This document shows, piece after piece, positions 1 through 39,274 of a stretch of 39,274 bases of DNA (the stretch's first letter is position 1; the number at the start of each line of letters is the position of its first letter). This DNA is from Pseudomonadales bacterium (GTDB lineage: Bacteria; Pseudomonadota; Gammaproteobacteria; Pseudomonadales; Azotimanducaceae). The notes under the pieces are model-generated. The model was not told the origin of the DNA. It was given only the letters and a program-made list of their open reading frames with translations, and made no database searches. The position numbers and the translations under genes were made by a program. The stretch is taken from the NCBI GenBank assembly GCA_019090385.1, contig JAHRWB010000014.1:1-39274 (forward strand), written 5' to 3'.

Positions 1-1422
1 GAGCTGCTAAGTACTACCGACAGTTTTGAACGCACGGCACTAATGATAGCAGTCGAAGAACATTCCCTGGAATGGGTCGCTCATTTAGTCAAAAATTCCA
101 CCTTGCTGGATATGCAGGATAAATCAGGCAGCACCGCCCTTCACTATGCGATACATGGCAAAAGTAAGATCGTCACAAAACTACTGCTAGATGCCGGGGC
201 CAACCCTGATATTGGAACATTTGATGAGGAGAGGCCTTTGCATCTGGCCATTGCATCTAAACAATTAGCGCTAGCAAATTTATTGCTAAAAGCTGGAGCA
301 GATGTCAGCCTAAAAAACAGCAGCGGCTGGACACCAACAACCCTAGCCAAACGCAGCAACGACAAAAACATAAGAGCCGCCCTTAAAATAGACGCCTCAA
401 ACAGCAATATACGTCTACAACGAATCTCTGAAGTACAAAACCTGGAGAAACTTTTCGTCGATGCAGTACGCCGGGGTGATCGAGAACTTACCGAAAAATT
501 GCTAAATCAGGGTATTGACATTAGCAGCGCAGAAGCTAACGGATACACCCCTTTGGCCCATGCAGTACTCAATGGTCAGCGCGACATAGTACCTCTATTA
601 CTTAACAGGGGTGCTAGGACCGATACGGTATTTGCTCAAAAGCAAAATCTGCTTCACCTGGCAGCCAAATCTTCCAATGCCGATACGCTACCTCTGCTCA
701 TTACACATTCCCTGGATATAAATGCTACCGATGCCTTCCACAAAACACCGCTGGTTTTAGCCACTCAAGCAGGTTGTGAGCAATGCGTGACTTTCTTGTT
801 GCGCAATGGCGCCTCAGCCCAGATTCAGGATAACGATGGGAAAACGCCCCTAATCCACGCACTAATTAACAGACGAGCCAGCATTGCAAAGCTACTGCTT
901 ACCCAACCTGATAAGCATAACCTCACTGACAATGCAGGCCGCAATGCCCTCTGGTGGGCCACCAAACGCGGTTATCTTGATATAGCACTAAACCTGTTGA
1001 ACTCTTCAACCGCACCTTCCCTAGATCTATCAAAGTTTAATGCCCTGCACGTAGCAGCAGAAGAAAACCACCCCGCATTAGTAGAACCACTTATGGAACT
1101 GGTGAATATAGATTTAAAAACCCGCTCAGGAAACACTCCTTTATTGCTAGCCGCTCATGCAGGATCGACGGAAGCCCTGGTCCTGCTGATTGAAGCGGGA
1201 GCAAACCTGGACATGCCCAATGCTCGGGGTGACACAGCTCTGATCTCGGCCGCAAAATCTGAAAACCTGGAATGCGCCAAGCTATTATTAGATGCTGGTG
1301 CAAACCCCAGTATTCGCAATAGGAATTTTGAAAGCGCATTTTCCATAATAGAGCTACGTAACAAACCAACAGGAATGATGCTAATAGAAAACTACGATGG
1401 AAAATTAGCCAAGCTCCTGTAA
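1..1422 (+). CDS. Ankyrin-repeat protein, 5' end outside window
   Basis: The reading frame is open from the first base, so the gene is cut by the window edge; the ATG at 43 lies inside an ankyrin repeat (ERTALMIAVEE...) and is not the true start. About 473 residues are visible, almost entirely ankyrin repeats of the form G-x-TPLhhAxxxGxxxhVxxLLxxGAxxx, for example TALHYAIHG, TPLAHAVLNGQ, TPLVLATQAG, TPLIHALINR, TPLLLAAHAG and TALISAAKSEN, each followed by an LLL-(D/N)-AGA helix end. I count about 12-13 repeats. Ankyrin repeats are protein-protein interaction scaffolds; no catalytic domain is seen in the visible part. Two repeats are degenerate (around the YLDIALNLLNSS segment). The partner is unknown. 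Confidence 0.9.
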   Translation, partial: ELLSTTDSFERTALMIAVEEHSLEWVAHLVKNSTLLDMQDKSGSTALHYAIHGKSKIVTKLLLDAGANPDIGTFDEERPLHLAIASKQLALANLLLKAGADVSLKNSSGWTPTTLAKRSNDKNIRAALKIDASNSNIRLQRISEVQNLEKLFVDAVRRGDRELTEKLLNQGIDISSAEANGYTPLAHAVLNGQRDIVPLLLNRGARTDTVFAQKQNLLHLAAKSSNADTLPLLITHSLDINATDAFHKTPLVLATQAGCEQCVTFLLRNGASAQIQDNDGKTPLIHALINRRASIAKLLLTQPDKHNLTDNAGRNALWWATKRGYLDIALNLLNSSTAPSLDLSKFNALHVAAEENHPALVEPLMELVNIDLKTRSGNTPLLLAAHAGSTEALVLLIEAGANLDMPNARGDTALISAAKSENLECAKLLLDAGANPSIRNRNFESAFSIIELRNKPTGMMLIENYDGKLAKLL

Positions 1423-1777
1423 TAAGGTGTGCTGTAGCACTTCCTATTATAAATACTGCTTTGCCATTTTTAGTATCAGACTGGAATTCCCAGAGCTGGA
1501 CTGTCTTGCTGAATACCTGCATTCTGCCAGTAAGGCCTGGCAAACTTTCAGCCCTGTGTACGCGGCTGAATTTTCTCACAAATTAAACTTGCAATGAAGT
1601 TTGACACTGACCTATCTAGCGGCTAATGTGCCCGGGCTAGCAACGGATCGCTATTTTAAAAACCGATGATATTCGGTGGTATTTTTGTCTACCTAATAAA
1701 TGAGACTAATTGCGCTAAACTACTAGCATGATCAATAATTCCCACGGTAACACTGACGTAACCACTTCCATTATCCA
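1423..1777. other. Non-coding spacer
   Basis: About 355 bases between the ankyrin gene and the next gene, both on the plus strand. It holds a short GTGCT/AGCAC inverted repeat at about 1431-1442, without a T-run, and an imperfect stem near 1657-1685 (AAAAACC...GGT..TTTTT) that could be a weak terminator. No gene or RNA is recognised. Confidence 0.4.
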
Positions 1778-1810
1778 ATGTCCTTTTCATCATGCGAAAC
1801 TATTATCTCT

Positions 1811-2848
1811 ATGGTAAATATGTCTCTGTCTAATAAACGAAGTACCCTTGTGTCCTCTTGTTGTTTGATGATGTTTGCTGCCAGCGAAGTATCTGCTGGA
1901 CGCGAAATACCCGATAGAACATCCAGGTTGAGTTTTTATTTCTCGCAGCAGAAAACTGAAACGCTGCAAGTTCTCGTACAGGAAAATATCACGACTACTG
2001 AAACCAGTCCGACTGTACCCGTAGAGAGCCCGACAGCAGAAATAGAAAGCCCACCTTTAATATTGGATCAATATGAAGACGTGCCCACCTTATCTTCATT
2101 ATTTTTTTATCAATCCGGTGGCCTTTACCCAAATGCGATAGAACCTATCCAGCAACCAGAACCTGAGGGCAACGCCGCAGTCGAAACAGTACCAGCAACA
2201 GAAGTGACACTCAATGAAGAAGTCCCTCCCCCGTTGATGGAGGATACTGCAATGCCACTCATTCAAACCGAAGAGGCTATTGTCGTCACAACCCCCAATG
2301 TTAATGTTGAAAGCCAAGAAGAACCCATCATTCCAGTAATACTGCAAAACGTAATTGAACCATTACCTGCAAATACAACGCTGACTATCAGCACACCGTG
2401 GACAGATGCCGGATCATCAGCCACTTTGTCATGGGACAGTACCGGAGTCAGTGAATGCCAAGCATCCGGTAGCTGGAGTGGTTCCAAATCCATCGCTGGC
2501 AGTCTGACCGTAGGCCCAATAACAGCGGACTCAAACTTTACCCTAAATTGTGAGGGTAAAAATGGCAGCGCTGTGGCCATGGCAACAATAAGGGTTCGAT
2601 CCGCTACACTCAGCTGGGCACGACCTACGCAAAATGCCGATGGCAGCCCTCTGCTTGATCTTGCATCCTATCAAATATACTACGGCCAGCAGCCTGGCGC
2701 CTATACTCAAAAATTGGCACTCAATGCCGATGTCACACAAGTAACCGTCAATCTTATCCCCGGAAAGTATTACTTTTCTATTTCAAGCATTGATAACTCT
2801 AACAACGAAAGTAAACTTTCTCAGGAAGTGTCAAAACTTATCCAGTGA
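1811..2848 (+). CDS. Exported protein with Ig-like and fibronectin type III domains
   Basis: Hypothetical surface or periplasmic protein. From the ATG at 1811 the N-terminus gives a plausible signal peptide (hydrophobic LVSSCCLMMFAA, cleavage after SEVSA); an in-frame ATG at 1778 would add an unhelpful leader, and neither start has a clear Shine-Dalgarno. A Pro/Glu/Thr-rich low-complexity region follows, then an Ig-like domain (TPWTDAGSSATLSWDSTGVSECQASGSW, with two Cys about 35 residues apart, the second in TLNCEG). A C-terminal FN3-like domain ends the protein (LSWARPTQNADGSPL ... YQIYYGQ ... YYFSISSIDNSNNES). The domains suggest an extracellular binding or structural role; no catalytic motif is seen. 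The acidic linker may act as a spacer. Function unknown. Confidence 0.75.
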   Translation: MVNMSLSNKRSTLVSSCCLMMFAASEVSAGREIPDRTSRLSFYFSQQKTETLQVLVQENITTTETSPTVPVESPTAEIESPPLILDQYEDVPTLSSLFFYQSGGLYPNAIEPIQQPEPEGNAAVETVPATEVTLNEEVPPPLMEDTAMPLIQTEEAIVVTTPNVNVESQEEPIIPVILQNVIEPLPANTTLTISTPWTDAGSSATLSWDSTGVSECQASGSWSGSKSIAGSLTVGPITADSNFTLNCEGKNGSAVAMATIRVRSATLSWARPTQNADGSPLLDLASYQIYYGQQPGAYTQKLALNADVTQVTVNLIPGKYYFSISSIDNSNNESKLSQEVSKLIQ

Positions 2849-2990
2849 TCTATATTCCAGTCGGTATTGGATGAGTTTTTAATTCAATTTGCCAAGTACA
2901 CATACTTTACATCGAGATAATATGGTGTAAACTCGCGTAGCTGGTAAAGAGTACAGTGGCTATTTATGTCGATGAAATTTTAATAAGAAT

Positions 2991-3098
2991 TATAATCTCT
3001 CATCTTGCTTGTTCGTAAGTACGTTCCCAAATCTTTCAGCAATTTATCGAAATGGAATAATCCTCTTCGATCATCGTATAACGCCTCTGGAGAAACTT
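2991..3098 (+). promoter_or_regulatory. Putative cold-shock gene promoter and leader
   Basis: A perfect -10 hexamer TATAAT is at 2991-2996, with no convincing -35. Transcription from about 3003 would give a leader of about 95 bases before the cold-shock start, in keeping with the long leaders of cspA-type mRNAs. An inverted repeat TTTACA...TGTAAA (2906-2931) lies upstream and could be an operator. The promoter is inferred by eye. Confidence 0.35.
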
Positions 3099-3299
3099 AT
3101 GGCAACTGGCAAAGTAAAATGGTTCGACGAAAAAAAAGGTTTTGGTTTTATTGAGCGAGAAGATGGCAATGACGTTTTTGTTCATTTTCGTGCAATTAAT
3201 GAACCTGGTTTTAAAACCTTGTCTGACGGGCAAGAAGTAGAATTTGATGTTGAACAAGGCCAAAAAGGCCCCCAGGCAGTAAACGTTAGAGTTGTCTGA
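3099..3299 (+). CDS. Cold-shock protein (CspA family)
   Basis: A 66-residue single-stranded nucleic-acid-binding OB-fold protein. The start at 3099 is set by a GGAG about 6 bases upstream and by the canonical N-terminus MATGKVKWF; a longer open frame back to 3009 is leader. RNP1 (KKGFGFIER, residues 12-20) and RNP2 (DVFVHF, residues 25-30) are intact, and the length matches the family (65-70). Such proteins act as RNA chaperones that melt mRNA structure, many of them cold-induced. The specific paralogue (cspA, cspD and so on) cannot be decided. It is monocistronic, ending at a strong terminator. Confidence 0.95.
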
Positions 3300-3315
3300 C
3301 CTGCATCCTTCCCAT

Positions 3316-3351
3316 AAAAAAGGCCAGCTGATTAACCAGCTGGCCTTTTTT
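3316..3351. terminator. Bidirectional intrinsic terminator
   Basis: A perfect 9-bp stem GGCCAGCTG/CAGCTGGCC with a 6-base loop, preceded by A6 and followed by T6. It lies between the convergent cold-shock gene and winged-helix regulator, so it can serve both strands. Confidence 0.9.
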
Positions 3352-3375
3352 ATGCCTTGATATAAAGTTAAATGT

Positions 3376-3885
3376 CTACGTGCAGCATATCTCAAAAAAT
3401 ACGCAGGCCAGTTTAGGGCTTACTCTGATTTTCCTGAATGACTGAAACGAGACAGGCGCAGGGTTACACAAAAGTCGGTAGCCTTTTTTGGGAATGGTCT
3501 GAATATAACTTGGCGTATTAGCCTTATCCCCCAGCGCCTTGCGCAACTCGGATATTGCCCGCGTCAGCGATTCTTCCGTTACCACTTTGCCATGCCACAC
3601 CGCCTCAAGAAGTGTATCGCGACTAACCACCTCTCCCGCGCGTGCAGCCAACACACCTGATACATCCAATAGCTGTGGCTGCAAATGGATAGACCCTTCC
3701 GGTGTTTCAAGACAACCCTCATTAACGTATACCGTTACCTCCCCCAGTGTGTAAACACTGCCAAGCCCATTGGCATCTGGAAAATTTGGAACATTTGCAG
3801 CTGCAGCCACATTAGCGGTCTGGCGAATCCACGCAGGTAGATCACCCAGTTGTTTCTTTGAAACTGTTCTATTAACCAAAAACAA
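3376..3885 (-). CDS. Winged-helix (OmpR/CadC-type) transcriptional regulator, short
   Basis: DNA-binding protein with a trans_reg_C winged-helix domain at about residues 45-140: LGEVTVYVNEGCLE...LQPQLLDVSGVLAARAGEVVSRDTLLEAVWHGKVVTEESLTRAISELRKALGD...YIQTIPKKGYRL, ending in the family's wing motif. I place the start at the TTG at 3885, because AAGGAG lies exactly 6 bases upstream; no ATG is available before the domain. CadC/ToxR-type regulators normally continue into a membrane helix and a periplasmic sensor. This one ends about 25 residues after the wing with no membrane segment or receiver domain. It may be a natural minimal regulator or a truncated one. Targets are unknown. Confidence 0.75.
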   Translation of the reverse strand: MFLVNRTVSKKQLGDLPAWIRQTANVAAAANVPNFPDANGLGSVYTLGEVTVYVNEGCLETPEGSIHLQPQLLDVSGVLAARAGEVVSRDTLLEAVWHGKVVTEESLTRAISELRKALGDKANTPSYIQTIPKKGYRLLCNPAPVSFQSFRKIRVSPKLACVFFEICCT

Positions 3886-4209
3886 TGATGACTCCTTCCC
3901 AAAATCACGCACCAAAATTCAAAACCCCAAAACTACACTCACCTGGTTATAAGATGCGTTAAACACCAATAAAGTTGCATGAATATTCGAATCGGGCAAA
4001 ACAATTAGCTTCCGACCTTTATTCCATTAAACCTTGGGGTATAAGTGAGTTAATGCGCAGCAATATATATCGCAGTAGTGCCAACATCTCGCCTACTACC
4101 AGCATTAAGATGGGAAGCATTTATAAGCCAAACTATAAACCAGACAACTGTGACACCGCGCAAATTTACGTTTTGCAAAAGACCCGCTGAATACTTCGGT
4201 GCAAGTGCT

Positions 4210-4566
4210 TTGTGCAAAACTCCATTTTTATTGAGCACAATATTTTTCTGTCATGCTGCGCTCGCTTCAAAACCCGTTATGACCCGAATGCTGGATTCCA
4301 CCACATACCAAACTGAATTAGCCGCAGTAACTGCAATGGGCCTCGCCTACTTGGAAGATTCAACAAAAAATGATGTGGAACATATGGGAGCCATTCTGAA
4401 AACACCTAACGGCCGCTTTGGTATTACTCATGGAAGAAACCGTCCAGGAAAGGATGAATTCAGATTTACTACGACCCTCACCCATCCCCGATCACAATTG
4501 CCTAAAGGTATGCACACAGGCAAGCAGATATCTCATATCGATCTAAGAAATATTTCACGCAGTTAG
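4210..4566 (+). CDS. Small putative exported protein, DUF4329-like
   Basis: Weakly supported gene. The open frame runs back to 4078, but a TTG at 4210 gives a signal-peptide-like N-terminus (CKTPFLLSTIFFCHAALA). The remaining ~95 residues (AAVTAMGLAYLEDSTKNDVEHMGAILKT...GRFGITHGRNR...LPKGMHTG) have the layout of the DUF4329/JAB-like fold: a helix, a Ser-rich turn, a strand with G.I, then a late His. The match is by eye and the C-terminus is short, so it could be a decayed gene. No good ribosome-binding site is seen. Function unknown. Confidence 0.35.
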   Translation: MCKTPFLLSTIFFCHAALASKPVMTRMLDSTTYQTELAAVTAMGLAYLEDSTKNDVEHMGAILKTPNGRFGITHGRNRPGKDEFRFTTTLTHPRSQLPKGMHTGKQISHIDLRNISRS

Positions 4567-4622
4567 TTGCGTTTCCTGCTCGTATCCAGCACCTCAGATA
4601 CTCACATGGTTAAAAGCGGATA

Positions 4623-5297
4623 TCAGGGTGTATCGACGACTACTTCTGGTCTGAACTCCAGAGGAATAGCATCGGAATGCGTATAGTCCATATGCTGGTC
4701 AATCTCTGACTGGTTGTAAATAAGAGCTTGCGGCTTTCCCTCAACCGTTTGCTTTTCCAGGAGAAATACTCCTTCAGGGGTTTCAACCTCTGCAAAAACT
4801 ACCCCCTCGCCAAAGGTGACCTGTGCATGAAGTAGTCCTCCTGAACCATCTACAGTTGCATAGAGTGAAGTACTATAAGCATTTTTCTGCCTTTCCATAA
4901 TGGTCGCCGACAATACTCGTGCAGACTGTGGGATTTGCATACTGAAGCTGTCCCCAGGTTGTAACGAGGCTAGTACCACATCATCAGTGTAAACTCGCAG
5001 GGCCGATATCGAAAATGCGCGCTGTATTATGACTACCTCGGCACTAACACCTGCAGCCCATAAAGATCTAGCATCTGCTCTGGGGCTCAAATCAAGACGC
5101 TGTAAACTACGCGTCACCGAAGCGTTTAGGCGCTCACCATTATAATCCACAGAAAGATTTGGCACTTCAACTTGCTCATCTAACCTCCCCGGCACCGATT
5201 TTACGAGAGGCGCAACGGCAATTTCAGGACGAACGCTAAACTGAAAAGTCAAAAAAGCAGCCAATACAAACACCAAACCTAAATATATGACCTTCAC
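4623..5297 (-). CDS. Membrane-anchored protein resembling a metalloprotease propeptide
   Basis: The GTG at 5297 is preferred: AGGTGA sits 5 bases upstream. The product (about 224 residues) begins with one hydrophobic helix (IYLGLVFVLAAFLTFQF), either an uncleaved anchor or a signal peptide. The rest resembles the propeptide region of secreted bacterial M12-type proteases: PGDSFSMQIP, a central segment with SLYATVDGSG..LHAQVTFGEGVVFAEVETPEGVFLLEK, and a short tail. In those proteases this region normally precedes the catalytic domain in the same chain. Here it is a separate gene, divergent from a protease that starts directly with its catalytic domain. I infer a chaperone or inhibitor role for the protease at 5575. 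The similarity is by eye and could be wrong. Confidence 0.55.
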   Translation of the reverse strand: MKVIYLGLVFVLAAFLTFQFSVRPEIAVAPLVKSVPGRLDEQVEVPNLSVDYNGERLNASVTRSLQRLDLSPRADARSLWAAGVSAEVVIIQRAFSISALRVYTDDVVLASLQPGDSFSMQIPQSARVLSATIMERQKNAYSTSLYATVDGSGGLLHAQVTFGEGVVFAEVETPEGVFLLEKQTVEGKPQALIYNQSEIDQHMDYTHSDAIPLEFRPEVVVDTP

Positions 5298-5574
5298 CCG
5301 ATTCACCTGCGGCTGTATGAGAGGCTATCTGGTAAACACCAACCCACAGATGAATGCGCGCCATACCGGATACAATGAGAAGAGTTTGTAAGTAATCTCA
5401 TACTTTTTCATTACAATATTCTTTCATTCGCAATTTTATCATGTTTGAATATCCCCGCGTGCACCGGATGGCTGCTTTGGGAGGCAGGTCTGCTTCGAAA
5501 ACACTGAAGAGCAGACTTTAATTGTCTAATCACCACTTTCTAACTGCTATTGCAGGAAGCCAGTATGGGTAGCT

Positions 5575-7938
5575 ATGCCATCTAGAATAACTGCGAAGCA
5601 GAAGAGAATATATAAGAATGTGGTTCTCCGGCTGCGAGTATTCTGCTGTGCATTGATCCTGTCAGCTGGAACTCAATTCGGCGCTTCCGCCGCAGTAACA
5701 ATAGATGTACTAGCCCTCTATTCTCCCGAATCACACGCGATATATTCTAATATTGAAGCGCGCATAGAATCATTGTTTGCGACAGCCAATCAAGCACACA
5801 AAAACAGCAATACTCAGGTCACTCTGAATCCAGTACTTATATCCTCCATCAATCATGCCAATTTTTTTGAAGTGAGTTCTAGTGCCCTGTACTCGCTCAC
5901 GGCAAATGTCGAAGCAGCCCAGTTACAGTCAAATTATGGCGCTGACTTAATCGTGCTGTTTACACCCGCAAGCAGCAGTCTGTGTGGCGTAGCTTTTGTT
6001 GCTTCAGGTAACCCCGAGCAAGGCATCACGGGAATCGCTCGTCGCTCCGTGGTGGGAATAGATTGTCCGGGAAGAACCCTGGCACACGAAATTGGCCACA
6101 GCTTTGGCCTCAACCACTCCGCCTTGCAGGGAGTAGAAGGAGCCGTAGTACCCTACGGTCGCGGCTACGGTATTCATAATCAATTCGCCACCGTCATGGC
6201 ATATGAAAGATCCTTCGGCAGTGCCACTCCTTTAAACCGGTTTTCCCAATACGACAGCAGCAAATGCAACAACCTGGCTTGCGGCATAGCACCTGGCGAA
6301 GCCCAGGAAGCAGATGCAAAACGTGCCATTGAATTGGTGGCACTCGACGTTCAAGCTTACGCTACATCAACCACTCTGCCTGAACCCGAACCTGAGCCTG
6401 AACCCGAGCCTGAACCGGAGCCCGAGCCTGAACCGGAGCCTGAACCTGAACCCGGCACCACCAATCCTGGGCAGGGAAATCCGACTGAATCTGCTCTGAT
6501 CAAGCGTGTCTCCTTTGCAAATCCAGCCAGTAATCTACAAATGCAAACTGTTTTACGCTTTATAAACAAACAAAACTATTTCACTCAGGTTGAATTACAG
6601 GGATATGATGATTCTGGCATGCCAGCACCTGGTGGCAAGGTGTATTTTTCAATACCACCCCGCACCAGCATATTCCTGACCAGTCAAGATCTGGAGAACG
6701 GGAATACCGCAAAAGGACTTCAAGGAAATTTAGGCGATGGCCAAGGCAAATGGCACTTCCGCATTGTTTCATCATCCATCATAGACTTAATGAATTTAGT
6801 CGTTTCTCCCAATGGCAACTTAAGTAACCTCGGGGAATCAGTACCCTCCTCAGCGAACATCCACGAAGTATATTTTGCCAATCCAGCCAGCAACCAGGCC
6901 CAACAAGGTTTTATCAGAGTAGTTAATCGTTCAGAGTTTTCAGGAATGATATCCATGAGCGCAATGGATGATAATGGATCGCCTGCCCCAGGTGGCGTAG
7001 TACATTTTTTTCTAGAAGCGAATGCGGCTACACAATTTAATAGCCTGGACTACGAACTGGGCAATTCAGAAAAAGGACTCAGTGGTGCACTGGGTGATGG
7101 TACCGGAAAATGGCATATACAGCTTTCTTCTCCTAGTCTTGACCTGTCTGTTATGAGCCTTATACGCACAGAAGACGGTATACTAAGCAATCTGAGCAGT
7201 GTTGTCCCCAAAGATGATGCAAACAACAACCGTGTATTTTTAGCCTCCCCCGCTGAAGAAATCTTACAAAATACCTTCATACGAATAGTCAATACTACTA
7301 ATTTGCCAGGCAGTGTAGAAATAACTGCTGTGGACGAAAACGGAAATGCCGCACCCGGTGGTAATTTGCTGCTCACCATCAATGCCGATCAATCAGTTCA
7401 GCTAAATACCAACGACCTTGAAAAGGGAAATCCGAACAAAAATCTGATGGGTTCACTGGGCACAGGTATCGGTCCCTGGTCACTCATATTCGACTCAGAC
7501 CTAGAAATTGAAGTGATGAACCTAATGCGAATGCCAAATGGCGTAGTTACCAACTTAAGTGAGACAGTGAGTAAAACGACAGTCTCACAGAGTGAGGTGC
7601 CCATATTTTTTGCTTCCGGCGAAACAAATCAACAAAGTATACTCCGGGTTTCCAATACCTCAGATCAATATGGCAGCGTTAGTATCAGAGCCGTAGATGA
7701 TGCGGGGAATACTGCACCCGGAGGCGTAGTGATCTTTGACATATCCCCCTATGCGACTATAGAACTCAATGCCACGGAGCTTGAATCAGGAAATATCGAC
7801 AAAGCACTGTTTGGTGCGATGGGTTCAGGTGAAGGTTCATGGCGCCTATCAGTCACGTCCAGCCTAAACCTTCAAGTGCAGAGTCTATTAAACAGCGACA
7901 ACGAATTTCTGATCAACTTGAGCGCCACTGTAAAATAA
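5575..7938 (+). CDS. Secreted reprolysin-like zinc metalloprotease with four C-terminal repeats
   Basis: A 787-residue secreted protease. A long basic N-region and hydrophobic core form a signal peptide, cleaved near ASA-A (residues 38-40). The catalytic domain starts at once (VTIDVLALYSPES..., 41-265) with the metzincin zinc motif HEIGHSFGLNH at 171-181 and a Met-turn at ATVMAY (Met208), so the active site is intact. A (Glu-Pro)n linker follows (about 269-293). Four repeats of about 112 residues follow at roughly 311-424, 430-545, 551-666 and 676-787. Each has the pattern FANPASN...R(F/I)(I/V)N...D..G..APGG...L..GN...L.G.LG.G.G.W...(V/M).(S/N)L...G.L.NLS. Such repeats are probably surface or binding modules. 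No propeptide is present in the chain; compare the divergent gene at 4623. Confidence 0.85.
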   Translation: MPSRITAKQKRIYKNVVLRLRVFCCALILSAGTQFGASAAVTIDVLALYSPESHAIYSNIEARIESLFATANQAHKNSNTQVTLNPVLISSINHANFFEVSSSALYSLTANVEAAQLQSNYGADLIVLFTPASSSLCGVAFVASGNPEQGITGIARRSVVGIDCPGRTLAHEIGHSFGLNHSALQGVEGAVVPYGRGYGIHNQFATVMAYERSFGSATPLNRFSQYDSSKCNNLACGIAPGEAQEADAKRAIELVALDVQAYATSTTLPEPEPEPEPEPEPEPEPEPEPEPEPGTTNPGQGNPTESALIKRVSFANPASNLQMQTVLRFINKQNYFTQVELQGYDDSGMPAPGGKVYFSIPPRTSIFLTSQDLENGNTAKGLQGNLGDGQGKWHFRIVSSSIIDLMNLVVSPNGNLSNLGESVPSSANIHEVYFANPASNQAQQGFIRVVNRSEFSGMISMSAMDDNGSPAPGGVVHFFLEANAATQFNSLDYELGNSEKGLSGALGDGTGKWHIQLSSPSLDLSVMSLIRTEDGILSNLSSVVPKDDANNNRVFLASPAEEILQNTFIRIVNTTNLPGSVEITAVDENGNAAPGGNLLLTINADQSVQLNTNDLEKGNPNKNLMGSLGTGIGPWSLIFDSDLEIEVMNLMRMPNGVVTNLSETVSKTTVSQSEVPIFFASGETNQQSILRVSNTSDQYGSVSIRAVDDAGNTAPGGVVIFDISPYATIELNATELESGNIDKALFGAMGSGEGSWRLSVTSSLNLQVQSLLNSDNEFLINLSATVK

Positions 7939-8114
7939 ATAATGGTTTATTCATTGGTAGTAGCAAAAACCTGGTGCACTCAATAAATCCCGGGCTTTAC
8001 GGAGGCAAAAGACCCCTAACACTCGTTAACAAACACCCTATTTCAAAATTATATGCAAATAGTTGATTCGGACATTTTCGATCTGGGAATAACCGTGTAA
8101 AATGCCCGCTTCCT

Positions 8115-8202
8115 GGAGAGGTGGCCGAGTGGCCGAAGGCGCTCCCCTGCTAAGGGAGTATGGGGCAACTCATCGAGGGTTCGAATCCCTCCCTCTCCGC
8201 CA
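8115..8202 (+). tRNA. tRNA-Ser (anticodon GCT)
   Basis: An 88-base class II tRNA. The acceptor stem GGAGAGG (8115-8121) pairs with CCTCTCC (8192-8198), then discriminator G and encoded CCA (8200-8202). The anticodon loop CTGCTAA carries GCT at 8149-8151, the long variable arm is present, and the T-loop is GGTTCGAATCC. A -10-like TAAAAT at 8098-8103 with a GC-rich discriminator lies upstream. In many gammaproteobacteria this tRNA directly follows csrA on the same strand; here it is about 9 kb away and convergent with csrA, with mobile-element debris between. Confidence 0.97.
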
Positions 8203-8463
8203 GACAGTCTGCAAGTTTATCCTCCACTCTGCATTTTTTTGAACAATACCCCAAGAATCAAAAGGTTAGATTAAATACAGCACAATTTTAGCGCTCGAAA
8301 TCTAATCTATTACGGACATTAAGCTTCTATTTAAGGTGGAATTCTCTGGTTGAGAATGACTCGATACGTTTTACTTTATAGAAAAAAGATAGTGTTTTTG
8401 AACACTGGTGTAATCGATATATAGCTATGCAAGATGCCCGCTCTCTTCTGATAGGCTAATTTC

Positions 8464-8872
8464 TCAGATGACAACGTCCAGCATATCAGGCGTAAACCCG
8501 TATAGCCTTCGCTGTTCCACAAAACACAGTGGCATATCCAGGTGTTTACTGAGCCTGTCTAATGTCAGGTCTGGGGGCTGAGTTCCCGCCAGGATCGACA
8601 GCTGAATATCAGGTGCCAAAAAGATCAGTTTGTGGATTCGTGATAGATACCTGCTCTCCAGGTTCAATTTACTTGCCAGTAAATTAAACCTGTTGATGTC
8701 TGAATCGTTGAGTGCTTCATTCCATTGGTGGGCATGAATTAGTGCTTGCACCAGTTTTTTATCCGGTTCTTTGTATTTTTGCCCCCCGTCCAAAACAAGT
8801 TTTTTACCATGCTGGACTTCCCCCTGTTCTGAGGACCACTTCGACCCCGACCACTCTCTGGTCCTGGCTCAT
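8464..8872 (-). pseudogene. Remnant of a serine-recombinase C-terminal-type protein, frameshifted
   Basis: The frame from a TTG at 8793 to 8464 encodes KKLVQALIHAHQWNEAL...ASKLNLESRYLSRIHKLIFLAPDIQ...GTQPPDLTL...FVEQRRLYGF. This is the characteristic C-terminal segment of large resolvase-family proteins, or of the small proteins encoded next to them. Upstream, the ATG at 8872 (preceded by GGAATTGAAG) begins MSQDQRVVGVEVVLRTGGSPAW in another frame. A frameshift near 8805-8811 would join it to HGKKLVLDGG, restoring the family's RRGGRKLVL-like strand. The catalytic resolvase domain is absent. I read it as a dead remnant; a small free-standing ORF from 8793 cannot be excluded. Confidence 0.55.
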
Positions 8873-8948
8873 CTTCAATTCCAAACCAGAGAAAAGGCAA
8901 ATTCCCAATATACTGACTAACAGCAACCTCAAATGGGTATTCTGTTGA
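8844..8948 (-). pseudogene. Fragment of a GIY-YIG-type nuclease family protein
   Basis: In a third frame the minus strand reads YPFEVAVSQYIGNLPFLWF followed by GIEDEPGPESGRG. This matches the conserved middle of a GIY-YIG-associated family (pattern V..YI..LPFLW...DEPGP.S.RG) as I know it. A stop lies just upstream in the frame, and the similarity ends at 8844 before the expected YIERNSIALLSN segment. It overlaps the recombinase-type remnant, so the junction between two unrelated genes lies here. Identification is by eye only. Confidence 0.4.
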
Positions 8949-9081
8949 TTTGCATCGGAATTTGAGCTAGAAACAGCAAATAATTGCAGCGGATATTTAA
9001 CCATATAAAGAGATGCAAGAGATTGATTTAAAGTCACTTGTCGGATAGTTGATGGGTCATTTCTGATATGCAAAAGTAGGG

Positions 9082-9240
9082 TCAATCTGGGATACAAATC
9101 AACAGCTCAGCGATACTTACCTCGCCACGAAGCCCCTCCAAAACGATACATATCTTTTCTTCGGCAGAATATTTATTACGGGTTCGTCAGCGAATATCTC
9201 GCACGGTCTTTTCTGTGCTTCTTTTCTCTGTCATCATCAT
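9082..9240 (-). pseudogene. IS3-family transposase OrfA N-terminal remnant
   Basis: From an ATG at 9240 (SD-like GAGAGGAA just upstream) the minus strand reads MMMTEKRSTEKTVRDIR, stop, RTRNKYSAEEKICIVLEG, LRGEVSIAEL. That is the start of an IS3-group OrfA (VRDIRRRTRKKYSAEEKIRIVLEGLRGE pattern) with a TGA replacing one Arg codon. Similarity is lost after AEL at about 9107, and the frame stops at 9082. The sequence just beyond has two TGACCC motifs about 25 bases apart, which may be the end of another element. Not functional. Confidence 0.75.
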
Positions 9241-9343
9241 TTCCTCTCGGGTTAACGATGAACTAGACGTGTCTCTTAGGCAATTATGCTAATTGGTCCG
9301 CATGGTGCTGACGGGGTACACTAAAAAGCGGTGGGCATAAGGT

Positions 9344-9844
9344 ATGGATGAATCAGAGTTGCTGTTAACGATTGCTCAAATCTCGGTGGCGTTTGCAGGT
9401 TTTGCAAGTCTCGCAACCATTTTCGTGCATCACACTGGTCAGGATGATGCCTACGTCGATTCTGGCCGACTTCTCAACATGCTCACTGTCAGCTTAATTG
9501 TAACGGGCTTAGCTTTGATTCCGTTCGTCCCTATCCTGCTGAGGGTGGCAGATCGCTGGGTTTGGGGCGTGAGTGGCGTCATAGGCATAGTTACCATCGC
9601 TGCAACGCTGCCCGCAATCCTGCGCAGAACAGCCGTTATGAAACAGCATACAGGGTTCAAACGTTTCAGAGCCAATGTCAATTATGCGTTATTGACGGCA
9701 GCATGCGGCGCGCTACTGTGCTGCGTCTTCGGTTTGCCATCAGATCACTTGTTTCCCGCATATTGTTTCGCGCTCTTTACGCTACTCATATCAACCGGCA
9801 ACCTATTCTTTGGCGTAATCGAATCGCTTGCTCGCGGTCGCTGA
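9344..9844 (+). CDS. Four-helix membrane protein, function unknown
   Basis: 166 residues with four predicted membrane helices, at about 5-27 (LLTIAQISVAFAGFASLATIF), 45-65 (LLNMLTVSLIVTGLALIPFV), 70-92 (VWGVSGVIGIVTIAATLPAIL) and a C-terminal pair region (ALLTAACGALLCCVFGL; YCFALFTLLISTGNLFFGV), so possibly five. The start at 9344 has only a weak AAGG close by. It is the only apparently intact gene between the tRNA and the exporter operon, flanked on both sides by transposase remnants. I do not recognise a characterised family. Confidence 0.65.
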   Translation: MDESELLLTIAQISVAFAGFASLATIFVHHTGQDDAYVDSGRLLNMLTVSLIVTGLALIPFVPILLRVADRWVWGVSGVIGIVTIAATLPAILRRTAVMKQHTGFKRFRANVNYALLTAACGALLCCVFGLPSDHLFPAYCFALFTLLISTGNLFFGVIESLARGR

Positions 9845-10054
9845 ACTAATCAAACGGGGCAGATCGCGGCCCATGAGGCATGGAGCGTACCGGCAGCGGT
9901 GCTGGAGGTGAGTACGAAGAGCAACAAAGGTGGGCTATAGTAACCAGACAGAACTATTAAGTCGCTGGAATACTCGAGCTGGATCAACTCATCAGCTTTA
10001 CGGGTATTGGCAAATTAACTTTTTCTATTTCAGCTAGTCACACCAAATCTCTGA

Positions 10055-10478
10055 CTAAATCATCGCTGCGTTATTCCATGACGCAAAAGAACGCAATCTG
10101 AAATGCCGGTATGTTTCAGCTGAGACTATATGTCGCCCTAGATTGAACAAATTGTAAACAGCGGCATGAACATTCAGAAATCTCTGCGCTTGCTTCACCG
10201 ATTTGAACTTCCGTATGCCTCGCTCTCAGATTCTAGTGGGCTGACGCGACAGCTCCGCTCTATTGTTGGCATATTTTGATGTGTCGTGAACAGAATCCGG
10301 TATAAGATCTCGATGAGCCACACCATAACTTCGCAGCTTATCCGCCACAATTTTTGTTGGCTCACCCTTATATTTCTTCAGTAGTTTCTTGAATAATCGC
10401 TTTGCAGCTTTACCATTTCGCCATGCCCAACACTTCGTGAGGCAAACTTTCCTGATCTACGGCACGCCAAAGATAATG
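10055..10478 (-). pseudogene. IS6-family transposase C-terminal remnant
   Basis: Minus-strand translation gives, with at least one frameshift and one in-frame stop, HYLWRAVDQES / WRNGKAAKRLFKKLLKKY, GEPTKIVADKLRSYGVAHRD, NNRAELSRQPTR, stop, ERGIRKFKSVKQAQRFLNVH and FNLGRHIVSAETYR...FASWNNA. This is the DDE half and C-terminus of an IS6 (IS26-like) transposase, ending at a natural stop at 10055. The N-terminal third and the left inverted repeat are missing: the right-hand side runs straight into a DinB-like gene fragment. It is a recombination scar, not a live element. Confidence 0.85.
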
Positions 10479-10626
10479 TGATTGAGAGTTTCCAGAATGG
10501 AGCCAAAAAGGCCCCACGGTCTTTCGCCAATTCTGCTGTAGAAAGTTGACCCGCAGCCTCATCAATTTTTGAGTTCATCCACTGATTGCAGACGAATAGC
10601 AATTCAAAATGATCTTTCAGGCTCAT
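10476..10626 (-). pseudogene. DinB-like protein, 5' fragment fused to transposase remnant
   Basis: From the ATG at 10626 the product reads MSLKDHFELLFVCNQWMN, SKIDEAAGQLSTAELAKDRG AF. That is the N-terminus of DinB/YfiT-like four-helix proteins (metal-binding, often thiol- or stress-linked). A frameshift follows: the neighbouring frame continues FGSILETLNHIIFG, the expected first metal-ligand helix with its His. After that the sequence becomes the IS6 transposase remnant. About two thirds of the gene is lost. The apparent longer ORF to 10378 is a chimera of both fragments. Confidence 0.65.
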
Positions 10627-10825
10627 CAGCGATTCTTCTCTGTACGTCGTCAAAACCTTTTGGACAGAATGTAGCCTGATCTAAGAGACAGATTAGCTCA
10701 TCTGGTTTGATTGTCTATCGTAATGTATCTGTCGTCTCAATGCTAAAGTGTTCTGTTTTGGGGGCATCACCCCACATGCTGAAGCACTTTTTATTGCATA
10801 TTGACTCGAGAAAGGCTCGTATGTG

Positions 10826-11164
10826 TTAGGTGTTTATTAATGTTGCAGAACCAATAAAGCATAAAGTTGCTAAAAAAATGTCTATAAAAGATATTTTAAA
10901 CCAATATCTCTTTGCCAATGTAAGGTATGGCAACCCGATAAAAACTGGAAGATTCGAAAACCACGCGGATTCACGAACAACCTCCATATTGCCAAGAGCC
11001 AATGGAACATAAAACGCCGTTACCAGCATGGCTCCTAAACTGTGACTGGCATTGAATCCCATCCAAGCGTCCCACATTGTGGTTTCCTTAGTTAAAATCG
11101 GAGAGGTGTCTCTCATAGCTTTAGTGACAGTTTGATTAAGAGCATCAAATTTATTTGTGAAGAA
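10826..11164 (-). pseudogene. Membrane protein remnant (LIC_13387-like), N-terminus missing
   Basis: The ATG at 11116 opens a 96-residue frame, but family-like coding extends upstream of it in frame (FFTNKFDALNQTVTKAMRDT) to a stop near 11171. So the first helix of the protein, and its start, are missing. The recognisable core is TTMWDAWMGFNASHSLGAM, typical of a family of small integral membrane proteins, followed by two or three hydrophobic helices. The break point coincides within a few bases with the end of the alpha/beta-hydrolase fragment. It might still be translated from 11116. Function of the family is unknown. Confidence 0.55.
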
Positions 11165-11357
11165 TGTGCATTAGGTGATCGCCGATATTGACCATCTGAC
11201 CGGACGGTGGAAGTTGCTGTTTAGGGGTGTGGCGGCCGTATAGCCCGAACGCACTGAGGAAGAGCAAAGCCACGACTGCGAAACCCAAAATGCTGATGGC
11301 TACCCACTTCAGGATCTTTCTTAACTGGCGAACAGGACCCCCAAAGTTATTCAACAC
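11151..11357 (-). pseudogene. Alpha/beta hydrolase, 5' fragment only
   Basis: 68 residues starting at a GTG (11357), 9 bases after the exporter permease gene. A membrane helix (ILKWVAISILGFAVVALLFL) is followed by LPPSGQMVNIGDHLMHIL, the segment that precedes the first strand in membrane-anchored alpha/beta hydrolases (PPPG..V.IG...LHI.). The chain stops before the oxyanion strand, nucleophile elbow and all catalytic residues. The 3' part has been replaced by another gene's 3' part. The fragment may be co-transcribed with the exporter operon, but no activity is expected. Confidence 0.65.
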
Positions 11358-11365
11358 CAGGAGTC

Positions 11366-12574
11366 TTATTCGTGTCGCAATGCTTCGATCGGGTCGAGAC
11401 GTGCCGCACGTCGTGCGGGGACAAATCCAAACACCACACCTACTAGAGCCGAGAATGCAAAGGCGCCAATCACAATCGTTGGATCAATATTAAACTCGAA
11501 CCCCATGTAGAGCGATCCCATGTAAGAGCCTGCTAAGCCGATTGATATTCCGATGCAGCCCCCCAGCGTAGTCAGGATTACAGCCTCCACTAGAAACTGC
11601 GCCAGCACTTCTTTTTCCAGTGCGCCAATGGCCAGTCGTATACCAATTTCTCGGGTGCGTTCTGTTACCGATACAAGCATGATGTTCATGATGCCAATGC
11701 CGCCCACCAACAGGCTAACTGCGGCAATGGCGCTCAGGAAAAGAGTTAGAATTCCGGTCACGTCTTCCAAGACACCGGTAATCTCGGTGGGATCCAGAAC
11801 TCGGAAATCATCCTCATCCTTCGGTCGAATATTGCGGCGATCGCGCATCAGTTCTTCAATTTTCGACTTGATTTCCGAATTGGTTGCGCCAGATCCCACT
11901 GAAACTGCAATAGAGGTTATGTTCTCATTGCCGATCAGACGGATTTGCACGGCGCGCAGCGGCGCCAGAATAATATTGTCCTGATCGTTACCGAAACCAG
12001 CTTGTCCTTTTGATTCCAGTTCTCCGATGACCTGACAAGTGGCATTGCCAATACGAATTGTGCTCCCCACCGAGTCAACAGCTCCAAACAATTCCTCACG
12101 TACAGTCTTGCCCAAAATACAGGTCAGGCGTCCGCTCTGATAATGTTGCGCGGAAAAATCAGAGCCGCGAATCACCCCAGCGTTACGTACTCGGAAATAT
12201 TCCTCTGTAATGCCGGTGACAGAAGTAGACCAATTTTTATTGCCGTGCACTGTAGTGACTTTCTTGGCAACCGTTGGGGATACTCCTTCAATTCCAAAAA
12301 TGTCTTTTCCAACAGCATCCGAATCCCTGCGGGTAAATTGCCTGACAGCAGACCCGCTTTGCGGACCACGTCGATCGGCGCCAGGAGCGACGAACAGCAA
12401 CTTGTCACCAAGACTGGATACCTGTGACGTGATCCTCTCACTGGCACCTGCCCCAAGGGTTACCACGGCGATAACTGCCGCTACCCCAATCACAATGCCA
12501 AGCATGGTGAGCAAGGAGCGCAACACGTTACGACGCAGTGCCCGAAATGCTAACAAGATGGTATTTAGCATCAT
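11366..12574 (-). CDS. ABC exporter permease, MacB-type (FtsX fold)
   Basis: 402 residues, the permease of a tripartite ABC exporter. The N-terminal helix (RSLLTMLGIVIGVAAVIAVVTLG) is followed by a large periplasmic MacB_PCD domain (about 45-275). The C-terminal FtsX core has three helices: LSAIAAVSLLVGGIGIMNIMLVSV, then TREIGIRLAIGA, AVILTTLGGCIGISIGL and FAFSALVGVVFGFVPA. It ends with the typical RRAARLDPIEALRHE. Unlike E. coli MacB, the ATPase is a separate chain; its gene overlaps this one by 4 bases. Substrates of relatives include macrolides, peptides and siderophores; the substrate here is not predictable. The gene appears intact. Confidence 0.92.
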   Translation of the reverse strand: MMLNTILLAFRALRRNVLRSLLTMLGIVIGVAAVIAVVTLGAGASERITSQVSSLGDKLLFVAPGADRRGPQSGSAVRQFTRRDSDAVGKDIFGIEGVSPTVAKKVTTVHGNKNWSTSVTGITEEYFRVRNAGVIRGSDFSAQHYQSGRLTCILGKTVREELFGAVDSVGSTIRIGNATCQVIGELESKGQAGFGNDQDNIILAPLRAVQIRLIGNENITSIAVSVGSGATNSEIKSKIEELMRDRRNIRPKDEDDFRVLDPTEITGVLEDVTGILTLFLSAIAAVSLLVGGIGIMNIMLVSVTERTREIGIRLAIGALEKEVLAQFLVEAVILTTLGGCIGISIGLAGSYMGSLYMGFEFNIDPTIVIGAFAFSALVGVVFGFVPARRAARLDPIEALRHE

Positions 12575-13344
12575 GCCGATTTCGAATCACGCAGGGTATC
12601 CGTGGCTATGCGCCCGTCCAGAAAATGGACTTCACGCTGCGCGATTGCAGCTATGTCAGGTTCATGAGTTACCATGACAATGGTAAGCCCCTGCTCTTGA
12701 TTGAGCTGCGTTAGCAGGCCTAAGATTTCCTGACTCATCTTGCTGTCAAGGTTGCCGGTTGGTTCATCTGCCAACATCAGTGCGGGATCTGTCACAATGG
12801 CGCGGGCTATTGCCACTCTCTGTTGCTGTCCGCCAGACAGTTCACCCGGGGTGTGTCTTTCGCGTCCGCTCAGCCCAACTTTTGCTAGTGCTTCCCGCGC
12901 ACGGCGATGACGTTCTGCGGCCGGGACGCGCCGGTATATAAGGGGCAATTCCACGTTCTCAAGTGCAGTCGTACGATTCAGCAGGTTGTATCCCTGGAAT
13001 ACGAAGCCAATGAAATGACGCCTCAACAATGCCCGTCGTTCTCCGGACAAATAGGCGACGTCCACGCCCTGAAAAAAGTAATGTCCGCTAGTGGGACGAT
13101 CAAGACAACCCAGCATGTTCAGACAGGTGGACTTGCCCGCCCCTGATGGCCCCATCAAGGCAACGAACTCTCCTTGCTTTACCGTGAAATCGATACCATC
13201 TAAGGCAATTACTTCTGACTCACCATGTCCATAGCGGCGTTCAACCTGTTGCAGATGGATGGTAGGTACACTGCCAGGTGAATGTGCAGTCTCTTCCGCC
13301 AGCAATCCCTTATCCCGAGTCTGAGTCAATTGTGATCCGCTCAT
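12571..13344 (-). CDS. ABC exporter ATPase (MacB/LolD-type)
   Basis: 257-residue ATP-binding subunit that powers the adjacent MacB-like permease. Walker [10 protein letters not shown] is at 65-73, the Q-loop FVFQGYN at 114-120, the signature LSGGQQQR at 169-176, Walker B LMLADEP at 189-195 and the switch His at 227. [15 protein letters not shown] is typical of the MacB/LolD subfamily. A ~25-residue N-terminal extension precedes the usual [11 protein letters not shown] start. It overlaps the adaptor gene upstream and the permease gene downstream by 4 bases each, so the three are translationally coupled. Confidence 0.95.
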
Positions 13345-14552
13345 CCGAATGGGCCATTTCCTGACGGCCGAGATCTTACTTCTCTAACAGCATCAACAAC
13401 GAGAACCGCGTCTTCCGGTAGTGAGCCGGACCTAATTTCGGTGAACTGCCCGTCAGTTAAACCAATCGTCACCGAAAGCGGCTTTGGCCGGCCATCTTCC
13501 AGTAGCCAAACGTGGTCTTCCACTGTTGCAGTTTGTGCGACCACCTCGTCTGGGGGTAGAAAACGTAAGGAGCGGTTTGGCACCAGCAGCACTTCTGCCG
13601 TTTCTTCTATGAGAATCTCAGCCGTTGCTGTCATACCCGGACGCAACAACAATTCCTGATTGCTGACACTGAGCACGGTTTCATAGGTTACGATGTTGTT
13701 CACCTTGAGGGGCTTGAAGCGAACAGAAATGATTTGCGCTGAGAACTCTGTTTTAGGATAGGCATCAACTCGGAACGTCGCGATCTGACCTTCTTGGACC
13801 TGCCCAATGTCAGATTCGTCGATGTCCAGATGCAGCACCATGCTAGTGAGGTCTTCAGCTATGGTAAACATCACCGGTGTCTGGAAAGATGCAGCCATGG
13901 TCTGACCAGGATCTACTCTGCGAGAAATGATAATGCCGTCAATGGGTGAAGTGATGACTGCTTTCGAAAGCGCAGTCTCAGACTCTTTCAACAAAGCTTT
14001 TGCTGACGTCACTTTAGCTTCGTTACCGGCAATCGACGCCGTAGCCCTTAGCAACGCGGCTTCGTCGGTTTCTAGTATTTGCTGCGAGACAAAATTGCGT
14101 TCACTCAGATCTCTCGAGCGCCGGGCTTTTGCTTCAACTTCAATCAAAGTTGCCCTGGCCTCTGCCAGCGATGCCTGCGCTCCCTGTAATGAAGCCAGCG
14201 CAGAAGTCAGCCTTGCTTCCAGAGTCTGGACGTCCAATTGTGCAATCGCCTGCCCTGCTGTCACTTTGTCATTGAAATCCACAAACACCTTTTTAATCAT
14301 GCCGGAAACTTCGCTGCCGATATCAACCTGCTTGGTCGGTTGCAAGGTTCCTGTTGCTGTGACGGTAACCCGTATTTTTCCTCGCGTTGGCTTCTGTGTT
14401 ACGTATTCAAACGGTTGCACCCGAGTGTCCCGTTGCAAAAAATAGATACCGGCACCGACCACGGCAATCAGTGCTATCCACATCCAGTTGAATGACTTGC
14501 GCTTGTCATCCAGTCCTAATGCTTGCATTACTTCCTGCTGTGGCGTGCTCAT
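13341..14552 (-). CDS. Periplasmic adaptor (HlyD/MacA-type) of the ABC exporter
   Basis: 403 residues, first gene of the exporter operon. A membrane anchor (WMWIALIAVVGAGIYFL, about 24-40) is followed by the barrel/lipoyl half VTATGTLQPTKQVDIGSEVSG and KVTAGQAIAQLD. A helical hairpin rich in Ala/Glu/Leu spans about 110-190, the second lipoyl half is SPIDGIIISRRVDPGQ, and beta-barrel and membrane-proximal domains follow (LRPGMTATAEI). It would bridge the inner-membrane permease and an outer-membrane TolC-like channel, which is not encoded in this window. No dedicated regulator is adjacent. An AT-rich inverted repeat, GTATAT-N4-ATATAC (14649-14664), about 100 bases upstream could be an operator. 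Confidence 0.93.
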   Translation of the reverse strand: MSTPQQEVMQALGLDDKRKSFNWMWIALIAVVGAGIYFLQRDTRVQPFEYVTQKPTRGKIRVTVTATGTLQPTKQVDIGSEVSGMIKKVFVDFNDKVTAGQAIAQLDVQTLEARLTSALASLQGAQASLAEARATLIEVEAKARRSRDLSERNFVSQQILETDEAALLRATASIAGNEAKVTSAKALLKESETALSKAVITSPIDGIIISRRVDPGQTMAASFQTPVMFTIAEDLTSMVLHLDIDESDIGQVQEGQIATFRVDAYPKTEFSAQIISVRFKPLKVNNIVTYETVLSVSNQELLLRPGMTATAEILIEETAEVLLVPNRSLRFLPPDEVVAQTATVEDHVWLLEDGRPKPLSVTIGLTDGQFTEIRSGSLPEDAVLVVDAVREVRSRPSGNGPFG

Positions 14553-15033
14553 TGCAAAATTATCCCTGGTCCGATGGTATGCAAATTGAGTCGACTATGA
14601 ACGAATGGCATACCCAAAAAATTGCTCATACTCCCCTCACTTTACAATGTATATGTATATATACGAATGGGAAGAGAAATCCCGTCGCCATTATCGGATT
14701 TTTTTAACTGTCGGCCGCATTGATTTGAGCAGATCGGTTCCTTTTCAAAATGACCCGCCGCGCTAGATCCCGTCAAAAAGCGATTATTTTAGACTTCTAC
14801 CGGCTAGGTTTTGTGGGTGTCAGGTTGGGGCACTTTTCGGCCAGTCACCTATATCGATTCCAAATGTCCGCTTTGTAGAGTTCTGACACTGTTCGTCAGA
14901 TCAGCTTCCAATTACTCCTACTAAGGCTCTTCGAAATACTTCAGCTCTTTCTCGACAGTGGTCGGGCACTCTGAAGCAGCCTGACATTCTAGGTCGATTC
15001 GAGCTTGAACTATCACAAGTGAAACGCGGCTCA
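14553..15033. other. Non-coding spacer between exporter operon and integrase remnant
   Basis: About 480 bases. It holds the presumed exporter promoter on the minus strand and the inverted repeat GTATAT-N4-ATATAC at 14649-14664. I see no convincing ORF, RNA or recognisable insertion-sequence end in the rest. Confidence 0.4.
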
Positions 15034-15456
15034 TCAGGTGATTAGCTTATCGACACCACCATAAGAGACTGACTCCACCGCTTCGGTGAGGACGCCGATG
15101 GGCACCCCGTGACTGAAATGACCATACGTCATAGATTCGCGTTCATGGCCAATGATCAGCTTGCTTGTAGACTCGGGTACCCCCGCGGTTTCCAACGCGC
15201 TGGCGAAGGTATTCCGAAGCGCGTGAAACACGACGCCCGGGGCCTCAATTCCGATGGCGCGAATCCGCCGACCGAATCTCTTACCGATAGCCATCGAACG
15301 TAGCTTGTCTCTACCGGATTCCCTGAGCCCCGGGACAATGTAGCCGTCCTTAAAATCCTAATTGAAATTCGATATGAGCGGCTTGATAATAGGGTGAGTT
15401 GACACCTGTCGCACTGCGGCTTTTGATTTCCCTTCAACAACTCGTAGGATTGACTT
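15034..15456 (-). pseudogene. Tyrosine integrase C-terminal remnant with in-frame stop
   Basis: One continuous minus-strand frame reads SILRVVEGKSKAAVRQVSTH, PIIKPLISNFN, stop (TAG), DFKDGYIVPGLRESGRDKL and so on to KLIT. The conserved phage-integrase box is VVFHALRNTFASALETAGVP followed by KLIIGHERESMTYGHFS. The HxLR, GH and nucleophile Tyr are all visible, so the catalytic half was once functional. The core-binding N-terminal two thirds are missing, and the 5' edge abuts an integron-cassette boundary. The part from 15294 could in theory be translated, but it would lack most of the protein. It is a phage/island type, not an IntI. Confidence 0.85.
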
Positions 15457-15463
15457 GTTAGAC
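15457..15463 (-). repeat. Half attC site (5' core box) of a truncated cassette
   Basis: Directly overlapping the stop codon of the membrane-protein gene, the minus strand reads GTCTAAC, which fits the attC 5' core consensus RYYYAAC. The rest of the site is lost: the sequence passes at once into the integrase remnant. On its own it is too short to be safe; the position right after a cassette gene is what supports it. Confidence 0.45.
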
Positions 15464-15789
15464 TAATCCTCTACGTCATCGCCCTCGACAACTCCATTAT
15501 TGTCCAATGTCACTTGGAGCATTGCTTGTAATGTGGTGGGAGCAGTAATGCCCACTGTAAAAGATAGAATTGGTCTTAGAGTTGAACCATCAAGCAAGTA
15601 AACAAATGCCAGCATTCCCCCAGCTAAGGGCCAAAATGAAAACATTACCCAGTAAAGAACATCTTTCTCTGTTCGTTGATTTTTAGGGCGTTGCTGATCT
15701 TGATAAAGATTCATCATATTAAGAACAAACCCGCCTAAAGCAGCCAAAAATATTGGCTGTGCAAATACATGATTAAATATATTGTCCAT
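15463..15789 (-). CDS. Three-helix membrane protein, second gene of a putative two-gene cassette
   Basis: 108 residues. There are three hydrophobic segments (PIFLAALGGFVLNMMNLY; VLYWVMFSFWPLAGGMLAFVYLL; ILSFTVGITAPTTLQAML) with a basic loop between the first two (QDQQRPKNQRTEKD). It ends in an acidic tail, VVEGDDVED. It begins 3 bases after the winged-helix gene, so the two are surely co-transcribed and probably co-functional. I do not recognise a family. Genes in such cassettes are often phage-defence or toxin-antitoxin modules, but nothing here proves that. Confidence 0.7.
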   Translation of the reverse strand: MDNIFNHVFAQPIFLAALGGFVLNMMNLYQDQQRPKNQRTEKDVLYWVMFSFWPLAGGMLAFVYLLDGSTLRPILSFTVGITAPTTLQAMLQVTLDNNGVVEGDDVED

Positions 15790-15792
15790 AAT

Positions 15793-16056
15793 TTAAAGCG
15801 CCTCATTTCTTAAGGCGGCTAAAATCCGTTTGGTTACTGGTGTGCTCTTCCTGTATCTGTCCCGAGTTGTATAAAGTGGCTTTCCCGACTTGTTCGGCTT
15901 CTTTGAGCGCAAAATAGCCTGTGAATTTTCCAAGAATCTCTGGATTTTTTGTATGGGAATATTTGTTTCTTTAGCAAGACCCCTTGCAGTCCTCCACTTA
16001 TACTCAGATTGCTCTAAGGCTGTCAGAACTAGCAGACTTATCTCTTTGTCTTTCAT
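15793..16056 (-). CDS. Small winged-helix-like DNA-binding protein, first gene of the cassette
   Basis: 87 residues, basic. The pattern ISLLVLTALEQSEYKWRTAR followed by GLAKETNIPIQKIQRFLENS, then ILRSKKPNKSGKPLYTTRDRYRK, looks like a helix-turn-helix with a basic wing, as in small MarR/ArsR-like or replication-type winged helices. The start is at 16056, with AAGGAAG about 7 bases upstream. The start lies 16 bases after the attC core box at 16073-16079, the usual place for the first gene of an integron cassette. The target could be its own promoter or the partner's signal. Family not recognised. Confidence 0.65.
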   Translation of the reverse strand: MKDKEISLLVLTALEQSEYKWRTARGLAKETNIPIQKIQRFLENSQAILRSKKPNKSGKPLYTTRDRYRKSTPVTKRILAALRNEAL

Positions 16057-16072
16057 GTCGACTTCCTTATGA

Positions 16073-16133
16073 GCCTAACGCTCGCCACACGGGCGAGCAC
16101 ACGAAGTGTGCGTTGTGCTGGCGCTGGTTATAT
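16073..16133 (-). repeat. attC-like integron recombination site, complete
   Basis: 61 bases. On the minus strand the 5' core is ATATAAC (close to RYYYAAC) and the 3' core is GTTAGGC (perfect GTTRRRY). The arms can pair imperfectly (AAC/GTT, CGCCA/TGGCG, CAC/GTG), and a central hairpin GCACAC-TTC-GTGTGC sits between. It begins 5 bases after the stop of the membrane-protein gene (16139) and ends 16 bases before the next start (16056), exactly the cassette layout. No integron integrase gene is in the window. Confidence 0.7.
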
Positions 16134-16138
16134 GTGAA

Positions 16139-16435
16139 TTACGTGGCATGGCTGAGTTTTACCTTTTTGCGGTAATACAAAATAGTTGATAGCAATGATA
16201 AAGTAATTAGCAGAGGATAAATAAGCAATAAATCAACCCTGATATTGCATTCACCTGTACATAGTACTCTTGTGTACATTAAATATTCATATACAGAATA
16301 TAGTACCCATAGAATACCCGTAGCTATTGCCGACTTTACTTTAAGCTTGAAAAACATGCGGATATAGAGAGCACCAATTATTGTTGCACCAAATGGGAAA
16401 ATAATAAGCATTCCAATTGCAGTAAGTATTTCCAT
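16139..16435 (-). CDS. Small three-helix membrane protein in an integron-like cassette
   Basis: 98 residues with three hydrophobic segments: EILTAIGMLIIFPFGATIIGALYI, SAIATGILWVLYSVYEYLMY and VDLLLIYPLLITLSLLSTILYY. A Cys pair (VLCTGEC) lies between the second and third. The start is at 16435, only 10 bases after the core box of a partial attC and without a Shine-Dalgarno, as is common for cassette genes. A complete attC-like site follows the stop by 5 bases. The family is unknown to me; the conserved-looking Cys pair may be periplasmic. Confidence 0.7.
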   Translation of the reverse strand: MEILTAIGMLIIFPFGATIIGALYIRMFFKLKVKSAIATGILWVLYSVYEYLMYTRVLCTGECNIRVDLLLIYPLLITLSLLSTILYYRKKVKLSHAT

Positions 16436-16445
16436 TTCTATTTAC

Positions 16446-16515
16446 GTATAACGACCCAGCTCATGGGATTTTGTGAAGCGCAGCGTAACAAAAATGCCGG
16501 AGCAATGGAGACTGT
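16446..16515 (-). repeat. Partial attC-like site (3' core only)
   Basis: On the minus strand the segment ends GAGCTGGGTCGTTATAC. GTTATAC is a near-consensus GTTRRRY core, just before the start of the gene at 16435. No matching 5' core with a pairing CCCAGC arm is found between here and the stop at 16530, so the site seems eroded. Confidence 0.5.
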
Positions 16516-16529
16516 GACTATCGCACATT

Positions 16530-17039
16530 TTATTTCTCAGCTAAATCCTTCAGTGCTTTGTTCATGGAATTTAACATAGGAGGAACACCTTTCTCCATCT
16601 GCCCACGAAAAACCGGAGCGAGCAGGCCCTTAAACGATTCCGTATGATTTAATCGCGTTCCTGAAGCAGTTGCTTCCAGTTTAAATATCTTGTCATTTGT
16701 GAAAATAAATCCAGCTAGCATTTGGGCACGCCAACGAAAATAATTTGGCTCATTAAGCTCCATAATCATTGGTTCATACTCTGGGCCGTCTTTGCCCTCC
16801 TCTTTACCCACCATGGTTATGCTGAGCTCTGACCCAACCGAGGCTACACCATGTGACGCAGTAATAATTGGACTCCATTCCTGCCAATTTTCAATGTCTG
16901 TTATGATGCCCCATACTTTAGATGGCGGCGCTGAAATTTCAATTTCTGTTTTAATTTCTAGAATTTTGCTACCTTCCATACCCAGGTAGATGACCCCGCA
17001 AGAAATTAGCACTATAAATATTATGACAAGTTTTTTCAT
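16530..17039 (-). CDS. SRPBCC (START/polyketide-cyclase-like) protein, membrane-anchored
   Basis: 169 residues. An N-terminal hydrophobic segment (LVIIFIVLISCGVIYLGM) precedes a START-like ligand-binding fold: EIKTEIEISAPPSKVWGIIT, DIENWQEWSPI, then EGKDGPEYEPMIMELNEPNYFRWR, ending with the long C-terminal helix VPPMLNSMNKALKDLAEK. The family binds hydrophobic ligands or catalyses cyclisation and hydrolysis; there is no sign which applies here. Its stop is followed by a degraded attC-like region, so it is probably the third surviving cassette gene. SRPBCC genes of this kind are common cassette cargo. Confidence 0.85.
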   Translation of the reverse strand: MKKLVIIFIVLISCGVIYLGMEGSKILEIKTEIEISAPPSKVWGIITDIENWQEWSPIITASHGVASVGSELSITMVGKEEGKDGPEYEPMIMELNEPNYFRWRAQMLAGFIFTNDKIFKLEATASGTRLNHTESFKGLLAPVFRGQMEKGVPPMLNSMNKALKDLAEK

Positions 17040-17411
17040 ATTGTTAGTTTAACTCCCGAGTTAATTGCAATTGTTATGACTATTTAGGTTCGCTGAATTA
17101 GTCAGGTAACCGCGAACACTATTTGCTAGCAGACTGTACTAAAAAAAATAATCAAAGCCATACCCACAAAAACTTCACCTAACACTAACATATTAACTAA
17201 AGGGGGTGTGGCTTGTGCAGGGATGAATAGGGGAAGTAAAGACGGGATAATCTCGGCGGTGCAGCCCGGTTAACGATACAGAACCACCAAAATCTATACA
17301 TATGCTCGCACAGGCTCTTATCAACCCATGGAAGGATCTTTGACCCCGGAAGATTGCCATCCAAACAATATATGCGCTATTTCGAAAGCATCATCTCAAT
17401 ATAAGGTATTT
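17040..17411. other. Non-coding spacer between cassette region and csrA
   Basis: About 370 bases. Near its left edge is a TTAACTC/GAGTTAA hairpin (about 17050-17065) with a GTTTAAC core-like heptamer at 17047-17053, too short to be a full attC. No tRNA-Ser or tRNA-Arg, which follow csrA in many relatives, is seen here. No integron integrase is seen either. Confidence 0.4.
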
Positions 17412-17612
17412 TCAGCGATTTCCAGAAATTTCCGGCGGCTCTCCACCCTCTTTAGTCTGAATTTTTCTGAATATTTCTTCTCGATGAACAGCTACATCAC
17501 GGGGTGCATTGATACCTATTCTCACCTGATTCCCTTTCACTCCCAGCACAGTTACCGTAATATCTTCACCTACCATTAAGGTCTCCCCGACCCGTCGGGT
17601 TAATATTAACAT
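17412..17612 (-). CDS. csrA: Carbon storage regulator CsrA
   Basis: 66-residue RNA-binding post-transcriptional regulator. [40 protein letters not shown] and AVHREEI are nearly identical to E. coli CsrA; the RNA-contact residues L4 and R44 (VHREEI) are present. It binds GGA motifs in leaders to control carbon flow, motility and biofilm genes. Its own leader carries GAGGA at the ribosome-binding site just before the ATG, so autoregulation is likely. It follows lysC after about 210 bases, the usual order in Pseudomonas-like genomes. Confidence 0.97.
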
Positions 17613-17822
17613 TCGTATTCCTCGGTATTGCCAATCCCTGCAGCGTCAAATCGCACCCAGCTGCTCTGTAGTACCTGTATCAGACCTTGCTGGCATGCTC
17701 TTCATTCCATTACTAAAGCAAACACGTAGCCCTATCCAGAATCGTAACCATATCCCAAACTTAAATGAGGAGTAAATACTATTTTTAAATATAGATTGAC
17801 CAAATAGTCAATTTTTAAGACT

Positions 17823-19058
17823 TTAAGCCTCAGAAACCGCCTTATCCGACAAGCCGAAAGCCTTATGAATAGATCTAACGGCCAGTTCCATATATCGTTC
17901 AGCAATGACAATAGATATTTTTATCTCTGACGTCGATATCATAAGGATATTGATAGATTCTTCAGCAAGAGCATCAAACATAATGGTTGCAACACCCGCA
18001 TGACTTCGCATACCAACCCCAACAACAGAAACTTTAACAATAGTCTTGTCTCCAATAACCATACTGGCTCCAAGTTCGCCCTTGATTTTCTCTAGCACAT
18101 TCAGCGCATGATCATAGGCTTCACGCTTTACGGTAAACGTAAAATCTGTCATACCGTCCGCTCCTACATTCTGAACGATCATATCGACTTCAATATTCTC
18201 ACGCCCGATGGGACCGAGTATTTTCGCAGCAACACCTGGAATATCCGGTACACCCAATAATGTAAGCTTAGCTTCATCTCGTGAATAGGTAATACCTGAA
18301 ACAACCGGTTTTTCCATACTGGTTTCCTCATTAGTAATAAGTGTGCCGGGGAACTCATTCGAAAAACTGGACAATACCCTGAGAGGCGTTGCATATTTCC
18401 CTGCGAATTCAACCGACCTCTGGGACAATACCTTTGAGCCCAAACTTGCCAGCTCTAACATTTCTTCAAAGGTTATAGTTTCAAGTAATCTCGCATCCTT
18501 TACCATGCGGGGATCGGCGGTATATACACCGTCTACGTCAGTAAATATTTGGCATTCCTCGGCCTGCAAAGCAACAGCAATTGCGACGGCGGTTGTGTCA
18601 GAACCACCCCGACCCAAAGTAGTAATATCACCATCAGAATTTACTCCTTGAAAACCAGCAACAACCGGAACAAATCCATTGTTTAAATCACTTAATAAAT
18701 TTTCAGGATCAATATGCTCAATGCGCGCCTTTTGGTGACTTGAGTCGGTCGTAATTTTAATCTGGCTACCCAGATATGAACGCGCTTTAATACCAAGATC
18801 AGTCAGCGCCATGCTTAACAATGCTGATGTAACCTGTTCTCCAGACGACAACAGCACATCCATTTCTCTTGCTGCGGGAGCTGCAGACAGCTCTGCACCC
18901 AAAGCGCTCAGACGATTGGTTTCACCACTCATAGCTGACACGACAGCAACTACCTGATTGCCTGCAGCCACACTATTAGCAATTCGTTTTGCGACAGCGA
19001 GTATACGCTCAACCGAGCCAACAGAAGTTCCTCCAAATTTTTGTACATATACAGCCAC
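17823..19058 (-). CDS. lysC: Aspartate kinase
   Basis: 411 residues. It phosphorylates aspartate, the first step to lysine, threonine, methionine and diaminopimelate. KFGGTSVGS is at 7-15, FTDVDGVYTADPR in the kinase core, and two C-terminal ACT domains (LTLLGVPDIPGVAAKILGPI and VSVVGVGMRSHAGVATIMFD) bind the feedback inhibitors. It is a monofunctional alpha/beta-type enzyme of normal length. The start at 19058 overlaps the alaS stop, so it is co-translated with alaS. A small ATTGAC/GTCAAT stem lies just after the stop (about 17796-17813). Confidence 0.96.
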   Translation of the reverse strand: MAVYVQKFGGTSVGSVERILAVAKRIANSVAAGNQVVAVVSAMSGETNRLSALGAELSAAPAAREMDVLLSSGEQVTSALLSMALTDLGIKARSYLGSQIKITTDSSHQKARIEHIDPENLLSDLNNGFVPVVAGFQGVNSDGDITTLGRGGSDTTAVAIAVALQAEECQIFTDVDGVYTADPRMVKDARLLETITFEEMLELASLGSKVLSQRSVEFAGKYATPLRVLSSFSNEFPGTLITNEETSMEKPVVSGITYSRDEAKLTLLGVPDIPGVAAKILGPIGRENIEVDMIVQNVGADGMTDFTFTVKREAYDHALNVLEKIKGELGASMVIGDKTIVKVSVVGVGMRSHAGVATIMFDALAEESINILMISTSEIKISIVIAERYMELAVRSIHKAFGLSDKAVSEA

Positions 19059-21688
19059 TAGGTATTATCCTTTACCCATTCAATCACCGCTTCTAACGCC
19101 TCTGGAACCGCTTGTAAATTACTTCCTCCACCCGCACGCGCCATATCAGGCCGTCCTCCACCCTTTGCCCCGACAATGGGAGCAATCGTTTTAATCAAAT
19201 CACCGGCTTTAAGTGTTCCACACAAATCTTTGCTGATACCGGCAATTAGATTTACCTTGTCATCTTCAACCATCGCCAAAAGTACAACAGAACGTCCCAA
19301 CTTATTACGCACAGAATCCAGGGTTTTTAATAAGGCCGCACTATCAATGCTATCAACCTGAATAGCTAACACTGGAATACCGTTAACCTCAATCGCAGCA
19401 TCTACCAAATCCGCGCCTTGCTGAGTAGATTGTTTGGCACGTAACTGATCAAGTTCTTTCTGCAATAATTTCTGGGTTTCCAGCAACTGCACTACCTTGT
19501 CACGAGTATCATCTCTACCAACACGCAACAGTCTTGATATCTTACTGAATTCAGACTCTCCCTGCCCTAACCATTCCAATGCGGACTCACCAGCCAGTGC
19601 TTCAATACGCCTTACCCCGGATGCAATGCCCGATTCACTAACAATTTTAATCAGGCCTATATCTCCTGTGCGATCTGCATGTGTGCCTCCACACAATTCA
19701 ACAGAGAACCCATCACCCATACTGAGCATTCTTACCTGATCTGAATATTTCTCACCAAAAAGCGCCATTGCTCCAGCTAGAATAGCGTCATCATAAGATA
19801 ATACTGAAGTCTCAATCAGTGAATTACGACGAATTTCAGTGTTAACCGAGTTTTCTACATCAGCTATTTCAGATGCAGAAAGTGGCTGAGAATGTGAAAA
19901 ATCAAAGCGAAGCCGCCTGGCATCTACCAAAGAACCTTTTTGCTCAACATGCTTACCCAATTTTTGCCTCAACGCCGCATGCAGAAGATGCGTCGCTGAA
20001 TGATTCAATACTGTTCTGGCGCGTAATTTATGTGAAACACTGGCCCTCACTACATCCTGAACCTTCATAACGCCGCTACGCAATATACCCATATGTAAAT
20101 ATTGCTTTCGAGACAAACGGGTATCACTCACTTCAAAACTAGTATCACTATCACTTCGTAAACAAATATCACCAGTGTCACCGACCTGACCACCACTCTC
20201 AGCGTAAAACGGAGTTTGATCCAGCACGACAACACCTGTCTCTCCATTTTGCAGAGTATTTACTTGTTCTAATATCCCCTTATCATTTTGGCAATAGAGA
20301 GCAATAATTTCTGCTTCAGTCTCCAGCAGGTCATAACCTTTAAAGTCTACCGACGACTCCAGATTAACCTGTTTACTCATATCAGCAGCAAACTTTTTAG
20401 AGGCTCTGCCACGGGCTCGCTGTGCCTCCATAGCAATATTAAAACCGCTTTCGTCAATCTCCAGAGATCTCTCCCGGGCTATATCAGCAGTCAGATCTAC
20501 GGGAAATCCATAGGTATCATAAAGTTGAAATACGATGTCTCCCGGTATCACTGTACCTGACAAGTCTTTGATGCTTCTCTCCAAAAGCACCATGCCCTTG
20601 TCCAGGGTGGCCTCAAATCTCTGCTCTTCTTTTAAAATTGATGCTTCGATAGCTTTTTGCTGCTCACGAAGCAATGGATACGCGTCCCCCATTACTTCTA
20701 CTAAGGGATCAACGAGCTTGAATAAAAAATATTCGTTTATGCCCATTTTATGACCATGCCGCAACGCTCTTCTGATAATTCTTCGCAGTACATAACTGCG
20801 GTCCTCATTACCCGGTTGCACACCATCAGCAATCAAAAAAGCGACAGAACGAATATGATCAGCTATGACCCGAAGCGATGCATGCTGCACCAGTTGATCT
20901 CCTTTTGGCAAACCTGCGAGCTTGCCAACCTCCTGAATCAATCGTGCAAATATATCTATTTCATAATTGCTATGGACGCCCTGCAGGATGGCTGCAACAC
21001 GTTCAAGCCCCATGCCAGTATCTACCCCTGGGGCCGCCAATGGCGTTAGGGTTCCGTCAGCATTTCGATTATTTTCAGGAAAAACCAGATTTTGGATTTC
21101 GGTATAACGATCACCATCTTCATCTGGTGAGCCGGGTGGGCCACCTTCAAGTTCCGAACCGTGATCGAAAAATATTTCAGTACAATTTCCGCATGGCCCA
21201 GTATCTCCCGCAGCCCAAAAATTTTCTTCCAAATCCACAACCCGCTGTGGATCAATGCCAATTTTTTCTATCCAAATTTTACGGGATACATCATCGCTTG
21301 GATGCACCGTAATCCATAAACGGTCCTCAGACAGTTTAAGTACCGTGGTTAGAAACTCCCAAGCATAAGCAATTGTCTCTTCTTTGAAATAGTCGCCAAA
21401 ACTGAAATTCCCCAACATCTCAAATAGGGTGTGGTGTCGAGCAGTATAGCCTACGTTCTCCAGGTCATTGTGTTTTCCACCTGCACGTACACAACGTTGG
21501 GCAGTTGTAACACGACTTGCTCCTACATCTTCACGCCCATTGAGTGCCTCTTTAAACTGGACCATGCCAGAATTTGTAAACAATAGTGACGGATCGTCCT
21601 GGGGCACCAGGGAGCTGGAAGGCAGTATCTTATGACCACGATCCTCATAAAATTTTAAGAAGGCTGAGCGAATTTCAGCGGTTTTCAT
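19058..21688 (-). CDS. alaS: Alanyl-tRNA synthetase
   Basis: 876 residues from the ATG at 21688 (MKTAEIRSAF), the same length as E. coli AlaRS; a TTG three codons earlier is not needed. The class II core is present (HHTLFEMLGNFSFGDYFKEE; GVDTGMGLERVAAILQG). The editing domain has HSATHLLHAAL and CGGTH, the zinc-type residues that clear Ser and Gly mischarging. The C-terminal oligomerisation domain ends GAKGGGRPDMARAGG. It lies between recX and lysC, as in many gammaproteobacteria. The ribosome-binding site is weak. Confidence 0.97.
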   Translation of the reverse strand: MKTAEIRSAFLKFYEDRGHKILPSSSLVPQDDPSLLFTNSGMVQFKEALNGREDVGASRVTTAQRCVRAGGKHNDLENVGYTARHHTLFEMLGNFSFGDYFKEETIAYAWEFLTTVLKLSEDRLWITVHPSDDVSRKIWIEKIGIDPQRVVDLEENFWAAGDTGPCGNCTEIFFDHGSELEGGPPGSPDEDGDRYTEIQNLVFPENNRNADGTLTPLAAPGVDTGMGLERVAAILQGVHSNYEIDIFARLIQEVGKLAGLPKGDQLVQHASLRVIADHIRSVAFLIADGVQPGNEDRSYVLRRIIRRALRHGHKMGINEYFLFKLVDPLVEVMGDAYPLLREQQKAIEASILKEEQRFEATLDKGMVLLERSIKDLSGTVIPGDIVFQLYDTYGFPVDLTADIARERSLEIDESGFNIAMEAQRARGRASKKFAADMSKQVNLESSVDFKGYDLLETEAEIIALYCQNDKGILEQVNTLQNGETGVVVLDQTPFYAESGGQVGDTGDICLRSDSDTSFEVSDTRLSRKQYLHMGILRSGVMKVQDVVRASVSHKLRARTVLNHSATHLLHAALRQKLGKHVEQKGSLVDARRLRFDFSHSQPLSASEIADVENSVNTEIRRNSLIETSVLSYDDAILAGAMALFGEKYSDQVRMLSMGDGFSVELCGGTHADRTGDIGLIKIVSESGIASGVRRIEALAGESALEWLGQGESEFSKISRLLRVGRDDTRDKVVQLLETQKLLQKELDQLRAKQSTQQGADLVDAAIEVNGIPVLAIQVDSIDSAALLKTLDSVRNKLGRSVVLLAMVEDDKVNLIAGISKDLCGTLKAGDLIKTIAPIVGAKGGGRPDMARAGGGSNLQAVPEALEAVIEWVKDNT

Positions 21689-21760
21689 TACAAGCAATCC
21701 AGTAAAAAAGATTGCGATTATAGAGTATCAGCGGCAATCCTGCAGAAAATATGCTTGCCT

Positions 21761-22507
21761 CTAAGCCTGACTATGTTCCAAAACCCGGTACACTATGTCA
21801 GCAGGGAAGCCTCTCCTGGATAGAAAGCGCGCCTGTCGAGTCCAGTCAGCCTGGGTGTTTTCCCGACTTCCCTCGCAATCCATAGATTCTGATTCGCTAA
21901 ACTCTCGCCGCTCTATTCGACATTTTTCAACAGCGCCATGTTTTTTATCTGCTTCTATTCCATTTTCCGCTATGTCATTTTCCGAAAAACCATTTTCTAT
22001 GCCGTTTCCATTTGGCTCGTGTTGGCAAGCAGATTCACTGAGCAAGCGCTTACCAAACCGTTTATCACGCGCATCTTGAGCCAGTTGCAGCCAATGTTCA
22101 GTAGAATATGTCAGAACATCTTCCATAATCCGCTCTGATACACCCCGCGAGCGCAATTCCCCACATATCAATATCGGCCCCTGGCCTTTCGCGATTCGGC
22201 TACGAACAAAACTTTCGGCAAAGCGTTGATCTGAAATCAAGCCCCGGTCTTGCAGATCTTCAAGCACGTGGTGAACCAGCTTTTCCTGGTGACCTTTTGC
22301 CAGCAATTTTCGTGTCAGCTCCTGCACAGAATGCTCTCGTATACCAAGCATTCTGAGGGCTCGCTCTGATGTCTTACGACTGTCCCTGCTAAGCACAGTC
22401 GCCTCATCACTACTGTGCAGCTCGTCCCTCTCCAAGTCACCCTGGGAGTAATGCTGTCCGAGCTGGGATCGTTTATGCAGATTCTTGTTTGGAAATCGTA
22501 GCAGCAT
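21761..22507 (-). CDS. recX: Regulatory protein RecX with an unusual insertion
   Basis: 248 residues; RecX usually has about 150-165. It modulates RecA filaments. The start at 22507 lies inside recA (35-base overlap) and has GGAG 7 bases upstream, so translation is coupled to recA. The first ~40 residues are an extension. The RecX repeats follow: [52 protein letters not shown], and a last module [20 protein letters not shown]. Between the second and last modules a ~62-residue polar insert (about 158-220) is rich in Asn, Gly, Glu and Ser, with recurring ENG/NGIE units. The insert is probably a disordered loop. Confidence 0.93.
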
Positions 22508-23564
22508 CTAAGTTCTCCGCCGACTTTGCCTTAGGCATTGTCACCTCAGGCAGTGGTTCTAAATTAGGTAACAACTCAGCCCTAATCCTGGATTCGATTT
22601 CATGAGCTATTTCAGGATTGTCCTTTAAAAATACCTGTGCATTTTTCTTACCCTGTCCAATACGGTCACTTTTGTAACTATACCAAGCCCCTGCCTTATC
22701 AATTATTCCCTGCTTAACGCCCTGATCAACAACCTCTCCGAGATGGTTAATGCCATGCCCATACATAATCTGAAACTCTGCCTGTTTAAATGGTGGTGCT
22801 ACTTTATTTTTGACGACTTTGACTCTTGTTTCATTACCGGTGATTTCGTCTCCGTCTTTTACTGCACCAATCCTGCGTATATCCAAACGTACCGAGGCAT
22901 AAAATTTTAGCGCATTACCGCCCGTCGTCGTTTCAGGAGAACCAAACATTACACCGATTTTCATACGGATCTGGTTGATAAAAATCACCAATGTATTGGA
23001 ATTTTTAATGTTTGCCGTCATTTTTCGCAAGGCTTGGCTCATCAATCTGGCCTGGAGCCCCATATGCGAGTCCCCCATGTCACCTTCAATTTCTGCCTTT
23101 GGTGTTAACGCGGCAACTGAGTCAATAATTACAACGTCCACCGCACCGGAACGAACAATCATGTCGCAAATTTCCAGTGCCTGTTCACCCGTATCTGGCT
23201 GGGAAACCAGTAAATCGCTGGTATTAACACCCAGTGCTTCTGCATATATTGGGTCCAGTGCGTGCTCCGCATCTATAAATGCACAGGTGCCACCCACCTT
23301 TTGTGCTTCGGCTATTACCTGTAAGGTTAAAGTCGTTTTACCAGACGATTCAGGACCATAAATTTCCACCACCCGCCCTTTAGGCAGACCACCTATGCCA
23401 AGCGCAATATCTAAACCAAGTGAACCAGTAGAAATTGACGGAATAGTTTCTCTCTCCTGATCACCCAGGCGCATCATAGAGCCTTTTCCAAACTGCCTTT
23501 CGATTTGGCTTAATGCCGCACTCAATGCCTGACTCTTATTATCGTTTGCTTTTTGGTCCGCCAT
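22473..23564 (-). CDS. recA: Recombinase RecA
   Basis: 363 residues from the ATG at 23564 ([10 protein letters not shown]); a GTG four codons earlier leaves no room for the GGAG. RecA drives homologous recombination and LexA self-cleavage. The Walker [10 protein letters not shown], Walker [14 protein letters not shown], the L1 loop with [20 protein letters not shown] and the L2 segment [28 protein letters not shown] are all intact. A LexA box overlaps its promoter. The gene just upstream on the same strand is a catabolic gene rather than the cinA/pncC seen in many relatives. Confidence 0.98.
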
Positions 23565-23666
23565 GATAGGGTTCACTCCGTAACCGGCAGACTAAACTGC
23601 CGCTAAATTTTGATGATATTTGGGTATAAATGGCCTCTTAGACCATTCAGTAAGTCACTGCGAAGG

Positions 23667-23686
23667 TACTGTATATATATTCAGTA
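23667..23686 (-). promoter_or_regulatory. LexA (SOS) box overlapping the recA promoter
   Basis: On the minus strand TACTGAATATATATACAGTA matches the CTG(T/A)-N8-ACAG LexA consensus. A TTGCCA -35 just upstream and TACAGT -10, 17 bases apart, overlap it, so LexA would block recA transcription until DNA damage. The leader would be about 95 bases. Confidence 0.9.
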
Positions 23687-23844
23687 TTGTTGGCAACCAG
23701 GAAAAACACAAAATAATGTTTTTGCGTAAAATCTCACCAAAACAATAGTCAACGTATGGTGGTATTGTGAGAGAAGGCAGTCCTTCAGAATGCCAAAGCG
23801 AGCAAAGACAACAACCTTGTTCGCCGGTGCCTACAGCCCGCGAT

Positions 23845-24690
23845 CTACTCGTTGTTTGCAGCGCGTGCTGCGCGCTTGGCAAACGCAGCACGTACCGCGC
23901 GTATACCTTCCACTGCGCGTGGAAAGCCGCCATAAACTGTCAGCTGCACCATGATTTCTTCAATTTCTGCTTCCGTACAACCATGGTTAAGCGCAGCCGG
24001 CGCATGAATTGCCAGTTCATCCAGACGACTTAAAATGGCCAGGAGTGCAACAGTGACCATGCTGCGGTCACGTCGTGATAACTGGTCTCTCGACCATAAT
24101 TCACCAAAACCAAAGTCAAATGCCATTTCACCGACGCCACCCAGCTGGTCCACAATGTTTGCTCTAGCTTCTTGAGGATCAGAGGCTGTGCGTCCAGCAA
24201 ACAATGTGCTCATAACATCTGAGGCCTTATCCCAACGAGCATTGTCGTCCATCGGTTTAGCCAGTGGTCTTGGCGGCAAGCGGTCTACACCATCTGCTTT
24301 GCACCAGGCTTCTGCAACCAGTCGAGCGGCTTGCATGGCCATGGGGAATCCCGCATAGCCTGCAACCTGATTTATAATTTCTTCAACTTCTTCACGCGAC
24401 AGCCCATGTCGAATCGCCCCTTCGATGTGAGCACCCAGTTCTTCTTCCGCGCCAATCGTCGCAAGAAACGTGACAACAATGAGGCTGCGGTCCCTGCGGG
24501 ATAATTGCGGCCTGGACCACAAGTTACCCAGCACATGATCGACCGCGAAAGAACCCAGCGCACCGTGGCGCGCTTCCATAGCATTGGCAGTTTTTTCCGG
24601 GTTGTCAGTTCCAGTCAGCGTACCTAAAACATCATACCCAGCCTTACGCCGATCAGATTGCTTTTTGGGCTCTATCTTTTGGTTAGCCAT
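23845..24690 (-). CDS. Double carboxymuconolactone-decarboxylase-domain protein
   Basis: 281 residues from the ATG at 24690 (MANQKIEPKK), 4 bases after the stop of the amidohydrolase gene; a longer frame to 24792 lies inside that gene. Two CMD modules in tandem share LWSRPQLSRRDRSLIVVTFL / LWSRDQLSRRDRSMVTVALL and the helix LGAHIEGAIRHGLSREEVEE / LAIHAPAALNHGCTEAEIEE. Neither has the CxxC of AhpD peroxidases, so it belongs with the gamma-CMD side, which acts on lactones in aromatic breakdown. It is the last gene of this catabolic set, and its substrate is unknown. Confidence 0.88.
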   Translation of the reverse strand: MANQKIEPKKQSDRRKAGYDVLGTLTGTDNPEKTANAMEARHGALGSFAVDHVLGNLWSRPQLSRRDRSLIVVTFLATIGAEEELGAHIEGAIRHGLSREEVEEIINQVAGYAGFPMAMQAARLVAEAWCKADGVDRLPPRPLAKPMDDNARWDKASDVMSTLFAGRTASDPQEARANIVDQLGGVGEMAFDFGFGELWSRDQLSRRDRSMVTVALLAILSRLDELAIHAPAALNHGCTEAEIEEIMVQLTVYGGFPRAVEGIRAVRAAFAKRAARAANNE

Positions 24691-24694
24691 AACA

Positions 24695-25852
24695 CTATGC
24701 CTTCGCCGCCGACATAAGCCAGGAAGCATCTCCAGCGGGCAAATTGAACAGTTCTGCCACGTTATCACGCATAATCGCCTGGCATTCCGCATTGCTCAAA
24801 TTTTTAGTGTGTTCCTTCAACAGCGCTTGTGAATTTGGCCATGTGGAATCCGAGTGAGGAAAATCATTGGCCCAGATTAATTGTTTCGGGTCCAACAAAT
24901 CTTTGATCTTAAATGCAACCCAGTCGTCCTGGAAGGTTGCCCACACGTTAGAACGAATATACTCACTGGGCAGCTTGGATAAACCAGGCAGTATGCCCCC
25001 GGTAACATTAAATTTAGCCGCGTGGTCCATGCGGTACATATAATGCGGTAACCACCCTGCGTCAGCTTCGGCGCATACCATCTTCAAATTTGGATGACGC
25101 TCAAACACACCACCCAGAACCAGCACACCCACAACATCCTGCACAGCACGTATGATTCTCAGAAAACCATTTAACGAGTGCCCTCTTTGTGCTTTAAATA
25201 CCGAAGCCAGATCCCCGTCCTGGGAGGTTAAAATGTGGAAGCAGATGGGCATACCTAAATCAGATGCACACTCCCACAAGGCATCGTAGTCAGCATGGTC
25301 ATAGTCTTCGTACACAGGGTTACCAGGCATCATCATACCCACCATGCCCATTTCCTTGGCCCGACGTACATCTGCGATGGCGCTATCGACATCAATTACC
25401 GGGGTAAGAGCCAAACCAAACAGACGACCCTGGCCGTCCTCGCAAAATGACTGCAACCAGCGATTGTAGGCAGCCATACAAGCAGCTTTATAATTGGAAT
25501 CGGGGTGCGTACAAAGAATCATACCAACGGTTGCGTAAATAATTTCAGCAGCGATGCCATCTCGATTCTGGTCGGCCATACGCACTTTAGGATCCCATCC
25601 ACTTCGTCGGGTATCTTCGAACTTGATGGTATTAGTCCGGTGCGTACGCTCCTCAATCGAATAGCCTGCACCATCTGCCAAGCCCAGAGGCACCGACATT
25701 TCAAGATCTTTAATTTTGAAGACTTGACGACCACTGGCTTCTTCCACTATATGAGGTGCATCATCCCGGTATTTTGGGTCAATGAAGTCAGTGTAACAAT
25801 TGGGGGGTTCTGTAATATGTGAATCAGCTGAAATTGCGCCTGCGGGAATCAT
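24695..25852 (-). CDS. Amidohydrolase 2 family metal-dependent hydrolase/decarboxylase (ACMSD-like)
   Basis: 385 residues; the start at 25852 has AGGAGAGG about 6 bases upstream. It is a TIM-barrel enzyme with the N-terminal motif ISADSHITEPPN (His12, Glu15), the middle strands MPICFHIL and KMVCAEADAGWLPHYMYRMD, and the terminal WANDFPHSDSTWP, whose Asp/His are metal-site residues. The family includes aminocarboxymuconate semialdehyde decarboxylase and many ring-cleavage or decarboxylation enzymes of marine catabolic clusters. Here it sits with a CMD-domain gene downstream and a cupin upstream, so a role late in aromatic or cyclic-ketone breakdown is likely. Short direct repeats precede it. 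Confidence 0.88.
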   Translation of the reverse strand: MIPAGAISADSHITEPPNCYTDFIDPKYRDDAPHIVEEASGRQVFKIKDLEMSVPLGLADGAGYSIEERTHRTNTIKFEDTRRSGWDPKVRMADQNRDGIAAEIIYATVGMILCTHPDSNYKAACMAAYNRWLQSFCEDGQGRLFGLALTPVIDVDSAIADVRRAKEMGMVGMMMPGNPVYEDYDHADYDALWECASDLGMPICFHILTSQDGDLASVFKAQRGHSLNGFLRIIRAVQDVVGVLVLGGVFERHPNLKMVCAEADAGWLPHYMYRMDHAAKFNVTGGILPGLSKLPSEYIRSNVWATFQDDWVAFKIKDLLDPKQLIWANDFPHSDSTWPNSQALLKEHTKNLSNAECQAIMRDNVAELFNLPAGDASWLMSAAKA

Positions 25853-25962
25853 AAATCCTCTCCTTTATCGAATCACTCGACTGTATATTTGATTTTTCAA
25901 TGATATTGATGGTACGAGGCTTGGATGTAAAATGTAAGGGCGACCACGAAATTATTCCTGTC

Positions 25963-26036
25963 CAGCCTGAGCCGGAATTAAACAGCCTGAGCCAGAATTA
26001 AACAGCCTGAGCCAGAATTAAACAGCCTGAGCTAAA
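25963..26036. repeat. 20-bp tandem repeat, three full copies and a partial
   Basis: Units at 25963-25982, 25983-26002 and 26003-26022 (pattern CAGCCTGAGCC-R-GAATTAAA), then a diverged partial at 26023-26036. They lie between the cupin stop and the amidohydrolase start, in a 236-base gap. They may be a variable-number repeat or spaced regulatory sites upstream of the amidohydrolase gene. Confidence 0.9.
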
Positions 26037-26059
26037 CTTCATTAGACTGAGCCACCCTT

Positions 26060-26086
26060 AGCAACCACAGCAACCACAGCAACCAC
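26060..26086. repeat. 9-bp tandem repeat, three perfect copies
   Basis: AGCAACCAC three times in a row, ending just before the cupin stop codon. It is separate in sequence from the 20-bp repeat next to it. Slipped-strand origin is likely. Confidence 0.9.
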
Positions 26087-26088
26087 AT

Positions 26089-26523
26089 TTACTGATTTTT
26101 AGCAGACGCCTCTTTCATGCGTTGCATTTCTTCCCACCCCGAATAGCTAATCAGTCCGTCTTTGTTATAAAACACTATGGGGCCATCACAAATAAAGAGG
26201 TATTCAGTATCTTCCAGGGCTGTGGTCGCATCATGAAGTACACCATTTGGTTCGTAATCATAATCTCCAGCCTCCAGGGTACCCTCCCGCACCTGGAGTT
26301 TACCCTTTAAAATATATGTGTGAGCTGCGGCAAGATGTTTATGGGGTGCCGCGACATAACCCTTTTTCCAACGAAACAGTGCTGCCCAACGCCCCGATTC
26401 CGGCCCCGTCCAAAGCACTTTAATCCATGCCTTGCCCTGTTCAGACTCAATCCATGGGTCTGAGGCCCGCACAATAATATCAGCTAACTGATCATTTATG
26501 GGGGTAATATCCTGTAATGCCAT
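26089..26523 (-). CDS. Cupin-domain protein, 2,4'-dihydroxyacetophenone dioxygenase-like
   Basis: 144 residues, single cupin fold with the likely metal ligands in APHKHLAAAHTYILKG (His61, His63, His68) and His97 (GVLHDAT). The layout fits the ChrR-cupin / 2,4'-dihydroxyacetophenone dioxygenase family, which cleaves C-C bonds next to an aromatic ketone; that assignment is by resemblance. It sits 17 bases after the acyl-CoA ligase gene on the same strand, so it belongs to the same operon. Confidence 0.8.
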   Translation of the reverse strand: MALQDITPINDQLADIIVRASDPWIESEQGKAWIKVLWTGPESGRWAALFRWKKGYVAAPHKHLAAAHTYILKGKLQVREGTLEAGDYDYEPNGVLHDATTALEDTEYLFICDGPIVFYNKDGLISYSGWEEMQRMKEASAKNQ

Positions 26524-26539
26524 AACTATTCTCCAGTCG

Positions 26540-28084
26540 TTAGATAGACGCCTCGAGTGGAAATTGTTCCCTCAAGACACGCTTCAATATTTTACCACTA
26601 GGATTCCTTGGTATTTCATTGATAAATACGGCAGCCTTTGGCTGTTTAAAACCCGCCAACTTACCCAGGCAATAATTTAGCACATCTGCCTCGGTCAGAT
26701 CGTCATTTGCCCTGACTATAATAGCTAATGGTGATTCACCCCACTTGGCACTTTGCTGGCCAATAATTGCCACATCGATGATATCCGGGTGCGAAATCAA
26801 TACACCTTCTATTTCCGCCGGATATACGTTTTCACCACCGGAGATGATCATATCTTTCATCCGATCCTGGATTGAAACAAACCCCTCATCGTCCATGGTG
26901 GCTATGTCACCCGTACGCAACCATCCGTCAACCAGCGTCTCTGCCGTCGCTTCGGGACGGTTCCAGTATTCTCTCATGATATGCGCACCCTGCACCCAGA
27001 CTTCACCAGCCACACCCCGGGTACATTCCTGGCCAGTTTCGTCAGCTATCTTCACATTGGTATGAAAGAAGGCTCGGCCGGTAGACCCTGGTTTACGAAT
27101 GGCATTATCCGCATCCATCAAACAAGCAGGACCACAGGTTTCCGTTAAACCGTATACCTGCAACAAACCTATACCCAGGTCGTTATACTGCTCCGTAAGA
27201 GAAACCGGCACTGGTGCTGCCCCCGTCATTATCCAGCGTAAAGAAGAATAATCGTACTGTTCAAACGGAATCTGCAGCATGAAATTAAGCATTGCAGGGA
27301 CAGCCAACCCGGTGGTGATCTTTTCTTCCTGAATCAGTTCCCAAGCACGTTTAGGATCAAAGCTACGCATTACCACGCTGGTTGAACCTCGCCATACGTT
27401 AACCGCAAGAGGTGAAAGCGCGCCCACATGAAACATCGGCAAACAAGCCAGGTAGCGATCTTGCTCCTGATGTTCGGCGGTTATACCCATCGTTATCACC
27501 GCCCATATTGCAGTGTTATGGGTATGCACAACGCCTTTCGGCAATCCGGTGGTGCCCGATGTATACATGATATAAAGCATATCGTCCTCCGCAGCCGGGC
27601 ATTCAGGTTCTGATTTGGACCCGGCATCACGAAAGACCTGGTAATGCGTCGAAAAATACGCCATACCCTCAGTACCTTCAACTTGTAACCACTGTTTGAT
27701 ATCAGTTTTATCACCACGGCTATGTAATTCTGTCACTGTTTGTAAAAACTCTTCGCCAAATATCAGTCGCGCTGTGCCACTGTCTTTGAGAATAAACTCA
27801 AGCTCATCTGCCACCAGTCGCCAGTTAAGAGGCACTACTACAGCACCGACCTTAGCCAAGGCAAAATAAGCTTCCATAAATTCGCTCGAATTCATCAGTA
27901 ACAACCCAACCCGCTCACCTTTGACAATGCCATCATCCACGAACGCGTTCGCCAATCGATTACAACGCTCATTGAGTGCGCTGTAAGTGAGCCGCAAGTT
28001 GCTTTCGCTATCAACATATGCTTCCAGATCAGGCGTAAGAAAAGCCCGCTTGGTTAGGAACAAACCCAGATTTTTTTGCATCAT
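26540..28084 (-). CDS. Acyl-CoA synthetase (AMP-forming, long/medium-chain type)
   Basis: 514 residues. It activates a carboxylic acid to an acyl-AMP and then an acyl-CoA. YTSGTTGLPKG is at 174-184 (P-loop), YGLTETCG at 311-318, and the adenine/hinge region GWLRTGDIATMDDEG followed by DRMKDMIISGGENVYPAEIE at about 387-426. The catalytic Lys is at 498 (NPSGKILKR). Two adjacent ATGs compete (28084 and 28081); GAGGG lies just before them and slightly favours the second. The substrate is not predictable, but neighbouring genes suggest an aromatic, alicyclic or branched acid. Confidence 0.93.
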   Translation of the reverse strand: MMQKNLGLFLTKRAFLTPDLEAYVDSESNLRLTYSALNERCNRLANAFVDDGIVKGERVGLLLMNSSEFMEAYFALAKVGAVVVPLNWRLVADELEFILKDSGTARLIFGEEFLQTVTELHSRGDKTDIKQWLQVEGTEGMAYFSTHYQVFRDAGSKSEPECPAAEDDMLYIMYTSGTTGLPKGVVHTHNTAIWAVITMGITAEHQEQDRYLACLPMFHVGALSPLAVNVWRGSTSVVMRSFDPKRAWELIQEEKITTGLAVPAMLNFMLQIPFEQYDYSSLRWIMTGAAPVPVSLTEQYNDLGIGLLQVYGLTETCGPACLMDADNAIRKPGSTGRAFFHTNVKIADETGQECTRGVAGEVWVQGAHIMREYWNRPEATAETLVDGWLRTGDIATMDDEGFVSIQDRMKDMIISGGENVYPAEIEGVLISHPDIIDVAIIGQQSAKWGESPLAIIVRANDDLTEADVLNYCLGKLAGFKQPKAAVFINEIPRNPSGKILKRVLREQFPLEASI

Positions 28085-28175
28085 ACCCTCATAAAAACAG
28101 TTAGTAGTACATGATTGGACAATAACATAATTCGACGATAACTTAGCCTAACTCTAGTGCGATAAAGCCCACGAC

Positions 28176-28194
28176 TAGCTCAGGCTCAGGCTTA
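28176..28194. repeat. CCTGAGC motif repeat, inverted copy of the 26.0-kb repeat
   Basis: Right after the CoA-transferase stop the minus strand reads AAGCCTGAGCCTGAGCTA. It shares CCTGAGCTA with the last unit of the repeat at 26026-26034, in opposite orientation, so related sequences flank the ligase and cupin genes. Confidence 0.55.
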
Positions 28195-29421
28195 TGCCGA
28201 TGTATCTGGCACAGCCTCAGCAATCAGTACACCCTGCTGCTCTAGTTCAGCTATTTGCAATGCTGTATAAGACAAAACATCGGTTAGCACCTCCCGGTTA
28301 TGCTCACCCAAAAATGGCGCCTGCAACTCCAGGTCATTATCGTATTCTGAAAACCGCAAAGGCATACCCGGAACCTGGAAAGTCCCAAATTCGCGTTCCG
28401 TAACTGTACGTACGGTACCTCTCTCAATGAGATGCGGATGCGCCATCGCTTCTTTTAGAGACAGTACCGGTGCTACGGGCACCCGAGCCTCTTCAAGTAT
28501 TTCAATAACCTGTTGGTCATTGTCAAAGCTGGCAATCCAATTCTCTATTATCTCTGCCAGTACAAGCCGGTTTTTCGAGCGATCATTAATTTTTTTGAAA
28601 CGCTGATCTGACATGAGTTCAAGTTGCCCCATAGCCTTGCAAAGGGACTCCCAGCGATCCAGTACAGCAATGATTATCAGATAACCATCATTGCTCTTAA
28701 ACGCGCCCAGGGGCGCCAGCCCCTTACTGTGTGAGCCACTTCTGGAAGGCGAAATCCGGCCCTCACTGGCACTGACAGTAGCAACAGCCGATTCGTGACA
28801 ATAAAAATAACTATCGAGCAAAGAAATATCCAGGTGCTGTCCGGGCCCTCCCATGGCTCGATGAAACAGCGCCGCGTTGATTGCAGCTACGCCCTGCACG
28901 CCTGTCATCACGTCACCCATAGCCAGGGCAGGCAGTGTTGGCGGGCCATCTTCTTCGCCAATCAGATCAGTCACGCCTGCAAAGGCCTGACCGATAAAAT
29001 CATAGCCGGGCCGCAAAGCGAGCGGGCCGGTCTGGCCGAATGTCGAAATAGAACACATAATCAATTGTGGATTAATTTTATGAACTGTCTCCCAGTCCAA
29101 GCCCATTCGAGCAATAACTGTAGGTGCAAAATTTTCTACCAGCACGTCCATGTGTGGAATCAGGTCGAGTAATAATTGGCGGCCTTGATCTGTCTTTACA
29201 TCCACACACAAGCTCTTCTTGCCACGATTCTGGGTCAAGAAATAACCAGCCCGCCCGCCCTTCATAAAACCCACGTTGCGAATCTGATCGCCCCAGGGAG
29301 CCAGCTCAACCTTGACCACCTCAGCCCCCATTTCTGCCATCATTCGTGTGGTCGTCGGCCCGGCTACGTGTTGCGTGAAATCCAAAACCCGCACACCGTC
29401 AAGTACATGTTTAGCATTCAT
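28192..29421 (-). CDS. CaiB/BaiF family CoA transferase
   Basis: 409 residues from the ATG at 29421 (AAGGGG 9 bases upstream); nine codons before it are excluded. It is a family III CoA transferase: VLDFTQHVAGPTTTRMMAEM, GAEVVKVE, the central VENFAP...GLDWETV, and the catalytic Asp170 in ALAMGDVMTG, equivalent to Asp169 of formyl-CoA transferase. It moves CoA between a donor thioester and an organic acid. It is the first gene of the minus-strand set (CoA transferase, ligase, cupin, amidohydrolase, CMD protein), facing a divergent amidohydrolase gene. Confidence 0.93.
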   Translation of the reverse strand: MNAKHVLDGVRVLDFTQHVAGPTTTRMMAEMGAEVVKVELAPWGDQIRNVGFMKGGRAGYFLTQNRGKKSLCVDVKTDQGRQLLLDLIPHMDVLVENFAPTVIARMGLDWETVHKINPQLIMCSISTFGQTGPLALRPGYDFIGQAFAGVTDLIGEEDGPPTLPALAMGDVMTGVQGVAAINAALFHRAMGGPGQHLDISLLDSYFYCHESAVATVSASEGRISPSRSGSHSKGLAPLGAFKSNDGYLIIIAVLDRWESLCKAMGQLELMSDQRFKKINDRSKNRLVLAEIIENWIASFDNDQQVIEILEEARVPVAPVLSLKEAMAHPHLIERGTVRTVTEREFGTFQVPGMPLRFSEYDNDLELQAPFLGEHNREVLTDVLSYTALQIAELEQQGVLIAEAVPDTSA

Positions 29422-29435
29422 AATATAGCCCCTTA

Positions 29436-29515
29436 TCTTAAGGTTCATTTAGGTTATACCGATGACTTCAGCAATTCTTAAGGTTCATTTAGGTTATACC
29501 GATGACTTCAGCAAT
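29436..29515. repeat. Perfect 40-bp tandem duplication in a divergent promoter region
   Basis: 29436-29475 is repeated without a mismatch at 29476-29515. Each copy contains GGTTATACC. It lies between the divergent CoA-transferase and D-aminoacylase-like genes, in a 322-base gap, and starts 14 bases from the CoA-transferase start. So it may double a regulator site or move a promoter. No other gene is seen in this gap. Confidence 0.97.
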
Positions 29516-29743
29516 ATCGGCAAGTGCACACGAACAACCAGGCCAACACCACCCAGCTTGATCAAATCGACGCCTGAAAAAATCCGACCTATCTCTGTAA
29601 TTGATGCTGGCAATACTTATGTAGCGCAAAAAACCCATGGAATGCAAGAAGTAAATAGGTACAATCCGAAGCTCAGATAAATAATCAGTTAAGACTAATT
29701 GGACACTACCGGCGCTTGGACAGGCAACTTCAGGAGAAAAATT

Positions 29744-31465
29744 ATGTCGTACGATATCCTAATAAAAAATGGCACTGTGATTGATGGCAGTGGCACAAAT
29801 CGCTATCAAGCGAACATTGGCATTGTTGATGGCAAAATCAAAACCATGGACGCTGAGGCGAACGCTAAAGCAAAAGAGACTATCGATGCCAAGGGACTTA
29901 TCGTTTCACCGGGCTTTATTGATGGTCATACCCATATGGATGCGCAAATATCCTGGGATCCTTTAGGCACTTGTTCAGTGTGGCATGGTATAACCACAGT
30001 GGTCATGGGCAACTGTGGATTTAGCCTTGCGCCTTGTGCGCCGGAAGACAAGCTCTTGGTGATGCGGAATCTGGAGCGCGCAGAAGATATTTCACCTGCA
30101 GCAATGGATGCGGGTATTGATTGGACATGGACGACTTTTCCAGAATACCTCGAAAGTGTCGAAAGACTACCAAAGGGTATCAATTACAGCGCCTATATCG
30201 GTCACTCTGCATTAAGAACCTATGCGATGGGAGAGCGGGCATTCAGCGAAAAAGCTTCGTCTGAAGAAATGCAAACCATGAAAGAAGAACTGGCTGATTC
30301 CATTCGTGCCGGGGCAATAGGATTTTCTACTTCAAGAACACGCAACCACCAACAGCCTGATGGAGGACCTGTGGCAAGCCGTGTTGCTGATTGGAATGAA
30401 GTAAAAGAACTAGTCGGCGTTATGGGGGATTTAGGCGCAGGAATTTTTGAGATTGCCTCTGAAGATGTTGGCAGGAATCCCGAAGCCCAAAAAGAATACC
30501 AAGGGCGTTTAAAAGATCTGGCCTTGGGTACCGGCGTACCGATAACCTATGGAATGTTCAGTAGTATAAGGGCTCCGGAAATCTGGCCACCTTATTTTGA
30601 CTTGCTCAATGAAGTGGCGGAAGCCGGTGGAAAAATGTTTACCCAGGTACATAGCCGACCCATCAATGTGCTGATGTCATTTGAAACCCGCATGCCCTTT
30701 GACGATTTTCCGGTGTGGAAGGAAATGCGCAGTAAACCACTGGCAAAACAAGCTGAAATGATGCGCGACCCGGTATTTCGTGCACATTTAGTTGAAGCTG
30801 CCAATGGTGATGATCCCAATACAACCAAAGCGGTTGGAGCCGAACTACGTCGTCCCAACTACAAATGGCTGATGGTAATGGATACCGTCCAGGGGCCCAA
30901 TAAATCTGTGGCAGAATGGGCTGAAGAACGCGGCCTGGATCCCGTAGATTTAATGATTGAGCTGGCACTGGAAAATGACCTAAAGCTGTTTTTCCGTCAG
31001 CCTGGTTTTAACGAAAACCAAGAACATGTTTTGGAGATGATGAAACATCCTCACTCAGTAGTGACCTTTTCAGATTCTGGTGCGCATGTTTCTCAAATCA
31101 TGGATTCATCGCTGCAAACCCATGTATTGGCCCATTGGGTGCGCGAGGAAGGTGCAATAACTTTAGAAGAAGCCGTACAAATGCTCACCCAACAGCCCGC
31201 CGAGGCATGGGGCTTTGAAGACCGTGGATTACTCAAAGAAGGGCTGGCGGCTGACATCATCATTTTTGATGCCGACAAGGTTACCCCCTTAATGCCCGTG
31301 GCAAAGAATGACCTGCCTGCTGGTGCTCAACGTTTGGTACAAAAAGCGGCGGGCATTAACTTCTCTATAGTCAATGGTGAAGTTCTGATGCGAGACGGCG
31401 AGCATACTGGCACTTATCCCGGCAAATTGTTGCGTGGTCCTCTGGCTGAAGCTGCAACTGGCTAG
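29744..31465 (+). CDS. D-aminoacylase/dihydroorotase-type amidohydrolase
   Basis: 573 residues from the ATG at 29744 (AGGAG 8 bases upstream; the frame before it is not used). It is a metal-dependent amidohydrolase with a composite barrel: SYDILIKNGTVIDGSG, PGFIDGHTHMDAQISWDP (HxH at 62-64), NCGFSLAPC, then the late FSDSGAHV with the catalytic Asp, and the C-terminal strand LKEGLAADIIIFD. It belongs to the N-acyl-D-amino-acid deacylase group, whose members in catabolic clusters often hydrolyse other amides or lactones. It is alone on the plus strand here and ends at a strong terminator. Confidence 0.9.
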   Translation: MSYDILIKNGTVIDGSGTNRYQANIGIVDGKIKTMDAEANAKAKETIDAKGLIVSPGFIDGHTHMDAQISWDPLGTCSVWHGITTVVMGNCGFSLAPCAPEDKLLVMRNLERAEDISPAAMDAGIDWTWTTFPEYLESVERLPKGINYSAYIGHSALRTYAMGERAFSEKASSEEMQTMKEELADSIRAGAIGFSTSRTRNHQQPDGGPVASRVADWNEVKELVGVMGDLGAGIFEIASEDVGRNPEAQKEYQGRLKDLALGTGVPITYGMFSSIRAPEIWPPYFDLLNEVAEAGGKMFTQVHSRPINVLMSFETRMPFDDFPVWKEMRSKPLAKQAEMMRDPVFRAHLVEAANGDDPNTTKAVGAELRRPNYKWLMVMDTVQGPNKSVAEWAEERGLDPVDLMIELALENDLKLFFRQPGFNENQEHVLEMMKHPHSVVTFSDSGAHVSQIMDSSLQTHVLAHWVREEGAITLEEAVQMLTQQPAEAWGFEDRGLLKEGLAADIIIFDADKVTPLMPVAKNDLPAGAQRLVQKAAGINFSIVNGEVLMRDGEHTGTYPGKLLRGPLAEAATG

Positions 31466-31504
31466 CTTTAAAGGATCAGTTTTCTTTTTTGCGAGTGTCA
31501 ATTT

Positions 31505-31535
31505 AAAAAAGCCCACGATAACGTGGGCTTTTTTT
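31505..31535. terminator. Bidirectional intrinsic terminator
   Basis: A 7-bp stem GCCCACG/CGTGGGC with loop ATAA, an A6 tract before and T7 after. It lies between the convergent amidohydrolase and LLM oxidoreductase genes and touches the stop of the latter. Confidence 0.9.
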
Positions 31536-31536
31536 A

Positions 31537-32541
31537 TCAAAATTTATTTATCAAATTTTTAGCACAGGCTTCCAGATAATGCACTTCACTGCCAATAGGT
31601 AATACAGGGTGAGGCAATACCATGGACACAGGCAATCCCAGATCAAGCACTTTTTGTAGTTGCCCCGCGATAGCGTCCCAATCCCCATGTAAAGCAAAAG
31701 CATCAGCTGCAGCATCATCCAAAAAATCTACCACCCTGCCAGCATGCTCTGGATCCCGGTGGTGATGGAAGTCCGGGTAAGCCTGCTCGCGTAATACATG
31801 TGCATCGGGCCCCGACCATTCTAATCCTGGTGCATCAAACAAGAAGGGGGAATATTCATAATAACCGGCAGCAATGGCTTTTCCGATTAGCTTTGCCTGG
31901 GCTGCATCGGTTGAAAATGCCGTATGAAAAATCAGCGCCAGCTCGATATCTGCAGGATCCCTTCCCGCGGCCCTGGCACCTTCACAGACTGACTGCCATG
32001 CAGATTTAATATTCTGCGGATCACATCCAACACGAATGAAAACGCCATCTGCAATGGCTCCTGCCATTTTAAGCGTTTTTGGCCCTTGCGCCGCCAACCA
32101 TATTGGTACGGGTATCGCATTGTGCAGACTGGCAGGCTTCAACGCTCCTACTTCAATTTCCTGCCCCAACAATAAACGTTTTGTCATAATGGTTGCTGCT
32201 TCCAGGCTTTTTACCGTCGCAGGCACCAGGCCATTAAAGCGAACTGCAGTATCTCCACTACCAATACCCATGTGAATTCTACCAGGTGCCATATTAGCCA
32301 CTGTCGCGATGGATCCCGCCAGTACGGCAGGATGACGAACGACCGGATTATCCAGCAATGGTCCTAAATGAATGCGCTGTGTTGCGCGTGCGGCCAAAGC
32401 CAACGATACATAAGGATCAGGCACCTTTAAGGGATTACAGGGCAGCAAACCCATATGCCAACCCAACGCTTCCGCCTCGACTGCGCTATCAGCAAATGCA
32501 TCAGGGCTACTCATGTCCAATCGATTAATCGCAAATTTCAT
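31537..32541 (-). CDS. LLM-class flavin-dependent oxidoreductase
   Basis: 334 residues, a luciferase-like (beta/alpha)8 flavin monooxygenase or reductase using FMN or F420. Diagnostic parts are the N-terminal strand MKFAINRLDM, PYVSLALAARATQRIHLGPL, PVVRHPAVLAGSIATVANMA followed by PGRIHMGIGSGDTAVRF, VPIWLAAQGPKTLKMAGAIADGV, and the C-terminal DWDAIAGQLQKVLDLG. It resembles the F420-type (methylenetetrahydromethanopterin-reductase-like) branch, but the cofactor cannot be fixed by eye. It is the last gene of the second minus-strand catabolic set. Confidence 0.88.
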   Translation of the reverse strand: MKFAINRLDMSSPDAFADSAVEAEALGWHMGLLPCNPLKVPDPYVSLALAARATQRIHLGPLLDNPVVRHPAVLAGSIATVANMAPGRIHMGIGSGDTAVRFNGLVPATVKSLEAATIMTKRLLLGQEIEVGALKPASLHNAIPVPIWLAAQGPKTLKMAGAIADGVFIRVGCDPQNIKSAWQSVCEGARAAGRDPADIELALIFHTAFSTDAAQAKLIGKAIAAGYYEYSPFLFDAPGLEWSGPDAHVLREQAYPDFHHHRDPEHAGRVVDFLDDAAADAFALHGDWDAIAGQLQKVLDLGLPVSMVLPHPVLPIGSEVHYLEACAKNLINKF

Positions 32542-32606
32542 ATCTATTCGAACCTTACTTCGTAACTATTAACCAGCCGGATTACCCAGCCTTTCTCATT
32601 TGGATG

Positions 32607-35123
32607 CTAACTTACACTAACCACACCGGCCTCACAAAGGCGTTGAATCTCTTCATCTTTCATCCCGAGAATTTCCCGCAGATGCCGTGCAGTATCAGCA
32701 CCTATACAGGGTGCTGGAAATCGCACACCATTATTTCTGTTTTTGAGCCGCCAGGGAATGCCTGTATGTGCCCGAGCACCGACTTCCGGATGATCAAGAT
32801 ATTCGATAAAATCCCGCTCCTTCATATGAGGATCTTCCACTACATCGCGACAGGTCAAAGTGGGAAATGCAGCGATGCCGTGCGCTTGCAGTTCCGAAGT
32901 TAATTCCCAACGGTCTTTATCCACTACCCACGCACCCAGAATCTGCTCTAACACATCTTCATTTTGCTTGCGTGCAGACACGCTTAGAAAGCGGCTGTCC
33001 CTGGCCAACTCTGAATCAATCATTTGCGCCATGATCTGCCATTGAGCATCATTCTGACAGGCAATAGCTATCCATGAATTACGCATTTTCTCATCGTCTG
33101 AACCTTTGTTTTGACAGCGAAAGACACCATGGGGTGACATTTTTATACTACGATTCCCCATACGTTTAGGCTGGGTACCATTAAACGCATATTGCATCCA
33201 GGCTTCCATATTTAGCACACCTGTAGCTTCCCAAAGCGAAACATCCAGATGATCACCCAAGCCAGTTTCTGACCGACGCTGCAGTGCTGCCACCACGGCC
33301 CAGGCGGCCGTAATGCCTGCGGTTGGATCCGGCATCGACAAACCAATTTCTTCCGCGTCACCACCCACATAACCGGTTGTAACCGCCAAGCCAGTCAGCG
33401 GTGGTATGGCGGGGCCATAACCCATATATCCTCGATAAGGCCCGGTTTGACCATAGCCACTGATACTGGCGACGATTATACCCGGATTGATTTGCTTGAG
33501 TTTCTCATAAGATAAACCCAGACGCTCCATCACACCCGTGGCGAAGTTTTGCACCAGTATGTCGCTTTGCTTGACCAAGCCTTTAACAATTTCAATCCCT
33601 TCCGAAGTCGATAGATCTACGGCCAGACTTGATTTACCCTGATTCCATTGGTTGAACATGCCTGAACAATTTAAGCCACCTTCCATACCTTTCGGCGTCA
33701 CAGGCAGCCTGCGATATAAATCAGGTCTTACCTCGGACTCTATGCGGATTACTTCTGCACCAAGATGAGACAAGTTCATGGTACAAAACGGACCCGCCCA
33801 GGCCCAGGTCATATCAAGTACACGCACACCTTGTAGAGGCAGTTTCGCCTCACCCACCGAGCTTTGGGGCGCAGATGTTTCGGTTAACTGTTGCCATATC
33901 TCGTCAGTATGCTCTCCTAAGTAGGGAGCTGGTCGATGTATGGGATCACGCCCTGCATTGCCTAGTACCGACGCAGCCAGGTAGGCAGCTTTAGGACGCA
34001 CTGACCCAGCTCCCTCATGGGCTGGCCATGTCGGAAGTTCTGTAAAAAAACTTCTAGATTGAAGATGTTCATTGTCCGCCAACTGCGCCATCTCCATAAC
34101 CGGTGCTACGCAAATTCGATGTTCCTGTGCAGCATGATATAAATCCAGAGCATCCCATTGCGCAACAAATTCCTGAACAAAGTTATGTACCAGGTCCTGA
34201 TTATCTGCTCGCCCGGCATGGGTATCGAACAACTCTATTTCTGTCCACTCTGGATTGCCCATAAATGCAACCAGCCTTCGCCATTGATCTTCCTCTACAC
34301 ATACGATAAAAACAGCCGCATCCCTGGCTTGAAAAATACCCCAAGGAATTAGACTGCGTTGATGAAAGCGTGCAAAAACTTCTTGCCGGTAACTGTAAGC
34401 CGGCACGCCCATCTCCAATACCGAAGCGACATACTCCTGAATAGAAAGGTCAATATACTCACCACAACCGCTTGAATTTACATCCCTTAAAGTCGCCAAC
34501 GCGGCCATAGCACCGGATATGCCGGCCATCAAGGCACATTGGTCACCAAATACTTTTAGCGGGGCCAACTCAGGATCGGTATGCGTACCCGGACATAGAT
34601 TAGCCCAGCCCCCAGCGTTGGTCAGTATTAGTTCCGATGCAACATAATCTGCGTAAGGACCTGTGCGACCAAATGGTGTAATGGATAAAACAACCAAGGC
34701 CGGATGCTCAGACTCCAGAGTAGCCGGGTCGACTCTCCACAATTGCACCTGATCGTTAGGCAAGTCATGCACCAGAATATCAGCCCAGGACAACAATGAT
34801 TGTATTTCTGCTGCTTGCTTGACCGATAGCTCATGCGACATAACCCCGGACTCGGCCTGCTGCTCTGCTGCGTCACCATCCTCACTTGGGCTAAGACAAA
34901 TACTCCTCTTATTTACGTTGAGAGCAAGGAATAATCCACTTTGCTCCAGGTCAACTTTATCTTTCGGAAACGGTCCCCAATTGCGCAGGCTTTGACCATG
35001 TTTCGATTCTACCTTTACTACATCGGCACCCTGGTCGCCAAGTAATTTCGCAGCATAAGCAGTGGCTACGCCAAGACCCAACTCGAGTACGCGAACCGAT
35101 TTATTATTGGCATTCACAGACAA
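32607..35123 (-). CDS. Fused tandem CaiB/BaiF CoA transferase
   Basis: 838 residues: two family III CoA-transferase domains in one chain. Domain 1 (about 8-405) has RVLELGLGVATAYAAKLLGD, a probable catalytic Asp194 (VFGDQCALMAG) and an odd Glu/Gln/Ser-rich insert at about 78-105. Domain 2 (about 428-838) has LPLQGVRVLDMTWAWAGPFC, VQNFATGVMERLGL and catalytic Asp599 (SMPDPTAGI). Single-domain members work as interlocked dimers, so this fusion probably folds as an internal pseudo-dimer. It follows the flavin monooxygenase gene after 45 bases. Both catalytic Asp residues seem kept. Confidence 0.92.
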   Translation of the reverse strand: MSVNANNKSVRVLELGLGVATAYAAKLLGDQGADVVKVESKHGQSLRNWGPFPKDKVDLEQSGLFLALNVNKRSICLSPSEDGDAAEQQAESGVMSHELSVKQAAEIQSLLSWADILVHDLPNDQVQLWRVDPATLESEHPALVVLSITPFGRTGPYADYVASELILTNAGGWANLCPGTHTDPELAPLKVFGDQCALMAGISGAMAALATLRDVNSSGCGEYIDLSIQEYVASVLEMGVPAYSYRQEVFARFHQRSLIPWGIFQARDAAVFIVCVEEDQWRRLVAFMGNPEWTEIELFDTHAGRADNQDLVHNFVQEFVAQWDALDLYHAAQEHRICVAPVMEMAQLADNEHLQSRSFFTELPTWPAHEGAGSVRPKAAYLAASVLGNAGRDPIHRPAPYLGEHTDEIWQQLTETSAPQSSVGEAKLPLQGVRVLDMTWAWAGPFCTMNLSHLGAEVIRIESEVRPDLYRRLPVTPKGMEGGLNCSGMFNQWNQGKSSLAVDLSTSEGIEIVKGLVKQSDILVQNFATGVMERLGLSYEKLKQINPGIIVASISGYGQTGPYRGYMGYGPAIPPLTGLAVTTGYVGGDAEEIGLSMPDPTAGITAAWAVVAALQRRSETGLGDHLDVSLWEATGVLNMEAWMQYAFNGTQPKRMGNRSIKMSPHGVFRCQNKGSDDEKMRNSWIAIACQNDAQWQIMAQMIDSELARDSRFLSVSARKQNEDVLEQILGAWVVDKDRWELTSELQAHGIAAFPTLTCRDVVEDPHMKERDFIEYLDHPEVGARAHTGIPWRLKNRNNGVRFPAPCIGADTARHLREILGMKDEEIQRLCEAGVVSVS

Positions 35124-35168
35124 GACTCAATCTCCTTATATTTTTCTTAACTAAATACGAAATCATGT

Positions 35169-36833
35169 TTATTGAAAAGCACAACCCTCATACTCATGGG
35201 ATGCTATCTCATCACACTTTTCTCGGTAGTTAGGTGCGCCCCCCGCATACAATAAAAAGGTCGGCTTCTGCTTGCCAGGCAAATTGGAATTAATACCCAT
35301 AAACCAGGAACTTACTTTTGTAAAAAGCATTCTTTCGGCTGATTCATAGACATGTTCGGTCCATTCGTTTTCCGCTGCCTTGGTCGCCTCCACGCGTTTC
35401 AGTCCATGTTCACGCATATGCCCTATCAGGCCAGATACCCACTCAACGTTCTGCTCGCTACACCGCGGTATGTTACAAAATGTCGATGCGTTATGCGGAC
35501 CAACAAGTGTAAAGAGGTTTGGAAACCCCTCAATCTGGAGCCCCAAATAGGTTCTGGGACCGTCTTTCCATTTGTCCTTTAACCGCTGCCCGGTAGTGCC
35601 GGAAATATCGATATGATCAAAGCCACCCGTTATCGCATCAAAACCCGTTGCATAAATAATCATATCCAAATCGAAGTCTGCCGCACTGGTTGAAATACCT
35701 TTCTCTGTCACTTTTTCAATGGGCGTGGCACGAATATCAACGAGTTGTACATTTTCCTGGTTATAGACCTCATAATATTTCGTCTCCAGCGGCACACGTC
35801 GAGTTCCGAAACCATGGTTTGTCGGAATCAGCATTTTGGCAAGCTCCGGGTTTTTAACGCGCTGACGAATTTTCTTTGCAACAAACTCCGATAAGGTATC
35901 GTTAGCGTCCTGATCAATCAGAACATCACGAAAATTTCCCATCCAAATGCCAAAGCCACGTTCTCCATATAGCTTCTCGTAGAAGGCTTCACGCTCTTCT
36001 GCAGAAACCTCCAGGGCATTACGCTTATCAGCAGTATGAATAAAGCCACCATGAGAATTACGACATTTCTCAAATATTTCGGGGTAACTGGCCTTAATCT
36101 CAGCTTGAGTTTCATCATCAATGGGCCCGTTGTGCAAAGGCGCGCACCAATTTGGAGTGCGCTGAAAAACCGTAAGTTGCGCTGCCGTTTTGGCAACTTC
36201 CTGAATCACCTGAACACCAGTGGCTCCAGTGCCGATTACAGCAACCCGCTTGCCAGTAAAATCCACTGATTCATGAGGCCAACGTGCGGTCTGATAAGAT
36301 TCACCCTGGAAACTGTCAATACCCTCTATATTCGGCATTGTTGGAATGGATAGAGGCCCCAAAGCTGTGATCAAAAACTGCGCGCACACTTTGCTACCGC
36401 CTTCAATTTCGAGTACCCAGTTATTGTCGTTTTCATTAAAGGTAGCTGCCGTAACGCGACTACCAAACTGAATGTCCCGACGCAGTTCAAACTTATCCGC
36501 CACGAAATTCAGGTATCTCAGAGTCTCCGGTTGCGAGGAAAAATGCTCACTCCAATTCCATTCACTCAAAAGCTCATCCGAAAAGGAATAACCATAGCTA
36601 TAGCTCTCCGAGTCAAAGCGTGCCCCAGGATAACGGTTCCAGTACCAGGTTCCACCCACGTCATCTGCAGCCTCGATGACGCGCACGGAAAGCCCAAGTT
36701 GTCTCAGACAATAAAGTTGATACAAACCACTGACGCCTGCGCCAATAATAACGGCATCGTATTGAGTGAGCGATGGCGAGTCAGAAGTTGGGTTTTCTGA
36801 TGTAGTTGGTTGTTTTTGTTTAGACATGACCAT
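35169..36833 (-). CDS. Baeyer-Villiger-type flavin monooxygenase with altered fingerprint
   Basis: 554 residues; the start at 36833 has AGGAGG 9 bases upstream. It is a two-dinucleotide-domain flavoprotein: FAD motif GAGVSG (31-36), DDVGGTWYWNRYPGARFDSES, NADPH motif GTGATG (201-206), and the late IYATGFDAITGG. The length is typical of cyclohexanone-monooxygenase relatives, which insert oxygen next to a ketone. The family fingerprint FxGxxxHxxxW reads FQGESYQTARWP at 175-186: the His is Gln (codon CAG, residue 181). It is first in a tight pair with the tandem CoA transferase, so the product lactone or ester is probably hydrolysed and CoA-activated nearby. Confidence 0.9.
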   Translation of the reverse strand: MVMSKQKQPTTSENPTSDSPSLTQYDAVIIGAGVSGLYQLYCLRQLGLSVRVIEAADDVGGTWYWNRYPGARFDSESYSYGYSFSDELLSEWNWSEHFSSQPETLRYLNFVADKFELRRDIQFGSRVTAATFNENDNNWVLEIEGGSKVCAQFLITALGPLSIPTMPNIEGIDSFQGESYQTARWPHESVDFTGKRVAVIGTGATGVQVIQEVAKTAAQLTVFQRTPNWCAPLHNGPIDDETQAEIKASYPEIFEKCRNSHGGFIHTADKRNALEVSAEEREAFYEKLYGERGFGIWMGNFRDVLIDQDANDTLSEFVAKKIRQRVKNPELAKMLIPTNHGFGTRRVPLETKYYEVYNQENVQLVDIRATPIEKVTEKGISTSAADFDLDMIIYATGFDAITGGFDHIDISGTTGQRLKDKWKDGPRTYLGLQIEGFPNLFTLVGPHNASTFCNIPRCSEQNVEWVSGLIGHMREHGLKRVEATKAAENEWTEHVYESAERMLFTKVSSWFMGINSNLPGKQKPTFLLYAGGAPNYREKCDEIASHEYEGCAFQ

Positions 36834-37040
36834 TTTATACTACCTCCTAAGTTAAATGCTGGATTGCAAGGCGAACGATACCAATTGATAGCAAATACCG
36901 GAAAAGTATCGACTCTCCCGGTATCGTTTGTCTATAGAAATACTATGCACCTGGAGTCAGATCTTCACCAGGCATTGATCTTGTGCCGCTCGTCCAAGTC
37001 CAACTGGCCCACCTCAATGTTACAAGATATGTGTACGGCA

Positions 37041-37787
37041 CTAACCCGGGAAATACATCCCACCATTAACATGTATGGTTTGCCCGGTAATATAGGACGC
37101 CCCATCGGATGTTAAAAAAGCCACTGTTGCGGCGATTTCATCTGGACGTCCTGGCCGCCCCATGGGCACTGATTTTTCCATATTTTTCAGATTAGTACCC
37201 GTTACCAGGCCGTCGAGGCCTGAATGCATAATGATGCCAGGGGCAATTACATTAGCAGTGACACCATGCCTGGCAAGATCCAACGCCGTAGAGCGTGTAT
37301 ACCCGGTAATCGCGGCTTTAGCAGCCGAATAAGGCGCTTGGTTACGCATAGGCTGATAAGCGGCCAAAGAAGCTATATTTACAATACGCCCAAAACCACG
37401 CATCATCATCCCCTCGCTAAAAGCGTGGGTCATGTAAAATGTGCCAGAGAGGTTAACATTCATAACCCGCTCCCAGTTCTTAATATCCATTTTCCAGGGT
37501 TTACCCGGACCTTGGATGCCCGCGTTGTTAATCAGATAGTCGATCTCGATTCCACGCGATGCAAGTGTTGTGGCAAGCTCGTCAACGGCCTCTTGTTTGG
37601 TGACATCAAGCGGGAAGAAGCTTATCTGATCGCGCATTTCAGCCGGCAGTGCTTCAAGCCAAGGCTCAAAATCTTCAGCCCGTCGGTCGGTAGCAATAAT
37701 CCGGATACCCGCCTGACAAAGCGCCTGGGTAATTGCTGTGCCCAATCCTCCCAATGCACCTGTTATAATCGCATGCCCTCTACTCAT
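37041..37787 (-). CDS. Short-chain dehydrogenase/reductase
   Basis: 248 residues from the ATG at 37787 (GGGAGAG upstream); a TTG one codon earlier is not needed. It is a classical SDR: TGALGGLG (9-16), NNAG (87-90), and catalytic Ser140, Tyr153 and Lys157 (YSAAK), with IAPGIIMHSG and the C-terminal YITGQTIHVNGGM. It oxidises or reduces an alcohol/ketone pair with NAD(P)(H). Lying 23 bases after the PEP-mutase-family gene and about 200 bases before the monooxygenase gene, it could make the ketone that the monooxygenase uses; this is inference. Confidence 0.93.
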   Translation of the reverse strand: MSRGHAIITGALGGLGTAITQALCQAGIRIIATDRRAEDFEPWLEALPAEMRDQISFFPLDVTKQEAVDELATTLASRGIEIDYLINNAGIQGPGKPWKMDIKNWERVMNVNLSGTFYMTHAFSEGMMMRGFGRIVNIASLAAYQPMRNQAPYSAAKAAITGYTRSTALDLARHGVTANVIAPGIIMHSGLDGLVTGTNLKNMEKSVPMGRPGRPDEIAATVAFLTSDGASYITGQTIHVNGGMYFPG

Positions 37788-37810
37788 CAATTCTCTCCCT
37801 TTGTTGTTTT

Positions 37811-38680
37811 TTATTTTGGTCCCGGTTCAACGGTTCGTCGCTCTATTTCAAGCAAATGCTCCAAGTCAATAGACTCGTGAACCAGCTCCTGCTCTAATCG
37901 TGCGCCCTTCCCTCCTAACAGAGGATTCACCAAACCTTGGGCCAAAGCATCATAGCTCTGTCTAAGCGCCTTATGCATAGCCAAAAAGGGCGTAGTTGGA
38001 TCAACAATAAGATGATAGCCCATCTCAAATAACTGCTGCTGGCTGAATCCAGCGGCGGTAAAACTACCGTTCATCGACATAAACATTAAGGGGGCAGAAA
38101 AAGCGCTGGCAATATTAGTAATTTGATCTCTGTTCATCGGCAGCACAAATAGAATATCTGCACCGGCGTCAAGATAAGCCTGAGCACGTCTGAGCGCTTC
38201 ATCAAGCGAATCACTTCGAGTCGCATTTGTGCGCGCAATAATCAAAAAGTCAGGGTCACGGCGGGCTGCTACGGCCTCGCGTATTTTTTCCACCATCAAA
38301 TCCCGGGAGATAATATGTTCAATCCCCGCATGGTGATGGGCACGCTTTGGTAATAGTTGATCTTCCAGTTCAATCGCTGCAAAACCAGCCGCTTCAGCCA
38401 AACCAATAGTGCGATGCAGATGCATGGGGTCACCCCAACCACCCGCCCCATCCAGAATAATTGGCAGGTTACAAACAGAGCGGATATCAATAGCCCGTTC
38501 AATAAAATCGTGGGGCGTAAGATTCGCTTCAGTCACTGTCTTGATATAACCCAGACTACCACCACCCAGATACAAAGCCTTAAATCCAGCCTGTTCGGCC
38601 AGTTTGGCACTAATCGCATCGAATACCAAGGGCGCCAAAAGGGGCTCAGCCTGCGACAGTAAATCACCTAAAGCATACAT
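37811..38680 (-). CDS. PEP mutase/isocitrate lyase family enzyme
   Basis: 289 residues from the ATG at 38680 (GGGAG 7 bases upstream; the ATG two codons earlier is too close to it). It is a TIM-barrel C-C lyase or mutase: LVFDAISAKLAEQAGFKALY, LDGAGGWGDP (Asp77), the metal-site IELEDQLLPKRAHHHAG (Glu106, Asp107), and FLIIARTNATRSDSLDEALRRA. The isocitrate-lyase KKCGH loop is replaced by KRAHHH without Cys, so it is not an isocitrate lyase. Oxaloacetate decarboxylase, 2-methylisocitrate-lyase-like or carboxyphosphonoenolpyruvate-type activity are all possible. It is the first gene of this minus-strand set. Confidence 0.88.
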   Translation of the reverse strand: MYALGDLLSQAEPLLAPLVFDAISAKLAEQAGFKALYLGGGSLGYIKTVTEANLTPHDFIERAIDIRSVCNLPIILDGAGGWGDPMHLHRTIGLAEAAGFAAIELEDQLLPKRAHHHAGIEHIISRDLMVEKIREAVAARRDPDFLIIARTNATRSDSLDEALRRAQAYLDAGADILFVLPMNRDQITNIASAFSAPLMFMSMNGSFTAAGFSQQQLFEMGYHLIVDPTTPFLAMHKALRQSYDALAQGLVNPLLGGKGARLEQELVHESIDLEHLLEIERRTVEPGPK

Positions 38681-38880
38681 GGACATACTCCCTCTTAATT
38701 ATTGCGTCCTCAGTTCTTAGCTATACTGACTAATATAAACTGTTCGCAAACCGAAATTGTGATGAAACTTTACCTGTTCTCGCTTACTGCATAGATGCAG
38801 TCGATTTAGACACCTTGCCGGAATTTCCATCCGGAGCACTGTAATTCTATACTCAGCTAAGAACAACTCCAGGAATGGAA

Positions 38881-39274
38881 ATGAACAGCAACCAGCGGAT
38901 TAAAAGGTATGGTTTTACCAGGGTTCTCCAGGCAGCAATAACCCGACGTCTCGAACAATATGTAAACTTGCACCTCTGGGCTATACTGACACGCCCCGTG
39001 ATATCTCACTATGAACTGCCTGAGGCCCATGCAAAAAACTTCGAGTTCAGGCGACTATCACTAGAAGACCTGTTGTTGGCAGCGGACAACCCAGAATTAC
39101 ATTTATCAAAGCAATTTGTTCGAAATGCCCTTGAGCGGGGAGATATTTGTGTCGGAGCCTTTAAAAAGAAACAACTTATTGGCTACACCTGGCGAAGTTT
39201 AACGCGTGCACCAATAACCGACAAACTCTGGATTCGAATAGATAGCCGACCCCAGCGTTATGGTTATAAGGCGC
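38881..39274 (+). CDS. Putative GNAT-like acetyltransferase, 3' end outside window
   Basis: The frame from the ATG at 38881 (AGGA 6 bases upstream) stays open to the window end, 131 codons. The visible part reads MNSNQRIKRYGFTRVLQAAI, then FEFRRLSLEDLLLAADNPEL, ALERGDICVGAFKKKQLIGY and TWRSLTRAP, like the first half of a GNAT fold with a strand pair VGAF..LIGY. The acetyl-CoA loop would lie outside the window. The long basic N-terminus before the fold is unusual. It is divergent from the catabolic genes and probably unrelated to them. Confidence 0.6.
   Translation, partial: MNSNQRIKRYGFTRVLQAAITRRLEQYVNLHLWAILTRPVISHYELPEAHAKNFEFRRLSLEDLLLAADNPELHLSKQFVRNALERGDICVGAFKKKQLIGYTWRSLTRAPITDKLWIRIDSRPQRYGYKA

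Follow-up and report, generated by a model that had tools for sequence, protein, structure and literature searches.

Does a short run of genes on a chromosomal contig of a Pseudomonadales bacterium (family Azotimanducaceae) form an integron cassette array that has lost its integrase? A preliminary description of positions 15457–17039, drawn from the letters and open reading frames, had proposed one complete attC-like site, two half sites and three short gene units on the same strand. We followed up this proposal in the whole stretch of DNA available (39,274 nucleotides, hereafter the window), which is the entire contig C206 of a 3.57 Mb draft genome (229 contigs, completeness 99.35%). Our data make it very probable that 15457–16452 is a decayed, integrase-less chromosomal cassette remnant of the CALIN type, consisting of attC-joined cassettes that were later cut by a phage- or island-type integrase gene. 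The features on which this reading draws are, in order of position:

15037–15456, minus strand: C-terminal remnant of a phage-type tyrosine integrase (PF00589) with one in-frame TAG
15457–15463, minus strand: R'' box GTCTAAC of the truncated attC that closes cassette B (box score 10.66; chance about 0.003 within 20 nt)
15463–15789, minus strand: second ORF of cassette B, a 108-aa predicted membrane protein, found immediately behind a winged-helix gene here and at six other loci
15793–16056, minus strand: first ORF of cassette B, an 87-aa winged-helix protein (AlphaFold mean pLDDT 88)
16073–16133, minus strand: complete attC of 61 bp, with R'' ATATAAC (16133–16127), L'' CGCCA, an extra G, L' TGGCG and R' GTTAGGC (16079–16073)
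16139–16435, minus strand: ORF of cassette A, a 98-aa predicted membrane protein
16446–16452, minus strand: probable R' box GTTATAC at the start of cassette A, 10 nt ahead of the ORF start

The attC site and other integron parts of the genome

Integrons are common in this family, as a long intI match was present in 42 of 201 same-family genomes and the DNA flanking those genes held the expected attC arrays. We trained a scorer on 88 attC sites from nine same-family intI loci, with the window excluded, and used the 27 most diverse of them, trimmed to 22+22 nt, for a pairing test. The expected pairing was present, with covariation: 81.7% of cells paired, against 71.5% in shuffled sites and 18–43% when one side was slid. 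The family sites share a layout of a 7-nt box, a 3-nt spacer, five pairs, one extra base in the gene-strand arm and then more pairs.

An ends-only covariance model (R1) ranked the attC locus first in the window, but with an E-value of only 0.54 and with a different R'' chosen. Because R1 was weak on long-loop sites even in a known array, probably through bad handling of the long loops, we replaced it with a box-plus-stem scorer under which held-out true sites mostly scored 26–40 and 3 of the 88 failed or fell below 20. With this scorer 16073–16133 reached 32.45 on the gene (minus) strand and 25.9 on the opposite strand. When the window was dinucleotide-shuffled 400 times (15.7 Mb in all), no score reached 32.4 and the highest was 31.0. 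For the covariance-model attC search suggested by the preliminary description, the model used was R1, which we built ourselves.

Read on the minus strand from 16133 to 16073, the site is ATATAAC CAG CGCCA G CAC...GTG TGGCG AGC GTTAGGC, that is, an R'' box, a 3-nt spacer, a 5-bp L stem, one extra left-arm base, three further pairs and the mirror arm. It thus has the R'' and R' boxes with AAC and GTT cores and the imperfect palindrome with an extra base on one arm by which an attC is recognized. The same layout, including the extra base in the gene-strand arm, is that of the 27 aligned same-family sites and recurs in the arrays adjoining full-length intI genes of same-family genomes. The placement between short same-strand genes also holds: the stop of 16139–16435 lies 5 nt before the start of R'', the end of R' lies 16 nt before the start of 15793–16056, and all genes are on the minus strand. 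The site therefore lies directly behind a short ORF and divides cassette A from cassette B. An Rfam scan gave no match at the array, and nucleotide comparison of the site with the fetched same-family arrays gave short chance matches only. By sequence and layout, we conclude that 16073–16133 is a genuine attC.

This site may be a poor recombination substrate. In bottom-strand DNA folding, the canonical hairpin is predicted at −11.2 kcal/mol and the minimum at −12.7 kcal/mol, a difference of 1.5 kcal/mol, and the predicted probability that AAC pairs with GTT (pfold) is 0.16 where the median of the training arrays is 0.95. A functional IntI reaching the cell could still act on the site in trans, with low activity expected because the predicted folding of the site is weak.

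The absence of intI from the window, as proposed, was borne out by a TIGR02249 profile search. Besides XerC/D-type genes, this search of the genome returned only broken intI copies on other contigs, one on C68 (a frameshift plus stops) and one on C193 (ending after position 141, at the contig edge). No intact intI was found in the 229-contig draft, whose contigs end near the arrays, so that an intact copy might still lie in an unassembled gap. Neither the window nor the surroundings of 15457–16452 contain an intI gene, so that the locus is not a complete integron. Short genes are also separated by attC sites on C68, on C17 and towards the end of C195. These clusters cover C68:5851–9884, C17:2273–4334 and C195:48950–50094; one of them adjoins a broken intI, and their cassettes include genes for a methyltransferase, a cupin, a hydrolase and a GNAT acetyltransferase.

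Edges of the array and chromosomal setting

Both edges of the array had been described as half sites. The one at 15457–15463 is a strong R'' box, of which the first base (GTCTAAC, 15463–15457) also closes the TAG stop codon of 15463–15789. It is followed by the spacer AAG, as in many family attC sites, and then by the integrase frame, which reads SNKSILRVVEGKSKAAVRQV... with one TAG. Behind the box no L'', L' or R' was found. The remnant at 15037–15456 aligns with the C-terminal part of 432–465 aa phage-type integrases of relatives at 35–43% identity, in agreement with its earlier assignment to the phage or island type. As the integrase homology begins within about 20–25 nt of the R'' box, the cut in the array can be placed to about that precision, and the suggestion that the array was cut by the remnant is supported by the way the integrase frame abuts the lone box.

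The half site at 16446–16452 stands less firmly. GTTATAC (16452–16446) departs from the consensus at one position (a chance of about 0.014 within 20 nt) and lies just ahead of an ORF, but it is weak: by right-arm profile it ranks 20th among 1247 GTTs, which is not significant. Our main reason for placing the start of cassette A here is that a cassette with its end at 16079 has to begin upstream of 16435. An R''/L'' half was sought in the 77 nt upstream (16453–16529) and is absent from them. The same interval contains a hairpin-like TTTTTGTTACGCTGCGCTTCACAAAA and a CTGGGT ahead of the R' box, which are reminiscent of an eroded attC and were not significant in the tests run.

An R' box with no R''/L'' half upstream is what would be expected if the cassettes had been inserted singly at a non-attC (attG-type) chromosomal site by an integrase acting in trans, such that a left half at 16453–16529 never existed. 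The broken intI copies and the other attC clusters of this genome are consistent with such an insertion, and integration at attG has been documented experimentally (Loot 2024, as cited in PMC12444791). However, ahead of the R' box stand AGCTGGGTC, similar to the arm CTGGGT seen in attC sites of the family, and the hairpin TTTTGTTACGCTGCGCTTCACAAAA, which resembles attC centers, so that this may be an eroded attC. We consider insertion at an attG-type site a serious possibility whose chances fall a little below even.

The decayed cassette remnant lies in a variable part of the chromosome. The stretch from tRNA-Ser to csrA measures about 9.2 kb in the window. In G019, a genome of the same genus, about 2.2 kb and two other genes separate csrA from a match to the tRNA-Ser 3' end; because this interval differs, we assign the cassette segment to a variable region. 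In the window csrA belongs to the gene order csrA-lysC-alaS-recX-recA, in which the genes from lysC onwards are what we take them to be from reading their ORFs; such an order suggests a gammaproteobacterium. The variable tRNA-Ser–csrA segment (window positions 8203–17400) also contains an efflux-type operon (11366–14552) and decayed stretches. The longer interval, and the fact that the integrase remnant adjoins the array, would agree with the segment being cargo of a tRNA-Ser genomic island, with the integrase remnant at 15037–15456 and with the attC sites as passengers. However, no second tRNA-Ser 3' end that could serve as an island border was found within the window, and the remnant is about 7 kb from the tRNA, so that we regard the island as a rather unlikely explanation.

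Gene content of the cassettes

The three gene units first proposed reduce to two cassettes, one of which has two ORFs. The gene at 16530–17039, which encodes an SRPBCC protein, is left out: the same-genus genome and almost all relatives lack it, and its inclusion as a third cassette is unsupported, as no attC lies near the only close relative (69%, in G588).

The genes of cassettes A and B are rare among relatives. Distant relatives of the cassette A ORF (52% and 38%) were found in two other families, with no attC detected beside either, and none were found in plasmids, phages or viral contigs. This ORF matched no Pfam, NCBIfam, PADLOC or PHROG family.

In cassette B, fold matches of the 87-aa model are mostly winged-helix, MarR and Zalpha domains (best E = 6e−3), and the ORF of the 108-aa membrane protein, whose structure model is poor (pLDDT 55), follows after a gap of 3 nt. 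The two genes are also adjacent in Chromobacterium, on a Vibrio europaeus plasmid, in G051 and on three viral contigs. The Chromobacterium copy sits behind tniA, tniB and tniQ genes of a Tni-type transposon, and in this copy and on one viral contig the pair is followed by two further related genes. In both places, the Chromobacterium transposon (L065 4734–6928) and the viral contig (L112 2672–5034), the four genes encode a winged-helix protein, a small membrane protein and proteins of 234–252 aa and 290–305 aa, the latter two of no known family. This four-gene unit looks like undescribed cargo, possibly for defence.

On the V. europaeus plasmid (NZ_CP064859), an attC with a score of 27.7 begins at the stop of the winged-helix/membrane pair. 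The pair is thus followed by an attC in an unrelated replicon, as a cassette should be, and the proposed search for the same cassettes in other integrons was successful for cassette B; no such case was seen for cassette A. The pair, this attC, a DUF262 gene and a Vibrio-type repeat make up a short integrase-less cassette stretch on the plasmid (L071 2715–5330), and by our own reading the repeat behind the DUF262 gene would be a second attC-like repeat. The preliminary description had held that the three gene units always being found together outside arrays would speak against cassettes. The cassette B pair does occur together outside arrays, but as mobile cargo, and therefore provides no argument against its being one cassette.

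A comparison of the pair with PADLOC returned nothing beyond one weak, chance-level match. Given its genomic company, we tentatively suggest, while leaning against rather than towards it, that the pair forms the centre of a defence-like module, so far undescribed, which moves as an integron cassette, as cargo of Tni-type transposons and in prophages, sometimes together with two conserved genes. A defence role may be read from that company. Anti-phage systems have been described in integron cassettes (Darracq 2025, Getz 2025 and Kieffer 2025, as cited in PMC12444791). Cassette B resembles those cited in being small and multi-gene, and its pair occurs in viral-contig and transposon cargo; it differs from them in that PADLOC gave no match but the chance-level one, and its defence function is putative.

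Origin of the remnant and its place among integrons

We propose that cassettes A (ending in the complete attC, 16133–16073) and B (ending in R'' only), which lie head to tail on the minus strand, were joined by attC recombination through an integron integrase supplied from elsewhere. They may have been integrated into a site other than an attC, or they may be what remains of an array that was once longer. Later, a phage- or island-type integrase gene, itself now a fragment, would have taken the place of the end of the last attC.

Several observations count against the decayed cassette remnant, namely that only one attC is complete, that R1 gave an E-value of 0.54, that the canonical fold is not the energy minimum, that the 16446 site has no left half and that the cassette A ORF has no relative seen in an array. 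The first three would also favor a chance palindrome between operon-like genes in an array that is not integron-derived, which we nevertheless consider highly improbable, since the score was reached in none of 400 shuffled windows, the site fits exactly into a gap between genes and is on the correct strand, the Vibrio copy of the cassette B unit is followed by an attC and the genome has other attC clusters.

The decayed remnant is like a CALIN in that its same-strand cassettes are bounded by attC, no intI is nearby and the genome contains degraded integrons. The earlier classification as CALIN-like therefore stands in that a trained attC scan finds the site with no adjacent intI, but the locus, with one complete site plus halves and a truncated terminal attC, is below the default of IntegronFinder 2.0, which requires two or more attC sites of a CALIN, although the authors of this rule add that a case with a single attC can be true (PMC9024848). 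PMC12444791 describes similar genomes in Xanthomonas, in which the intI of sedentary chromosomal integrons is inactivated and CALINs occur at other loci. Compared with that description, both genomes have broken intI and attC clusters at other chromosomal loci, whereas in the present draft the arrays and intI fall on different contigs, from which their linkage cannot be read.

This kind of locus is already known, and nothing in it falls outside known integron biology. It shows that a single real attC, which default annotation rules would drop, was found by reading without tools. The locus adds a cassette remnant to a family in which integrons are common, and in the recurring cassette B pair it offers a specific candidate for a mobile module of defence or regulation.
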